Assembly (NCBI GenBank): GCA_947472995.1
Contig: CANJBO010000001.1
Span: forward strand, 1-64,000
Reading direction: 5' to 3'
Length of the DNA: 64,000 nucleotides
Source: Chloroflexota bacterium
GTDB lineage: Bacteria > Chloroflexota > Dehalococcoidia > UBA2979
Shown here: positions 1 to 64,000 of the stretch, piece after piece
How positions within the stretch are numbered: the stretch's first letter is position 1
Layout of the letters: the number at the start of each line of letters is the position of its first letter
Notes under the pieces: generated by a model
What the model was told of the DNA's origin: nothing
The model's database searches: none
The model's input: the letters and a program-made list of their open reading frames with translations, nothing else
Translations under genes and position numbers: made by a program

Positions 1-1133
1 GCGGTCGGCTCGCGGCCGAACTCCTGCACGAGGCGGCGCTGGATGCGGACGAGCTTGTTGATCGTCTCCACCATGTGCACCGGGATGCGGATCGTGCGCG
101 CCTGATCGGCGATGGCGCGCGTGATCGCCTGCCGGATCCACCACGTGGCGTACGTCGAGAACTTGAAGCCCTTGCGGTAGTCGAACTTCTCGACCGCGCG
201 GATCAGGCCGATGTTGCCTTCCTGGATCAGGTCGAGCAGCGACATGCCACGGCCGATGTACTTCTTCGCGACCGAGACGACGAGGCGCAGGTTCGCCTCC
301 GTCAGCTGCCGCTCGGAGCGGCGGCCGTCGTAGATCAGCTTCTCGAAGTAGTACTGGAGGCCGCCGCCGTGCTTCTCCTGCAGCTTCTCGGCGAGGTTGC
401 GCGTCGGCGGGAACACCTTGCCCTCGGTGCCGGCGATCTCGCCGGCCCAGCGCACGTGTTCCGGGCGCAGGATGTGCGTGATGATCGAGTGACGAATGAT
501 CGCGGCGTGCGCGCGTTCGTCGTCCCACTTCAGCTCGTCCGCGAGCGCGCGGTGCGTGCCCTCGTCGAGGTCGCCGTCGATCGTGCGGCGGAACATCGCG
601 TCCGCGAGGCGCTCCGACACCGACTGGCGCGGCAGGTCCAGGTGGCGGCTGATCGCCGCGTAGACCGGACGGTCCTGGTGGAACTGCCGCAGCAGCTCCA
701 CGAAGACCTCGCCCCAGGTCGGCTCCTCGCCGTTCTCCTCGCGGTAGTCCTCGAGGATCTGCTCGACGTGCAGCCACTCCTCGATCGCGCGGGAGAGGCG
801 CTTCTCGTCGTCGGCCGTGAGCAGCGAGACCTTGCCGATCTCGCGCAGGTACATGCGGACCGGGTCGTCGATGCCGGCGACCTCGTCCACGATGCGGCGA
901 GCGGCGTCAACGACCCCACCGGCCTCGCGGCCCGCGATCGGGTCGATGCGGACGGTGATGCCGTTCTCCGACAGCTGCGAGATCACCGAGGAGAGCTTCT
1001 CCGCGCTGACCTCGGCGTCGGGGATCGCCTCGAGCACGTCCTCCGCGCTCACCGAGCCGGAGCGGCGTCCCTTGTTCAGGAGCGCCTCCAGCCCGGCATC
1101 CGCGATGCTGGTGTCTTCAAAGGCCTGAGTCAT
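1..1133 (-). CDS. rpoD: RNA polymerase sigma-70 factor RpoD, 3' part beyond the left edge
   Basis: Primary sigma factor that directs core RNA polymerase to promoters. Reading leftward from ATG 1133 gives a region 1.1-like start, then region 1.2 ([18 protein letters not shown]), a non-conserved insert of roughly 150 residues, and region 2 ([20 protein letters not shown], then [20 protein letters not shown] and [15 protein letters not shown]). It continues into region 3 ([14 protein letters not shown]) and is cut by the window edge, so region 4 is not seen. Its ATG overlaps the dnaG stop (ATGA), implying translational coupling in a dnaG-rpoD operon as in many bacteria. The identification is very secure. 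Confidence 0.97.
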
Positions 1134-3067
1134 GCGATCCCCCTTTCGTCCGAGTCATCGTCGTCCATCGATCGATGACCGGTCACGATCTTTCGAAGTG
1201 CTCTCTGCCGCTGCGTGACGTCCGCGAACTCGTTCGTCACGCTGTCGATCTCTTCGACGACATCGATGCCGTCTTCATCGATCACCACTCCTGCGGCAAC
1301 CGGCAACCCGAGTCGCGCAGCGCGTAGTGTCTGTGCCTGTTCGACCACCGTCGAACTGAGGCGCTTCCCGGCTCGCCCCGTGCGCAGGCGTCGAGCGATG
1401 TCTTCCACCATCGGCCCGATCGTCTTCGCCTCGTACTCCGGGAGCGGGCTCGCGATCAGGAGTGCATACCGCTCCTGGATCGACTCGTCGAACTCGCCGA
1501 TGTGCTCCTCGAACTCCACGCTCTCCGCCCACGCGGCGAACAGCGCCCGGTTCACGGCGTCCTCGAACGTATCGTGGTCGAGCGCGACGCCAGCACCACG
1601 TCCTTCGCGGCGCTGAACGAGCAGGCGGAGCAGCTGCACCTCGCCGTCGGGCGGGGTGACGGGCTGCTTCTTGGCCTGCGTCACCTCGCGGGTCGTGGCG
1701 ACGGGGCGGGGGCGGGCGCCGGGAGCGCCGGCAGGGCGCTCGGCGAGCAGCGTCGTGATCGTGCGCTCATCGACCTGCCCGAGGCGGGCGAGTCGCTGGA
1801 CATAATGCGATCGTACCACCGGGTCGGCCATCGCCCCGACGGTCGGCAGGAGCGCCTCCACGGCGCGGGAGCGCGAGCGCGGGTCGGCCGGGTCGGTCGC
1901 CTTCGTCACGGCGCCGAACAGGTGGTCGGCCACCGGCAGCGCCTCGCGGATCAGCGCGCGCAGCGCCTCGGGGTCGCGCCGCACGAGGGAGTCCGGGTCC
2001 TCGCCCTTCGGGAGGGTGGTGACGCGGATGTCCGCCTGCAGCACGTCCTGGTAGGTCACGAGCCCGCGCCAGTCGATCGTCGCGACCGTCGCGTGGTCCG
2101 CCACGCCCGCCGCGACCTCGACGCCGCGCAGCGCCGCCTCCGAGCCCGCCTCGTCGGCGTCGAGCGCGAGCACGACCTGCTGCGTGTAGCGCTTGAGCAG
2201 CGTCATCTGCCGGTCCGTGATCGACGTCCCGTTCGAGGCGACGACGTTCTCGATGCCGAACTGGTGCGCGGCGATCACGTCCATGTAGCCCTCGACGACC
2301 ACCGCCTGGTCGAGGCGGCGGCAGGCGTCGGCCGCGCGGTCGAGGCCGTAGAGGTTGCCGCTCTTGTCGAAGAGGGGAGTCTGGGGCGTGTTCAGGTACT
2401 TCGGCTCGTCCTCCGGCCGCATCGCGCGCGCGCCGAAGCCGATCAGCCGGCGGCGGGCGTCGCGCGTCGGGAAGATCAGTCGGTCGCGGAAGCGGTCGTA
2501 GATCCCGCGGTCGCCGGTCACCGCGAGGCCGGCCTCGAGGATGTCGGCGTCGGTGAAGCCACGCGCGCGCAGGTGGTCGACCAGCGTGCTCCAGCCCGCC
2601 GGGGCGTACCCCAGCTGCCACGTCGCGATCGTCGCGGCGTCCAGACCGCGGCCCTCGGCGTAGGTGCGCGCGTCACCGCCGTCCGGGCCGGCGAACGCCG
2701 ACTGGAAGAACACCGCCGCCGCCTCGTTGGCGGCGAGGAGACGGGCGTGCTGCTCGCGCTCCTCGACGTCACGCTGGCTCGGGGGGCGCAACTCGACGCC
2801 GGCGCGATCCGCGCACAGCTGGAGCGCCTCTTTGAAGTCGAGGCCCTCCTTGCGCTGGATGAAGGTGATCACGTCGCCGCCGGTGGAGCAGGCGCCGAAG
2901 CAGTGCCACGTCCCGCGCTCCGGGTCGACGTTGAAGGAGGGCGTCTTCTCCGAGTGGAACGGGCAGCGCGCCTTCCACGAACGCCCGGCCTTCTTCAGGT
3001 CAGGGGCGTACGCGCGTACGGTCTCGACGATGTCGAGACGGGCCTTCACGTCGTCAATCGTGCTCAT
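1130..3067 (-). CDS. dnaG: DNA primase DnaG
   Basis: Synthesises RNA primers at the replication fork. The 645-aa protein has an N-terminal CHC2 zinc finger ([13 protein letters not shown], then [16 protein letters not shown]), the catalytic core, and a Toprim domain with [14 protein letters not shown] and a DADEAG motif. The second zinc pair is spaced C-x3-C (CFGAC) rather than the usual C-x2-C (CFGC). The TGA stop overlaps the rpoD start, so the two are coupled. It starts at ATG 3067; no strong Shine-Dalgarno sequence is visible. Length is normal for the family. Confidence 0.97.
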
Positions 3068-3132
3068 CTACTGAATAAGACACCGCCGAGGCGCCCGGGT
3101 TACGGGGCCAGGCCGCCGATCCGGAGGATTTT

Positions 3133-3561
3133 CTACCGCCCGACGATCGGGAACACCGGGGGCGGCTCGGGCGCCGGGCGGGCGCGGATGCGCGCGGCGA
3201 GACGGACCTCCCGCTCGGCGACCCCCTCGACGAGGGCGCTCGCGGCGGGCGCCTCGGCGTCGGGCGATTCGAGGTAGCGGCGGCTCTGGTAGCTGGCGCC
3301 GGCCAGCGCGTGCACGACCTGCGGCGGCAGCGGACGGCCGGTCGAGACGGGCGGGGGTGCCTCGCCGCGGACCTCGGCGTTGGCGGCGCGCTCCGCGTGG
3401 GCGAGCGCCGCGAGCGCCCGCACCACCGTCTCCCCGTCGCCCCCGGCGTCGAGTCCGCCCGCGAAATCCTGCTCCGTCAGCCCCTCGAGGGCGGCAAGCA
3501 GCGCCGCGCGCGACTCGTCGAGCCGGGCAAGGAGGCGGTCGCGGAGCGCGGGGTCGAGCAT
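3133..3561 (-). CDS. DinB-like four-helix protein
   Basis: A 142-aa soluble protein beginning with helices of the type ESRAALLAALEGLTEQDF, typical of the DinB/YfiT-like superfamily, which are often metal-binding thiol transferases or of unknown function. A strong AGGAGG lies 8 nt before ATG 3561. It sits between dnaG and a surface protein gene, all on the minus strand, with spacers of 40-65 nt. The proline-rich C-terminus (APEPPPVFPIVG) is atypical. The superfamily call rests on helix pattern only; the metal-binding histidines are not obvious, so enzymatic activity is uncertain. Confidence 0.55.
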   Translation of the reverse strand: MLDPALRDRLLARLDESRAALLAALEGLTEQDFAGGLDAGGDGETVVRALAALAHAERAANAEVRGEAPPPVSTGRPLPPQVVHALAGASYQSRRYLESPDAEAPAASALVEGVAEREVRLAARIRARPAPEPPPVFPIVGR

Positions 3562-3601
3562 CGTCGGTCCTCCTCGGGACTCCGAGGCTAGCGGCGGGAG
3601 G

Positions 3602-4645
3602 CTAGCGGGGGAAGGAGTCGTCCGCGAGGACGGCGTCGTGGATCGCGTCGGTGGACAGGCGGATCGCGAGGCGGGCCGGGTCGGCCTGTCGCACCTCGGC
3701 GAACGGGATGTCGATCGTCTTGCCGGGGTCGAGGCGCACCTCGCGCACGTCGCGGCCGAGCAGCGTGGTGCTCGGGAGCGCCTCGCGGACCGTGATCGTG
3801 ATGCTCCCGCGGACGGGGATCAAACTGTCGTTGCGCACGGTCACGACGAGGTGACGATCCGTCCCATCCGCGACCGCCGACGCGATGCCGAGGTTGTTCG
3901 CGAGGTCCGGCTCCACGATCCCGCTCCACGCGTTGTTCTCGACGTTCGTCTCGCGGTTCGCGGGCTCGGTCTGCACCCGGAGCGTGATGCGCGCGCGGAG
4001 CTGCACGAACTCGCCCGGCACCACGGCCTCGACGCGCTGCTTCGCCCGGAGCACGCTCCCGGCGGCCGCCTCGAGGCGCACCGGGGCGCTGTCGTTCACC
4101 GCGACGAGGAGCGGCGTGGGCAGATCACCGGGGCCGTCGTTCACGATCGTCACCGTCAGCCGGTTGCCCTTGCTCGACGCGCTCTCGATGCGCAGGTCGG
4201 GCAGCGCGGCGAGCGTCGAGGTGCCCACGGTCGCGGCGGCGGCGAGCGTGCTGGCGTCGGTGACGACAGGCAGCCGGCCGGGGTCGCGCAGGCCCTCGAC
4301 GGCGTCGGCGGGCACCCAGCCGACCACGTCGGTCGCGTTTTCGAGCGTCACGACGACCCACGTGCTGTCCACGGACCGGCCGAGGAGACGCACGGCGGAG
4401 CCGGCGGGGAGCTGCGTCACGATCGCGGTGTCGGGCGCGGCGCCGGCGCGCACCTCGACCGCCCGGCGCAGCGTGCCGGCGGCCGTCGTGGGGGCGGTGC
4501 TGCCCACGGGGAGCGCGATCCGCGTGCCGCTGCGCTGCGCGATCAACGCCGCGCCGCCCGCCGCGAGTCCCGCGACGACGAGCACCGCGAACGCGATCGC
4601 GGCGAGTCGAGTGCCCCGGCCTCCCGGCAGCGGCGGATCGATCAT
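3602..4645 (-). CDS. membrane-anchored SH3b / CARDB-repeat surface protein
   Basis: A 347-aa protein with one N-terminal membrane segment (residues about 12-36, AAIAFAVLVVAGLAAGGAAL), so most of it is probably extracytoplasmic. Residues about 58-117 look like a bacterial SH3 domain (VEVRAGAAPDTAIVTQLPAG, then STWVVV and GWVPADAVEGL). This is followed by one or two CARDB-type immunoglobulin-like modules (DLRIESASSKGNRLTVTIVN and later HLVVTVRNDSLIPVRGSITI). Such modules generally bind cell wall or partner proteins. No enzymatic motif is seen. A -10-like TACCTT lies about 20 nt upstream of the start. Specific role unknown. Confidence 0.7.
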   Translation of the reverse strand: MIDPPLPGGRGTRLAAIAFAVLVVAGLAAGGAALIAQRSGTRIALPVGSTAPTTAAGTLRRAVEVRAGAAPDTAIVTQLPAGSAVRLLGRSVDSTWVVVTLENATDVVGWVPADAVEGLRDPGRLPVVTDASTLAAAATVGTSTLAALPDLRIESASSKGNRLTVTIVNDGPGDLPTPLLVAVNDSAPVRLEAAAGSVLRAKQRVEAVVPGEFVQLRARITLRVQTEPANRETNVENNAWSGIVEPDLANNLGIASAVADGTDRHLVVTVRNDSLIPVRGSITITVREALPSTTLLGRDVREVRLDPGKTIDIPFAEVRQADPARLAIRLSTDAIHDAVLADDSFPR

Positions 4646-4732
4646 CCTCGGCGCCGGGGCGTGGGCAAGGTACGTGCCATGTGCGCATTCTGCGCGCCGG
4701 GCGCGCTCTCGTCTCGCCTCGCGGGGTCGAGG

Positions 4733-5800
4733 CTAGACGCGCTGGTTGACGGCGATCCCCGTCGACGCGACGAGGCCGAGCGCCTGCGCGCGCTTCACGG
4801 CGTAGCCGTCGGTCATCCCCGACACGTAGTCCGCGGCACGCCGCCACGGCGGGTCGTCGGTGAGCGACCAGCCGGAGATGCGCGTCGGGTGGTCGCGGTA
4901 GTACTCGTACAGCGCCTCGACGACCTCCTGGCCCCGGCGCGCCTCGCGCAGCGTCGACTCGTCGAGGTAGACCCGCTGGAACATGAACTCGCGGAGCGTG
5001 TCGGTCGCGGCGAGCACGTCGTCGCCCAGCCGGATGGACGGCCGGTCGTCCTCGAACGTCCCGGCCGAGGCAAGCACGCAGTCCGTGACGAGCGTGGCGA
5101 TGCGCTCCGAGTGCGTCGCGCCCAGCACCTCGTGCACGGCGCGCGGCAGGATCGCCTCGGACAGCAGACCGGCGCGGATCGCGTCCTGGATGTCGTGGTT
5201 GAGATAGGCGATCGAGTCGGCCAGCTTCACGATCTGGCCCTCGAGGGTGCCGGCGAAGCCCCACGCCTCGGCGGCTACGGACTCCCGCGTCTTCGAGTGC
5301 TTGAGGATGCCGTCGCGCGTCTCTGCCGTGAGGTTCAGGCCGCGCCCCCCGTTCTCGAGGTGCTCGACGATGCGCAGCGACTGCTCGTTGTGGCGGAAGC
5401 CCTCCGGGATCAGGCGCGCCAGCGTCTCCTCGCCGGCGTGGCCGAAGGGCGTGTGGCCCAGGTCGTGGCCCCAGCCGATCGCCTCGGTCAGGTCCTCGTT
5501 CAGGTTGAGGGCGCGCGCGATCGTCCGGGCGACCTGCTGCACCTCGATGGTGTGGGTCATGCGCGTGACGACGTGGTCGGAGTCGGGGTGCACGAAGACC
5601 TGCGTCTTGTGCTTCAGCCGGCGGAATGCCCGCGTGTGGATGATCCGGTCGCGGTCCACCTGGTAGGCGAGCCGCAACGGATCGGGCTCCTCCGCCCGCG
5701 TCCGCCCGGCCGAGGTGGACTCCCGGGCGGCGTGCGGCGACAGGCCGGCCTCGCGGGCCTCGAGGGACGGACGGAACCGGGCGAGGCGTGCGTCAGGCAT
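4733..5800 (-). CDS. dgt: deoxyguanosinetriphosphate triphosphohydrolase-like protein
   Basis: HD-domain dNTP triphosphohydrolase that would cleave dNTPs to nucleoside and triphosphate. The start at ATG 5800 gives 355 aa beginning MPDARLARFRPSLEAREAG, close to the usual start of the short dGTPase-like family. Longer upstream starts would run through the ppdK promoter. Metal site motifs: TRMTHTIEVQQVARTIAR (H) and GWGHDLGHTPFGHAGEE (HD...H). The N-terminal DRIIHTRAFRRLKHKTQVF is diagnostic. Upstream bases CACACT then six bases then ATG resemble the leaderless start pattern seen at other genes here. It is divergent from ppdK. Confidence 0.92.
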   Translation of the reverse strand: MPDARLARFRPSLEAREAGLSPHAARESTSAGRTRAEEPDPLRLAYQVDRDRIIHTRAFRRLKHKTQVFVHPDSDHVVTRMTHTIEVQQVARTIARALNLNEDLTEAIGWGHDLGHTPFGHAGEETLARLIPEGFRHNEQSLRIVEHLENGGRGLNLTAETRDGILKHSKTRESVAAEAWGFAGTLEGQIVKLADSIAYLNHDIQDAIRAGLLSEAILPRAVHEVLGATHSERIATLVTDCVLASAGTFEDDRPSIRLGDDVLAATDTLREFMFQRVYLDESTLREARRGQEVVEALYEYYRDHPTRISGWSLTDDPPWRRAADYVSGMTDGYAVKRAQALGLVASTGIAVNQRV

Positions 5801-5928
5801 GGTCGCAGTGTGCCCTGTCCGGCACCCCTCGACCACCCCGCCGGCACGTCGCCCGGAGCCGCTGAATCCTCTATCGGGGATGTAATGGTCTCGTGAGGGG
5901 GACGCTGGGGCGCAAGCGAGATCGCTCG

Positions 5929-5934
5929 TATACT
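5929..5934 (+). promoter_or_regulatory. ppdK promoter -10 box (TATACT)
   Basis: A consensus TATACT lies 134 nt before the ppdK start in the dgt-ppdK divergent spacer. No good -35 is visible. The transcript would carry a leader with small inverted repeats (GCTCG/CGAGC at 6004-6015 and CGACGC/GCGTCG at 6015-6032). Confidence 0.5.
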
Positions 5935-6068
5935 TTCCCCGTTGGCGCACTCGCAGGCGGGGGGTCCCCTGCGTGGAGCGCACAGTTCCCCCACGGCCTG
6001 GCTGCTCGTCCGAGCGACGCCGAAATGCGTCGACGGCTGCGGCTTTGGTTCCGAATGGAAGGTTCGCC

Positions 6069-8807
6069 ATGACCACCACCTCCAAGCCCTCGGCCGCTCA
6101 GCAGTTCACCGAGGGCATGGTCCATTTCTTCGGTGACGGTGGCGGCCACGGATCGCGGGCGCTGCGCGACCTCCTCGGGGGCAAGGGCGCCGGCCTTGCC
6201 GAGATGAGCAGCCTCGGCATCCCGGTCCCGCCGGGGTTCACGATCACCACCGAGGTCTGCAACGCGTTCTACGCCCTCGGCCGCACCTTCCCCGCCGGCC
6301 TCGCCGAGGAGGTCGCCGCGAACCTGAAGCTCGTCGAGGATCGCGTCGGCACGAAGTTCGGCGACCCGTCCAACCCGCTCCTCGTCTCCGTCCGCTCCGG
6401 CGCGCGCGTATCGATGCCCGGCATGATGGACACGATCCTCAACCTCGGCCTGAACGACGCCACCGCGGAGGGGCTCGCGGCCCGCTCGGGCAACGCGCGC
6501 TTCGCCTACGACTCCTACCGGCGCTTCGTGCAGATGTACGGGGACGTCGTCCTCGGCGTCAGCAAGGAGTCGGAGACCGACCACGACCCGTTCGAGGTGC
6601 TGCTGTCCGCGAAGAAGCGCGACCGGGGCGTCGACGTCGACACCGACCTCGACGCTGCCGCGCTGAAGGAGCTCGTCGCCGAGTTCAAGGCGCTCGTGCT
6701 GGAGCGCACCGGCCAGCCGTTCCCGAACGACCCGAACGAGCAGCTGTGGGGCGCGATCGGCGCCGTGTTCAACTCGTGGGAGACGCCGCGCGCCGTGGTC
6801 TACCGCGCGATGCACAACTACCCGGACACCTGGGGCACCGCCGTCAACGTGCAGGCGATGGTCTTCGGCAACCTGGGTGACGACTGCGCGACCGGCGTGC
6901 TCTTCACGCGCGACCCCTCGGCCGGCGACCGCTACATCTTTGGCGAGTTCCTGGTGAACGCGCAGGGCGAGGACGTCGTCGCCGGCACGCGCACGCCGCA
7001 GCCGATCGCGAAGGCGGCCCGTCGCGCCGACGGCCCCCTGTCCCTTGAGGAGGCGATGCCCGAGGCCTACGTCGAGCTGGCGAAGGCCTGCGCGACCCTC
7101 GAGCGGCACTTCCGCGACATGCAGGACATCGAGTTCACGATCCAGCAGGGGCGCCTGTGGGTGCTCCAGACGCGCAACGGCCAGCGCGGCGGTCTCGCGA
7201 TGGTGAAGATCGCCGTCGACATGGTCGACGAGGGCCTGCTCACCTCGGACGAGGCGATCCTGCGCGTCGCTCCCGAGCAGCTCGACGAGTTGCTGCACCC
7301 CGTCTTCGACAAGAAGGCGCCGGAGTACGAATCGCGCGTGGTGCTGACGACGGGCCTGGGAGCCTCTCCCGGCGCCGCGGTTGGCAAGGTCGTCTTCACG
7401 CCCGGCGACGCCGTGCAGTGGGCCGCGCGGGGCGAGGACGTGATCCTCGTGCGCGACGAGACCAGCCCCGAGGACATCGAGGGCATGAAGGACGCCTCGG
7501 CGATCCTGACGGCGCGCGGCGGCATGACCTCGCACGCCGCGGTCGTGGCGCGCGGCATGGGCAAGTGCTGCGTCACGGGCTGCGACGCGTTGCAGATCGA
7601 CTACGCGCACCGCGAGTTCACGGTCCGCGTGGAGGGCCGGGGCGAGGTGGTCGTCCGCGAGGGCGACATCCTCAGCATCGACGGCACGACCGGCGAGGTG
7701 ATCGCCGGCCCGCTGCCCCTCGCGGAGGCCGTGTTCCCGCCGGAGTACGACCGCCTGATGGCGTGGGTCGACCAGGCTCGCACGCTGCGCGTCCGCGCGA
7801 ACGCCGACACGCCCGAGGACGCCGACCGCGCCCGCTCGTTCGGCGCGGAGGGCATCGGCCTCTGCCGCACGGAGCACATGTTCTTCGGCGCCGACCGCAT
7901 CCTCGCGGTGCGACAGATGATCCTGTCGCAGACGGAGACCGAGCGCCGGGCGGCGCTGGAGAAGATCCTCCCGTTCCAGCGCGAGGACTTCCACGGCATC
8001 CTGAAGTCGATGGCGGGCTTCCCCGTCACGATCCGGCTCCTCGACCCCCCGCTGCACGAGTTCCTGCCGCACACGTCGCAGGAGATCACGGAGCTGGCGC
8101 ACCACCTGGGCCTGCGCAGCGCCGACGTGGAGCGCCGCGTCGAGGGCCTGCGCGAGTTCAACCCGATGCTCGGCCACCGCGGCGTGCGCCTCGCGATCAC
8201 GTTCCCCGAGATATACGAGGTCCAGGTCCGCGCGATCATGGAGGCGGCCTGCGACCTGCGGACCGAGGGCGTCGACGTCGAGCCGGAGATCATGATCCCG
8301 CTGGTCGGAATGGAGGCGGAGCTCGAGGAGCTGCGCGCGCTGACGGTGCAGACCGCCTCGCAGGTGCTGACCGAGCGCGGCGTCACCATCCCGTACACGA
8401 TCGGCACGATGATCGAGCTGCCTCGCGCGTGCGTGATCGCGGACCGCATCGCGCTGCACGCCGACTTCTTCTCGTTCGGCACGAACGACCTGACGCAGAC
8501 CACGTTCGGCCTGTCGCGTGACGATGCCGGGCGCTTCCTGCCCTCGTACATCAAGCGTCACGTCCTGGAGCGCGACCCGTTCGTCGAGCTCGACCGCGAA
8601 GGCGTGGGCGGCCTGATCCGCCTGGCGATCGAGAAGGGTCGCGCGACGAAGCCCGACCTGAAGCTCGGCATCTGCGGCGAGCACGGGGGCAACCCACCGT
8701 CGGTCGCGTTCTGCCACGAGGCGGGGTTGAACTACGTCTCGTGCAGCCCGTACCGCGTGCCGATCGCGCGCCTCGCCGCCGCACAGGCCGCGCTCGCGCA
8801 GCGGTAG
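6069..8807 (+). CDS. ppdK: pyruvate, phosphate dikinase
   Basis: Interconverts pyruvate + ATP + Pi with phosphoenolpyruvate + AMP + PPi. The start at ATG 6069 has GGAAGG nearby and gives 912 aa, the normal family length. The N-terminal ATP-grasp domain begins LLGGKGAGLAEMSSLGIPVP. The swivelling phosphohistidine domain has GGMTSHAAVVARGMGKCC with the catalytic histidine at about residue 489. The C-terminal TIM barrel has EGIGLCRTEHMFF and FGTNDLTQTTFGLSRDD. A consensus -10 lies in the long upstream leader. All catalytic motifs look intact. Confidence 0.97.
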   Translation: MTTTSKPSAAQQFTEGMVHFFGDGGGHGSRALRDLLGGKGAGLAEMSSLGIPVPPGFTITTEVCNAFYALGRTFPAGLAEEVAANLKLVEDRVGTKFGDPSNPLLVSVRSGARVSMPGMMDTILNLGLNDATAEGLAARSGNARFAYDSYRRFVQMYGDVVLGVSKESETDHDPFEVLLSAKKRDRGVDVDTDLDAAALKELVAEFKALVLERTGQPFPNDPNEQLWGAIGAVFNSWETPRAVVYRAMHNYPDTWGTAVNVQAMVFGNLGDDCATGVLFTRDPSAGDRYIFGEFLVNAQGEDVVAGTRTPQPIAKAARRADGPLSLEEAMPEAYVELAKACATLERHFRDMQDIEFTIQQGRLWVLQTRNGQRGGLAMVKIAVDMVDEGLLTSDEAILRVAPEQLDELLHPVFDKKAPEYESRVVLTTGLGASPGAAVGKVVFTPGDAVQWAARGEDVILVRDETSPEDIEGMKDASAILTARGGMTSHAAVVARGMGKCCVTGCDALQIDYAHREFTVRVEGRGEVVVREGDILSIDGTTGEVIAGPLPLAEAVFPPEYDRLMAWVDQARTLRVRANADTPEDADRARSFGAEGIGLCRTEHMFFGADRILAVRQMILSQTETERRAALEKILPFQREDFHGILKSMAGFPVTIRLLDPPLHEFLPHTSQEITELAHHLGLRSADVERRVEGLREFNPMLGHRGVRLAITFPEIYEVQVRAIMEAACDLRTEGVDVEPEIMIPLVGMEAELEELRALTVQTASQVLTERGVTIPYTIGTMIELPRACVIADRIALHADFFSFGTNDLTQTTFGLSRDDAGRFLPSYIKRHVLERDPFVELDREGVGGLIRLAIEKGRATKPDLKLGICGEHGGNPPSVAFCHEAGLNYVSCSPYRVPIARLAAAQAALAQR

Positions 8808-9622
8808 CCGCGCAGCAGCAGGCGGAGGCACAGAGCATCGCAAGCGCACCGGCCCAGATCCGGCGGCCCGCTGGGGTCCGTGCGCTCGTGTTCGCACTGC
8901 TCGTGACGACGTTGCTCGGGAGCGGCGCGCGCCTCGCCTCGGCGCAGCAGGCGACTTCGATCGTCTCGATCATCGTCATCGAGCAGCGCGGGCGGCTGCT
9001 CCCGATCGAGCAGTTCGAGACGGTGGTCGACATGAGCTGCCTCGGGCCGGCCGGGGGTGGCACGCCGGTGCCGCATTTCCACACGAAGTCACGCGGCCCG
9101 GCGATCGCGATCGACCTGTCCGAGGTCCCCGACCCCGCGCCCGAGGCCTGTGGCTTCGGGCTGACGGAGACGAGCACGCCCGGCTCCGCGGGCATCCGCA
9201 CGGCACAGACGACGACCGAGGCGGTGGCCGCGTGGGAGGCCCGCACGGGCCTCGAACCGGTGGTCATCGGCATCGGCGCGGTCCTCGAGCCGGACACGGC
9301 GACCGATCCTTTCGCCTGGATCACGGCGCCGGAGCAACGCGTGGCGCTGGCGTTCGCGGCGGCGGTGATCGTGGCGATCACGGCGGGGGGCATCGCGGGC
9401 CTTCTGGTCTACCGGAGCGAGCAGCGCGCCTCGACGCCCGCGCCGACGAAGGCTGCGATGCGCGCGGCGACCGAGGCCATCGAACGCGCGGAGATCAGCG
9501 ATCGGCTGAGCGAGGCGCACCGCGGACTGCTCGCCGCGCGCGTGCTGCCGCCGCCCCCCGTGCCAGTACCCGACGAGGAGCCGGACATCGCACCGTTCCA
9601 CGACGAGGGCGACGACCGCTAG
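8741..9622 (+). CDS. secreted/membrane protein of unknown function
   Basis: An unrecognised protein with an arginine-rich n-region, a signal-like hydrophobic stretch (ALVFALLVTTLLGSG, then ASAQQ), an ectodomain of about 100 residues, one membrane segment (VALAFAAAVIVAITAGGIAG) and a charged tail of about 75 residues ending in acidic residues. It is probably exported with a cytosolic tail. The start is uncertain: ATG 8741 overlaps ppdK by 67 nt, while the only other in-frame start is GTG 8888, which would give 244 aa. Co-transcription with ppdK is likely. It is convergent with glmS with a 6-nt gap. Confidence 0.65.
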   Translation: MQPVPRADRAPRRRTGRARAAVAAQQQAEAQSIASAPAQIRRPAGVRALVFALLVTTLLGSGARLASAQQATSIVSIIVIEQRGRLLPIEQFETVVDMSCLGPAGGGTPVPHFHTKSRGPAIAIDLSEVPDPAPEACGFGLTETSTPGSAGIRTAQTTTEAVAAWEARTGLEPVVIGIGAVLEPDTATDPFAWITAPEQRVALAFAAAVIVAITAGGIAGLLVYRSEQRASTPAPTKAAMRAATEAIERAEISDRLSEAHRGLLAARVLPPPPVPVPDEEPDIAPFHDEGDDR

Positions 9623-9628
9623 CGCGGG

Positions 9629-11467
<1,839 letters not shown>

Positions 11468-11530
11468 GAGCCGCTCCTGATCGCCCGCCACGACCAGTGT
11501 ATCGCGCCGCTGCGCGAACGGGCGCGCGGG

Positions 11531-12283
11531 CTAGTCGGCCGGGGGCGCCTCGACGTCGGGAGCGGCGGCGGCAGCGCGCCCCGGCGCCTCGCGGCTGACG
11601 ACGATGGAGCCCTCGGTCGCCGCGCCGTAGACGCCGCGGTAACCCTCCGGCAGCATCGCGGCGATGCGTCGCATCAGGCGGTCGGTCTCGGCCTCGGCCG
11701 TCCCGCCGCCGCGCGCGGGCTCGGTGATCGCGAACGGCTCGCCGAACTGCACCCGGATCACGGGGCGGCGGCCGACCGCCCATTGCCAGAACACCGCAGG
11801 GATCTGCACGTTGCTCCCGGTGATCGCGACCGGCACGACGAGCGCCTTCGTCATCTGCGCCACCACCGCCGAGCCCGGCAGTGCCGGCCGCAGCTCGGTC
11901 GCCGCGCCGCTGCGGACACCGCGCGTGCCCTCCGGGAACATCAGCACGGCCTCGCCCTCGCGCAGGAGGTTGCGCGCGACGCGCAGCGCGCCCATGTCGG
12001 CGGAGAACCGGCGCACGGGGAACGCGCCGTACGCGTGGAAGAACCAGCCGATCAGGGGGATTTCGAACAGCTCGCGCTTGGCCATCGGGTGCACGCGCCT
12101 CGACAGGCACGCGGCGACCAGCGGCGGGTCGAGCAGATGCACGTGGTTCGCGACGAGGATCACCGGGACGTCGCGCGGCACCAGCTCGCGCCCGACGACC
12201 TCGAGGCGAGAGAGCGACCCCACGATGGCGCGCGTGAGCAGGGTGCATACGCGATAGAGGATCGAGGAGATGCGCGCGCGCAT
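11531..12283 (-). CDS. plsC: 1-acyl-sn-glycerol-3-phosphate acyltransferase
   Basis: Acylates lysophosphatidic acid to phosphatidic acid at the membrane. The 250-aa protein has the acyltransferase box NHVHLLDPP (HX4D, block I), the FPEGTRG motif (block III) and VVPVAITGSN (block IV). It starts at ATG 12283, 20 nt after the cmk stop, in the rluB-cmk-plsC-glmS run. A cmk-plsC neighbourhood is common in Gram-positive-type gene orders. An acyl-donor preference cannot be read from the sequence. Confidence 0.93.
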   Translation of the reverse strand: MRARISSILYRVCTLLTRAIVGSLSRLEVVGRELVPRDVPVILVANHVHLLDPPLVAACLSRRVHPMAKRELFEIPLIGWFFHAYGAFPVRRFSADMGALRVARNLLREGEAVLMFPEGTRGVRSGAATELRPALPGSAVVAQMTKALVVPVAITGSNVQIPAVFWQWAVGRRPVIRVQFGEPFAITEPARGGGTAEAETDRLMRRIAAMLPEGYRGVYGAATEGSIVVSREAPGRAAAAAPDVEAPPAD

Positions 12284-12303
12284 GGGCGGCCGATCCTGCC
12301 TCG

Positions 12304-13044
12304 CTACGAGCCGGGGTTCACCTGGCGGTAGAGCTCAGCGCACTGCGCCACGACGTCGTCGATGCCGATGGCGTCGGTGTCGATGATCAGCGCGCCCTCG
12401 GCGGCCTGCTCGCGACGGACGGCGCGGTGGCCGGTGTTGTCCAGCTCGTCGCGCCGGCGCGTGGCCGCCAGCACGGTCTCGAACGTCGAGTCACGCCCCT
12501 CGACCTGTTCCTCGCCGAGACGGCGGCGCGCGCGGATCTCGGTCGAGGCGTCGAGAAAGACCTTCGTGCGCGCCTCGACCAGCACGCGCGTGCCGATGTC
12601 GCGGCCGGCCATCACGACGGGCTCGCGCTGGGCGATCGCGCGCTGGCGGCGCACCAGCTCGTGGCGCACGTCCTCGATGCGCGAGATCAGCGAGACGGTC
12701 TGCTCGATGATCGCGCTCCGCAGCCCCGCGGTGACGTCGACGCCGCTCAGGATGATGCGCGGGCCGTTCGGCTCCGGCCAGCGGACGTCGAGGTCGATCC
12801 CCAGGATCAGCGCGGTGACCGCGGCCTCGTCCTCCGGGGCGATGCCCGCATCGAGCACGGCGAGCGTGCAGGCGCGGTACATCAGGCCGGTGTCGAAGAA
12901 GCCGAGGTGCAGGAGATCGGCGAGCGCACGGCCAACCACGCTCTTACCGGAGGCAGTCGGTCCGTCGATGGCGATGCAGCGCGGGAGAGCGTCGTCGGTG
13001 ATGGTGGGGCCTCCGCTGGCGTTCGGCGGATCATAGAGGCCCAC
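12304..13044 (-). CDS. cmk: (d)CMP kinase
   Basis: Phosphorylates CMP and dCMP. The P-loop is AIDGPTASGKSVVGRALA, followed by LGFFDTGLMYRACTLAVLD. Near the C-terminus VMAGRDIGTRVLVEARTKVF is the conserved RDIGT region, and the length of 246 aa is slightly longer than usual because of the N-terminal MGLYDPPNASGGP. The GTG 13044 start lacks a clear Shine-Dalgarno sequence, so the true start could be nearer the P-loop. It lies 28 nt after rluB. Confidence 0.95.
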   Translation of the reverse strand: MGLYDPPNASGGPTITDDALPRCIAIDGPTASGKSVVGRALADLLHLGFFDTGLMYRACTLAVLDAGIAPEDEAAVTALILGIDLDVRWPEPNGPRIILSGVDVTAGLRSAIIEQTVSLISRIEDVRHELVRRQRAIAQREPVVMAGRDIGTRVLVEARTKVFLDASTEIRARRRLGEEQVEGRDSTFETVLAATRRRDELDNTGHRAVRREQAAEGALIIDTDAIGIDDVVAQCAELYRQVNPGS

Positions 13045-13072
13045 CGGAGACAGGCGCCAGCGCGGAGCCTCG

Positions 13073-13813
13073 CTAGACCTCGGTGCGCTCGGCGAGGCCG
13101 ACGAGCGACATCAGCTTCGCCAGCTCCGCCGGCGTCGCGACGCGCGAGGCGCCCGGCGCGAGGTCGTCGAGGGCGATCGGGCCGAAGCGCGTCCGGCGCA
13201 GCCGCGAGACGTGATGGCCCACCGCTTCGAACATGCGGCGGACCTGGCGGTTGCGTCCCTCGTGGATCGTCACGCTGAGGTAGGTCGGGGGCGGCATGCC
13301 GGGCAGCTGCTCGACGGTCGCGGGGGCGGTCATGCCGTCCTCCAGCATCACGCCCAGTCGCAGCCGCTGGAGCGACTCGTCCGCGACGATGCCGTCGACG
13401 GTCGCCTCGTAGGTCTTCATCACCTCGTAGCGCGGGTGCGTGAGGCGGTGCGCCAGCTCGCCGTTCGTCGTGAGCAGCAGCAGCCCGGAGGTGTCGCGAT
13501 CGAGGCGGCCGACGTAGCGCAGGTGGGGCGGCGGGTCGCGCAGGATGTCGAATACGGTCTGGCGTCCGCGATCATCGACCGCGGTGACCACGATTCCCGT
13601 GGGCTTGTTGAGCACGATCGTGACGTCGTCGGGCTGGATGCGGATCGGCTCGCCATCGACCTCGATGCGCTGCGTGTCGGGGTCCGCGCGCATGCCGAGG
13701 ACGGCGGGAGCGCCGTCGACGGTGACGCGACCGGCAGCGATCACCAGCTCGGCGCCTCGACGGCTGCCGTAGCCGGCGCGGGCGAGGAGCTTCTGGAGTC
13801 GCTCTAGTGGCAC
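13073..13813 (-). CDS. rluB: rRNA pseudouridine synthase (RluB/RsuA family)
   Basis: Isomerises specific uridines in rRNA to pseudouridine. An S4 RNA-binding domain (residues 1-60, ERLQKLLARAGYGSRRGAE) is followed by the catalytic domain with the aspartate in GRLDRDTSGLLLLTTNG and later RNRQVRRMFEAVGH. 246 aa, GTG start at 13813. It is first of rluB-cmk-plsC and probably co-transcribed with the small gene just upstream (13-nt gap). RluB versus RsuA or RluE cannot be separated by eye. Confidence 0.92.
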   Translation of the reverse strand: MPLERLQKLLARAGYGSRRGAELVIAAGRVTVDGAPAVLGMRADPDTQRIEVDGEPIRIQPDDVTIVLNKPTGIVVTAVDDRGRQTVFDILRDPPPHLRYVGRLDRDTSGLLLLTTNGELAHRLTHPRYEVMKTYEATVDGIVADESLQRLRLGVMLEDGMTAPATVEQLPGMPPPTYLSVTIHEGRNRQVRRMFEAVGHHVSRLRRTRFGPIALDDLAPGASRVATPAELAKLMSLVGLAERTEV

Positions 13814-13826
13814 GTGTTCGCTCGCT

Positions 13827-14099
13827 TCACGCGCGCCGACGGATCCGCTCGACGACGGTCACCTCGGTCACGACGGTGCGAATGACGTCGGTGAAGTCGC
13901 CCGAGCCGGACCGCGCGCCGAGCGCCTCGGCAGCGCTCATCGCGATCTGTCGCACGGCGCGCTCGGCTGCGAGCGTGGCGACGAGGGCAGCGGCGGACCC
14001 CGCGACGACGGGCAGTGCGCGCCGCACGACGGCGCTGCGGATCTGCTCGACACGCGTGAGTGGCGGGGCGGGGATGCGGACGGGGTGCAGCACTGTCAT
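13827..14099 (-). CDS. small protein of unknown function
   Basis: A 90-aa protein with a mildly hydrophobic alanine-rich centre (LPVVAGSAAALVATLAAERA) and a basic C-terminus (VVERIRRRA). GGAG lies 7 nt before ATG 14099, and the 13-nt gap to rluB suggests co-transcription. The central segment could be a weak membrane span or an amphipathic helix. No family was recognised. Expression is plausible from codon use and its ribosome binding site. Confidence 0.5.
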   Translation of the reverse strand: MTVLHPVRIPAPPLTRVEQIRSAVVRRALPVVAGSAAALVATLAAERAVRQIAMSAAEALGARSGSGDFTDVIRTVVTEVTVVERIRRRA

Positions 14100-14222
14100 T
14101 CGGTTACTCCGCTGCGGACGTCGGCTCTGCTCGGCGCGATGATCGATGCACGTCGAATGTCGCGCCAGAGTACCCCGAACGGCTCCCGGCGCGCTACACG
14201 CCGTGCAACGAACAGCGCGCGA

Positions 14223-15041
14223 TCACTCGCCGTGCGCGAGACGTGCCTCGACGTCCGCGGTGAGATCGAGGGGCGGCGCGTCGTTACCTTCTGCATCGAC
14301 GATGCGTCCGGGCAGTGCGCGCATGCGCCCATCGGCGAACGCCTGGAGCGCGGACACCAGCAGTGGCGCCTCGACGGCCATCTGCGCGGCGCGGATGCGC
14401 GCGAACAGCGGGCTCGCCTCGATCGCCGCGTCGTCGAGGGCCGTCGCCTCGCCGAGATCGCGCCACAGCGCGTCGAACTCGCCACCGCGGATCGTGTAGC
14501 GACAGCATGCGGCGACGGGCCCCGCATCCACCTCGGGGATCGCGAGGTGAATCATCGCCCCGCTTTCGTCTGCCTGCGTACGGATCAGGTGGCGGATCAC
14601 CTCGCGCCATGTGCCGGCGGGGCCGCCGGGGAGCGCGGGGTGCAAGTTCACGATCGGGTGCTGCGACACGAAGTCGGGCGTGAAGATCAGCATGTAGCCC
14701 GCCAGCACGCCGACCTGCGCGCCGTGCGGATCGACGAGGCGCGCGACCTCTGCGTCGTACGCGGCGCGCCATTCCGGCAACGGTGCGTCGGGCCTCGACC
14801 GCTCGCCGCCGTGATCGCGGCGGAAGCGCACGGAGGACAGCGTGACGAGCGGCGCGCCGGCGTCCCGCACGAGGTCGAAGAACTCGTCGGTCGCGACGTC
14901 CTCGCCCGGCTCGCGGTTGCAGAAGACGTGGGCGAAGTGCGCGTCCAGCGTGCCGGCGGCGATCGCGTCCCGCACCGCGAGGAACATCCCGCGCGACCCC
15001 GCGCCGCGCGCGGTGGTGTACCAGCCGACCGCCAGGCTCAT
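14223..15041 (-). CDS. PurN-like formyltransferase family protein
   Basis: Resembles phosphoribosylglycinamide formyltransferase (10-formyl-THF-dependent). It has VGVLAGYMLIFTPDFV, the catalytic NLHPALPGG (compare NIHPSLLP), and DAGPVAACCRYTIRGGEF with the conserved aspartate. At 272 aa it is longer than PurN (about 200), with a C-terminal extension, and the N-terminus (GWYTTARGAGSRGMFLAVRD) differs from the usual phosphate-binding GSGSNLQA. The substrate may therefore not be GAR. The ATG overlaps the xseB stop (4 nt), so it is translated with the exonuclease VII genes. Confidence 0.8.
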   Translation of the reverse strand: MSLAVGWYTTARGAGSRGMFLAVRDAIAAGTLDAHFAHVFCNREPGEDVATDEFFDLVRDAGAPLVTLSSVRFRRDHGGERSRPDAPLPEWRAAYDAEVARLVDPHGAQVGVLAGYMLIFTPDFVSQHPIVNLHPALPGGPAGTWREVIRHLIRTQADESGAMIHLAIPEVDAGPVAACCRYTIRGGEFDALWRDLGEATALDDAAIEASPLFARIRAAQMAVEAPLLVSALQAFADGRMRALPGRIVDAEGNDAPPLDLTADVEARLAHGE

Positions 15042-15328
15042 GCGCCGGGTCGCTGCGAATCGGCCTGCGACTGGCGGAGCGTCTCGATGCGCTGCTCGAC
15101 GGCGCCGAGGAGCGCCTGGCAGCGCTGCGCGAGCCGCATGCCCTCCTCGTACAGCGCGACGGAGCCCTCGAGCGTCAGGCCGCCCGCCTCCAGCTGCTGC
15201 GACACGGTCTCGAGGCGTGCGTAGAGCGCCTCGAACCCCGCGTGCTCGAGATCGTCCTCGAGGTCGAGTGCGGCCTGCATCTTGGCCTGCGTCGCCTCGG
15301 TGTCCTTGGAGGAGCGCGGTGCAGTCAT
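15038..15328 (-). CDS. xseB: exodeoxyribonuclease VII small subunit
   Basis: Small coiled-coil subunit that assembles with XseA to degrade single-stranded DNA. The 96-aa protein has the family core FEALYARLETVSQQLEAGGL followed by SVALYEEGMRLAQRCQALL. Its start overlaps the xseA stop and its stop overlaps the next gene, both by 4 nt, giving tight translational coupling. Length is typical. Confidence 0.95.
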   Translation of the reverse strand: MTAPRSSKDTEATQAKMQAALDLEDDLEHAGFEALYARLETVSQQLEAGGLTLEGSVALYEEGMRLAQRCQALLGAVEQRIETLRQSQADSQRPGA

Positions 15329-16542
15329 GGAGACGACTCTACACGCGCGTCCACGTGTGCGCTGTGGCTGCCGTCGCCCCAGCGCACCGTGATCGCGTCG
15401 CCCGCCGCGACCTCCGCGGCACGAGAAGCGGGCGAGCCGTCCGCGCGCGACACCAGCGCGTAGCCACGATCGAGGGTCGCGACCGGCGACAGCGCCTCCA
15501 GGCGGTGCACGGAGCCGGCGATGCGCTCGCGCGCCTCGGACGTCGCGCGCAGCAGCTGGTGGCGCATCGCATCCGTGTTCAACGCGACGCGGCGGTGCAG
15601 CGGCGCGGTGTCCGGCAGCCGTCGTCCCATGCCCGTCGCCGTGCGCAGCACCGAGTCACGCGCGGACGCGATCGCGCGCGTGATGCGCACGTCCTGCCTC
15701 GACCGCAACGCCTCGATGCGCCGCGCGATGTCGAGGCGGTCCGGCGCGACCAGCTCGGCGGCGGCGGAGGGCGTGGGCGCGCGCACGTCCGCGACGAGGT
15801 CGGCGAGCGTCACGTCCGTCTCGTGCCCGACGGCCGAGACTACGGGGATCGGGCAACCGAAGATCGCCCGCACCACCGGCTCCTCGTTGAACGCGGAGAG
15901 GTCGTCGTTCGCGCCGCCGCCGCGCCCCACGATCAGCACGTCCGGCCACCGGTCGGGCGAGGCGCGCACCGGCGCGATCTCGCGCACCGCCTCGGCGACG
16001 GAGACCGCGGCCTCCTCGCCCTGCACGATGGCGGGGCGGAACACGATCGTCGCCAGCGGCCAGCGGCGCTCCAGCACCGTCTGGATGTCGTGGAACGCCG
16101 CACCTCGCGCGCTCGTCACCACGCCGATGCGTCGAGGGAACCGGGGCAGCGCGCGCTTGCGGGCAGGATCGAACAGTCCTTCAGCCTCGAAGCGCGCTTT
16201 GCGGCGCTCGAACTCGGCCTGCTGCGCGCCCACGCCGGCGGGCTGCACGAAGTCCACCATCAGCTGGATGTCGCCGCGCTGCTCGTACACCGTGACCGCG
16301 CCGTGCACGATCAGCGACGCCCCGTTCGCGACGAGGTTGCGCTGCCCGACGTTCGCGCTGCGAAAGAACACGCAGCGCAGCTGCCCGCCCTGGTCCTTCA
16401 GCGTGAAGTAGAGGTGACCCGACGAGGCAGCCGTGAGGTTCGTGATTTCGCCGCCGACCCACAGATCGGACAGCGCCTTGTCATGCGCGATCAGCTCGCG
16501 CAGGTAGCGCACGACCTGCCAGACGGGACGGATCTCGGCCAC
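15325..16542 (-). CDS. xseA: exodeoxyribonuclease VII large subunit
   Basis: Catalytic subunit of exonuclease VII, active in mismatch and recombination repair. The N-terminal OB fold includes DLWVGGEITNLTAASSGHLY and FTLKDQGGQLRCVFFRS. The core has FPRRIGVVTSARGAAFHD and the nuclease region VLIVGRGGGANDDLSAFNEE and SAVGHETDVTLADLVADVRA. GTG 16542 (MAEIRPVWQVVRYLREL) gives 405 aa, the normal size, with AGGA nearby. A longer in-frame extension runs back into the hairpin repeat and is unlikely to be translated. Confidence 0.95.
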   Translation of the reverse strand: MAEIRPVWQVVRYLRELIAHDKALSDLWVGGEITNLTAASSGHLYFTLKDQGGQLRCVFFRSANVGQRNLVANGASLIVHGAVTVYEQRGDIQLMVDFVQPAGVGAQQAEFERRKARFEAEGLFDPARKRALPRFPRRIGVVTSARGAAFHDIQTVLERRWPLATIVFRPAIVQGEEAAVSVAEAVREIAPVRASPDRWPDVLIVGRGGGANDDLSAFNEEPVVRAIFGCPIPVVSAVGHETDVTLADLVADVRAPTPSAAAELVAPDRLDIARRIEALRSRQDVRITRAIASARDSVLRTATGMGRRLPDTAPLHRRVALNTDAMRHQLLRATSEARERIAGSVHRLEALSPVATLDRGYALVSRADGSPASRAAEVAAGDAITVRWGDGSHSAHVDARVESSP

Positions 16543-16645
16543 GGCGTCTGTCCTGCTCGTGGGGCGTGAAGCCCCGATCTCAGTCGCCCACTCCGCGTGG
16601 CCGGGGATGCCACGGATCGTGCCCAGCTCCGCGGGGGAGTGCGGG

Positions 16646-16703
16646 CGCAGCCCCCACATCTCCTCTCAGAACCCCTCCCGCATCGGGAGGGGCAGGGGTG
16701 GGC
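16646..16703 (-). repeat. GC-rich hairpin repeat, copy 1
   Basis: Between efp and xseA. Contains the stem CCCCTCCCG/CGGGAGGGG followed (minus strand) by TTCTGAGAGGAGATGTGGGG. It is nearly identical to copy 2 at 33200-33270 and lies in the same orientation relative to the upstream gene, so it may act as a terminator or attenuator after efp. Confidence 0.8.
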
Positions 16704-16709
16704 GCGTGA

Positions 16710-17273
16710 CTATGCCGTCTTCGTGCGCTCGAGGTAGCGGCCGTCGGAGGTCGAGACCTTGATCGTGTCGCCGGGGTTCATGAACAGTGGCACGTTCACG
16801 ACCAGTCCGGTCTCCATCGTGGCCGGCTTGGTCGCGCCGGTCGCCGTGTCGCCCTTCACGCCCGGGTCGGACGAGGCGATCACGAGCTCGACGGCCGCCG
16901 GCAGCTCCACGCCGAGCGCCTCGTCGCCATACGTGACGACCTGCACCTCGTCGCTCTCCCGCATGTACGGGAGGGCATCCTCGATGATGCGCGTCGGCAC
17001 CATGAGCTGCTCGAACGTCTCGGTGTTCATCATCGTGTGGTTGTCGGCGTCGCCGTACAGGTACTGCATGCGTCGGCGCTCGACGCGCGCGATCGGCAGC
17101 TTCTCGCCGGCGTTGAACGAGCGCTCCGTGATGTGCCCGGCGCGCAGGTCGCGCAGCTTCACGTGGTAGACGGCGGACTTCTTCGTCTTGACGTGCTGGA
17201 CTTCCTCGATGCGGTACAGACCGCCATCGATCTCGACCGAGGCGCCCTTCTTCATCTCCGACGTTGAAATCAC
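16710..17273 (-). CDS. efp: elongation factor P
   Basis: Relieves ribosome stalling at proline stretches. The 187-aa protein has the three beta-barrel domains, with conserved TFEQLMVP, DPGVKGDTATGATKPATMET and GLVVNVPLFMNPGDTIKVST. GTG 17273 has AGGAG 8 nt upstream. The modification loop is unusual: HVKTKKSAVYHVKL instead of the canonical HVKPGKGGAFVRTKL, keeping a lysine at the position of Lys34 (here about residue 32) but without the Pro-Gly/Gly context. It lies between the M24 peptidase and xseA genes. Confidence 0.95.
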   Translation of the reverse strand: MISTSEMKKGASVEIDGGLYRIEEVQHVKTKKSAVYHVKLRDLRAGHITERSFNAGEKLPIARVERRRMQYLYGDADNHTMMNTETFEQLMVPTRIIEDALPYMRESDEVQVVTYGDEALGVELPAAVELVIASSDPGVKGDTATGATKPATMETGLVVNVPLFMNPGDTIKVSTSDGRYLERTKTA

Positions 17274-17328
17274 GATCCGGCTCCTCTCGGTCGATCCGAT
17301 TGGCGGACCGACGTTCAGACTACAGAGA

Positions 17329-18438
17329 CTACAGCGCGAACTTCGGCGCCGTGGAGATCGACCGCAGGCGACCGTTCTCCATCACGCACTGGTCTTCGAT
17401 GCGCACCCCGCCCCAGCCGGGGACGTAGATGCCGGGCTCGACGGTGACTACGTGCCCGTCCGCCAGGACGTGCTCCGAGGCAGGTGCGAGCCGTGGGTCC
17501 TCGTGGATGTCGAGGCCGACGCCGTGGCCAAGCCCGTGGCCGAAGTGCTCGGCGTGCCCGGCCCGGGCGATCACCTCGGCGGCGATCGCGTGGGCCTGCG
17601 CGCCGGTCATCCCGGCCTCGATGCGTTCCTCCGCCAGGGTCTGCGCGGTCAGCACGATGTCATGGACCCGTGCGAAGCGCTCGTCCGGCTCACCCAGGAA
17701 GATGGTACGCGTCAGGTCGGAGCAATAGCCATCCACGATGACGCCGAGGTCCATGACGACCCCGGTCCCAACTTCGAGCGGAGCATCCGAGGCGCGCCAG
17801 TGGGGGAGCGCCCCGTGCGCGCCGCCGGCGATGATCGTGCCGAAGGAGAGCGCCTCGGCGCCGTGCGTGAGTGCGTACTCCTGCACCAGCCACGCGAGGT
17901 CGCGCTCGGTCATCCCGGGCGCGGCACGCTCGGACGCATGCCTAAACGACGCATCGCCGAGGAGCACGGCGCGTGTGAGCGCATCCAGTTCTTCAGGTTC
18001 CTTGACCATCCGCAGGTCCTCGACGGCGCGTCGAGCAGGTACCAGCATCGGGCGCGACGAGGCGGGCATCTCGGCGATCGCGTGCGTCCAGCCCTCGAGT
18101 GCGGTGACCGTGACCTCGGCCGGCTCGAAGCCCAGCCGCACGCCGCCGAGGCCTTCGAGGATCGCCGGGGTGACGCCGGTGTTCGCACCGGCGACGCGGA
18201 CGAGCGTGTAATCGGGGCACTCGAGGCCGACCTGCTCCCAGTACCGCGAGTCCGTCGCGAAGCGCGCCTCGGTGCGTGTCACCAGCGCGACGCCGGCGCT
18301 GCCGGTGAAGCCGCTGATCCACCGCCGGTTGGACGGCGTCGTGACGAGCAGGGCATCGATCCCACCCGCTGGGCCGAGTGCGTCGAAGCGCGCGCGCAGC
18401 CGGTCGACGCGCGCGGCCGTCTGGTCCGGAGTGTTCAC
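17329..18438 (-). CDS. M24 family aminopeptidase (Xaa-Pro peptidase type)
   Basis: Removes N-terminal residues before proline. The N-terminal creatinase-like domain ([18 protein letters not shown]) is followed by the pita-bread domain with metal ligands in [19 protein letters not shown] (two Asp), [16 protein letters not shown] (His), [14 protein letters not shown] (Glu) and VRIEDQCVM (Glu). GTG 18438 gives 369 aa, and its GTGA overlaps the aroQ stop. The aroQ-pepP-efp order is common in Firmicutes and Chloroflexota. Any longer reading frame upstream is antisense noise over aroQ. Confidence 0.93.
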
Positions 18439-18878
18439 TGCGTGGCAGCCTCGGCCGCCCGCGCGTGGAGCAGGTCGAGCGCGGCGAGGTAGCCGTGCGA
18501 CCCGAAGCCGACGATCGCGCCCCATGCGACCGGCGAGATGTACGAGTGGTGCCGGAACGCCTCGCGCTTGAAGACGTTGGAGAGGTGCACCTCGACGGTG
18601 GTGATCTCCACGGACGTGATCGCGTCGGGGATCGCGACGGAGGTGTGCGTGTAGGCGCCGGCGTTCAGGATCAGACCGTCCCAGCCGCGGTGGGCCTGGA
18701 TGATGTCGACCATCTCGCCCTCGTGGTTGCTCTGAGCGCACTCGACCTCGATGCCGAGCGTCGCCGCGCGCGCACGGATGCGCCCCTCGATGTCGGCGAG
18801 CGTCTCCCGCCCGTACATCTCGGGCTCGCGGGTGCCGAGGAGGTTAAGGTTCGGTCCGTTCAGGACGAGCACGCGCAT
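18435..18878 (-). CDS. aroQ: 3-dehydroquinate dehydratase, type II
   Basis: Third step of the shikimate pathway. The 147-aa protein has [18 protein letters not shown], the lid tyrosine region ([10 protein letters not shown]), [35 protein letters not shown] and [19 protein letters not shown], all type II signatures. GGGGG lies before ATG 18878. It is the first gene of aroQ-pepP-efp-xseA-xseB and is separate from the other aro genes near 32-37 kb. Confidence 0.97.
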
Positions 18879-18931
18879 CGGTGGCCCCCGCCGGTTCGTG
18901 ATGATTGAGGTGCGATGGTACCGGGCGCGCG

Positions 18932-19921
18932 CTACTCGGCGCGAGCGCGCCGCTGCTCGACGTCGCGCGCCTTCTGGAGCGCGTCACCGACGAACTCCGC
19001 CTTCCGGCGATGCGCGACCGTGGTGTAGATCTGCGTCGTGTCGGGCGAGGAGTGCCCGAGCAGGTGCTGCACGACGCGCAGGTCCGCACCGCCCTCGATG
19101 AGATGCGTCGCGAAGGAGTGGCGCAGCAGGTGAGGGTGCACGCCCTGCCGCAGCGCGGCCTGCACCCCGGCGTTGCGGACGATCGTCTGGATCGAGCGCG
19201 CCGTCAGCCGCCCCCCGGAGCGGTTGAGGAACAGCGCCGTCTGCGCCCCGGCGGCGAGGTGCGGCCGCGCATCCTCGAGGTACGCGCGAAGCGCGACGCG
19301 TGCCGGCTCGCCGAACAGCGAGATGCGCGTCTTGTCGCCCTTGCCGGTCACGCGCACCTGGAGGTTCGTCAGGTCGAGGTCGCGCACGTCGATGTCGCTC
19401 GCCTCGCTGACACGCAGCCCCGCCCCCCACAGCAGCTCGAGGATCGCGCGGTCGCGCATCCCCCCGACTGTCTCGGCGTCGGGCGCGGCGACCAGCCGCT
19501 CGGCTTCCTCGACGTCGAGGAAGTGGGGGAGGTGCCGCCCCTTCTTCGGGTAGCGCAGCCGCAGCATGGAGTCACCGGGCCGCGCACACAGCGTCACGCC
19601 GTTCGCGTCGAGCCAGCCGTAGAAGCCTCGGATGGTGGTCGCGCGCCGCCGGATCGAGCCCTCGGCCACCTCGTCGTCCTGGAGGTGGGAGAGGTACGCG
19701 CGCCCCGTGGAGCGTCCCGCCGCGTCGAACGCGATGCTCTTCGGCGCGAGGAAGCGCAGGAAGTCCTCGAGGTCTGTCCGGTAGTTGCGGATCGTGTGCT
19801 CAGACCGCCGCCGCACGTTAGCGAGGTGTCCGAGGTACGCCTCGAGCGCCGCGCTGGCAGCCGCCTCGATCTCGGGCAGGGGCGCAGGTTCAGCCTTGGC
19901 GCGAGCAGCAGTGCGTGGCAT
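18932..19921 (-). CDS. xerD: Xer-type tyrosine recombinase
   Basis: Site-specific recombinase, probably for chromosome dimer resolution. The 329 aa from ATG 19921 (GAGG 7 nt upstream) include an N-terminal SAM-like core-binding domain ([20 protein letters not shown]) and the catalytic domain with Arg in [31 protein letters not shown] (His, Arg), [16 protein letters not shown] (His and the nucleophilic Tyr). Its length and position near dprA-topA match chromosomal XerC/XerD rather than an integron or phage integrase. The XerC versus XerD assignment is not certain. A TATACT -10 lies upstream. Confidence 0.93.
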
Positions 19922-19961
19922 CGATGATCCTCGGACATCCCCGCCCGAGGTGGACATAAAC

Positions 19962-19967
19962 AGTATA
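19962..19967 (-). promoter_or_regulatory. -10 box of the Xer gene (TATACT)
   Basis: A consensus TATACT on the minus strand, 40 nt before the recombinase ATG, in the 59-nt spacer shared with the divergent lipoprotein gene. No clear -35 was seen. Confidence 0.5.
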
Positions 19968-19980
19968 GCGGCTGCCCCGT

Positions 19981-21162
19981 ATGATGCGGGACGTGAAGGC
20001 ACGAGCACTACTCTCTGCGGGCGTGATGGTGGCGCTTGTTGCGGTCGCGTGCGATCGCCCGCCGCCCACCCCGACGACTGTCGCGACCCAGGCAACTACG
20101 TCATCATCGACAGCGACTCCGACGGCCACACCTACGCCTGCTCCGCCGCCACCAGCAACCCCCACGCCACACCCGGCGCCTGATCCTCCGCTGCCACTCT
20201 TGCAGGGAGTGGCGCGACCGTCCGGTACGTTTCTTGTGCGCCGTGGGAACGAGCTCTGGTCCGTCTCGTTAGATCAACCGAGCAATACGCAACTGCAAGC
20301 GGCGGTGCCAACGGGGGCGCGCTACCTCGGCTATCAAATCGACGCGGCTGGAATAAACCACGCCTTCGCGGTCTCGCCGCCAGCACCCGGCGGTCCGACC
20401 TCGTTGTTCGTGCGCTCTCAGCAGGCCCCGTCCGCTCCGGCGACGAGCGCGCCCGGCGCCGGCATCAGGATGCCGAACGGCGGGTTCGCGTACGCGGGAA
20501 CCGATGGCATCCATGTCCTCGAGGGGCCGATGCTGAGCGATCGGCTCGCGCTGCCGAATACACCTTGCTCCGTCCCGGTGCGATGCACTCGCTATGTTCC
20601 GATTGGTGTGTCGGCCGATGGCGTGTTCGTGCTTGTGAAGGTGCAGGCGTACGAGGGCGGATTCGCACGAATCCTCAATCTGAAGACAAACATGATCGGC
20701 GCGAAAGGCATGATCGATTCTGGCCTAGGGTGGGAACCTGCAGGATCTCGTGTGTGCGGAACCTTCAGCTCATACGGCGGCCCGATGACCATCATTGCCG
20801 TCGGTGATCTCGCGACCGAAACGACCCAGAGCTTGGCCTGGCCGTCGGGCCGGGCGCCTGACGATCTCTATGGCAAAGAGGTCTTGCAGTGCGCTTGGTC
20901 GCCCAATGGAGAAATCGCGGTGCTCACAGGGCCACCGAGTCGTCCTGCCAGCGGTCGACCGGGCCATTCGGTCGTATTCTTCGACACCAAGTTCGCGTTC
21001 ACAGCAGCCTACGAGTTATCCGAGGCGCGTCTGATCGGATGGGCTCCGGATGCGAGCGGAGTGATGTTGAGTCGCAATGACTCATACGTCGTTCTCGATC
21101 GTCAGGGCGTGCTGCGATCGCTGGACGTTGGCGGGACGATTGTCGATATCGTCCGCCCGTAG
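19981..21162 (+). CDS. putative lipoprotein with Thr/Pro linker and propeller-like domain
   Basis: A 393-aa protein with a lipobox-like signal (LVAVACD), a linker rich in Thr, Pro, Ala and Ser (residues about 30-75), then about 310 residues with repeated beta motifs (GNELWSVSLDQP, GIHVLEGPMLSD, CAWSPNGEIAVLTG, GWAPDASGVMLSRNDSY) suggestive of a WD40/TolB-like propeller. It is probably anchored outside the membrane. The coding part after the linker is less GC-rich (55-60% in lines I counted) with mixed codon use, unlike its neighbours. It lies opposite to, and between, topA and the Xer gene, which are usually adjacent. Function unknown. Confidence 0.7.
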   Translation: MMRDVKARALLSAGVMVALVAVACDRPPPTPTTVATQATTSSSTATPTATPTPAPPPPATPTPHPAPDPPLPLLQGVARPSGTFLVRRGNELWSVSLDQPSNTQLQAAVPTGARYLGYQIDAAGINHAFAVSPPAPGGPTSLFVRSQQAPSAPATSAPGAGIRMPNGGFAYAGTDGIHVLEGPMLSDRLALPNTPCSVPVRCTRYVPIGVSADGVFVLVKVQAYEGGFARILNLKTNMIGAKGMIDSGLGWEPAGSRVCGTFSSYGGPMTIIAVGDLATETTQSLAWPSGRAPDDLYGKEVLQCAWSPNGEIAVLTGPPSRPASGRPGHSVVFFDTKFAFTAAYELSEARLIGWAPDASGVMLSRNDSYVVLDRQGVLRSLDVGGTIVDIVRP

Positions 21163-21165
21163 CAG

Positions 21166-23964
21166 CTAACTCGCCCGCCGCGTCCTCGAGGTGGTGGTGC
21201 GCGAGGACTTCGTGGCGCGGCGGGCGGGGACGCGCTTGCTCGCCGGCTTGGGGGCGCGGGGGTCCTTGCCCTCCGAGCGCAGCTTCTCCTCGCGCGCGGC
21301 GAGGAGGTCGATGCCGTCCTGCAGCGTCAGCGTCTTCGGCTCGCGGCCGCGCGGCAGCGAGGCGTTGACGACGCCATCGGTGACGTACGGGCCGAACTTG
21401 CCGGTGCGGATCGTGATCGCCGCCTTGCTGTCGGGGTGCTCGCCCAGCTCAGCGAGGACGCTCTGCGCGACGCGGCGGCCGAACTGGCGCGGCTGCGCGA
21501 GCAGCTTGACCGCCTCGTCGAGGGTCAACGTCTTCATCGCGAAGTGGCCGCCCTCGATGCTGCGGCTGTCCTTGCCGGAGCGGACGTACGGGCCGTTGGG
21601 GCCGTCCTGCGCCGTCACCGGCTCGCCCGTGTCCGGGTGCGCGCCCAGCACCTTCGGGAACGAGAGCAGCATCAGCGCGTCGTCGAGGGACAGCGTCTCC
21701 ATCGACATGTCTTCCCACATGGAGGCGCGGCGCGGCTTGTCCTTGCTCTTTGGCTCGGGGTCCTCGCCCAGCTGGACGTAGGGGCCGTAGCGGCCGGTCT
21801 TCAGGTAGATCGGCATGTTGGTTTGCGGATCGATGCCCAGCACGCGGTCGCCGAGGCGCTCCTCCTGCAGCAGCCGGATGGCGTCCTCGACGGTCACCTC
21901 GTCGGGCGCGAGGCTCTCGGGGATCGAGGCGCGCTCGGCGTCGTCGCCCATCTGCACGTAAGGGCCGTAGCGGCCAACGCGCACGGAGATCTCGCGGCCC
22001 TCGTCGTTCTTGCCGATCGCGACCGACGACACGGCGCGGGCGTCGATCGCCTCCCAGCCCTTGTCGATCGTCGCGTGCAGGCCGTCGTGCGCCAGCGGCT
22101 CGGTCGGCGGCGCGCCGGGGTCGCCGAAGTAGAGCGCGCGCAGCCACGGCTTCGGGTCGCGCTCGCCGTCCGCGATCTCGTCGAGGCGCTCCTCCATCCG
22201 CGCTGTGAACCCGAGGTCCACGAGGTCGGGGAAGTGCTGCTCCAGGAGGTTCACCACCGCGAACGCGACGAACGTGGGCACGAGCGCGCTGCCGCGCTTC
22301 CACACGTAGCCGCGGTCCTGGATCGTCTGGAGGATCGAGGCGTACGTGGACGGGCGGCCGATGCCGCGCTCCTCGAGCTCGCGGATGAGCGAGGCCTCGG
22401 TCCAGCGGGCGGGGGGCTGCGTCTCGTGACCCTTCGCCTCCAGGCCGCGCGCGTCGAGTTCCTGGCCGACACGCAGCGGCGGGAGGATGCGCTCCTGGTC
22501 CTCGAGTTCCGCGTCCGGGTCGTCGGAGCCCTCGACGTACGCGCGGAGGAAGCCGGGGAAGGTGATGACCTTGCCGGCGGTCTGGAACGCGGCCACGCCG
22601 TCCGGGCCGGCGTCGGCGGTGAGGCGGACCTGCGTGCGCAACCCGGAGGCGTCCTTCATCTGCGAGGCGACCGTGCGCTTCCACACGAGGTCGTACAGCC
22701 GGATCGCGTCGGCATCGAGCTCGCCGCGCAGGCTCTCCGGCGTGCGGAAGATGTCGCCCGCGGGGCGGATCGCCTCGTGCGCCTCCTGCGCCGCCTTGCC
22801 GCTCGCGTAGCGTCGAGGCTCCGCCGGCACGTAGTCGTCGCCGTACAGCGAGGCGGCCTGTCGGCGCGCGGCGTCCAGCGCCTGCTGCGACAGGTTCGTG
22901 CTGTCCGTTCGCATGTAGGTGATGTAGCCGTTCTCGTACAGCCGCTGCGCCACCTGCATCGTCCGCTGAGCGGTGTAGCGGAGCTTGCGCGCCGCCTCCT
23001 GCTGGATCGTGGAGGTGATGAACGGCGCGGGCGGGCGCTGCGTGAACGGGCGCTCGGTGACATCGGCGACCGCGAACGTCGAGGCGCGCAGGCGCTCCGC
23101 CAGCGACTCGGCGGCGGTCTGGTCGAGCAGCCGCGCGCCCTGCGCCTCGGTCGAGGTGAGCCTGCCGGTCTCGGGGTCGAAGTCGCGTCCGCTGGCGACG
23201 CGGCGGCCGCCCAGCTCGACGAGGTGCGCGCCGACGGTCGTGTCGCCGTCGCTCCGCTCGCGCGTGGCGAGCGTGGCGTCCACGTCCCAGTACGAGGCGG
23301 AGTTGAAGCGCATGCGGGCGCGCTCGCGGTCGACGATCAGGCGCACGGCGACGGACTGCACGCGGCCCGCCGAGAGCCTCGGCGCGACCTTCTTCCACAG
23401 CACCGGCGAGATCTCGTAGCCGTACAGCCGGTCGAGGATGCGCCGGGCCTCCTGCGCGCGGACGAGGTCGAAGTCCACTTCGCGGGGGTTCGCGATCGCC
23501 GTCTCGATGGCCGCGCGGGTGATCTCGTGGAACACCATGCGGCGGACGGGGACGTTCGGCTTCAGCACCTGGAGCAGGTGCCACGCGATCGCCTCGCCCT
23601 CGCGGTCCTCATCGGTCGCGAGGTAGAGCTCGTCGGCGTCCTTCATCAGGGCCCGCAGCTTCTTCACCTGCTCCGCCTTGTCCGGTGGGACGACGTAGAG
23701 CGGCTCGAAGTTCGCCTCGATGTTCACGCCGAGGCGCGCCCAGGGCTCCTTCTTGTATTCCTTCGGGATCTGCGCCGCCGAGGACGGCAGGTCCCGGATG
23801 TGTCCGATCGAGGACTCCACGACGTAGTCGGGGCCGAGGTACTGCGAGATGGTGCGCGCCTTCGCGGGCGACTCGACGATCACGAGGCGACGCACCGGCC
23901 CGCCGGGGGTCGTGCTTTTGGCGGCGCGGCGGCGTGGGGCCGCAGGCGTGTCGGTCGTCATCAT
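21166..23964 (-). CDS. topA: DNA topoisomerase I (type IA)
   Basis: Relaxes negative supercoils. 932 aa: Toprim domain (LVIVESPAKARTISQYLG, then YLATDEDREGEAIAWHLL), then the central domains with the active-site tyrosine in ENGYITYMRTDSTNLSQQAL, and a C-terminus made of repeated GPYVQMGDD / GPYVQLGEDP / GPYVRSGKD / GPYVTDGV modules instead of Cys4 zinc fingers. The tail is basic (KSSRTTTSRTRRAS). The ATG overlaps the dprA stop by 4 nt, so dprA-topA is an operon. Confidence 0.97.
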   Translation of the reverse strand: MMTTDTPAAPRRRAAKSTTPGGPVRRLVIVESPAKARTISQYLGPDYVVESSIGHIRDLPSSAAQIPKEYKKEPWARLGVNIEANFEPLYVVPPDKAEQVKKLRALMKDADELYLATDEDREGEAIAWHLLQVLKPNVPVRRMVFHEITRAAIETAIANPREVDFDLVRAQEARRILDRLYGYEISPVLWKKVAPRLSAGRVQSVAVRLIVDRERARMRFNSASYWDVDATLATRERSDGDTTVGAHLVELGGRRVASGRDFDPETGRLTSTEAQGARLLDQTAAESLAERLRASTFAVADVTERPFTQRPPAPFITSTIQQEAARKLRYTAQRTMQVAQRLYENGYITYMRTDSTNLSQQALDAARRQAASLYGDDYVPAEPRRYASGKAAQEAHEAIRPAGDIFRTPESLRGELDADAIRLYDLVWKRTVASQMKDASGLRTQVRLTADAGPDGVAAFQTAGKVITFPGFLRAYVEGSDDPDAELEDQERILPPLRVGQELDARGLEAKGHETQPPARWTEASLIRELEERGIGRPSTYASILQTIQDRGYVWKRGSALVPTFVAFAVVNLLEQHFPDLVDLGFTARMEERLDEIADGERDPKPWLRALYFGDPGAPPTEPLAHDGLHATIDKGWEAIDARAVSSVAIGKNDEGREISVRVGRYGPYVQMGDDAERASIPESLAPDEVTVEDAIRLLQEERLGDRVLGIDPQTNMPIYLKTGRYGPYVQLGEDPEPKSKDKPRRASMWEDMSMETLSLDDALMLLSFPKVLGAHPDTGEPVTAQDGPNGPYVRSGKDSRSIEGGHFAMKTLTLDEAVKLLAQPRQFGRRVAQSVLAELGEHPDSKAAITIRTGKFGPYVTDGVVNASLPRGREPKTLTLQDGIDLLAAREEKLRSEGKDPRAPKPASKRVPARRATKSSRTTTSRTRRAS

Positions 23965-25118
23965 CGTGTCCCGTCGGTGCGGGCGGGTTCAATCGGAGCG
24001 CCATACTCGGCGCTCTCTTCCCGCACCCGAACGAACTGCATCCCGCCCAGATCGCGGACGAGACCCTTCAATTCAAGAAGAGCGAGCGTACCGGACGCAA
24101 TGGAGGGTGCCAAACCGCTCCTCCGGGCGACGATATCGACGTGCTGCGGCTCGCGCGTTAACACGCTCATCAGCGCGCGCTCGTCGTCGCTGTCCGGCGG
24201 GGCGGCGCGGCCGAAGTCCATCTGCGCCCCGATCTGCGTGAGATTGAGCGCCTCGAGGATGTCGTCGGCGGAGGAGACGGGGGTCGCGCCGTCCTTGATC
24301 AGCCCGAGCGGGCCTCGCGACTGTGGCGAGAAGATCGAGCCGGGGACGGCGAACAGCTCGCGGTTCTGCTCCGTGGCGAAGCGCGCGGTGATCATCGCGC
24401 CGGACTTGAAGTCGCCCTCGATCACCAGCGTGCCCAGCGACACGCCGGAAAGAATCCGGTTGCGTCGAGGAAAGAAGTCGGCGCGCGGCTTCGTCCCCAG
24501 CGGGTAGTCCGTCATGAGCGCGCCACGCTCGGCGATCTCGTCGGCGAGGCGTCGGTTCTCCGGCGGATAGATCGTGTCCAGCCCGTTCGCGAGTGCCGCC
24601 GCCGTGCGCCCGCCGGTGTCGAGCGTGGTGCGGTGCGCGATCGTGTCGACACCCCGCGCGAGGCCGGAGACGACGGTGATCCCGGCGGCGGCGAGGCCCC
24701 TCGACAGCTCGGCCGTCGCCTGGCGACCGTAGGCGGTCGCGCGGCGGGTGCCGACGACGGCGACGCTCCACTCGTCCTCGGGCCGCCACGCGCCTCGGAC
24801 ATAAAGTAGCGGCGGCGCGTCGTCGATCTCGCCGAGGCGGCCCGGGTACCGCGAGTCACTCGCGGCGAGCGCCGTGACGCCCGCCTGCTCCAGTCGCTCC
24901 ATCTCGGCGTCCGGGTCGATCTCCTCCTGCGCCCGGAGCACCTCGGTCGTCGTGCGGGCGTCGAGGCCCGCGGCGGCGAGGTCGCTGCTCCCGGCGCGCC
25001 ACGCGTGCTCCATGTCGGGGAAGAAGCGGTCGAGCATGCCGAAGCGCATGCTCCCGAGCCGGTGGACCCGGTGCAGGGCGACGCGATAGCGCAGGTCGGC
25101 GGGCGACTGGTCGATCAC
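23961..25118 (-). CDS. dprA: DNA processing protein DprA
   Basis: Loads RecA on incoming single-stranded DNA during transformation. 385 aa with an N-terminal SAM-like helical part, a Rossmann fold (WSVAVVGTRRATAYGRQATA, VSGLARGVDTIAHRTTL, ALANGLDTIYPPENRRL, VSLGTLVIEGDFKSGAMIT) and a C-terminal winged-helix DML1-like domain. GTG 25118 follows TACCCT by six bases, a possible leaderless start. It implies that competence is at least partly retained, though no other com gene is in the window. Confidence 0.96.
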   Translation of the reverse strand: MIDQSPADLRYRVALHRVHRLGSMRFGMLDRFFPDMEHAWRAGSSDLAAAGLDARTTTEVLRAQEEIDPDAEMERLEQAGVTALAASDSRYPGRLGEIDDAPPLLYVRGAWRPEDEWSVAVVGTRRATAYGRQATAELSRGLAAAGITVVSGLARGVDTIAHRTTLDTGGRTAAALANGLDTIYPPENRRLADEIAERGALMTDYPLGTKPRADFFPRRNRILSGVSLGTLVIEGDFKSGAMITARFATEQNRELFAVPGSIFSPQSRGPLGLIKDGATPVSSADDILEALNLTQIGAQMDFGRAAPPDSDDERALMSVLTREPQHVDIVARRSGLAPSIASGTLALLELKGLVRDLGGMQFVRVREESAEYGAPIEPARTDGTR

Positions 25119-25124
25119 CGGCGC

Positions 25125-25130
25125 AGGGTA
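25125..25130 (-). promoter_or_regulatory. -10 box for leaderless dprA (TACCCT)
   Basis: TACCCT on the minus strand, separated from the dprA GTG by exactly six bases, so transcription would begin at or next to the start codon. No Shine-Dalgarno sequence is present. Confidence 0.45.
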
Positions 25131-25161
25131 GGGCGCGCCGCAACCCTGTGCCAGATGCGGC

Positions 25162-26466
25162 CTAGATCGCCTCGACGGCGGCGCTGTTCACGGCGGTGCC
25201 GGGCGGGCGGCGCAGCACGCGCACGCGCTTCACGCGCCGGCCGAGGATCGTGAGCACGCGCAGCTCCAGGTGCGGCACCTCGTCGGCGTCGCCGTCGGGC
25301 TCCATCGCGCGCGCGACGACCTCGTCGCCCGGGACGGCGAGACGGCCGAGCGAGGTGACGATGAGGCCGCCGACGGTGTCGAAGTCGTCCGCGACCAGCT
25401 CCGACTCGAACAGCTCGTTCAACTCGTCGATGGTGAGGCTGCCGTCCACGATCGCCTCGACCGGGGAGAGCTGCTCGACCTCGGCAGCCGGCGTGTCGTA
25501 CTCGTCGTTGATCTCGCCGACGATCTCCTCGAGCAGGTCCTCGACGGTGATCACGCCGGCCGTCCCGCCGTACTCGTCCACGACGATCGCGAGGTGGACG
25601 CGCGCGCGGCGCAGATCCGTCAGCAGCTCGTCGGCGCGGCGCGTCTCCGGCACGAGGTACGGCGGACGCGCGAGGTCCGCGAGGCGCGGCAGGGCGTCGC
25701 CGCCGGAGACGTAGCCCAGCAGGTCCTTCGCGTAGACGACGCCGACCACGCGGTCCAGCGACTCCTCGTACAGCGGGATGCGGCTGAAGCCGGAGGTCGC
25801 GGCGAGGCGCATCGCGTCGGCGAAGCTGGCCTCCGAGGACAGCGCCGTGACGTCCGTGCGCGGGGTCATCAGCTCGCGCGCGGTGTGCTCCGACAGCTGG
25901 AGGACGGCGCGCATCATGCGGCGCTCCTCCACCATCTTGTCGTCGTCCTGGTCGGTCGCCTCGAGCAGCCCGATCAGCTCCTCGGCGGGGTCGATCTGGT
26001 CGATCGGCCCGCGATAGCCGAGCGCGCGCAACGTCACCGTCACGGGCAGCCCGAAGAGGATCGCGATCGGCGTGAAGACCGCCTGCAGGACGCGCACCGG
26101 CGGGTCGAGGGCCGCCGCGAGCATCTCCGTGCGCGCGGCCCGTCGTGCCGCCGCGCGCAGCATGCCGATCGTCGCGAGCAGGATCACCGCCCCCGCGACG
26201 TCCTCGACCGTGACGTTGCCGGTGACGATGCCGGCCGTGGCGACCATCGCGAGGATCGTCGCCGCGGTGAGGCCCGTGCGCAGCGCGCGCGTGAGCTGCT
26301 GGCGCTCCGAGGTGTAGTCGCGCAGCAGCCCGGACAGTGTGCCGTCGCGGACGACGCGACGGCGGACGAGGTCAATCGATGCGGCCTCGGCGGCGGTCAG
26401 CACGACCAGCAGCACGAGACCGGCGACGAGGAGGACGGTGCAGATGAGGATCGTATCCAAAAGCAC
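25162..26466 (-). CDS. CNNM/CorC-type transporter-associated protein with CBS pair
   Basis: HlyC/CorC family membrane protein, linked to Mg/Co ion handling. Residues 1-30 and about 65-105 and 130-155 are hydrophobic (the CNNM-like domain). They are followed by the hallmark REMTPR-like [16 protein letters not shown], two CBS motifs ([40 protein letters not shown]) and a C-terminal CorC_HlyC domain ([19 protein letters not shown] and [20 protein letters not shown]). 434 aa, GTG start at 26466, 18 nt after glmU. Confidence 0.9.
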
Positions 26467-26484
26467 CGGCAGGCAGCGCGGTCG

Positions 26485-27909
26485 CTACGCCGGATCGCCT
26501 CCTTCGGCCATCGATCTGGTGGTGCCGATCACGCGCGCCGGGACGCCGACCACGGTCGCGCCGGCCGGCACGTCGTCCACGACCACGGCGCCCGCGCCGG
26601 TGCGCGCCCCGGCGCCGAGGCTCACCGGCGCGACCATCACCGTGTCGCTGCCGAGGTGCACGCCGTCGCCGATCACCGTGCGGTGCTTGTTCACGCCGTC
26701 GTAGTTCGCGGTGATCGATCCGGCGCCCACGTTCACGTCGGCGCCGACCTCGGCATCGCCGATGTACGAGAAGTGACCGACGGCGGTGCGCTCGCCCACG
26801 CGCGACGCCTTCACCTCGGCGTAGTTGCCGAGGTGGACGTCCCGCTCCAGCGTGGAGCCGGGGCGCACGTGGCAATACGGCCCGACGGTCACGCCCTCGC
26901 GCAGCACGGAACCCTCGAGGGTGGAGCCGCCGATAGTGCAGCCAGCGCCGATCGTCATGTCGTGCAGGATCGCGTTCGGGCCGATGCGGCAGCCCCCGGC
27001 GATGGTGGTCGCGCCGGTGATGTGCGTGCCCGGCAGCAGCACCGTGTCCGCCTCGATGGTCACGCCGGCGTCGACGTAGATCGTCGGCGGGTCCATCAGC
27101 GTCACGCCGTCGCGCATCAGGCGCTCGCGGATGCGATCGCGCAGGGTCCGGTCGGCGTGCGCCAGCTGCATGCGATCGCCGATCTGCGCGACCTCGATCG
27201 CCTCGGCGACCTGGAACGCCTCGACGCCGCCGCGCGCGACCGCGTGCGCCACGAGGTCGCCGAGCGAGTCGGTGCTGGCGTTCGGCTCGAGCAGCGCGAG
27301 CGTGTCCCAGAGCCACGCGGCGTCGGCGGCGTACAGGCCGGCGTTGACCTCGGGCTGGCCGCGCATCGCGCCCGTCAGGTCGCGCTCGCGGACGATGCCC
27401 TGCACCTCGCCGTTGCGGCGGAGGATGCGACCGAAGCCGTGCGGGTCGGTGAGGTACGCCGTGAGGAAGGTGAGCGTGCGGCCGGCGTCGAGGTGGCGCC
27501 CCGCCAGCTCGCGGAGCGTGCGCGTGCTGATCAGCGGCATGTCGGCGCGCAGGATCATCACGGGACCGTCGCCGCTCGCCGCGGCGCGAGAGCGGAGCGC
27601 GGCGTTCGCGGAGCCCTCGGCGTCGCGCGCGTCGATGACCTCGACGCCCTCACCGGCGGCGGCGACGAGCGTGGCGGGGTCCGTGCCCGAGACGACGAGG
27701 ATGCGCGGGCAGCCGGCCTCGCGCAGGAGGTCGCAGACGAGACGCACCATCGGCACGCCGGCGACCGGGTGCAGCACGGCGGGCGTCGAGGACTGCATCG
27801 CGACGGCATCGCCGGGCGCGAGCACCAGCGCCGTCCACCCCGCAAGGGAGGTGACGGCGGTCGTCTTGGGCGCGGAGGTGATGGTGGCCCTCGGCGTGCG
27901 GCTGGTCAT
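26485..27909 (-). CDS. glmU: GlmU-type bifunctional protein with degenerate uridylyltransferase domain
   Basis: Canonical GlmU acetylates GlcN-1-P and then uridylylates it to UDP-GlcNAc. 474 aa. The C-terminal left-handed beta-helix keeps the acetyltransferase features: NYAEVKASRVGERTAVGHF, with the catalytic-type His at about 379, and IGDAEVGADVNVGAGSITAN. The N-terminal half has lost key residues. The nucleotide-binding AAGxGTRM is APGDAVAM (31-38), so Arg is Ala; the PK lysine is Ala44; the metal-ligand NNR is GDR (244-246); and the TQQEYYLTD-like region is missing. Asp123 (RADMPLI) and NAGLYA remain. Probably acetyltransferase only; UTP transfer must come from elsewhere. Confidence 0.88.
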   Translation of the reverse strand: MTSRTPRATITSAPKTTAVTSLAGWTALVLAPGDAVAMQSSTPAVLHPVAGVPMVRLVCDLLREAGCPRILVVSGTDPATLVAAAGEGVEVIDARDAEGSANAALRSRAAASGDGPVMILRADMPLISTRTLRELAGRHLDAGRTLTFLTAYLTDPHGFGRILRRNGEVQGIVRERDLTGAMRGQPEVNAGLYAADAAWLWDTLALLEPNASTDSLGDLVAHAVARGGVEAFQVAEAIEVAQIGDRMQLAHADRTLRDRIRERLMRDGVTLMDPPTIYVDAGVTIEADTVLLPGTHITGATTIAGGCRIGPNAILHDMTIGAGCTIGGSTLEGSVLREGVTVGPYCHVRPGSTLERDVHLGNYAEVKASRVGERTAVGHFSYIGDAEVGADVNVGAGSITANYDGVNKHRTVIGDGVHLGSDTVMVAPVSLGAGARTGAGAVVVDDVPAGATVVGVPARVIGTTRSMAEGGDPA

Positions 27910-27955
27910 CGCGGTACGCGCCGTCCCACGCGTCGGGGTGCCGTGCGGTCTGAAA

Positions 27956-27984
27956 TTGACCGGCTGTAGGGGCCATTCTACACT
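27956..27984 (+). promoter_or_regulatory. alaS promoter (TTGACC - 17 - TACACT)
   Basis: A near-consensus sigma-70 promoter: TTGACC at 27956-27961, a 17-bp spacer and TACACT at 27979-27984, in the 138-nt divergent region between glmU and alaS. On the minus strand TAGAAT (27975-27980) overlaps this -10 and could serve glmU. Confidence 0.8.
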
Positions 27985-28047
27985 CGCCCCTCAGCCGACC
28001 TCCAGCGAGCCGACAGCAGCCGACGTTCCGGAAGCGAGCGCACACCC

Positions 28048-30726
28048 GTGACCATCGACGAGCTGCGGCGAGCCTTCCAGGCGTACTTCGAGGCTCGCGG
28101 GCACCGCCGCATCCCCTCGTCCTCCCTCGTGCCCCACGGCGATCCGACGCTCCTCTTCACGACCGCCGGGATGGTGCAGTTCAAGCCCTACTTCATGGGC
28201 CTGGAGGAGCCGCCGGCCCGCCGCCTCACCTCGATCCAGCGCTGCTTCCGCACCACCGACGTCGAGGAGGTGGGCGACGAGAACCACCTGACGCTGTTCG
28301 AGATGCTCGGCAACTTCTCCGTGGGCGACTACTTCAAGCCGGAGGTCATCCCCTGGGCGTGGGAGTTCCTCACGGACGTCCTCGGCATCCCGAAGGACAG
28401 GCTCTGGGCCACGGTGTTCACCGACGACGACGAGGCGGCCGCGATCTGGAGCAGCCTCGGCGTCCCGCCGGAGCGCCTGCTGCGCTACACCGCCGCGCAG
28501 GGCAACTGGTGGGGCCCGCCGGGCGACACCGGGCCGATGGGCCCCTGCTCCGAGATGCACTACGACTGGGGCCTGACGCCGGGCTGCGCCGACTGCGAGC
28601 GCGGCACGTGCCACCCGGACATCGGGTGCGGACGGTTCCTGGAGATCTGGAACCTCGTCTTCATGTCGTACTACCGCGAGGAGGACGGCTCGCAGACCGA
28701 CCTCCCCGCGGCGAACATCGACACCGGCGCGGGCCTCGAGCGGCTCGCGTCCGTGGTGCAGGGCGTGCGCGCCGTGTACGAGACGGACGAGCTGCGCGGC
28801 GTCCTCGCCGCCGCTGAGCGCGTGACCGGCCGCGTCTACGACCCCGACGAGCAGCCCGAGACCGCTCGTGCGCTCCGCGCGATCACGGAGCACTCGCGCG
28901 CCCTCGCATTCCTCGTCACCGACGGCGTGCTGCCGAGCAACGAGGGACGCGGCTACGTGCTGCGCCGTCTGCTGCGACGCGCCGTCTACTTCGGCCACCG
29001 CCTCGGCGTGCGCGAGCCGTTCCTCGAGCGCGTCGTGGACGCCGCGATCGACCACTCGATGGCGGCGCACCCGCAGCTCGGCGAGCAGCGTGACTTCATC
29101 TGCCGCATCGCACGCCTCGAGGAGGCGCGCTTCCAGGCGACCCTCGACCGCGGGCTCGCGCTGCTCGAGGAGGTCGTGACGCGCGAGGCCTCGACGAAGC
29201 GCATCCCCGGCCGTGACATGTTCACGCTGTACGACACGCACGGCCTGCCCCCGGAGCTGACGCTGGAGGTCGCGCAGGGCCTCGGGTACGAGGTGGACCG
29301 CGCCGGCTTCGACGCGGAGATGGACGCGCAGCGCGAGCGGTCGAAGGGCGACGAGGCGTTCGGCGGCGAGCAGGACACGCGCGCGCAGCGCTACGCCGCG
29401 ATCGTCGCGCCGAGCGAGTTCGTCGGCTACGACACGATCGAGGCGCAGACGACCGTCGCGCACCTCGTCGGCGCGGCGGGCGGGCCTGTCGACGCGCTGT
29501 CCGAGGGCGAGGCGGGCGAGATCGTGCTCACCTCGACGCCGTTCTACCCCGAAGGCGGCGGCCAGGTCGGCGATCAGGGCACGATCGAGGCGGCGACGGG
29601 CCGCTTCGCCGTCGAGGACACGCACCGCTACGGCGAGTCGGTCGTGCACATCGGCCGCGTGGTTGCCGGGAGCATCGCGCTCGGCGCGCCGGTGACCGGG
29701 CGCGTCGACGAGGCGCGACGGCAGGACACGGCGCGCAACCACACCGGCACGCACCTGTTGCACGCGGCGCTGCGCAGCGTCCTCGGCACCCACGTGCGAC
29801 AGGCCGGCTCGTACGTCGGGCCGGACCGCCTGCGCTTCGATTACACCCACCCCGAGGCGCCGTCCGAGGATCAGCTCACCGAGATCCAGCGCATCGTGAA
29901 CACGAAGGTGCGCGCGGACATCGAGAGCGCGACGTTCGAGCTGGAGTACGACGAGGCGATCGAGCGCGGCGCGATCGCGTTCTTCGAGGACCGCTACACC
30001 GCGCGCGTGCGGATGGTCGAGTACTGCGACTCGCGCGGGCACGCGCCGGGCGGCCACACGATGGACTGCTACAGCCGCGAGCTGTGCGGCGGCATCCACC
30101 TGCGCTCGACGGGACAGGTCGGCATGCTCCTGATCGTCTCGGACCAGAGCATCGGCGCCGGCCTGCGCCGCATCGAGGCGCTGACCGGCGTCGAGGCGGA
30201 GCGGCACGTCGAGGACCGCACCGGCATGGTGAACGCGCTCGCGCGGCGCTTCCGCACGCCGCCCGCGCAGGTCGTGGAGCGCATCGCCGCGCTGGAGGAA
30301 CAGCTCGCCGTCGAGCGACGCCGCCTCGAGGACGCCGAGCGGCGTGCCTCGGCGGGCACGGCGGACAGCATCGCCGACGCCGCCGAGGACATTGGCGGGG
30401 TGAAGGTGCTCGTGGCGCGCGTGCAGGCCGAGTCTGCCGACGCCCTCCGCCCGATGGTCGACCGGCTGCGCGACCGCCTCGGCTCCGCGTTCATCGCGCT
30501 CGCGGCGGACATCGACGGGCGGCCCTCGTTCATCGTCGCGGCGACGGACGACGTGGTCGCGCGCGGCCTGAGCGCCGCCGACGTGGTGAAGATCGCCGCG
30601 GGCATCGCCGGGGGCGGCGGCGGCGGACGCCCGCAGATCGCGCAGGCCGGCGGTCGCGACGCGTCGAAGATCGACGAGGCGCTCGCCGCGGCCCTCGAGG
30701 CGGCGCGGAGCCGCCTCTCATCCTGA
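28048..30726 (+). CDS. alaS: alanine--tRNA ligase
   Basis: Charges tRNA-Ala. 892 aa from GTG 28048. The N-terminal class II catalytic domain is intact (SLVPHGDPTLLFTTAGMVQF, FEMLGNFSVGDYFK, NIDTGAGLERLASVVQG). A cysteine-rich insert CADCERGTCHPDIGCGRF precedes LEIWNLVFM. The editing domain has NHTGTHLLH and the second metal motif as ELCGGIHLRSTG, with Ile where CGGTH is usual. A C-terminal C-Ala domain ends in GGGGGGRPQIAQAGG. It heads alaS-ruvX-mltG-aroE. Confidence 0.97.
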   Translation: MTIDELRRAFQAYFEARGHRRIPSSSLVPHGDPTLLFTTAGMVQFKPYFMGLEEPPARRLTSIQRCFRTTDVEEVGDENHLTLFEMLGNFSVGDYFKPEVIPWAWEFLTDVLGIPKDRLWATVFTDDDEAAAIWSSLGVPPERLLRYTAAQGNWWGPPGDTGPMGPCSEMHYDWGLTPGCADCERGTCHPDIGCGRFLEIWNLVFMSYYREEDGSQTDLPAANIDTGAGLERLASVVQGVRAVYETDELRGVLAAAERVTGRVYDPDEQPETARALRAITEHSRALAFLVTDGVLPSNEGRGYVLRRLLRRAVYFGHRLGVREPFLERVVDAAIDHSMAAHPQLGEQRDFICRIARLEEARFQATLDRGLALLEEVVTREASTKRIPGRDMFTLYDTHGLPPELTLEVAQGLGYEVDRAGFDAEMDAQRERSKGDEAFGGEQDTRAQRYAAIVAPSEFVGYDTIEAQTTVAHLVGAAGGPVDALSEGEAGEIVLTSTPFYPEGGGQVGDQGTIEAATGRFAVEDTHRYGESVVHIGRVVAGSIALGAPVTGRVDEARRQDTARNHTGTHLLHAALRSVLGTHVRQAGSYVGPDRLRFDYTHPEAPSEDQLTEIQRIVNTKVRADIESATFELEYDEAIERGAIAFFEDRYTARVRMVEYCDSRGHAPGGHTMDCYSRELCGGIHLRSTGQVGMLLIVSDQSIGAGLRRIEALTGVEAERHVEDRTGMVNALARRFRTPPAQVVERIAALEEQLAVERRRLEDAERRASAGTADSIADAAEDIGGVKVLVARVQAESADALRPMVDRLRDRLGSAFIALAADIDGRPSFIVAATDDVVARGLSAADVVKIAAGIAGGGGGGRPQIAQAGGRDASKIDEALAAALEAARSRLSS

Positions 30727-30760
30727 CGCACGTGCCTCGACGGCCGACCCCGGTGCGTCG

Positions 30761-31201
30761 ATGAGGTGGCTCGGCGTCGACACCGGCGGTGCGCGCGTCG
30801 GGCTCGCCATCTGCGACCCCGATGAACGTGTCGTCGTCCCGCTCGAGGTCGTCCCGGCCGCCGTCGCGTTCCCCGCGATCCGCACGATCGCAGCACGCGA
30901 CAGCGTCGAGGGCATCGTGATCGGGCTGGCACTCACGCCGCGCGGCCTCGAGGAGGAGTCGGCGCAGCGTGCGCGGCGGCTCGGCCAGCGGATCGAACGC
31001 AGCCTCGGCCTCCCGGTAGAGTATGAGGATGAGCGATACACCTCGGTCGAAGCGGAGCGCCTCGCTAGCGAACATGCCGGTGATGGTCGTGGCCCGCGCC
31101 GCCCGGCGGACGACCTCGCCGCGGTGCTGATCCTCGAGCAGTTCCTCGCCCGGCGGCATGCCGCGGCGCGTCGAGAGAGCGCGGGCGATGTCGACGCGTG
31201 A
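30761..31201 (+). CDS. ruvX: Holliday junction resolvase-like protein RuvX (YqgF)
   Basis: RNase H-fold nuclease implicated in pre-16S rRNA 5' processing and recombination. 146 aa with LGVDTGGARVGLAICDP (first Asp), VIGLALTPRG, VEYEDERYTSVEAE (Glu) and a C-terminal DDLAAVLILEQFL (Asp). Located 34 nt after alaS and overlapping the mltG start by 14 nt, matching the common alaS-ruvX-mltG order. Confidence 0.9.
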   Translation: MRWLGVDTGGARVGLAICDPDERVVVPLEVVPAAVAFPAIRTIAARDSVEGIVIGLALTPRGLEEESAQRARRLGQRIERSLGLPVEYEDERYTSVEAERLASEHAGDGRGPRRPADDLAAVLILEQFLARRHAAARRESAGDVDA

Positions 31202-32297
31202 CGCGCGCCGCCGGCGCGTGATGCTGATGCTCGCCGCGTACACGCTGCTGGTGGCGCTGGGGCTCGCGTTCCTGCTGAGCAACGTACCGCGCACCCTCGC
31301 CGCCAACGTGCGCGCGCTGGCCGCCCCGGCCAGCGTCGTCCCCGCGAGCGGCACCTCCACGATCGACCTGCGCGAGGGCTCCAGCGCCGAGGAGATCATC
31401 GAGCAGCTGGAGAAGGCCGGCGTCGCGCGCGACGGCAAGGCGCTGCGCGCGCTCCTCGACCTCGCCGGGCTATCCTCGAAGCTGCAGGCGGGCCGCTACC
31501 GGCTCACCGCGAACATGCCCCCGGCCGAGATCCTGCGCGTGCTCGCCGACGGCCCGAACCGCCCGCAGGTGATCACGTTCCGCGAGGGCCTCCGCAACGA
31601 GGAGATCGGCGAGACGCTTCAGAAGGAGGGCATCCTCAGCGTCGCGGACTGGGAGGTCGCGCTCGGCCAGCCACGCACCGCGCCGTTCCTCGACAGCCGC
31701 CCCGATGGGGCGAGCCTCCTCGGCTACCTGATGCCGGCGACCTATGCCTACGACGAGAAGACGACCGCGGGCGGCCTCGTGCAGTCGATGCTCGACGCCT
31801 TCGGCAAGCAAGTCACGCCGGAGATGATCGCCGCCGGCCGCACGCGCGGCATGACGCTCCACCAGGTCGTGACGCTGGCCTCGATCGTGGAGCGCGAGGC
31901 TGCCTCCGCGACGGAGCGCCCGCTGATCGCGGCGGTGTTCATCAACCGCCTGACGCAGGGCGTGCCGCTCCAGGCCGACCCGACGGTGCAGTTCGTCGTC
32001 TCGCGCGTGCCGGGCAACGTGGAGCGGTTCGGCTACTGGAAGCGCGCGCTGACGACCGCGGACCTCGTGCTGCCGTCGCCGTACAACACATACCTCAACC
32101 AGGGACTGCCGCCCGGCCCGATCGCGAACCCGGGCGTCGAGTCGATCAAGGCCGTCGTCAATCCCGCCGGCGTGCCGTACCTCTACTTCGTCGCGTCGCC
32201 GGCGTGCGACGGCACGCACCTGTTCGCCGCGACGCTCGCCGAGCACAACGCGAACGTCGAGCGGTTCAGCGCATCCTCCTGCGGAAAGGGCAACTAG
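31188..32297 (+). CDS. mltG: endolytic murein transglycosylase MltG
   Basis: Membrane-anchored YceG-family enzyme that terminates glycan strands. 369 aa from ATG 31188: cytosolic basic start, one transmembrane helix (VMLMLAAYTLLVALGLAFLL), a LysM-like part with the region SSAEEIIEQLEKAGVA, then the catalytic part with Glu in VVTLASIVEREAASATERPL, VFINRLTQGVPLQADPTVQF and LPSPYNTYLNQGLPPGPIAN. It overlaps ruvX and is 2 nt before aroE. Confidence 0.96.
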   Translation: MSTRDARRRRVMLMLAAYTLLVALGLAFLLSNVPRTLAANVRALAAPASVVPASGTSTIDLREGSSAEEIIEQLEKAGVARDGKALRALLDLAGLSSKLQAGRYRLTANMPPAEILRVLADGPNRPQVITFREGLRNEEIGETLQKEGILSVADWEVALGQPRTAPFLDSRPDGASLLGYLMPATYAYDEKTTAGGLVQSMLDAFGKQVTPEMIAAGRTRGMTLHQVVTLASIVEREAASATERPLIAAVFINRLTQGVPLQADPTVQFVVSRVPGNVERFGYWKRALTTADLVLPSPYNTYLNQGLPPGPIANPGVESIKAVVNPAGVPYLYFVASPACDGTHLFAATLAEHNANVERFSASSCGKGN

Positions 32298-32299
32298 CG

Positions 32300-33163
32300 A
32301 TGACTCGAGCGCCACGCACGATCGCGCTGCTCGGCCACCCGGTCGCGCACTCGATCTCGCCGAGGTTCCAGCAGGCCGCCCTCGACGCGCTGGGCATCGA
32401 CGCGCGGTACGAGGCGTGGGACACGCCGCCGGAGCAGCTGGCCGCGCACATCGAGCGCTTCCGCTCGGGCGACCTCCTCGGCGGGAACGTGACCGTGCCG
32501 CACAAGGTCGCCGCGATGCGCTACATCGACCGCCCGGACGCGATGGTGGAGCGCGTCGGCGCGTTGAACACCATCGTGAACCGCGATGGCCTGCTGCACG
32601 CGACGAACACCGACGTCGCCGGCATCACCGGCGCCCTGCGCGAGGCCGGCGTCGAGGCGCGCGGCGCGGACGTGGTCCTGATCGGCGCGGGCGGCGCGGC
32701 ACGCGCCGTCGTCGTGGCGATGCGCATGGCGGGCGCGGCTCGCCTGACGATCGCCAACCGCACCGCCGCCAACGGCCACGCGCTCGTCGAGGTCGGCGGC
32801 CCCGACCTCGACATGCGGTACGCGCCGCTGGACGTGCAGGACGCGACGTTCCGGCAGGCGGTCAGCGGGGCGCGCATCGTGATCCAGTCCACCTCGGTCG
32901 GCATGGCGCACGGCCCGGACGAGTCGGGGACGCCCGTCCCGGCGGAGCTGTTCTCGCCGGGGCAGGTCGCGTTCGACCTCGTCTACGTGCCCGAGGAGAC
33001 GCCGTTCCTGCGTGCGGCCTCGGCGGCGGGGGCGACCACGGTCGGCGGGCTGATGATGCTGATCCACCAGGGCGCGGAGGCGTTCCGCCTCTGGCTGGGC
33101 GCGGACCCGCCGATCGAGGTGATGGTGAAGGCGGCCCGGCAGGCGCTCGCCGAGCGCGGGTAG
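32300..33163 (+). CDS. aroE: shikimate dehydrogenase
   Basis: Reduces 3-dehydroshikimate with NADPH. 287 aa from ATG 32300, two bases after mltG. Shikimate-binding LLGHPVAHSISPRFQQAALD, catalytic Lys in LLGGNVTVPHKVAAM, HATNTDVAGITGAL, the dinucleotide loop VVLIGAGGAARAVVVAM and the C-terminal GGLMMLIHQGAEAFRLW are all present. It starts the shikimate group that continues with aroC and aroKB. Confidence 0.96.
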   Translation: MTRAPRTIALLGHPVAHSISPRFQQAALDALGIDARYEAWDTPPEQLAAHIERFRSGDLLGGNVTVPHKVAAMRYIDRPDAMVERVGALNTIVNRDGLLHATNTDVAGITGALREAGVEARGADVVLIGAGGAARAVVVAMRMAGAARLTIANRTAANGHALVEVGGPDLDMRYAPLDVQDATFRQAVSGARIVIQSTSVGMAHGPDESGTPVPAELFSPGQVAFDLVYVPEETPFLRAASAAGATTVGGLMMLIHQGAEAFRLWLGADPPIEVMVKAARQALAERG

Positions 33164-33199
33164 GCGGACAGCGAGTTCCCGCCGAGGTGCCGAGCGGGG

Positions 33200-33270
33200 C
33201 GGCCCACCCCTGCCCCTCCCGGCGCGGGAGGGGTTCAGAGACGAGATGTGGGGGCTGACGCCCCCACGCC
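33200..33270 (+). repeat. GC-rich hairpin repeat, copy 2
   Basis: In the 232-nt gap after aroE. Stem CCCCTCCCG/CGGGAGGGG followed by TTCAGAGACGAGATGTGGGG and a second small hairpin (GGGGGC/GCCCCC). It matches copy 1 at 16646-16703 (inverted on the map) almost base for base. The rest of the gap, 33271-33395, holds one CCTCGACG octamer and the next gene's ribosome binding site. Confidence 0.8.
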
Positions 33271-33395
33271 CCCAGCAGAGCGGACACCTCGCAGGACTCG
33301 CGCCTCGCGCCGACCGTTAACTCGTGCGCCCTCGACGGGTGCGCCGCTGCAACCGACACTGGAGGCGCGTCCGAGCGGCGCGAGGGAGCACGCGG

Positions 33396-34097
33396 ATGGG
33401 CCTCGGCTTCGGGATCGTCGTCTGCCTCGTCATCTTCGTGGTGGTCGGGTTCATGGTGTTCCAGGCCCGCTTCGCCGCGCGCCAGTGGCGGCGCGTGATC
33501 GCCGCCGGCGACCTCGTCGCGCTCGACCGGCTGATGGGCGAGACGTTCGACGGCTGGCGCAACGCGCGGCCGCCTCGAGGGCTCGCGCCCGCCGACTGGC
33601 GCGCGATGCACACCGCCGCGCTGATCGCCGCGGACTGCGACCGTGCGCGCGTGTCGCTGCTCGCCGAGCCGGACGTGCGCGTCGTGCAGGGCCAGCGTGT
33701 CGAGGTCGGCACGGCGCAGGAGGTGGCGCGCCGCGCGGCCGTCCGCATGGTGGAGCGCCTGCTGTACGAGGTGCCCTACGTCTCCTTCGACGCCGTGCAG
33801 GTGGACGTGCACACGGAGTACCGTTCCGCCGACGGCAGCGTGACGACGCCGTGCCTGCTCACCACGCGTGCGACACGCGAGCACGCCTCGTGGTCGGACT
33901 GGAGCCTCGGGACGGACGCCGCCTCGATGCTCGCAGAGTGGGACACGCGGGAGGCGACGCCGGGCGCGCCAGTCGACCCGTCCGTCGATGCGTTGATCAG
34001 CCCCGGCGACCGTGTCGAGGGCCCGTCCGACGGCCTCGTCGATCCAGCAGCTGCAATACGCGCCGCCGAGCGCACGATCCGGGAGCGCCGCTCATGA
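33396..34097 (+). CDS. single-pass membrane protein of unknown function
   Basis: A 233-aa protein with an N-terminal membrane helix (GIVVCLVIFVVVGFMVFQAR) and a cytosolic or exported domain of about 200 residues with no motif I recognise. The layout (one helix, then a mixed alpha/beta domain) recalls Tim44/DUF-type accessory proteins, but this is weak. ATG 33396 has GGGAG 9 nt upstream. The stop overlaps the aroC start (ATGA), so it is made with the shikimate enzymes. Confidence 0.65.
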   Translation: MGLGFGIVVCLVIFVVVGFMVFQARFAARQWRRVIAAGDLVALDRLMGETFDGWRNARPPRGLAPADWRAMHTAALIAADCDRARVSLLAEPDVRVVQGQRVEVGTAQEVARRAAVRMVERLLYEVPYVSFDAVQVDVHTEYRSADGSVTTPCLLTTRATREHASWSDWSLGTDAASMLAEWDTREATPGAPVDPSVDALISPGDRVEGPSDGLVDPAAAIRAAERTIRERRS

Positions 34098-35275
34098 CCG
34101 CATTCCGCTGGCTGACCGCAGGCGAGTCGCACGGCAAGGGCCTCGCGACGATCGTCGAGGGCGTCCCCGCCGGCCTCGTGATGAGCGAGGACATCATCGC
34201 CGCCGACCTCTCGCGACGGCAGGGCGGCTACGGCCGCGGCCGCCGCCAGCAGATCGAGACCGACCGCGCGGAGCTGCTCTCCGGCGTGCGCCACGGCAAG
34301 ACGATGGGCTCCCCGATCGCGATGACGATCATCAACCGCGACTTCGAGAACCAGGGCTGGCGCGTCCGCATGTCGACCGAGCCGGTGGACGAGGAGGTCG
34401 AGCGCGTGACGCTGCTCCGCCCCGGCCACGCCGACCTCGCGGGCACGCAGAAGTACGGCTTCGACGACGTCCGCCCGATCCTCGAGCGGTCGAGCGCACG
34501 TGAGACGACGGCACGCGTCGCCGTCGGCGCGATCGCGCGCGCGCTGATCCGCACGATCGGGATCACCGTGCACTCGCACACCCTGACCGTCGGCCCGATC
34601 CGCGCGAACGTCCCGGCGCGCATCGACTGGGACGCCGTCGACGCCTCACCGATGCGCGTCGCCGACAAGAGCGTCGAGCAGGCGATGATCGACGAGGTGG
34701 ACCGCACCCGTGAGGCCCTCGACACGGTCGGTGGCATCTTCGAGGTGCGCGCCTCGGGCGTGCCGTTCGGCCTCGGCAGCCACGTGCACTGGGACCGCAA
34801 GCTCGACGGGCGCCTCGCACAGGCGATCATGTCGATCAACGCGATCAAGGCGGTCGAGATCGGCGACGGCATCGCGGCTGCCTCGACGCCCGGGTCGCAG
34901 GTGCAGGACGTGATCCTGCCCGCCTCGGCCTGGGAGCGGCGCAAGTGGGAGCGCGCGACCAACCACGCAGGCGGCCTCGAGGCGGGCATGACGAACGGCG
35001 AGGACATCGTCGTGCGCGGCTTCCTCAAGCCGATCTCCACGATCCCGCAGCGCATGCCCACCGCCGACCTGCTCACAGGCGAGGAGACGACCTCGTTCTA
35101 CGAGCGTTCCGACGTCGCCGTGGTCCCCGCGGGCGGCGTGATCGGCGAGGCGATGGTCGCCATCGTGCTCGCGGAGGCGATGCTCGAGAAGTTCGGCGGC
35201 GACCACGTCGAGGAGATCATCCGCAACTTCGAGGGCTTCATCGCGACCGTCGGCCCGCGCGAGCCGCGCTCGTGA
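34094..35275 (+). CDS. aroC: chorismate synthase
   Basis: Converts EPSP to chorismate with reduced FMN. 393 aa with FRWLTAGESHGKGLATIVEG, SRRQGGYGRGRRQQIETDR, LSGVRHGKTMGSPIAM, RPGHADLAGTQKYGFDDVRP, ERSSARETTARVAVGAIA and ATNHAGGLEAGMTNGEDIVV. It overlaps the gene before (ATGA) and the aroKB GTG after (GTGA), so the three are coupled. Confidence 0.97.
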   Translation: MTAFRWLTAGESHGKGLATIVEGVPAGLVMSEDIIAADLSRRQGGYGRGRRQQIETDRAELLSGVRHGKTMGSPIAMTIINRDFENQGWRVRMSTEPVDEEVERVTLLRPGHADLAGTQKYGFDDVRPILERSSARETTARVAVGAIARALIRTIGITVHSHTLTVGPIRANVPARIDWDAVDASPMRVADKSVEQAMIDEVDRTREALDTVGGIFEVRASGVPFGLGSHVHWDRKLDGRLAQAIMSINAIKAVEIGDGIAAASTPGSQVQDVILPASAWERRKWERATNHAGGLEAGMTNGEDIVVRGFLKPISTIPQRMPTADLLTGEETTSFYERSDVAVVPAGGVIGEAMVAIVLAEAMLEKFGGDHVEEIIRNFEGFIATVGPREPRS

Positions 35276-37008
35276 GCACAGCCGCATCGTCCGGACCGCC
35301 GCAGCAACCCGCGCGCACTGCGCCTCAGCAGATCGTCCTGGTCGGACTCTCCGGCGTCGGCAAGACGACCGTGGGGGGGGCGCTCGCCGCGCGCCTCGGC
35401 TGGTCGTTCCTCGACACCGACGAGATCGTGCACAAGCGCGAGGGCCGCACCGCCGCGGAGATCATCGTCGAGCGGGGTGAGCCGGAGTTCCGCCGCATCG
35501 AGGAGCTCGCGGTGATGGAGGCGGCGAAGCAGGTCCCCGCGGTGATCGCGACCGGCGGCGGCGCGATCCTCTCCGCCGGCAACCGTCGCAACCTCGGCGA
35601 GCGCGGGTTCATCGTCTACCTCGACGCGACGCCGAGCGAGATCGCGCGACGACTGCCGTCCGAGGGCCAGCCGGAGCGCCCGCTGACGGACGCCGACCCG
35701 GAGCGCCGCCTGCGCGAGCTCGATGGCGACCGGCGCGCCTACTACAACCACGCCGACCTGTGGGTGCCGGTGATGGGCGGCCCCGAGGCGGTCGAGACCT
35801 CGCGCGACGAGGCCGTGACGCGCATCCTCCGCGCCTGGGCCGGCGACGCTGCCGACCTGATGGCGCGCCCCCGTCGCCTCGAGCGGCTCGGCAGCGCGGA
35901 GCCGGCGCGCGGTCCCGCGGCGCTCGTCGACACGGGCGAGGAGCGCTACCCGATCTGGGTCGCGCCGGGCGAGCTGCGACGGCTGCCCGATCGCCTGCAG
36001 CAGATCGGCCTCGCCGGCCGGCGCGTGTTCCTGATCACCGACACCAACGTCATGGAGGCGCACGGCCGCATGGTCGCCGGTGTCCTCGACGGTGGCGGCA
36101 TCGCCGGCGCGTCGTACGTCATTCCCGCGGGCGAGGCGTCGAAGACGCAGCGCACCGCGAACGAGCTGTATCGCTGGCTCGCCGCCGAGCGCGCCGAGCG
36201 CCGCGATGTGATCCTCGCGCTGGGCGGCGGCGTCGTCGGCGACCTCGCGGGGTACGTCGCGGCGACGTACCTGCGCGGCATGCCGTTCGTGCAGCTGCCG
36301 ACCTCCGTGCTCGCGATGAACGATGCGGCGATCGGCGGCAAGGTCGCCGTCGATCTGCCCGAGGGCAAGAACCTCGTCGGCGCGTTCCACCAGCCTGTCG
36401 CGGTGCTCTCGGACGTGAGCGTGCTCTCGACGCTCCCGCGCCGCATGCACATCGAGGGCTTCGCCGAGGTGATCAAGCACGCGTTCATCCTCGACCCCGG
36501 CCTCCTCGACACGCTCGAGGCGAACGCGAGCCAGCTCGCCTCGGGCACCGCGGACCCGGAGCTGATGGCGCACGTGATCGGGCGCTCGTCGCACCTGAAG
36601 GCGCTGATCGTGTCGAGCGACCCGCACGAGCAGGGCGTGCGCGCGATCCTCAACTACGGCCACACGATCGGCCACGCGATCGAGCAGTCCACCGGCTACA
36701 CCGAGTACATGCACGGCGAGGCCGTCGCGATCGGCATGATGGGCGCGGGGCGCATCGCGGTGGAGTCGGGGATCCTCGACCCCACGGTGCTGGACCGGCA
36801 AGCCGATCTGCTGCGCTCGTTCGGGCTGCCGCTGGTCGCGCCGGGCATCAACGTGCGCGCGGTGCTGGAGGCGATGCTGCGCGACAAGAAGGTCGTGCAG
36901 GGTCAGATGCGCTTCGTGCTCCTCGAGGGCGTCGGTCGCACCACCGTCCGTGGCGACATCCCCGAGGACCTCGTCCAGCGCACCGTCCAGCAGCTCGCGC
37001 GCGGATAG
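35272..37008 (+). CDS. aroKB: shikimate kinase / 3-dehydroquinate synthase fusion (AroKB)
   Basis: One 578-aa chain carrying two shikimate-pathway enzymes. Residues about 20-195 are shikimate kinase: P-loop LVGLSGVGKTTVGGALA, LDTDEIV, EPEFRRIE, TGGGAIL. Residues about 225-578 are dehydroquinate synthase: GEASKTQ, LALGGGVVGDLAGYVAATYL, the substrate loop AAIGGKVAVDLPEGKNLVGA, FHQPVAVLSD, and metal-binding HTIGHAIE and HGEAVAIGM. GTG 35272 overlaps the aroC TGA. There is no frameshift or internal stop, so the fusion is genuine. Confidence 0.96.
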   Translation: MSTAASSGPPQQPARTAPQQIVLVGLSGVGKTTVGGALAARLGWSFLDTDEIVHKREGRTAAEIIVERGEPEFRRIEELAVMEAAKQVPAVIATGGGAILSAGNRRNLGERGFIVYLDATPSEIARRLPSEGQPERPLTDADPERRLRELDGDRRAYYNHADLWVPVMGGPEAVETSRDEAVTRILRAWAGDAADLMARPRRLERLGSAEPARGPAALVDTGEERYPIWVAPGELRRLPDRLQQIGLAGRRVFLITDTNVMEAHGRMVAGVLDGGGIAGASYVIPAGEASKTQRTANELYRWLAAERAERRDVILALGGGVVGDLAGYVAATYLRGMPFVQLPTSVLAMNDAAIGGKVAVDLPEGKNLVGAFHQPVAVLSDVSVLSTLPRRMHIEGFAEVIKHAFILDPGLLDTLEANASQLASGTADPELMAHVIGRSSHLKALIVSSDPHEQGVRAILNYGHTIGHAIEQSTGYTEYMHGEAVAIGMMGAGRIAVESGILDPTVLDRQADLLRSFGLPLVAPGINVRAVLEAMLRDKKVVQGQMRFVLLEGVGRTTVRGDIPEDLVQRTVQQLARG

Positions 37009-37021
37009 GCGAGGCACCTCG

Positions 37022-37306
37022 ATGCCCCCTCGCGAACGGCAGATCGTGGCACTGGCGAAGGGGCGCGTGCAGGGCGTCGGCTATCGCGCGTTCGTCGCGT
37101 ACGAGGGCACGCGCCTCGGCATCACCGGCTACGCGAAGAACCTCCCCGACGGCCGCGTCGAGGTGGTCGCCGAGGGCGACGAGTCCACGCTCCGCCAGTT
37201 CGTCGACCGTCTCCGCGAGGGCCCCACGCTCGCCCTCGTCTCCGACGTGACCTTCCGCTGGGAGCACCCGACCCACGAGTTCCAGGGCTTCGAAGCGGTC
37301 ATCTAG
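37022..37306 (+). CDS. acyP: acylphosphatase
   Basis: Hydrolyses acyl phosphates. 94 aa with the signature GRVQGVGYRAFVAYEGTRLG (catalytic Arg in VGYR) and ITGYAKNLPDGRVEVVAEG (catalytic Asn). It begins 13 nt after aroKB and is followed by a hairpin repeat that may end the operon. Confidence 0.95.
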   Translation: MPPRERQIVALAKGRVQGVGYRAFVAYEGTRLGITGYAKNLPDGRVEVVAEGDESTLRQFVDRLREGPTLALVSDVTFRWEHPTHEFQGFEAVI

Positions 37307-37311
37307 CCCGA

Positions 37312-37418
37312 GCCCTGACCCTGCCCTCTCCCGAAACCGGGAGAGGGTTCTGAGTCCTGAATCCTGAATCCTGATCTGGCCCCCTCCCCCGTTCGGGGAG
37401 AGGGCTGGGGTGACGGCC
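37312..37418 (+). repeat. GC-rich double-hairpin repeat, copy 3
   Basis: Two hairpins (CCCTCTCCCG/CGGGAGAGGG and CCCCG/CGGGG within CTCCCC...GGGGAGAGGG) joined by TTCTGAGTCCTGAATCCTGA and a further TGATCTGG. The linker carries a tandem TCCTGAAT expansion absent from copy 4. It lies between the convergent acyP and mobB stops, so it may terminate both strands. Confidence 0.8.
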
Positions 37419-37421
37419 CTC

Positions 37422-37931
37422 TCACCTCCCCAGCAGCCGCCCAAACCACCCTCGACGCACCGGCGCTGTGACCTCCTCGCGCGTGACGCCGAGGACCTCG
37501 CGCTCCACGAGGTCGACGAGGCCGTTCGTCTCGCCGGGGCCCCCATCCCCGGGACCATGGCGCGCGAACGTCGCTTCGACGTCCTCGGAGGTGACGGTCG
37601 CCAGTGCATCGGGCGGCGTCGAGGTGGCGCGCGGGGCGCCTCTCGGAGCAATCGCGATCGCGGGCGTGCCGGGGGTGTCGTAGTCCTCGGCGAGGACGAG
37701 GTGCGCGCTCGGGTCGATCGAGGCGACGACGGTGGCGATCTCCTCGACGGGGAGTGCACGCTCCATCGTCACGCGGCCGCCGTTCGACAGGACGATCAGC
37801 GTCGCGCCGCCGCGTCGAGGCGCGACGGTGGCGACGCGATGGCCGCGCGACCGCAGTGCCTCGACGAGCGAGACGATGAGCAGCGTCTTGCCGGAGCCGG
37901 GCGGGCCGACGATGCGCAGGACGGGCGGCAT
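37422..37931 (-). CDS. mobB: molybdopterin-guanine dinucleotide biosynthesis adapter MobB
   Basis: P-loop GTPase-like protein that assists MobA in making the bis-MGD cofactor. 169 aa beginning MPPVLRIVGPPGSGKTLLIV with Walker A at residues about 8-16, then EALRSRGHRVATVAPRRG, and an acidic, Gly/Pro-rich C-terminal part. ATG 37931 is 12 nt after moeA. No MobA or molybdoenzyme is in the window. Shorter than some MobB proteins, but the core is present. Confidence 0.8.
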   Translation of the reverse strand: MPPVLRIVGPPGSGKTLLIVSLVEALRSRGHRVATVAPRRGGATLIVLSNGGRVTMERALPVEEIATVVASIDPSAHLVLAEDYDTPGTPAIAIAPRGAPRATSTPPDALATVTSEDVEATFARHGPGDGGPGETNGLVDLVEREVLGVTREEVTAPVRRGWFGRLLGR

Positions 37932-37942
37932 CGAGGACGGCG

Positions 37943-39322
37943 CTACGACGCTGCGCGGGGCGGGCTCGGCGGGAGCTCGCGGTCCACGAGCATCACCTCG
38001 CACGTGTCGCCGACGGCGATCGCCTCGACGCCCTCGGGGCAGATGGCGTACGCGTTGGCGAGCGCCATCGAGGTGAGCACGCCGCTGCTCTGCGATCCGG
38101 TGAGGCGCACGGTCCAGCGCCCCTCGGCGTCCTGCTCGGCGAGGCAGCGCGCGTACAGGCGCCGGCCGTCCGAGTTCTTGATCGCCTCGAGCGCGGTCGC
38201 GCGGACGGTGGGCCGTCGCCACGCGGTGGCGTCGTGCTCGAGGCGGCCGAGCATCTTGTAGATGGCGGCGCGTCCGAACAGCTCGAAGGTCATCATCGCG
38301 GAGACGGGGTTGCCCGGCAGGCCCAGGTGCGGCACGCGCCCGCCGCTCGCCCGCGGTGAGGCGAACGTGCCGAAGGCGAGCGGCTTGCCGGGGCGCATGT
38401 TCACCGTCCAGAAGCCGACCTCGCCCTCCGCGGCGAGCACCGTCTTCACCACGTCGAAGTCGCCGCGCGAGACGCCCGCGCTCGTGACGAGCAGGTCGGC
38501 GTCCGCGATGCCCTCGTGGATGCGCGCGGTCAGCGCCTCGACGGTGTCGAGCGCGACGTCGAGGATGCGCGGGACGCCGCCGAACGCGCGCACCTGCGCG
38601 GCCAGCGAGTAGGTGTTCGCGTCGTAGATCTTGCCGGGCGTCAGCGGCTGGCCCGCGCGCAGCAGCTCGTCGCCCGTGGACAGCACGGCGACGACGGGCC
38701 GTCGATGCACCAGCACGCGGTCCATGCCGACCGAGCCGAGCAGCCCCGCCTGCGCCGGCCCGACCACCGTCCCCGCGGGCAGCACCAGCTCGCCCGCGCG
38801 CACGTCCTCGCCGGCGTCGCGCACGTTCGCGCCCGGCTGCGCCGCCACGTCGATGCGCACAGCCTCGCGAGGCGCCTGCTGCCAGTCGCCGGGGCGCACC
38901 GCCGCGTCGGCGGTGGTCCAGTCGTACTCGTCGGTCTCCTCGAACGGGACGACGGCGTCCGCGCCGGGGGGCATCGGCGCGCCGGTCATGATGCGCACGG
39001 CCTCGCCCGGCTCGACCGCGCGCGGGAACACGGCGCCCGCCGCCAGGTAGCCGATGACGCGCAGCATCCGAGGCGCCTCGAACGTCGCCCCCGCGGTGTC
39101 GAGGGCGCGCACGGCGTAGCCGTCCATGCCGGTGTTCGCCATCGGCGGGATGTTGAACCCCGCGACCACGTCGCGCGCGATCACCAGCCCGAGCGCCTCG
39201 TCGAGGGGCAGCTCCACCGCCGGCAGCACGTCGAACACGCGCAGGATGCGCTCACGCGCCTCCTCGACGGAGATCATGTCGGCGGGCAGGATGCTGCGCG
39301 GTTCGGAGGAGGAGGTCGTCAT
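37943..39322 (-). CDS. moeA: molybdopterin molybdenumtransferase MoeA
   Basis: Inserts molybdate into adenylylated molybdopterin. 459 aa with domain boundary signatures PPMANTGMDGYAVRALD, PGEAVRIMTGAPMPPGADAV, the MoaB-like fold (VVAVLSTGDELLRAGQPLTP, YDANTYSLAAQV, VTSAGVSRGDFDVVKTVL) and LGLPGNPVSAMMTFELF. ATG 39322 follows TAAACT by six bases, so the mRNA is probably leaderless. It forms an operon with mobB. Confidence 0.95.
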   Translation of the reverse strand: MTTSSSEPRSILPADMISVEEARERILRVFDVLPAVELPLDEALGLVIARDVVAGFNIPPMANTGMDGYAVRALDTAGATFEAPRMLRVIGYLAAGAVFPRAVEPGEAVRIMTGAPMPPGADAVVPFEETDEYDWTTADAAVRPGDWQQAPREAVRIDVAAQPGANVRDAGEDVRAGELVLPAGTVVGPAQAGLLGSVGMDRVLVHRRPVVAVLSTGDELLRAGQPLTPGKIYDANTYSLAAQVRAFGGVPRILDVALDTVEALTARIHEGIADADLLVTSAGVSRGDFDVVKTVLAAEGEVGFWTVNMRPGKPLAFGTFASPRASGGRVPHLGLPGNPVSAMMTFELFGRAAIYKMLGRLEHDATAWRRPTVRATALEAIKNSDGRRLYARCLAEQDAEGRWTVRLTGSQSSGVLTSMALANAYAICPEGVEAIAVGDTCEVMLVDRELPPSPPRAAS

Positions 39323-39328
39323 GCGATG

Positions 39329-39334
39329 AGTTTA
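39329..39334 (-). promoter_or_regulatory. -10 box for leaderless moeA (TAAACT)
   Basis: TAAACT on the minus strand, exactly six bases (CATCGC) before the moeA ATG. No Shine-Dalgarno sequence is present. Confidence 0.6.
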
Positions 39335-39430
39335 CCGCGTGGGGCTCCGGAGGCTCCCGGGTTGTTTGAAGGGGGCTGGGCCGCCCCGCGATGGTGCACG
39401 GCGGCGCGCACCGCCTCGACGGCGCGATGG

Positions 39431-39679
39431 CTACGCGAGGTTCACCGACAGGCACGTCGTGGTGCGCTGCACCCCGGCCACCGGTGACACCTCGTGCATG
39501 ATCGTCTTGCCGAGGAGGTCGAGGTCGGCCGCCTCGACGAGGACGATGACGTCATACGGTCCGGTCACCGTGTCCACCGACACGATCGTCCCGTACTCCG
39601 ACCGGATCGCGCGCACCGCATCCCCGACCGCCAGCGTCGCCCCCACCTCGGTCTCGATGAGCACGTACCCACGGATCAT
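39431..39679 (-). CDS. stand-alone Lrp/AsnC ligand-binding (RAM) domain protein
   Basis: An 82-aa protein made only of the RAM ligand-binding fold (YVLIETEVGATLAVGDAVRA, VDTVTGPYDVIVLVEAADLD, VQRTTTCLSVNLA), without the HTH DNA-binding half. Such proteins bind amino acids or small ligands and oligomerise. AGGAGG is placed well before ATG 39679. It lies 108 nt from moeA on the same strand. Its partner is not evident. Confidence 0.85.
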   Translation of the reverse strand: MIRGYVLIETEVGATLAVGDAVRAIRSEYGTIVSVDTVTGPYDVIVLVEAADLDLLGKTIMHEVSPVAGVQRTTTCLSVNLA

Positions 39680-39755
39680 GGCGAGGCCTCCTGTGGGGGC
39701 ACACAGCACGTTGGATGTACGATATTGCAGATGCAATGAGAATTGAGCGTGCCTC

Positions 39756-40229
39756 ATGCCAATTGGATTTCATTTCTATGCGACGGAGGACTTCTCCTTC
39801 GATCCCAAGCGGGCGACGACTCGCGGACCTCTCACCGTTCGCCCGGTAGATCAAGACCGGGGCGTCCTTGAGGTAGCGGCAGCGTTTGACAAGATCCTCG
39901 ACGCCACCATGTGGGTTCCCGAAGATCAGCTCATCCGTGTAGATAACCAAGAGCACTCGACCTACGAGCGGCTGCAGCGCGGCACTGTACTGTCCGCGAA
40001 TAACTTCGTGATGATCCGATTCCCCACGGATCACATTCCGGACTTCGTAGCGAATCTCCACAAGTTCGACGGAGTGAAGCTCACGCGGCTCTGCATTCCA
40101 CTGTCCGCGATGAGGGCCTCACACGTCCGTCTCGGATCAGATGTGTCCGGACATGGCATCAACAATCCGACGAATCCGCGACGCCGGAAGGTGCGCGCAT
40201 ACGGAACTGCGATGCAAGACGACCGCTGA
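39756..40229 (+). CDS. unknown protein, islet gene 1
   Basis: A 157-aa soluble protein beginning MPIGFHFYATEDFSFDPKR, with no recognised family. The C-terminus is basic (NPTNPRRRKVRAYG). Base composition and codons are clearly AT-richer than the flanking genes. No good ribosome binding site precedes ATG 39756, so the start is tentative; a TACGAT (39718-39723) is a possible -10. It is followed after two bases by a 69-aa gene, suggesting a two-gene unit. Confidence 0.55.
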   Translation: MPIGFHFYATEDFSFDPKRATTRGPLTVRPVDQDRGVLEVAAAFDKILDATMWVPEDQLIRVDNQEHSTYERLQRGTVLSANNFVMIRFPTDHIPDFVANLHKFDGVKLTRLCIPLSAMRASHVRLGSDVSGHGINNPTNPRRRKVRAYGTAMQDDR

Positions 40230-40231
40230 AC

Positions 40232-40441
40232 ATGGAGGAAACTACGAACGGCGAGTTCGAGATGATCCAATTCGACAGCGGCAATGGAACCGTCGAGGCC
40301 TATTCCACCGCGTCGCTTGTTCTCTATTCCACCGCCGGCGGCGAACTTGCCGCTGCACAACGAGCGTGGGATATCTGGCGCACACAATTCGCTGGCGTGG
40401 CGCGTCCCTGGAAGCGGGACTGGCGACGTCAGTACGGCTAG
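40232..40441 (+). CDS. small unknown protein, islet gene 2
   Basis: A 69-aa protein (MEETTNGEFEMIQFDSGNGT at the start, ending with a basic tryptophan-rich tail RPWKRDWRRQYG) immediately after islet gene 1. Its tail and size recall small antitoxin-like or adaptor proteins, but nothing specific is recognised. Its TAG stop shares the CTAG tetramer with the stop of the convergent islet gene 3. Confidence 0.45.
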   Translation: MEETTNGEFEMIQFDSGNGTVEAYSTASLVLYSTAGGELAAAQRAWDIWRTQFAGVARPWKRDWRRQYG

Positions 40442-41301
40442 TGCGCTGAATTTATCTCGGGCCCCTCGAAACCGATGTACTGGCGGAAACCCCGTTTGAA
40501 ATCTCGTTCGTTCGCTGCACTGAGGTGCACTCCGTCGCGCTCAATTAGGATTTCTTCAGAGCGCGCCGCAACACTCGGTGTGATCCTCGCTCGGAACTCG
40601 GCGACATCGCTTGACGAGATTCCACTGCGCAAGACGACCCCGTAGTAGGGGTTCTGCATCGCAACAAACTGTGCATCCATTCTGAGCCCGTCGGGACTAC
40701 CGAGCATCGGCTCAAGGACGGTAACCAGTTCCGAAAATCCGTCTTCAATCAGGCGCTCGATCGTTACAACCGTTCGGCGCGCTGCGGGAACCGTCAACGT
40801 AATCGAGGTCAGTTCATCGAGATCACTCGGGGCTCCCGTTATGATCCGATTCGAGCCAAGCTCGATTCGTTCACCCAAACGCGGCAAGAACATGTGGAGA
40901 CGCCCGATGCCACCGTCCGCTTGTGCCTTGTCTTCGATCACGCGAAGTCCATGGTGCGCGTAACGTTCTCGGAGTCGCACTACAAGATCAGATTGCTGAG
41001 GCGGCTTATCGCACGAGAACATCGCTGTCAGCGATGCCGACATCTCGATCGAAGACTTGCGCCGTCGATTTCGGAAGAGTATCCCGCGCGTCTGAACAAA
41101 GAAGACGTTTTGCAGCCAAAGAAGGAGCCAAGGGGCAACGTCGCTGGCCGCGGACAAACCCACGCCCACGCGCTTTCCGCCGTCCGCTTCCGCGAGGACG
41201 GGCACCGCAACGAATACAGCGCTGATCAGGAGTCCCGCCAGGACCAAAGCCCAAGGCGCGGTGAACCACCAGATCGCGAGCGATAGTTTGTTCTGCTTCA
41301 T
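40438..41301 (-). CDS. two-helix membrane protein of unknown function, islet gene 3
   Basis: A 287-aa protein with two N-terminal hydrophobic segments (about 9-37, IWWFTAPWALVLAGLLISAV, and about 54-70) followed by a basic stretch (FRNRRRKSSIE) and a soluble alpha/beta domain of about 200 residues, presumably cytosolic. No family was recognised. ATG 41301 follows TAGGCT by six bases, a possible leaderless start. GC content is 52-58% in lines I counted, far below flanking genes. It is convergent with islet gene 2. Confidence 0.6.
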   Translation of the reverse strand: MKQNKLSLAIWWFTAPWALVLAGLLISAVFVAVPVLAEADGGKRVGVGLSAASDVAPWLLLWLQNVFFVQTRGILFRNRRRKSSIEMSASLTAMFSCDKPPQQSDLVVRLRERYAHHGLRVIEDKAQADGGIGRLHMFLPRLGERIELGSNRIITGAPSDLDELTSITLTVPAARRTVVTIERLIEDGFSELVTVLEPMLGSPDGLRMDAQFVAMQNPYYGVVLRSGISSSDVAEFRARITPSVAARSEEILIERDGVHLSAANERDFKRGFRQYIGFEGPEINSAH

Positions 41302-41307
41302 TCACCG

Positions 41308-41313
41308 AGCCTA
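41308..41313 (-). promoter_or_regulatory. -10 box for leaderless islet gene 3 (TAGGCT)
   Basis: TAGGCT on the minus strand, six bases before the ATG at 41301, with no Shine-Dalgarno sequence. Confidence 0.4.
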
Positions 41314-41377
41314 ACGCCTGCGGCATAGTAACTTGACGAGCTCCGTGACGTAGCCTCCCCCTAACCCCGCCTCGCGC

Positions 41378-41383
41378 TAAACT
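41378..41383 (+). promoter_or_regulatory. -10 box for leaderless pheS (TAAACT)
   Basis: TAAACT, then six bases (CCGGCC), then the pheS ATG. No Shine-Dalgarno sequence and no T-box leader fit here. Confidence 0.6.
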
Positions 41384-41389
41384 CCGGCC

Positions 41390-42427
41390 ATGACTGCACA
41401 GAGGGTCGCCGAGGTGGAAGCGGACGCCCGCGCCGGGCTGGCGGCGGCGGCGGATGAGAGCGCGCTCGAGGCGTGGCGGACCGGCGTCCTCGGACGGTCG
41501 GGGACGCTGACCTCGGTGCTGCGGGGGCTCGGCGCGCTGCCGGAGGATGAGCGGCGCGCGGTCGGCGCGGCCGCCAACACCGTGAAGCAGGCCCTCGAGG
41601 CCGCCCTCGACGCCCGTCGCGAGGAGCTGCGGCGCGGCGCGCTCGCCTCGATGGAGGCGCTCGACGTCACCCTGCCGGGCCGCCCGATGGGCGTCGGCCG
41701 GCTGCACCCCGTCACGCAGGTGCGGCGCGAGATCCTCGACATCTTCGCGCGCCTCGGCTTCGCGACCGTCGAGGGCCCCGAGGTCGAGCTGGACGACTAC
41801 AACTTCGGGCGGCTGCGCATCCCGGAGCACCACCCCGCGCGCGACATGTGGGACACGTTCTGGCTCGAACGCGAGTCGCCCACCGACCCGGCCATGCTGC
41901 TGCGCACGCACACCAGCCCGATGCAGATCCGGTTCATCGAGACGCACGACCCGCCGATCCGCATCGCCGTCCCGGGCCGCTGCTACCGCTACGAGGCCAC
42001 CGACGCCACGCACGAGTGGATGATGCAGCAGATCGAGCTCCTCGCCGTGGACGAGGGCCTGTCGATGGCGAACCTGAAGGGCACGCTCCAGGAGTTCGCG
42101 CGGCAGATGTTCGGCCCCGAGCGCCGCGTGCTCATGCGCAACTCGTACTTCCCGTTCGTCGAGCCCGGCGTCGAGCTGTCCGTGGACTGCTTCGCCTGCC
42201 CCGGCAACGACCCCGCCTGCCCGGTCTGTCGAGGCTCCGGCTGGATCGAGATCATGGGCGCGGGCATGGTCCACCCCGAGATCATCGAGGCGGCCGGCTT
42301 CGACCCGAAGCGCTACACCGGCTTCGCCGCCGGCATGGGCGTGGAGCGCGTGACGATGCTGAAGTACGGCATCACCGACATCCGCGCCTTCTACAGCAAC
42401 GACCCGCGCTTCCTCGCGCAGTTCTAG
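41390..42427 (+). CDS. pheS: phenylalanine--tRNA ligase alpha subunit
   Basis: Catalytic subunit of the tetrameric PheRS. 345 aa with the N-terminal coiled-coil arm (FRS-type LEAWRTGVLGRSGTLTSVLR) and the class II domain: HPVTQVRREILDIFARLGF (motif 1), EGPEVELDDYNFG, RTHTSPMQIRF (motif 2), PGRCYRYEATDATHEWMMQQ, PFVEPGVELSVDCFACPG, CRGSGWIEIMGAGMVHPEI and FAAGMGVERVTMLKYGITDI (motif 3). It is followed by a 126-nt gap filled by a hairpin repeat before pheT. Confidence 0.97.
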   Translation: MTAQRVAEVEADARAGLAAAADESALEAWRTGVLGRSGTLTSVLRGLGALPEDERRAVGAAANTVKQALEAALDARREELRRGALASMEALDVTLPGRPMGVGRLHPVTQVRREILDIFARLGFATVEGPEVELDDYNFGRLRIPEHHPARDMWDTFWLERESPTDPAMLLRTHTSPMQIRFIETHDPPIRIAVPGRCYRYEATDATHEWMMQQIELLAVDEGLSMANLKGTLQEFARQMFGPERRVLMRNSYFPFVEPGVELSVDCFACPGNDPACPVCRGSGWIEIMGAGMVHPEIIEAAGFDPKRYTGFAAGMGVERVTMLKYGITDIRAFYSNDPRFLAQF

Positions 42428-42452
42428 ACGAGGACGAGAGGGGGGAGGGGAA

Positions 42453-42546
42453 GCCCTCACCCCAGCCCTCTCCCCGAACGGGGAGAGGGGGCCAGATCAG
42501 GATTCAGAACCCTCGCCCGGTTTCGGGAGAGGGCAGGGTGAGGGCC
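42453..42546 (+). repeat. GC-rich double-hairpin repeat, copy 4, between pheS and pheT
   Basis: The inverted counterpart of copy 3: hairpin CCCTCTCCCCG/CGGGGAGAGGG, linker GGCCAGATCAGGATTCAGAA, then a hairpin around CCCGGTTTCGGG. It lies inside the pheST operon, ending 8 nt before the pheT ATG, so it could attenuate or stabilise the message between subunits. Confidence 0.85.
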
Positions 42547-42553
42547 TTCCCAC

Positions 42554-45010
42554 ATGCTCGTCTCACTGAAGTGGCTCCGTGACTACGTCGACCTGCCCGG
42601 CGACCTCGACGTCGACGACCTCGCGCACCGCCTGACGATGGCGAGCGCCGAGGTCGACGGCATCCACCGCATCGGCGCGTGGGACCGCGACCTCGTGCGC
42701 GTCGGGCACGTGCAGCGCGTCGAGCCGCACCCCGACGCCGACCGCCTGCGCCTCGTCACCGTCGACTTCGGCGGCGACGCCCCGATGCGCGTGGTCTGCG
42801 GCGCGCCGAACGTCGCCGAGGGCCAGCGCATCGCCTTCGCCCGCGAGGGCGCGGACCTCATCGACGGCCACACCGGCAAGCCGTCGCGCCTGAAGAAGGG
42901 CACCATCCGCGGCGTCGAGTCGGCCGGCATGGTGCTCTCCGAGATGGAGCTGGGCCTGTCGCAGAGCCACGACGGCATCATCGTGCTGCCCGCCGACACG
43001 CCCATCGGCATCCCCGTTGCCGACGTCCTCGGCGACACGATCCTCGACGTGCACGTGTGGCCGAACCGCGCCGACACGATGAACCTCGTCGGCATCGCGC
43101 GCGAGATCGCAGCGATTCTCGGCAACGGCACCGCGATCCACGAGCCCGACACGACGTACGTCGAGGGCGGCGCCCCGATCGCGGGCAGCCTCGACGTCAC
43201 GATCGAGGACCCCGCGCTGTGCGCGCGCTACATCGCGACGATCGTCGAGGGAGTGACGGTCGGGCCGTCGCCGGAGTGGATGCAGGACCGGCTGCGCGCC
43301 GCGGGGCTGCGCCCGATCAGCAACGTCGTCGACATCACCAACTACGTCATGCTCGAGCTCGGCCAGCCGCTGCACGCGTTCGACGCGGACAAAGTCCGAG
43401 GCAACATCGCGGTGCGCCTCGCGCGGGCGGGGGAGACGCTGCGCACGCTCGATGGCGTGGATCGCGCGCTCACGCCGGACACGCTGCTCATCACCGACGA
43501 CAGCGGCCCGATCGCGCTCGCCGGCGTCATGGGCGGCGAGGCGACCGAGGTCACCGCCTCGACGACGCGCGTACTGCTCGAGGCCGCGCGCTTCGACCCG
43601 GTCAGCGTGCGCCGCACGTCGTTCCGCCTGGCGTTGCGCTCCGAGGCCTCATCGAGGTTCGAGCGCGGCCTGTCGGCGGAGCTGCCCGAGCACGCATCGA
43701 GGCGCGCGACCGCACTCCTCGTCGAGCTCGCGGGCGGCACCGCCCGCGCGGGACGCATCGACACGTACCCGGCGCCGCAGCCCGCCGCCGAGGTCACCCT
43801 GACGCGCGCGCGCCTCGACACGCTGATCGGCGTGCACATCGACACCACCGAGGTCGAGGCGATCCTCGGCACGCTCGGCTTCGCGATCCTCGAGTCCGAC
43901 GGCGGCAGCGCCACATCTCCGGGAACTGGCGGCGCGTTCCGTGTGCGCGCGCCGTGGTGGCGCACCGACATTGCGATCGACGACGACATCGCGGAGGAGG
44001 TCGTACGGCTCGCCGGCTACGACCGCCTGCCGCCCGCCGCGATCGAGGGCGCGATCCCGGCGTGGGAGCCGAGCCCGCTGCTCGCCCTGCGCGAGCGCGT
44101 ACGCGACGCGCTCGCCGACGCCGGGATGCAGGAGATCATCACCTACTCGCTCACGACCAACGAGGTGCTGGCGCGCGTGATCGCGCCCGATGACCTCGCG
44201 CGGATCGCGCCGCTACGGCTGCGCAACACGCTCTCCGCCGACCGCGAGGTGATGCGCCCGACGCTGCGACACGCCGTCCTCGAGACCATGTCGCGCAGCC
44301 TGCGCGCCGAGACGCCCGCCGTCGCGATCTTCGAGGCCGCGCGCGTGTTCCTGCCGACGCACGCGGGCACGCTCCCCGACGAGCGCGAGCACGTCACCGG
44401 TGCGGTCGCAGGCGTCGAGGTCGACCGCTGGGGCCGTGCCACGGACCGTGCGCTCGACTTCTTCGACGCGAAGGGCGCCCTCGACGCCGCGTTCGCCGCG
44501 CTCCGGCTCACCGTCGCGTACCACCCGGCCCACGCCAACGAGCAGTTCGGCTTCCTGCCGAACCGCGTCGCGCGCCTGCACGTCGGCGACGTCGAGATCG
44601 GCGTCATCGGCGAGGTGCACCCCGACACGCTGGCCGCGTTCGACATCGACCGCCCCGTGACGCTGTTCGAGATCGACGTCCCGTGGCTGCTCGAGGTGCT
44701 GCCGGGCCGCGTCGCCGTGCACGACGTCTCGCGCTTCCCGGCCGTCGAGCAGGACCTCGCGCTCGTCGTCGACGAGCCGGTGCAGGCGGACGCCGTCCGC
44801 GCGATCCTCGAGGGCTCGCCGCTGGTCGCCTCGGCGCGTGTGTTCGACGTCTTCCGCGACGAGCGCCTCGGCGCCGGCAAGAAGTCGCTGGCGTTCTCGA
44901 TCCGCTACCAGGTCCCCAACCGCACGCTCACCTCGGACGACGCGGCGAAGGAGCAGGCGCGCCTCCTCAAGCGCCTCGAACGCGAGTTCGGCGCGGTGCA
45001 GCGCGCGTAA
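42554..45010 (+). CDS. pheT: phenylalanine--tRNA ligase beta subunit
   Basis: Structural/editing subunit of PheRS. 818 aa: N-terminal tRNA-binding OB domain (GHVQRVEPHPDADRLRLVTV, VCGAPNVAEGQRIAFAREGA), B3/B4 editing domain (ISNVVDITNYVMLELGQPLH), B5 domain, catalytic-like core, and C-terminal ferredoxin-like anticodon domain (VHDVSRFPAVEQDLALVVDE, YQVPNRTLTSDDAAKEQARL). The ribosome binding site lies within or just after the repeat and is not obvious. Confidence 0.97.
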   Translation: MLVSLKWLRDYVDLPGDLDVDDLAHRLTMASAEVDGIHRIGAWDRDLVRVGHVQRVEPHPDADRLRLVTVDFGGDAPMRVVCGAPNVAEGQRIAFAREGADLIDGHTGKPSRLKKGTIRGVESAGMVLSEMELGLSQSHDGIIVLPADTPIGIPVADVLGDTILDVHVWPNRADTMNLVGIAREIAAILGNGTAIHEPDTTYVEGGAPIAGSLDVTIEDPALCARYIATIVEGVTVGPSPEWMQDRLRAAGLRPISNVVDITNYVMLELGQPLHAFDADKVRGNIAVRLARAGETLRTLDGVDRALTPDTLLITDDSGPIALAGVMGGEATEVTASTTRVLLEAARFDPVSVRRTSFRLALRSEASSRFERGLSAELPEHASRRATALLVELAGGTARAGRIDTYPAPQPAAEVTLTRARLDTLIGVHIDTTEVEAILGTLGFAILESDGGSATSPGTGGAFRVRAPWWRTDIAIDDDIAEEVVRLAGYDRLPPAAIEGAIPAWEPSPLLALRERVRDALADAGMQEIITYSLTTNEVLARVIAPDDLARIAPLRLRNTLSADREVMRPTLRHAVLETMSRSLRAETPAVAIFEAARVFLPTHAGTLPDEREHVTGAVAGVEVDRWGRATDRALDFFDAKGALDAAFAALRLTVAYHPAHANEQFGFLPNRVARLHVGDVEIGVIGEVHPDTLAAFDIDRPVTLFEIDVPWLLEVLPGRVAVHDVSRFPAVEQDLALVVDEPVQADAVRAILEGSPLVASARVFDVFRDERLGAGKKSLAFSIRYQVPNRTLTSDDAAKEQARLLKRLEREFGAVQRA

Positions 45011-45025
45011 CGTCGAGGTGCCGTA

Positions 45026-45538
45026 ATGGCGTCAGAGATACGGCTGTCGAACGCGCTCCTCCGGCCGTGGCGCCTCGACGACGCGGAGTCGCTCGCGAGG
45101 CACGCGAACAATCCCAACATCGCGCGCAACCTTCGCGAGGGCTTCCGGTTCCCGTACACCCTCGACAACGCGCGCGAGTTCATCAAACGCCACGTCATCG
45201 ACACGAACTGGGCGATCGAGGTCGGCGGCGAGGCGGTTGGCGACGTCCTGCTGCATCCGCGCGCGGACGTCCAGCGCCGCACCGCCGAGATTGGCTACTG
45301 GCTCAGCGAGGCGCACTGGGGCAACGGGCTCATGACCGAGGCGGTCCGAGCCGTAACCGCCTTCGGTTTCGAACGCCTCGACCTACTGCGGGTTGACACT
45401 CTCGTCTTCGACCGGAACTCGGCTTCGGCGCGTGTGCTGGAGAAGGCCGGGTATGTCCTCGAAGGGCGCCTCCGGCTCGCCGTCATCAAAGACGACGAGG
45501 TCATGGACGCGCTGCTCTACGCGATCGTCCGCGACTGA
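45026..45538 (+). CDS. GNAT family N-acetyltransferase (RimJ/RimL-like)
   Basis: Acetyl-CoA-dependent transferase, 170 aa. N-terminal LRPWRLDDAESLARHANNP, the acceptor region EIGYWLSEAHWGNGLMTEAV with the CoA loop, and the C-terminal VDTLVFDRNSASARVLEKAG plus Y(V)LEGRLR are typical of RimJ/RimL type enzymes. GAGG lies 7 nt before ATG 45026, 15 nt after pheT. The substrate may be a ribosomal or other protein N-terminus, an antibiotic or a small amine; it cannot be read from the sequence. Confidence 0.9.
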   Translation: MASEIRLSNALLRPWRLDDAESLARHANNPNIARNLREGFRFPYTLDNAREFIKRHVIDTNWAIEVGGEAVGDVLLHPRADVQRRTAEIGYWLSEAHWGNGLMTEAVRAVTAFGFERLDLLRVDTLVFDRNSASARVLEKAGYVLEGRLRLAVIKDDEVMDALLYAIVRD

Positions 45539-45563
45539 CCGGACTCATCGAGGCGGGCGGCGC

Positions 45564-46079
45564 TCAGCAGTCGAAGGCGAGCCAGCACAGCTCGTTGCGC
45601 AGGCGCTGGTCGTCCAGGACGAGCGCCCGGATCGCCTCCGGCAGCTGCTCGCGCTGCCACCGGCACTCGATATGGCCGCCCTCGGCGGCGGCGGCATCCG
45701 AGGCGGCTGCGCGGACGGCTCTGATCGCGTAGGCCGCAGCGCCGAGCTCGTGCGCGGCGACATGAGCCACCGCGGCGGCCTGGGCGGCGGCGTACGCGAC
45801 GTTCCTCGGCGCGCCGGTCAGGTCGCGGGCGGCGGCGTTCGCGTGGCCCGCGGCCGTGCGCGCCTCGGTCATCGACACCTCGCCCCGCGCCCACGCGCGC
45901 GCGAGATCGATCGCCCGTCGAGGACGGTCGTCCTCCGGGCGTGCCTGCTCGAAGTGGGGCAGCACGTGCTGGGCGCAGTCCGCCGCCCACAGCGCGAGCA
46001 GATGGTGGTGAGCATCCGCGAGGGTGCCGCCTCGACGGATCGTGACGAGCCGCGGGTCGCGGACCTTCGGGAGGATCAT
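45564..46079 (-). CDS. Imm-5-like putative immunity protein
   Basis: 171 aa, nearly all helical and alanine-rich, with the family-like motif HHHLLALWAADCAQHVLPHF, RAIDLARAWARGEVSMTEAR, alanine/histidine repeats (AAAVAHVAAHELGAAAYAI) and WQREQLPEAI. It resembles proteins annotated as putative immunity (Imm-5-like) proteins. No toxin gene is adjacent, so the immunity role is doubtful and it may have a different helical-bundle function. It is separated from rplT by a terminator. Confidence 0.6.
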   Translation of the reverse strand: MILPKVRDPRLVTIRRGGTLADAHHHLLALWAADCAQHVLPHFEQARPEDDRPRRAIDLARAWARGEVSMTEARTAAGHANAAARDLTGAPRNVAYAAAQAAAVAHVAAHELGAAAYAIRAVRAAASDAAAAEGGHIECRWQREQLPEAIRALVLDDQRLRNELCWLAFDC

Positions 46080-46104
46080 CGCTCAGCTCTCAAGCGGACA
46101 TAAT

Positions 46105-46134
46105 AACGAGGCCGCCCTCGCGGGCGGCCTCGTT
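46105..46134 (-). terminator. terminator of the infC-rpmI-rplT operon
   Basis: A perfect 13-bp stem AACGAGGCCGCCC/GGGCGGCCTCGTT with a 4-nt loop, followed on the minus strand by ATTATG. It lies 25 nt after the rplT stop. Confidence 0.85.
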
Positions 46135-46158
46135 CAGTTCTACGCAGCCTCGAGGGGG

Positions 46159-46533
46159 CTAGGCGGCGACGAGGGCGGCCGAGCGGGCGGCCTTCGCCTG
46201 CGCGGCGACGGCAGCGAACGCCGCGGGCTCGCGGACGGCCATCTCGGCGAGGGCCTTGCGGTTGAGCTCGATGCCGGCCTTGTTCATGCCGTCGATCAGC
46301 TGGCCGTAGGTCATGTCGTTCAGGCGGGCGGCCGCGTTGATGCGGACGATCCACAGGCGGCGGAAGTCGCCCTTGCGGTCCCTGCGGTGCACCGTGGCGT
46401 ACCGCAGCGCGTGGATCATCGACTGGTGCGCAACCTTGTAGTTGGTTGTGCGCTTGCCGTGGTGACCCGCGTTGAGGGCGAAGACCTTGCGGTGACGGTT
46501 GCGGGTCTGAACTCGGGAGCGGACGCGGGCCAT
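46159..46533 (-). CDS. rplT: 50S ribosomal protein L20
   Basis: Binds 23S rRNA early in 50S assembly. 124 aa with [40 protein letters not shown] and [20 protein letters not shown], then the helical tail. It is the last gene of infC-rpmI-rplT, 77 nt after rpmI. No L20 pseudoknot operator can be made out by eye. Confidence 0.97.
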
Positions 46534-46610
46534 CTTGTTACCTCAAACTACAGGGCTGTCAGAGGGCCGGTGTGTGAGCCGGCCGGAGCAATTGTGCGTG
46601 GTAGCCGAGG

Positions 46611-46802
46611 CTACGCGTACGGCAGGTTGACCTTGATCACGGCGGACTGCCCCGACGCGGCGACGACGTCGCGGCCGAGGCCGGTCATCTTCGTGCGGCT
46701 GCGCTTGGCGCGCTTCGGGTTGCTGCTGCGGATCATGACCTTGCCGGTCCCGGTCAGGCGCGCGCGCTTCGCGGTCCCCTTGTGGGTCTTCATCTTCGGC
46801 AC
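46611..46802 (-). CDS. rpmI: 50S ribosomal protein L35
   Basis: 63 aa starting at GTG 46802: MPKMKTHKGTAKRARLTGTG, KVMIRSSNPKRAKRSR and the C-terminal VIKVNLPYA. GAGGGG lies about 9 nt before the GTG. A longer reading frame starting in infC would add a non-homologous arginine-rich leader and is rejected. A 17-nt inverted repeat built from the CCTCGAC motif (46820-46836) sits just before the ribosome binding site. Confidence 0.95.
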   Translation of the reverse strand: MPKMKTHKGTAKRARLTGTGKVMIRSSNPKRAKRSRTKMTGLGRDVVAASGQSAVIKVNLPYA

Positions 46803-46819
46803 GTGGGGAACCCCTCTTC

Positions 46820-46836
46820 GCCTCGACAGTCGAGGC
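46820..46836 (-). other. inverted repeat GCCTCGAC-N-GTCGAGGC
   Basis: An exact 8-base inverted repeat around one base in the 40-nt gap between infC and rpmI. It may fold as a small hairpin upstream of the rpmI ribosome binding site. Confidence 0.7.
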
Positions 46837-46842
46837 ACACGC

Positions 46843-47415
<573 letters not shown>

Positions 47416-47495
47416 CGGAAACTCCTCAACCCAGGCTCCACGCGACCCATGTCGTGCGTGGAGTGTGACAGGCCATCCACTCTAGCAGAAATCGA

Positions 47496-47512
47496 GGTTC
47501 CCGCAGGGAACC
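47496..47512 (-). terminator. terminator after the biotin carrier gene
   Basis: 7-bp stem GGTTCCC/GGGAACC with a 3-nt loop, followed on the minus strand by TCGATTTCTG. It lies 22 nt after the biotin carrier stop and before infC. A weak TAGAGT -10-like box (47479-47484) follows and may drive infC. Confidence 0.55.
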
Positions 47513-47533
47513 GGTCGAGGCGGGCGGAAGCCG

Positions 47534-48049
47534 CTACCCCTCGTCGGGGGTGTACTCGACGAGGACCTCGCTCTTTTCGACGCGCACGCCGCGCTCCGCA
47601 TGGACGGCGGAGACCACGCCCGATCGAGGCGACTGCACCTCGTTCTGCATCTTCATCGCCTCGATCACGACCACGCTCTGGCGTGCCTCGATGCGGTCGC
47701 CGACGGCGACGCGGATCTCGACGACGACGCCGGCGAGGGGGGCGCTGATCTTGCCCGGGGGGTCGGTCGCGCCGCCGCTGGCCCCGCGGCCACGGCCGCT
47801 CCCGGAGGCCCCGAGGACGAACGTGCGGCCATCCACCACCACGCGGAGGTTGCGGCCGTCACGAGTGACATAAGCACGAGTGGGGCGGCCGCCGCTGATG
47901 ATCGAGAAGAGCCCGGGCACACCGGAGGACGTCACGTCGACCTCGACGGGCGGGGCGTCATCGATCGCGACGGTCAGGCGACCGCCTGACTCGTCCACGA
48001 CGACGACGTGCGTCTGGCCATCTACCTGGAAGCGGTGCCGCGTCGCCAA
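47534..48049 (-). CDS. accB: biotin/lipoyl carrier protein of an acyl-CoA carboxylase
   Basis: Carries biotin between carboxylase half-reactions. 171 aa: a variable N-terminal half, then a Gly/Ser-rich linker (GASGSGRGRGASGGATD) and a biotinyl domain with KISAPLAGVVVEIRVAVGD, VVVIEAMKMQNEVQSPRSG (biotinylated Lys in EAMKM). The TTG start at 48049 overlaps accC by 28 nt; the exact start is uncertain. The length and the separate biotin carboxylase suggest an acetyl-, propionyl- or related acyl-CoA carboxylase; the carboxyltransferase is not in the window. Confidence 0.87.
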   Translation of the reverse strand: MATRHRFQVDGQTHVVVVDESGGRLTVAIDDAPPVEVDVTSSGVPGLFSIISGGRPTRAYVTRDGRNLRVVVDGRTFVLGASGSGRGRGASGGATDPPGKISAPLAGVVVEIRVAVGDRIEARQSVVVIEAMKMQNEVQSPRSGVVSAVHAERGVRVEKSEVLVEYTPDEG

Positions 48050-49578
48050 CCGGACGTCCCTCCATCGTGACGGATACCACGTCGAGCGATCTCGCGGGCG
48101 CCGTGCATCCAGCGGCTCATGTCGGCGGCGCCGACACCCGGGGCGCTGCTCCGGCCGGCGGTGGTCTGCTCGGCCATCGCGCCGGCGATGAGGGCGGGCT
48201 CCAGGCGCTCGTCATCCTCGGCGAGCTCCGGCATGACGAAGGTCGACTCCAGCCACCCCGTCGAGAAGTCGCCGGAGAGGAAGTCCGGGTGCTCCAGCAG
48301 CGCGAGGTGGAACGGGGCGTTGGTCTGCACGCCCGAGATGACGAGGTCGCGGAGCGCCCGGCGCATGCGCTCGATGGCGCGAGGCCGCGTCTCCGCCCAG
48401 ACGATCAGCTTGCCGAGCAGCGAGTCGTAGAAGACCGGGATGTCGAGGCCGCTGTAGAGCATCGTGTCGAAGCGCACGCCGGGGCCGTTGGGGTACTCCA
48501 CGAAGTCCACCAGGCCGACGGCCGGCGCGAAGTTCGCGTAGGGGTCTTCACCGTTGATACGGCACTCGATCGCCCAGCCGGTCGGGTCGACGGTGGTGGC
48601 CTCCTCGGACAGCGGCTCGCCGTTCGCGACGGCGATCTGCAGCGCGACGAGGTCGATGCCGCCGCAGACGAGCTCGGTCACCGGGTGCTCCACCTGGAGC
48701 CGCGCGTTGACCTCCAGGAAGTAGAAGTTGCCGTCGCGGTCCAGCAGGAACTCGACGGTGCCGGCGTTGCGGTAGCCGCAGGACTGCGCGGCCGCGATCG
48801 CGGCATCGCACAGGCGCTTGCGGATCTCCGGCGTGACGGCGACCGAGGGTGCTTCCTCGACGAGCTTCTGGTTGCGGCGCTGGATCGAGCACTCGCGCTC
48901 ACCGAAGGCGCGCACGGTGCCGAAGTGGTCCGCGACGATCTGCACCTCGATGTGCCGCGCCGGCGAGATGTACCGCTCGAGGAAGATCGTGGCGTCACCG
49001 AACGAGGACGCGGCCTCCGATCCGGCGGCGCGCATCGCGTTCTCGAGATCCTCGGCGCGCTGGACGAGGCGGATGCCGCGCCCGCCGCCGCCCGCCGAGG
49101 CCTTCACCATCAGCGGGAAGCCGATGCGCTCCGCCTCGGCCGCCGCGGTCGCGAAGTCGGCGGCGTCGATGTCGTTGGCGCCGGGGACGATCGGCACGCC
49201 GGCGGCCTCCATCAGCCGCCGCGCGGAGACCTTCCCGCCGAGCGCGCGCATCGCCTCGGACGTCGGGCCGATGAAGGTGATGCCGGCCTCGACGCACGCA
49301 TCCACGAACCGGGAGTTCTCCGAGAGGAAGCCGTAACCGGGATGCACCGCGTCGGCACCCGTCTGCTTCGCCGCATCGATGATTTTGTCGATCACGAGGT
49401 AGGACTCGAGCGCGGGGCCCTCCCCGATGCGCACGGCGTAGTCGGCGTTGCGGACGTGGAGCGCGTTGCGATCGGGGTCGGAGTAGACGGCGACGGTCTC
49501 GATGCCCAGCTCGCGGCAGGTCCGCTGGATCCGCAGCGCGATCTCACCACGGTTGGCGATGAGCACCCGCTTGATCAT
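48022..49578 (-). CDS. accC: biotin carboxylase
   Basis: ATP-dependent carboxylation of biotin. 518 aa with IKRVLIANRGEIALRIQRTC, DAVHPGYGFLSENSRFV, ATP-grasp Gly loop KASAGGGGRGIRLVQRAEDL, RHIEVQIVADHFGTVRAFGE, ECSIQRRNQKLVEEAPS, and FLEVNARLQVEHPVTELVCG. ATG 49578 has GGGGAG upstream. The C-terminal extension of about 60 residues (SRWMHGAREIARRGIRHDGG) is longer than in AccC and could be a linker. It could equally be a propionyl- or methylcrotonyl-CoA carboxylase subunit. Confidence 0.93.
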   Translation of the reverse strand: MIKRVLIANRGEIALRIQRTCRELGIETVAVYSDPDRNALHVRNADYAVRIGEGPALESYLVIDKIIDAAKQTGADAVHPGYGFLSENSRFVDACVEAGITFIGPTSEAMRALGGKVSARRLMEAAGVPIVPGANDIDAADFATAAAEAERIGFPLMVKASAGGGGRGIRLVQRAEDLENAMRAAGSEAASSFGDATIFLERYISPARHIEVQIVADHFGTVRAFGERECSIQRRNQKLVEEAPSVAVTPEIRKRLCDAAIAAAQSCGYRNAGTVEFLLDRDGNFYFLEVNARLQVEHPVTELVCGGIDLVALQIAVANGEPLSEEATTVDPTGWAIECRINGEDPYANFAPAVGLVDFVEYPNGPGVRFDTMLYSGLDIPVFYDSLLGKLIVWAETRPRAIERMRRALRDLVISGVQTNAPFHLALLEHPDFLSGDFSTGWLESTFVMPELAEDDERLEPALIAGAMAEQTTAGRSSAPGVGAADMSRWMHGAREIARRGIRHDGGTSGWRRGTASR

Positions 49579-49698
49579 GCGTCTCCCCTGCGTGCCCGTC
49601 CCCGAGGGACGATGGACGTGGAACCGGGCGGCGTCGATGCTCGTCAGACTGACACGCGGAGCCTACGGCGGCAACCTCCGCGAGACGGGAGCGAAACG

Positions 49699-50325
49699 AT
49701 GACCACGTGGCGCCGCACCTCGGCCGGCCTGATCGCCGCCCTCGCGCTCCTCGGCGCTGCCGCCTGTAGCGCTCCCACGTCCCCGCCCATTGCCACGCCC
49801 ACAGCCACCTCGACAGCGCCGAGGCCGACCGAGACGCCGACCGCCTCGCCCAGCCCGACTCCGAGTCCGACAGCCTCGCCGACACCCAGCGCCACGCCGA
49901 CCTCGACGCCCGCAGGGCCGCCGAGCGCCCCCACGCCGCCCGCGGGCTACGCGCAGTCCTGCGCGAAGGCGGTGCCGTGGGGGAAGCAGGTGACCGCGCC
50001 GTTCGTCTGCCTCGACGCGCCGATCGCGGGCACGCACGTCGCGCGGGGCGCGCGCCTGCTGGTGCGCGGCTACGCAGGCGGGTCGTTCGAGAACAACGTG
50101 GTCGTCGTGCTGTGGACGCTGGCCGGCGGACAGGCGGGGGCGCGGGTGGTCCAGACCCCGGTCACCTACGTCGCCCCCGACGTCGGGATGCCGGGCTACT
50201 GGCAGGTCGCATTCGTCGTCCCCGCGGACGCGACGCCCGGGCTGGCACGAGTGATCGCGCACTTCGACAGCCCGAAGGACGGAAGCGTAGTCGCGGAAAC
50301 CGGCGTCGACATCGTCATCGACTAG
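49699..50325 (+). CDS. lipoprotein with Gmad2 immunoglobulin-like domain
   Basis: 208 aa: lipobox signal (LIAALALLGAAACSA), a Thr/Pro/Ser linker of about 50 residues (TPTATSTAPRPTETPTASPS), then a beta domain with CLDAPIAGTHVARGARLLVR, GYAGGSFENNVVVVLW and SPKDGS followed by TGVDIVID, the pattern of Gmad2 (spore germination/secreted Ig-like). GGGAG is 8 nt before ATG 49699. It is divergent from accC and convergent with the reductase gene. Probably a surface protein of unknown role. Confidence 0.75.
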   Translation: MTTWRRTSAGLIAALALLGAAACSAPTSPPIATPTATSTAPRPTETPTASPSPTPSPTASPTPSATPTSTPAGPPSAPTPPAGYAQSCAKAVPWGKQVTAPFVCLDAPIAGTHVARGARLLVRGYAGGSFENNVVVVLWTLAGGQAGARVVQTPVTYVAPDVGMPGYWQVAFVVPADATPGLARVIAHFDSPKDGSVVAETGVDIVID

Positions 50326-50330
50326 ACGAT

Positions 50331-50879
50331 CTACCGCGGGCGGTAGTGGAGCAGCACCGTGCCGTTGTCGAAGCGGCGCTCCTCGACGAGCTCGAGGTCG
50401 AGACGCACGTCGTCCGGGAGCGCGCGACTGCCGCCACCGACGACGACGGGCACGACGATCAGGTGGTAGTCGTCGACCAGGCCGGCGCGGATCGCCTGCG
50501 CGGCGAGGTTCGGGCCGCCGATCGAGATGTCCTGTGCGGCACTCGCCTTCATCGCGCGCACCGCCTCGACATCGAACGTCCGCTCGATGCGCGTGCGCGC
50601 GCTCGTCACGGCCTCGAGCGTCGTCGAGTAGACGATCTTGTCGGAGTCGCGCCAGACGTGAGCGAAGTCGGCCGTGACCGGCGAGTCGAGACCCTCGGTC
50701 TCCCAGTACACCATCGTCTCGTACATGCGACGGCCGTACAGCTGCGTACCGACTGGCCGCAACAGGTCGTTGAAGAACTGGTGCTGGTCCTCGCTCGGCT
50801 CGGACCAGTCGAAGTTGCCCTCACGGTCGGTGGTGTAGCCGTCGAGGGACATGTTCGCCGCGTAGATCAGCTTCGCCAT
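50331..50879 (-). CDS. dihydrofolate reductase family (RibD C-terminal-like) protein
   Basis: 182 aa, NADPH-dependent reductase fold: MAKLIYAANMSLDGYTTDRE, QLYGRRMYETMVYWE, DKIVYSTTLEAV, ISIGGPNLAAQAIRAGLVDD and VVPVVVGGGSRALP. AGGAGG is six bases before ATG 50879. These stand-alone proteins are usually not true DHFRs and their substrates are unknown. Located 15 nt after thrS on the same strand, so it may be read through from the T-box controlled transcript. Confidence 0.9.
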   Translation of the reverse strand: MAKLIYAANMSLDGYTTDREGNFDWSEPSEDQHQFFNDLLRPVGTQLYGRRMYETMVYWETEGLDSPVTADFAHVWRDSDKIVYSTTLEAVTSARTRIERTFDVEAVRAMKASAAQDISIGGPNLAAQAIRAGLVDDYHLIVVPVVVGGGSRALPDDVRLDLELVEERRFDNGTVLLHYRPR

Positions 50880-50893
50880 CACTGCCTCCTCGA

Positions 50894-52669
50894 CTAGCCT
50901 TCCGCGACCGGCGGGGCGCCGTGCAGCGCGCGCGTGTCGCGCTCCCCGGCGAGCCGTTCGATGATCTGCGTCACGGGCATCGCGCCGAGGTCGACGCCGC
51001 TGCCGTCGCGCACCGCCGCCGCCTCCGCCTCCTGCTCGCGGTCGCCGACGACCAGCATGTACGGCACGCGCTGGAGCTGGGCACGACGGATCTTCGCGCC
51101 CATGCGCTCGTTCGAATCGTCCACCTCGACGCGCAGGCGGTGCGCCTTCAGCAGCGTGCGGATGAGCTCGGCGTACTCGACGTGCCGGTCCGCGATCGGC
51201 ACGACCACGGCCTGCACGGGCGCGAGCCACAGCGGGAAGTGCCCCGCGGTGTGCTCCGTGTACACGCCGATGAACCGCTCCAACGATCCGAGGATCGCGC
51301 GGTGCAGCATCATCGGCGTGTGGCTCTCGCCATCGGCACCGGTGTACTCCAGGCCGAAGCTCGTCGGCATCGCCTGGTCAATCTGGATCGTCGAGAGCTG
51401 CCATGAGCGGCCGATCGCGTCGCGCACGTGGAACTCCACCTTCGGGCCGTAGAACGCACCCTCGCCGGGCGCGATCACGTACTCGTAGCCGGCGCTCGTC
51501 AGCGCCTCGCCGAGCAGCCGCTCCGAGGCATCCCACGACGCGATCTCCCCGACGAACTTCTCCGGCCGCGTCGCGAGCTTCACCAGCGGCTCGCCGAGGC
51601 CGAGGTCGTGGTAGACGCGCTGGCTCATCTCGAAGAAGCGGTGCACCTCGCCCTCGAACTGCTCCGGGGTGCAGTAGATGTGCGCGTCGTCCTGCGAGAA
51701 CGAGCGCACGCGCGTCATGCCGTGCAGCACGCCCGATCGCTCGAAGCGATGCAGCCGCGTGAACTCCGCGAGGCGCAATGGCAGGTCACGGTAGGAGTAG
51801 TGGCCGCTCTTGAAGAACCAGCAGTGGCCGGGGCAGTTCATCGGCTTCACGCCGATCTCCGACTCGTCCGCCTCGAACATGAACATGTCATCTCGGAAGT
51901 TCTGGTAGTGCCCGGAGATCTTCCAGAGGTCGGCGGAGAACAGCTGCGGCGTGATCACCTCGGAGTAGTCGTACTCGCGGTAGAGGTCGCGCATGTAGTC
52001 GATGAGCCCGTTGTAGAGGACGGTCCCCTTCGGGTGGTAGAACGGCGAGCCCGGCGAGATCGCGTCGAGGTGGAACAGGTCCAGCTCGCGGCCGAGGCGG
52101 CGGTGGTCGCGCTTCTCAGCCTCCTCGCGCGTGACGCGGAAGGCCTCCAGCTCCTCGGCGGTCGGGAAGAGCAGACCGTAGACGCGCTGGAGCATCGCGT
52201 TCTTCTCGTCGCCGCGCCAGTACGCACCGGCGACGCGGTCGAGGGCGAACGCGCCGAGCTGGCCGGTGCGCTCCGTGTGGCCGCCGCGGCAGAGGTCGTG
52301 GAACTCGCCGTGGCGGAAGTAGCCGACGGTGTCGTCGGTGATGCCCTCGATCAGCTCGAGCTTGTACGGCTGGTCTTTGAAGATCTCGCGCGCTTGCGCC
52401 TTCGGGATCTGCTCGCCGTGGATGACGAGGTCGCGCTCCACCGACACCCGCATGCGCGCCTCGAGCGCGACGAGGTCGTCCGGGTTCAGCGGGCGGGGGA
52501 GGTCGAAGTCGTAGTAGAAGCCGTTGTCGACCGGCGGGCCGATGGCGTACTTCGCCTCCGGGAACAGCTCCAGGACCGCCTCGGCCAGCACGTGGGCGGC
52601 CGAGTGGCGCATGCGGAACAAGCGCTCCTCCGCGGGCAGGTCGTCGAAGGGGGTGTCGTGGTCGTTCAT
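50894..52669 (-). CDS. thrS: threonine--tRNA ligase
   Basis: Charges tRNA-Thr. The start at ATG 52669 (AGAGGA 8 nt upstream) gives 591 aa. It begins directly at the editing domain (RMRHSAAHVLAEAVLELFPE) and lacks the N-terminal TGS domain of E. coli ThrRS. Editing-site CRGGHTERTGQLG is present, then class II motifs PKGTVLYNGLIDYMRDLYRE, GHCWFFKSGHYSYRDLP, SFSQDDAHIYCTPEQFE, and motif 3 HRAILGSLERFIGVYTEH, followed by the anticodon domain. It is controlled by the T-box just upstream. Confidence 0.97.
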   Translation of the reverse strand: MNDHDTPFDDLPAEERLFRMRHSAAHVLAEAVLELFPEAKYAIGPPVDNGFYYDFDLPRPLNPDDLVALEARMRVSVERDLVIHGEQIPKAQAREIFKDQPYKLELIEGITDDTVGYFRHGEFHDLCRGGHTERTGQLGAFALDRVAGAYWRGDEKNAMLQRVYGLLFPTAEELEAFRVTREEAEKRDHRRLGRELDLFHLDAISPGSPFYHPKGTVLYNGLIDYMRDLYREYDYSEVITPQLFSADLWKISGHYQNFRDDMFMFEADESEIGVKPMNCPGHCWFFKSGHYSYRDLPLRLAEFTRLHRFERSGVLHGMTRVRSFSQDDAHIYCTPEQFEGEVHRFFEMSQRVYHDLGLGEPLVKLATRPEKFVGEIASWDASERLLGEALTSAGYEYVIAPGEGAFYGPKVEFHVRDAIGRSWQLSTIQIDQAMPTSFGLEYTGADGESHTPMMLHRAILGSLERFIGVYTEHTAGHFPLWLAPVQAVVVPIADRHVEYAELIRTLLKAHRLRVEVDDSNERMGAKIRRAQLQRVPYMLVVGDREQEAEAAAVRDGSGVDLGAMPVTQIIERLAGERDTRALHGAPPVAEG

Positions 52670-52720
52670 CGCCGGGTCCTCTCGCGCCCGGGCAACCCCG
52701 GGCGCTGAATCGCAGAGCAA

Positions 52721-53035
52721 ACAAAAGCGCGCCTGTCCCGCGGGACGAGAGGCGCGCTCACGTGGTTCCACCCGGCTTCCCTCGACGTGTCACGCGCATG
52801 GGCGCGCGCCGTCGAGGCTCCAGCACCCGTAACGTGGGTGTCGCCGCCGCGGGTTCGCCCGCGGGCTCAGGGGTGGTGTCATCGCGCGTCCGGCTGCGGG
52901 GCTCACAACCGTCGAGGGCAAGCCTCGACGGCCCCGTTCTCTGGAGCCGGCGCGACGCGGGACGTGTCCCCGTCGGCGCTCGTCTAACGTGCCCGGAGGG
53001 CACGGCGTGGGTCTGTTGCGAGTGTACGCGGGCAG
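52721..53035 (-). promoter_or_regulatory. T-box riboswitch leader of thrS
   Basis: On the minus strand the conserved T-box sequence GGGTGGAACCACG lies at 52773-52761, and the intrinsic terminator (GCGCGCC stem, then TTTTGTTT) occupies 52758-52721. Upstream is a long stem I region with CCAGAGAA (AG-bulge-like) and an apical hairpin CCGTCGAGG/CCTCGACGG. A possible Thr specifier ACC lies in GATGACACCACCCC near 52866-52884. Uncharged tRNA-Thr should favour the antiterminator and thrS expression. The specifier is tentative; the T-box and terminator are not. Confidence 0.92.
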
Positions 53036-53109
53036 GGCGGTGAGGTGAACCGCCGAGGAGATACCGGCGACGTTGCGCTGTGGTGCGGGACGAACGGGAG
53101 AGGTGATGG

Positions 53110-53183
53110 TGGGCGGTACTGGGTTCGAACCAGTGACCTCAGCGATGTCAACGCTGCGCTCTAACCAACTGAGCTAACCACCC
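53110..53183 (-). tRNA. tRNA-Val (GAC)
   Basis: Full cloverleaf: acceptor GGGTGGT/ACCGCCC, D stem GCTC/GAGC, anticodon stem CAGCG/CGCTG with loop TTGACAT (anticodon GAC), T stem ACTGG/CCAGT with TTCGAAC. The CCA end is not fully encoded. Confidence 0.96.
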
Positions 53184-53242
53184 GCGTCACCACTGCGACG
53201 GCCACCGTAGGCGCCACCGCTGACCGATCGCCGGTGCCTCGA

Positions 53243-53271
53243 AGGCTAAGACACGGCCTGAGCCGCGTCAA
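53243..53271 (-). promoter_or_regulatory. tRNA-Val promoter (TTGACG - 17 - TAGCCT)
   Basis: On the minus strand TTGACG (53271-53266), a 17-bp spacer and TAGCCT (53248-53243), 59 nt before the mature 5' end. Confidence 0.7.
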
Positions 53272-53341
53272 AGGGCGAGAGTAGATGGTCGATCGTGCAC
53301 GCCTCATGCGCAATATCGATCAACGCGATGTTCGCTTTTCG

Positions 53342-53370
53342 TTGACACGCGATCTGGCCGCTGCTACCTT
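53342..53370 (+). promoter_or_regulatory. tRNA-Lys promoter (TTGACA - 17 - TACCTT)
   Basis: Perfect -35 TTGACA at 53342-53347, a 17-bp spacer and TACCTT at 53365-53370. tRNA-Lys begins 10 nt later, so its precursor would have almost no leader. It may also drive tRNA-Leu. Confidence 0.88.
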
Positions 53371-53380
53371 CCTCGCGCGG

Positions 53381-53455
53381 GGGCCTCTAGCTCAATGGCA
53401 GAGCAGCTGACTCTTAATCAGCCGGTTCCCGGTTCGAGTCCGGGGGGGCTCACCA
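53381..53455 (+). tRNA. tRNA-Lys (CTT)
   Basis: Cloverleaf with acceptor GGGCCTC/GGGGCTC (G-U pairs), D stem GCTC/GAGC, anticodon stem GCTGA/TCAGC and loop CTCTTAA (anticodon CTT), T arm CCCGG/CCGGG with TTCGAGT, encoded CCA. Confidence 0.95.
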
Positions 53456-53528
53456 GAACGACTCCGCGGTCCCGACGACAGGGAGTCCGTCTCGCCCCGG
53501 GGAGGGCGCGGCGGACGATGATCCCGAT

Positions 53529-53613
53529 GGGGAAGTGTCGGAACTGGCAGACGAGCGTGACTTAGGATCACGTGCCGCAAGGCGTAGGAGTTCGAGTCTC
53601 CTCTTCCCCACCA
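53529..53613 (+). tRNA. tRNA-Leu (TAG)
   Basis: Acceptor GGGGAAG/CTTCCCC, anticodon stem CGTGA/TCACG with loop CTTAGGA (anticodon TAG), long type II variable arm GCCGCAAGGC, T arm with TTCGAGT, encoded CCA. It lies 73 nt after tRNA-Lys, perhaps co-transcribed. Confidence 0.95.
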
Positions 53614-53708
53614 GCCCGGCCATCCCTCATGGGTCTTCCCGTGATGGTGACGTCGGTGATGGGTGATGTAGCGACAAGGATCGCGTCTGATCGGCGCGAG
53701 GGGGATCC

Positions 53709-54722
53709 ATGGCGAAACTGCTGGAAGTCAAAGACCTCCGCACGTACTTCTTCACCGAAGAAGGCGTCGTGCGCGCCGTTGACGGCGTGACGTGGGATCT
53801 GGACGAGGGCGAAACCCTCGCGCTGGTGGGCGAGTCGGGGTGCGGCAAGTCCGTCACCGCGATGTCGATCCTCCGGCTGATCCCGAACCCGCCCGGGCGG
53901 ATCGTCGAGGGGCAGGTCATCTTCGAAGGCCGCGACCTGCTGAAGGTGGACGACGCAGAGATGCGCTCCATCCGAGGCAACCGGATCGCGATGATCTTCC
54001 AGGAGCCGATGACCTCGCTGAACCCGGTCCTCACGATCGGCCAGCAGATCAAGGAGGCCATCCTCCTGCACCTCGGCCTCGGCGACGAAGAGGCGAACGC
54101 CCGCGCCGTCGAGCTGCTGGAGATGGTCGGCATCCCCGACGGCGGGGCCCGCCTGCGGGACTACCCGCACCAGTTCTCCGGCGGCATGCGCCAGCGCGTC
54201 ATGATCGCCATGGCGCTGGCCTGCAACCCGAAGGTCCTGATCGCCGACGAGCCGACCACCGCGCTCGACGTCACGATCCAGGCGCAGATCCTCGAGATCA
54301 TGGCGCGCCTGTCGAAGGAGCTCGGCACGGCCGTGCTCGTCATCACGCACAACCTCGGCATCGTGGCGCGCTACGCGGACCGCGTGAACGTCATGTACGC
54401 CGGCGAGATCGTGGAGACCGGCACCGCGATCGACATCTTCAAGCGCCCGGCGCACCCGTACACCGTGGGTCTGATGGCCTCCGTCCCGCGCCTGGACGCG
54501 ACCGAGAAGGTTCGCCTCGCGACGATCGAGGGCCAGCCGCCGCTGTTGATCAACGTCGTCCAGGGCTGCCCGTTCCGGCCGCGCTGCGACTGGGCGATCG
54601 ACATCTGTGCGACGGACCACCCGGTCCTCGAGGACAAGGAGCCCGGTCACCAGGCTCGCTGCTGGCGTGACCCGAAGACGGATGAGCGCACGCGCATCCT
54701 CTCTGAAGCCGCTGCGCTGTAG
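53709..54722 (+). CDS. oppD: oligo/dipeptide ABC transporter ATP-binding protein (OppD/DppD type)
   Basis: 337 aa ATPase. Walker [21 protein letters not shown]-loop [14 protein letters not shown], signature [15 protein letters not shown], Walker [22 protein letters not shown]-loop [20 protein letters not shown], and the OppD/F C-terminal cysteine motif [21 protein letters not shown] precedes ATG 53709. Permease and binding-protein genes are absent from the window, so the partner subunits must lie elsewhere. It is followed 14 nt later by oppF. Confidence 0.93.
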
Positions 54723-54736
54723 CGCGAGGGACAACG

Positions 54737-55753
<1,017 letters not shown>

Positions 55754-55778
55754 CCGCCTCGCGCGGACATGGACCGAC

Positions 55779-55813
55779 CGAAGCCCCGGCCTCACCGCCG
55801 GGGCTTCGTCTTG
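55779..55813 (+). terminator. intrinsic terminator after oppDF
   Basis: 12-bp stem CGAAGCCCCGGC/GCCGGGGCTTCG with a 6-nt loop, followed by TCTTG, 26 nt after the oppF stop. Confidence 0.85.
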
Positions 55814-55875
55814 CCCGGCGCCTCCTGCGCGACACGCCCCGTCGAGGCGACAGCACGTGTAGTCCGCGCGCCCGT

Positions 55876-55881
55876 TAGGAT
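55876..55881 (+). promoter_or_regulatory. -10-like box before lepA (TAGGAT)
   Basis: TAGGAT ends six bases before the lepA GTG, fitting the leaderless pattern, but AGGA in the same bases could equally act as a Shine-Dalgarno sequence. Confidence 0.35.
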
Positions 55882-55887
55882 GAAGGC

Positions 55888-57708
<1,821 letters not shown>

Positions 57709-57740
57709 TCGAGGTTTTCTGCGGGCTCATGCCGGGTATA

Positions 57741-57784
57741 CCCGGCCCGCCCTCCGGGAGGTCGCGGGACGCTTCGGCCACTTG
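57741..57784 (+). other. 44-bp leader element shared with rsmA (copy in the fabV leader)
   Basis: CCCGGCCCGCCCTCCGGGAG at 57741, then GTCGCGGGACGCTTCGGCCA and CTTG. It matches 61921-61964 at 37 of 44 positions and lies 17 nt before the fabV start. A conserved small stem CCTC/GAGG can form. See the findings. Confidence 0.6.
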
Positions 57785-57800
57785 GGCAGAGGAGGAACAC

Positions 57801-59003
57801 ATGCCGCAGCAGGTCATCGAACCCCGCTTCCGAGGCTTCCTCTCGCTCGCCGCGCACCCCGAGGGCTGCGCCGTCAACGTGCGCGAGCAGGTCGAGGTGA
57901 TCCGCGATTCGATCGGCGTCGTCGCGCCGGGGGCGGGGAGCATCGGTACCGCGCTCGTCCTCGGATCGTCGACGGGGTACGGGCTCGCGAGCGCGCTCGT
58001 CTCGTGCTTCGGCTACGGGGCGCAGACGCTGGGCGTGTGCTTCGAGAAGGCGCCCGAGGGCGACAAGGCCGGCACGGCGGGCTGGTACAACCTCGCCGAG
58101 GCGCACCGCCTCGCACGGGCCGATGGACGCGTGTTCGAGACGATCAACGGCGACGCCTTCTCGACCGAGGTGAAGCAACAGGTCGTCGAGGCGCTGCGAC
58201 GCCTCGGCCCGGTCGACCTCGTCATCTACTCGCTGGCCTCGCCGCGTCGCAAGGACGCCGCGGGCACCGTGTGGAACAGCACCCTGAAACCGATCGGCGC
58301 GCCGTACAGCGGCAAGGGCTTCGACCTCCGCGGCGAGGAGGTCACCGAAGCCTCGATGGACCCGGCGACCCCCGATGATATCGAGAGCACCGTGAAGGTG
58401 ATGGGCGGCGAGGACTGGTCTGACTGGATCACGACGCTGCTCGACGCCGGCGTGCTCGCGCCCGGGGCGCGCACGATCGCGTACTCGTACATCGGCCCGG
58501 ACCTGACCGCCGCGATCTACCGCCACGGCACGATCGGCCACGCGAAGGAGCACCTCGAGGAGACCGCGCACGCCCTCGACGCCACGCTGCGCGGCGCGAT
58601 CGACGGTGCCGCGTGGGTGAGCGTGAACAAGGCGGTCGTCACGCAGGCCTCGGCCGCGATCCCCGCCGTGCCGCTGTACCTCAGCGTGCTGATGAAGCTG
58701 ATGAAGGAGCGCGGCACGCACGAGGACCCGATCCACCAGGTCGTCCGCATGTACCGCGACCAGACCGCCCCCGGCGTGACCCCGACCACCGACGAGCACG
58801 GCCGCATCCGCCTCGACGACTGGGAGATGGAGCCGGCGCTCCAGGCGGAGATCGCCGGCATCTGGGACGGCCTCACGACCGACAACTTCCGCGAGCGCGC
58901 CGACTACGCCGCCTACCAGCAGACGTTCCACCGCCTCTTCGGCTTCGACGTCCCCGGCATCGACTACGCCGCCCCGACCGAGGTCGACCGCCCGCTGGTG
59001 TAG
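57801..59003 (+). CDS. fabV: FabV-type enoyl-ACP/CoA reductase
   Basis: Reduces enoyl-ACP in fatty acid elongation, FabI-independent and generally triclosan-insensitive. 400 aa. RGFLSLAAHPEGCAVNVREQ, Rossmann loop LVLGSSTGYGLASALV, FEKAPEGDKAGTAGWYN, DLVIYSLASPRRKD, GGEDWSDWITTLL, YSYIGPDLTAAIYRHGTIGH with the Y-x8-K pair in YRHGTIGHAK, and the C-terminal TDYAEYK-like ADYAAYQQTFHRLFGFDVPG. AGGAGG is seven bases before ATG 57801. Confidence 0.94.
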   Translation: MPQQVIEPRFRGFLSLAAHPEGCAVNVREQVEVIRDSIGVVAPGAGSIGTALVLGSSTGYGLASALVSCFGYGAQTLGVCFEKAPEGDKAGTAGWYNLAEAHRLARADGRVFETINGDAFSTEVKQQVVEALRRLGPVDLVIYSLASPRRKDAAGTVWNSTLKPIGAPYSGKGFDLRGEEVTEASMDPATPDDIESTVKVMGGEDWSDWITTLLDAGVLAPGARTIAYSYIGPDLTAAIYRHGTIGHAKEHLEETAHALDATLRGAIDGAAWVSVNKAVVTQASAAIPAVPLYLSVLMKLMKERGTHEDPIHQVVRMYRDQTAPGVTPTTDEHGRIRLDDWEMEPALQAEIAGIWDGLTTDNFRERADYAAYQQTFHRLFGFDVPGIDYAAPTEVDRPLV

Positions 59004-59015
59004 GTCCGGTCCTCC

Positions 59016-59246
59016 GACCCCCTCCCCCTTTACGGGGGAGGGCTGGGGTGGGGGCGCACCCGCCCCGTTGCACTGCCATCGCCCCTCGGCGTCACGAGCC
59101 CCGCGGACACCCCCACCCTGCCCTCCCCCGTAAAGGGGGAGGTTCGAACTCTGGCCCGCTCTCCCACTGTGGGAGGGCTGGAGTGGAAGGGGAGGTTCTG
59201 AACTCTGGCCCCCTCTCCCACCTGTGGGATGGTTGGGGTGAGGGCT
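59016..59246 (+). repeat. GC-rich hairpin repeat array, copy 5 (mosaic)
   Basis: Several hairpins of the same family between the convergent fabV and unknown gene stops: CCTCCCCC...GGGGGAGG, its inverted copy at about 59120-59150, then CTCCCAC/GTGGGAG and CTCCCACCTGTGGGA units separated by the linker GGTTCTGAACTCTGGCC. This looks like stacked or nested insertions. Confidence 0.8.
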
Positions 59247-59250
59247 TCTG

Positions 59251-60615
59251 CTAGCCGTTCGTAGCGGCAGCCTCGGCGTCTGGCTCGCGGAGCGAGGGGA
59301 TGAGATCGCCCAGCGCGACGATGCCGTCGGTGGCGAGCAGGCGCTGGCGCACCTCGGCGAGGGTGTCGGGCGATGCGCCGTCGAGGGCGGCGACGGCGGC
59401 GGCGAAGAGCGCGCGTGCGGGGAGCACGGCGTAGCGGGTCGCCTCGGCGGCGACGCGGAGCGAGTCCTCGATCTCGCGTTCACGATCGGCGGGCGGGGTA
59501 GCGCTGCGGCCGTTCGCGACGACGAGGCCGCGAGGAACGATCGCACGCTCCTCGATCACGCGGTCCAGGCGCTGGCGCAGCCGGTAGTGCGCGGACATAC
59601 CGACCGCCTCGGGCGAAGCCGCCGCGACGATGAACAGCCGCGCGTCGCCGTCGAGCAGTACCGGGTCGCCCTCGGGCGTGCGACCGCGCTCGAACCCGAT
59701 CGCCTCCGCGCAGGACAGCGCCGACTCGAGCAGCGCGCGGTCGCTGGAGGCCCACACGATGTCGCGCACCGCCGCGCGCGCCTCGACCTCGCCCGTCGCG
59801 GCGTCGAGCGCATCCTGCGCCGTGGCGAGCGCCTCGCGTGCACGCGTTGCAGCATCCTCGCGCTCCGCGAGGCCCGGCACGGCGAGATCGTTCACCCAGT
59901 ACGGCCGCGTGCCGGAGGCGCCGCCCGCGATCTCCTCGGCGGCAGCGGCCAGCGCGCTGCCCTCGTCGGACGCGAACGTGTCGTCGCCGATCCGCCGCGG
60001 CGTCGGCATGAAGATCACGCGCCCACCCAGCACCGGGAACTCGACGCCCACGGGGGCACCGCCCGTCGAGCGCAGGAACACCTTCGCGTGGCGCGCGAAG
60101 CCGGGTGCGCGCTCGTTGAAGTACGCGCGGTACAGGACGTCATGCGCGTACGTCTCCAGCACCGGCACGAACGGGTGATCGTGGTCGACGATCGCCGCGC
60201 CCGGCCCTTCGCCGCCGACGATCGTCGAGGCGTCCCACGCCATGCCCTCGGGCGCGGGGAGGTAGAAGTACGTGTCGAGGCCGGTGAACCCGGAGACACC
60301 CGTCACCAGCGAGGGCGCCGCCGCGTAGACGACCACCGTCGCACCGCGCTCAAGGGCGCGCTGCACCTCGTCGCGGCGGCGCTGGAGCAGCGCGCCGAGG
60401 CCCGCGACGCCGTCGATCGTCGCGCCGTTCACGACGGGGAGGTCGGCGTGCGTCAGGAACTCACCCTCGGCGCGGACCGCCGCCCGGATGCTGTCCATCA
60501 CCGCACCGGCGCCGAAGACGATCGTGTCGTAGTCGAAGAGCGTCGGCGCGTTGAACAGGGTGTGGTTGTCGAACTGCATCCCCGGGATGCGGTAGCTGAC
60601 GGACAGGACGCGCAC
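59251..60615 (-). CDS. protein of unknown function (454 aa)
   Basis: A soluble protein with no family I recognise. AGGAGG sits five bases before GTG 60615, giving MRVLSVSYRIPGMQFDNHTL, a far better start than the GTG 42 bases upstream. The first half is beta/alpha with DTIVFGAGAVMDSIRAAV, VVNGATIDGVAG and VVYAAAPSLVTGVSGFTGLD, reminiscent of Rossmann-like or amidotransferase-like folds but without their motifs. Residues about 255-300 are helical and charged, perhaps coiled coil. No cysteines or obvious metal motif dominate. Divergent from the nucleotidyltransferase gene. Confidence 0.75.
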   Translation of the reverse strand: MRVLSVSYRIPGMQFDNHTLFNAPTLFDYDTIVFGAGAVMDSIRAAVRAEGEFLTHADLPVVNGATIDGVAGLGALLQRRRDEVQRALERGATVVVYAAAPSLVTGVSGFTGLDTYFYLPAPEGMAWDASTIVGGEGPGAAIVDHDHPFVPVLETYAHDVLYRAYFNERAPGFARHAKVFLRSTGGAPVGVEFPVLGGRVIFMPTPRRIGDDTFASDEGSALAAAAEEIAGGASGTRPYWVNDLAVPGLAEREDAATRAREALATAQDALDAATGEVEARAAVRDIVWASSDRALLESALSCAEAIGFERGRTPEGDPVLLDGDARLFIVAAASPEAVGMSAHYRLRQRLDRVIEERAIVPRGLVVANGRSATPPADREREIEDSLRVAAEATRYAVLPARALFAAAVAALDGASPDTLAEVRQRLLATDGIVALGDLIPSLREPDAEAAATNG

Positions 60616-60736
60616 GCGGGCCTCCTCGAGGTCGGGCGCGCCGCCGTGCGGCTGCACCTCGCCGACTGGGGTGTGAGGACGGGATTGTATCGCCGCGCCG
60701 ACGGCACTGCCCTCCCAGCGGAGGACGGCGCGTGCC

Positions 60737-60742
60737 TATACT
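60737..60742 (+). promoter_or_regulatory. -10 box for leaderless nucleotidyltransferase gene (TATACT)
   Basis: Consensus TATACT, seven bases before ATG 60750. No Shine-Dalgarno sequence. Confidence 0.6.
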
Positions 60743-60749
60743 GCCGCGC

Positions 60750-61529
60750 ATGACCGCCCAGCGCCGAGGCACGATCCCCCACGAGGTCAGATGGCTGCTC
60801 GACGACGTGCTCGACCGCGTGCAGGACGAGTTCGGCACCGGGCTCGTCGGCGTCTACATCCGCGGCTCGCTCGCCCTCGGCGACTTCGAGCCGGAGACCA
60901 GCGACGTCGACCTCCTCGTGGTGACCGAGGAGCCGATCGACGAGGCGCGCTTCGCCCGGCTGGAGGGCGTCCATCGCCGCCTCGGCTACTCGCGCAGCCC
61001 ATACGCCCAGCGCTTCGAGGTGGCCTACTACGACCGGGAGGCGCTGCGGCGCTACGTCCCCGGGCAGCGGATCGCCACGCTCGGGCAGGGCGAGGAACTC
61101 GCGTGGCAGGAGCACGGCACGAACTGGATCGTGGAGCGCTGGACGGTGCGCGAGCACGGCCTGCGGATCATCGGCCCCGACCCCCGCACGCTGATCGACC
61201 CGATCACCAGCGAGCAGATCGCCGAGGCCAACCGCGCCCGGCTCGCCGACTGGCGACGCTGGCTCGACGACCCGAAGGACGGCGCGTGGGCGCCACGGCA
61301 GGGCCAGATGGCGTACGTCGTGGAGACGATGTGCCGCTGCCGTTACGCGGTGGAGCACGGCACGGTCGTCTCGAAACCGGCGGCGGTGCGCTGGGCCCTC
61401 GAAGCGTTCCCGGAGCCGTGGCGGACCACGGTGCAGCGGTCCCACGTCTGGCGCGCGGACTCGACGGTCGATCCCTCGATCGTGCCGGAGGTCAGGGCGC
61501 TCGTGCGCTGGGCGACCTCGACCGAGTAG
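60750..61529 (+). CDS. nucleotidyltransferase, ANT-like (aminoglycoside adenylyltransferase fold)
   Basis: 259 aa. The polymerase-beta-type nucleotidyltransferase motif is intact (GVYIRGSLALGDFEPETSDV, the GS...DxD site), then the C-terminal helical domain (DUF4111-like) with EHGTNWIVERWTVREHG and MAYVVETMCRCRYAVEHGTV. This arrangement matches ANT(3'')/ANT(9) type enzymes, but the chromosomal housekeeping context suggests an intrinsic gene whose substrate may not be an antibiotic. ATG 60750 is likely leaderless. Confidence 0.85.
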   Translation: MTAQRRGTIPHEVRWLLDDVLDRVQDEFGTGLVGVYIRGSLALGDFEPETSDVDLLVVTEEPIDEARFARLEGVHRRLGYSRSPYAQRFEVAYYDREALRRYVPGQRIATLGQGEELAWQEHGTNWIVERWTVREHGLRIIGPDPRTLIDPITSEQIAEANRARLADWRRWLDDPKDGAWAPRQGQMAYVVETMCRCRYAVEHGTVVSKPAAVRWALEAFPEPWRTTVQRSHVWRADSTVDPSIVPEVRALVRWATSTE

Positions 61530-61577
61530 GCGCGAGGGGCGGCCCTTTGCCGCGCCGGAGGGCGCTGCTACCCTGAG

Positions 61578-61849
61578 GGTGGTCGTGCTAGGCGGGGAGT
61601 TAGCGGTGCCCTGTACCCGCAATCCGCTTTAGCGGGGTTGAATGCCCGTCCGAGATTGACGTCTGAAGGGACTGCGAACGCCAGGCGGCGTTGAGAGCCT
61701 GGTCCTGTGCGGCGACGCCCGGTAAACCCCGCCAGGGCCGGAAGGCAGCAACGGTACGTCGAATGCGTTGGGTGCCACAGGGTCGCCGGGCTTGAGCAAG
61801 CCAGCGGGAGCAAGCCGGCAGCGTCGAACGACGGCGGGGCACGACCACC
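61578..61849 (+). ncRNA. ffs: signal recognition particle RNA, large form with Alu domain
   Basis: An 11-bp terminal helix GGTGGTCGTGC (61578-61588)/GCACGACCACC (61839-61849) closes a 272-nt RNA. The 5' Alu-type region reads GCTAGGCGGGGAGTTAGCGG, TGCCCTGTACCCGCAATCCG, then CTTTAGCGGGGTTGAATGCCC. Helix 8 with its GGAA tetraloop and symmetric loop is GGCCGGAAGGCAGCAACGG (GGAA at 61740-61743). The end is followed by TTAATTTCTG. It forms the core of the SRP with Ffh (not in window). Confidence 0.93.
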
Positions 61850-61920
61850 TTAATTTCTGCGGCCGAAGCGCGGGATACCGCGCCGGCCTCGCGTCCCTTG
61901 CGGCCGCAGGTCGGGGGAGA

Positions 61921-61964
61921 CCCGGCCCGGCCTCCGAGAGGTCGCGAAACGTCTCGGCCACTCG
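61921..61964 (+). other. 44-bp leader element shared with fabV (copy in the rsmA leader)
   Basis: CCCGGCCCGGCCTCCGAGAG at 61921, then GTCGCGAAACGTCTCGGCCA and CTCG; 37 of 44 positions match 57741-57784. It lies between the SRP RNA and rsmA. CCGAGA/TCTCGG or CCTC/GAGG stems are possible. The remaining spacer (61965-62047) holds an octamer copy and the rsmA ribosome binding site (GGGGAACG). Confidence 0.55.
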
Positions 61965-62047
61965 CGCCACAGAGCGCCGCCGGAACCCCGGCACGCCCGA
62001 GGCGCTGAACAGGCGTCGAGGACGCCCACCGGAAAGGCTGGGGAACG

Positions 62048-63103
62048 ATGAGCCCCAGGCGATCCAACCCTCGGCCGGCGAAGCGGCAGACCTCGCGCGC
62101 GCGGCGCCTCGGTGTCTCGTCGAAGCCGAAGACGGCTCCGGCGCGTCCGGAGGACATGCCGGACTACCTGCGCCGACTCGGCGTGACGCCGCGCAAGGCC
62201 CTCGGCCAGCACTTCCTCATCGATGAGCTGATCCTCCACGACATCGCCGAGGCGGCTGCGCTCACCCCGGACGACGTGGTGCTGGAGATCGGCGCCGGTC
62301 CGGGCGGGCTGACCGAAGAGCTGGCGAAGCGCGGCGCCACCGTCGTCGCCGTCGAGATCGATGAGGAGCTGGCCGGGCACACCCGCGCGCGCCTCGCTGC
62401 ATACGACCGGCTGCACGTGCTGGCCGCCGACATCCTCGACTTCGCGCCGAGCGAGCTGCTCGAGGAAGCCGGCGTCGCGGCGCCGTACGTCGCGGTCGGC
62501 AACCTGCCGTACTACATCACCCAGCCGATCGTCCGCCGGCTGCTGGAGTCCGAGCCCGCGCCGGGACGCATCGTCGTCCTCGTCCAGCGCGAGGTGGCCC
62601 ACCGGATGGTCGGCGGGCCGGGGCGCGAGTCGCTGCTGTCGCTGTCGGTGAAGGTGTACGGCGTGCCGCGCCTGCTCTTCGACGTGCCGGCGACGGCGTT
62701 CTGGCCCCCACCGAAGGTGCAGTCCGCGGTCGTCGAGATCACGCGCCTCGATCGCCCCGCCGTCGACTTTTCGCCCGAGGACCTCGCGGTGTTCTTCCAC
62801 CTGCTGCGCGCCGGGTTCGCCCAGCCGCGCAAGCAGATCCACAACGTGTTCACGGAGGAGCTGGGACTGGAGCCGCAGCAGCTCGGCCGCGTGCTCGCCG
62901 CCGCCGGGATCGACCGCACCTCGCGCGCGCAGCACCTCGACCTCGCGGACTGGGAGCGGCTGTACCACGCGTTCGTCGCCCACTACCCCGAAGCGATCGA
63001 GATGGACGGCCTGCCCGCGCTCGACGACGACGACGAGGACGGCGCGTGGGACGAGGACGACGCCCCCGATGTGCACGACGACGCCGATGACGCCGATGAC
63101 TAG
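62048..63103 (+). CDS. rsmA: 16S rRNA (adenine1518/1519-N6)-dimethyltransferase RsmA
   Basis: SAM-dependent dimethylation of A1518/A1519. 351 aa: basic N-terminal extension of about 40 residues (PRRSNPRPAKRQTSRARR), then RKALGQHFLIDELILHDIAE, SAM motif LEIGAGPGGLTEELAKRGA, catalytic AVGNLPYYITQPIVRRLLES, FWPPPKVQSAVVEITRLDRP, and a strongly acidic C-terminal tail of about 40 residues (DEDDAPDVHDDADDADD). The extra tails are unusual. The stop overlaps the ispE start (8 nt). Confidence 0.95.
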   Translation: MSPRRSNPRPAKRQTSRARRLGVSSKPKTAPARPEDMPDYLRRLGVTPRKALGQHFLIDELILHDIAEAAALTPDDVVLEIGAGPGGLTEELAKRGATVVAVEIDEELAGHTRARLAAYDRLHVLAADILDFAPSELLEEAGVAAPYVAVGNLPYYITQPIVRRLLESEPAPGRIVVLVQREVAHRMVGGPGRESLLSLSVKVYGVPRLLFDVPATAFWPPPKVQSAVVEITRLDRPAVDFSPEDLAVFFHLLRAGFAQPRKQIHNVFTEELGLEPQQLGRVLAAAGIDRTSRAQHLDLADWERLYHAFVAHYPEAIEMDGLPALDDDDEDGAWDEDDAPDVHDDADDADD

Positions 63104-64000
63104 CGCCGAGGCTCCGACGGCGGTCCGGCTGATCGCACCCGCGAAGATCAACCTCGCGCTGGAGGTGCTGCACAAGCGCCCCGACGGCTACCACGAGATC
63201 GACACCGTCATGACGACGCTCGACCTCGCGGATCGCGTGACGATCGCGCAGCGGCCCGCCGGCGCCGGCCTCGAGGTCGTGCTCTCCGGACCGTACGCCG
63301 CGGGCATCGACGCCGAGGACGACCTCGCCGGGCGCGCCGCGCGACTGCTGGCCGAGGAGGCCGGGCGCACGCCGGACCTCCGCATCGAGATCGAGAAGCG
63401 CATCCCGTCGCCGGCCGGCCTCGGCGGCGGGTCGTCGGACGCCGCGGCGGTGCTGCGCGGGCTGAACGCGCTGTGGTCGCTGGACCTCGAGGCGGATGCG
63501 CTGGCGGACATCGCGGCGCGCATCGGCTCGGACGTCGCGTTCTTCACCGTCGGCGGCACGGCGCGCTGCACCGGGCGCGGCGACCGCGTCGAGGTGCTGC
63601 GCGACATGCGTCCGCTGCGGATGCTGATCCTCGTGCCGCCCGTGCCCGCGGGGGAGGCGAAGACGGCGCGGCGCTATGGCGCGCTGACACCGCAGGACTT
63701 CACGCACGGTCACGTCGCGCAGCGACTCGCGCACCGCATCGCGCGCAACGCGCCACCGCCGACCAACGACCTCGTGAACACCTTCGAACGCGTCATCGAG
63801 CGCACGCAGCCCGAGCTCGTCGCGCACTACGCTGCGTACAGCGCCGTCGGCGCGCCGAGGCTGCATCTCTGCGGCGCCGGCCCCGCCGTGTTCATGCTGG
63901 TGACGGAGGGCGCGAAGATCGCCGTGCTGCGGCGCGATTTCGGCACGACCGGCGCGACGGTGATCGAGGCACGCACGCTGCCTCGACCGGCCGCGACGAA
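63096..64000 (+). CDS. ispE: 4-diphosphocytidyl-2-C-methyl-D-erythritol kinase, 3' end beyond the edge
   Basis: Fourth step of the MEP pathway (GHMP kinase). From ATG 63096 inside the rsmA end: LIAPAKINLALEVLHKRPDG, ATP-binding loop PSPAGLGGGSSDAAAVLRGL, DVAFFTVGGTARCTGRGD, and a C-terminal LHLCGAGPAVFMLV. The frame runs open to the window edge. rsmA-ispE adjacency is classic. Confidence 0.96.
   Translation, partial: MTSAEAPTAVRLIAPAKINLALEVLHKRPDGYHEIDTVMTTLDLADRVTIAQRPAGAGLEVVLSGPYAAGIDAEDDLAGRAARLLAEEAGRTPDLRIEIEKRIPSPAGLGGGSSDAAAVLRGLNALWSLDLEADALADIAARIGSDVAFFTVGGTARCTGRGDRVEVLRDMRPLRMLILVPPVPAGEAKTARRYGALTPQDFTHGHVAQRLAHRIARNAPPPTNDLVNTFERVIERTQPELVAHYAAYSAVGAPRLHLCGAGPAVFMLVTEGAKIAVLRRDFGTTGATVIEARTLPRPAAT

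What the first reader, a model, noticed from the sequence alone, without database searches (positions are those of the whole stretch)
26485..27909. GlmU with a dismantled uridylyltransferase active site
The acetyltransferase half is intact but the N-terminal half reads APGDAVAM instead of AAGxGTRM, Ala44 instead of the PK lysine, GDR instead of the metal-binding NNR, and lacks the QEYYLTD-like region. UDP-GlcNAc synthesis is essential, so a separate UTP:GlcNAc-1-P uridylyltransferase should exist, or this protein has a new partner or role.
Basis: partly seen in the sequence, partly recalled or inferred. Interest (0 to 1): 0.6.

Follow-up and report, generated by a model that had tools for sequence, protein, structure and literature searches.

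The report
Acetyltransferase-only GlmU with dead half
In a group of uncultured freshwater and groundwater bacteria, one half of an essential two-part cell-wall enzyme (GlmU) has lost its catalytic residues while the other half stays intact, so another enzyme, possibly one so far known only as a helper, must make the cell-wall precursor UDP-GlcNAc.

Summary
Window 26485-27909 (minus strand) encodes a GlmU orthologue whose acetyltransferase site is complete. Its uridylyltransferase half has lost the G-loop, R18, K25, Q76, T82, E154, Y197, T199 and N227; D105 and the fold remain. This is not an assembly error: six of six genomes of the genus have lost K25, Q76, E154 and N227. On a tree built without GlmU, all 16 eroded genomes in it form one clade of four genera within a 44-genome Dehalococcoidia family; most other genera are intact. 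In a multi-phylum control every GlmU outside this clade keeps R18 and K25. In the core of the genus the dead domain is still under purifying selection. The family has MurA, so UDP-GlcNAc is needed. Two main candidates are present: GlmR/YvcK (in 43 of 44 genomes, catalytic D-D-N conserved, activity shown biochemically in Firmicutes) and a 306-aa RmlA/ArchGlmU-like nucleotidyltransferase found in nearly all eroded genomes. A third, a mannose-1-P-GTase-like enzyme beside the only GlmM-like mutase detected, is less likely. Which one does the job, and why the dead domain is kept, cannot be settled by sequence.

The parts
26485..27909 (-). GlmU orthologue, 474 aa, ATG start; acetyltransferase intact, uridylyltransferase site dismantled
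27160..27834 (-). N-terminal (former uridylyltransferase) domain, residues 26-250
   Evidence: PF12804 match 27-144; model
27796..27831 (-). former nucleotide-binding G-loop, ALVLAPGDAVAM
27778..27780 (-). Ala44 in place of Lys25
27601..27630 (-). residues 94-103, former uracil-binding QxxxxGTGHA (Q76, T82 lost, G81 kept)
27541..27543 (-). Asp123 = Asp105, the metal-binding residue that is kept
27388..27390 (-). Arg174 in place of Glu154 (GlcNAc binding)
27253..27282 (-). region of the lost GEYYLTD motif (Y197, T199), residues 210-219
27178..27180 (-). Gly244 in place of metal-binding Asn227
26530..27159 (-). C-terminal left-handed beta-helix acetyltransferase domain, all tested active-site residues kept
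28048..30726 (+). alaS, divergent neighbour conserved across the family (orthology marker)
25162..26466 (-). CBS-domain membrane protein gene (CorC/HlyC-like by my reading), conserved downstream neighbour

Best explanation
This GlmU is now an acetyltransferase-only enzyme: it turns GlcN-1-P into GlcNAc-1-P with its C-terminal half, and its N-terminal half is a folded but catalytically dead remnant. The last step (GlcNAc-1-P + UTP to UDP-GlcNAc) has passed to a stand-alone uridylyltransferase. The two main candidates are GlmR/YvcK (G000:C1:269057-269971, same contig, outside the window) and the 306-aa nucleotidyltransferase at G000:C2:103964-104881. I rate GlmR slightly ahead because its activity is proven elsewhere. 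The erosion probably began once, in the common ancestor of four genera, with loss of sugar-binding residues (E154, Y197, T199); genera g1 and g9 then lost the nucleotide and metal site too. Shown: residue losses, intact acetyltransferase site, single clade, MurA, presence of both candidates with their key residues. Inferred: loss of activity, takeover, and who took over.
For: Residue table and phylum-wide control; one clade with 100/100 support, and again on a tree without GlmU; synteny proves orthology; MurA over cut-off in all sampled family members; no second full GlmU in eroded-clade genomes of 90% completeness or more; GlmR in 43 of 44 genomes with D, D and N invariant in the 32 sequences read, its homologues shown to make UDP-GlcNAc (PMC10128056) and needed catalytically in B. 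subtilis (PMC13046274); the 306-aa enzyme complete and in nearly all eroded genomes.
Against: No activity was measured. D105, G140, G81 and N169 remain, so residual or altered activity is not excluded. The window genome is only 73% complete, so an unseen enzyme is possible. GlmR is also present where GlmU is intact, so its presence is permissive, not diagnostic. GlmS was not searched for.
Confidence: 0.82

Rival explanations
1. The 306-aa RmlA/ArchGlmU-like nucleotidyltransferase, rather than GlmR, is the UDP-GlcNAc pyrophosphorylase; GlmR keeps an accessory role.
For: All active-site residues invariant, with Gln and a GSGDA motif where GlmU has Gln and GTGHA; no RmlB over cut-off in the family, so it is unlikely to be RmlA; clade-specific changes near its G-loop and near its GE[VI]E loop, which I take to lie by the sugar; found in every eroded genome of 80% completeness or more.
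Against: Not found in two 75-76% complete g9 genomes, where neighbouring clpS is also not found, so this is inconclusive; also present in many genomes with intact GlmU; below the cut-offs of RmlA and archaeal GlmU.
Confidence: 0.35
2. The 344-aa mannose-1-P-guanylyltransferase-like enzyme beside the only GlmM-like mutase detected (G000:C16:9207-11626) makes UDP-GlcNAc.
Against: Best matches are GDP-mannose enzymes, with Glu where UTP enzymes have Gln; equally present with intact GlmU; no clade-specific change at the active-site motifs.
Confidence: 0.12
3. The N-domain is still a nucleotidyltransferase with changed substrates or an altered mechanism.
For: In g12 and g15 the nucleotide side is kept while the sugar side is changed; purifying selection in core g1.
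Against: In g1 the phosphate-binding Lys, the uracil Gln and the metal Asn are all gone; K25, Q76 and D105 are reported as absolutely required in H. influenzae GlmU (quoted in PMC10128056).
Confidence: 0.08
4. The lineage does not need UDP-GlcNAc, so the half was simply lost.
For: Most other sampled families of the class have no MurA over cut-off.
Against: MurA is over cut-off in every sampled genome of this family, eroded clade included, and the acetyltransferase half that makes GlcNAc-1-P is kept intact.
Confidence: 0.04

Closest known systems
Bifunctional GlmU (TIGR01173)
   Same: Length, domain order, acetyltransferase active site, family score over cut-off, predicted fold
   Different: Uridylyltransferase active site dismantled
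GlmR/YvcK accessory uridyltransferase (PMC10128056, PMC13046274)
   Same: A GlmR with the D, D, N residues is present and could make UDP-GlcNAc from GlcNAc-1-P and UTP
   Different: In the published cases GlmU is intact and GlmR supplements it; here GlmU's own uridylyltransferase site is gone, a situation the Listeria paper only considers as a hypothetical
Archaeal dual nucleotidyltransferases (ST0452, PDB 5Z09/2GGO) and RmlA
   Same: Fold and active-site motifs of the 306-aa candidate
   Different: Not the gene in the window; the 306-aa enzyme is below their family cut-offs and lacks the acetyltransferase part of ST0452-type enzymes

Membership tests
Bifunctional GlmU | Curated whole-protein score (TIGR01173) | tested here: met
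   391.4 against 366.85 bits
Bifunctional GlmU | Acetyltransferase active-site residues | tested here: met
   8 of 8 kept
Bifunctional GlmU | Uridylyltransferase active-site residues (G-loop, R18, K25, Q76, T82, D105, E154, N227) | tested here: not met
   only D105 of these is kept in the window protein; it is a GlmU orthologue but not filed as bifunctional
Bifunctional GlmU | Both enzyme activities | not testable with these tools
   needs an assay
GlmR/YvcK (candidate partner) | Curated score (TIGR01826) and catalytic D, D, N | tested here: met
   348 against 196 bits in the window genome; D, D, N in 32 of 32 sequences; mapping of N rests on spacing of 159-160 against 158
GlmR/YvcK (candidate partner) | Uridyltransferase activity | not testable with these tools
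   shown for Firmicutes homologues only
RmlA or archaeal GlmU (306-aa enzyme) | Curated cut-off of either family | tested here: not met
   173.7 of 320 and 142.7 of 292 bits

The most novel reading that the evidence does not exclude
A natural lineage in which GlmR is the sole UDP-GlcNAc synthase, with GlmU reduced to an acetyltransferase whose dead uridylyltransferase domain is kept as a ligand-sensing or docking module.
Probability: 0.25. Interest if true: 0.75.

Novelty: new variant of a known kind. Interest (0 to 1): 0.58.

Why it matters
GlmU is treated as an essential bifunctional antibiotic target. Here is a wall-making clade that appears to have dropped half of it. That gives a natural test of whether GlmR (or another nucleotidyltransferase) can carry UDP-GlcNAc synthesis alone, and a graded series (g12/g15 partly eroded, g1/g9 fully) for studying how an essential active site is lost.

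Tried and rejected
Assembly or frameshift error: rejected, the same losses recur in independent genomes. Repeated independent losses: not favoured for the start of the erosion, one clade on trees with and without GlmU; the GlmU C-domain tree alone was too poorly resolved. Eukaryotic-type UDPGP: no hit, but the control genomes were silent too, so uninformative. The 306-aa enzyme as RmlA: unlikely, no RmlB over cut-off. Absence of the 306-aa gene in intact relatives as proof of reciprocity: weakened, because neighbouring clpS was also not found in most of them; only G007 has clpS without it, and the plain association is not significant (Fisher p = 0.06) and rests on one origin. Dead domain as decaying junk: not supported in core g1 (dN/dS about 0.1-0.3, N/C distance ratio 0.9-1.6, within the range of intact genera), but G004 (ratio 3.3-4) and g9 do look relaxed; dS values are high and rough. 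Literature: no paper on degenerate GlmU uridylyltransferase domains found in the held library.

Full report
Observation. The gene at 26485-27909 lies on the minus strand. It scores above the GlmU cut-off and keeps the GlmU fold in a model (N-domain mostly above pLDDT 80, with the former G-loop region at 63-71; domain orientation uncertain, pTM 0.56). It aligns with intact relatives at about 50-60% identity with few gaps, so the missing residues are not hidden elsewhere. Of the ligand and metal residues examined, D105, G140, G81, N169 and the G-loop G14 remain. The acetyltransferase site is complete. Residue numbers and roles follow E. coli GlmU from my own knowledge; that K25, Q76 and D105 are required is quoted in PMC10128056 for H. 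influenzae GlmU.

Distribution. The window genome belongs to a family of 44 genomes in 17 genera; named relatives are Dehalococcoidia/Chloroflexi assemblies. GlmU is syntenic with alaS and a CBS-domain gene in nearly all family members read. Genus g1 (6 of 6 genomes) is dismantled: K25, Q76, E154 and N227 are lost in all, R18 in three of six. Genera g12 (5) and g15 (3) have lost sugar-side residues (E154, Y197, T199, often G140) and keep R18, K25, Q76, D105 and usually N227. Genus g9 has lost nearly everything except D105 (two sequences read). Most other genera keep the site apart from single substitutions; g10 is a mixed case (G014 carries both an intact and a dismantled copy, possibly by binning error) and g5 is moderately altered. 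On a tree of alaS + CBS gene + GlmU C-domain all eroded copies form one clade, 100/100, and again without GlmU (16 genomes, SH-aLRT 100). The simplest history is one loss of sugar binding, then separate losses of the nucleotide site in g1 and g9. In GlmUs of other phyla the same positions are almost invariant.

Need for the product. MurA is above cut-off in every sampled family member. The only GlmM-like mutase detected at the threshold used is closest to the archaeal type and sits beside the 344-aa nucleotidyltransferase. GlmS was not searched for.

Who does the last step. G001 (93% complete) has two PF00483 proteins, the 306-aa and the 344-aa types, and one GlmU. The 306-aa enzyme is widespread in the family, mostly head-to-head with clpS, with an invariant, complete active site. 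GlmR is in 43 of 44 genomes, including both g9 genomes in which the 306-aa gene was not found, with D, D and N invariant. Purified GlmR of Listeria, S. aureus and B. subtilis makes UDP-GlcNAc from GlcNAc-1-P and UTP (PMC10128056), and in B. subtilis the catalytic residues are needed in vivo (PMC13046274). I put GlmR at about 0.4, the 306-aa enzyme at 0.35, the 344-aa enzyme at 0.12, and the rest to the unknown. More than one may act.

Why the dead half stays. In core g1 it evolves under purifying selection and no faster relative to the C-domain than in intact genera, which argues for a structural or regulatory role; G004 and g9 look relaxed. The role is inference only.

Verdict.

Noticed in passing
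L057 (G048:C11:7153-7758); L055, L056, L058 (G055, G037, G038): Elsewhere in the same class GlmU occurs as halves: an acetyltransferase-only ORF of 232 aa in G048, and ORFs of 346-388 aa without the acetyltransferase end in G037, G038 and G055.
   Followed up: partly
L015 (G014:C44) and L040 (G014:C10): Genome G014 carries both a dismantled and an intact GlmU; the dismantled one lies on a short contig and groups with genus g1, so a binning error is likely but a real double set is not excluded.
   Followed up: partly
L114:11112-12882 (G000:C2) and the matching part of L116 (G001:C2): The 306-aa nucleotidyltransferase gene lies next to a gene that reads as an L,D-transpeptidase (YkuD-like), seen in four of the genus g1 genomes.
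   Followed up: partly
G009 and G023 (L053, L054): Genus g5 has an aberrant G-loop (SGGKSSRFKS) and a divergent GlmU but keeps K25, Q76, E154 and N227; the 306-aa enzyme was not found there.
   Followed up: no
family-wide: MurA is over cut-off in all 21 sampled members of this family but in only 3 of 14 sampled other families of the class.
   Followed up: no
G000:C16:9207-11626 and relatives: No GlmM reaches the bacterial family cut-off in the family; the mutase found is closest to the archaeal GlmM model (288 of 439 bits) and adjoins a sugar nucleotidyltransferase.
   Followed up: partly
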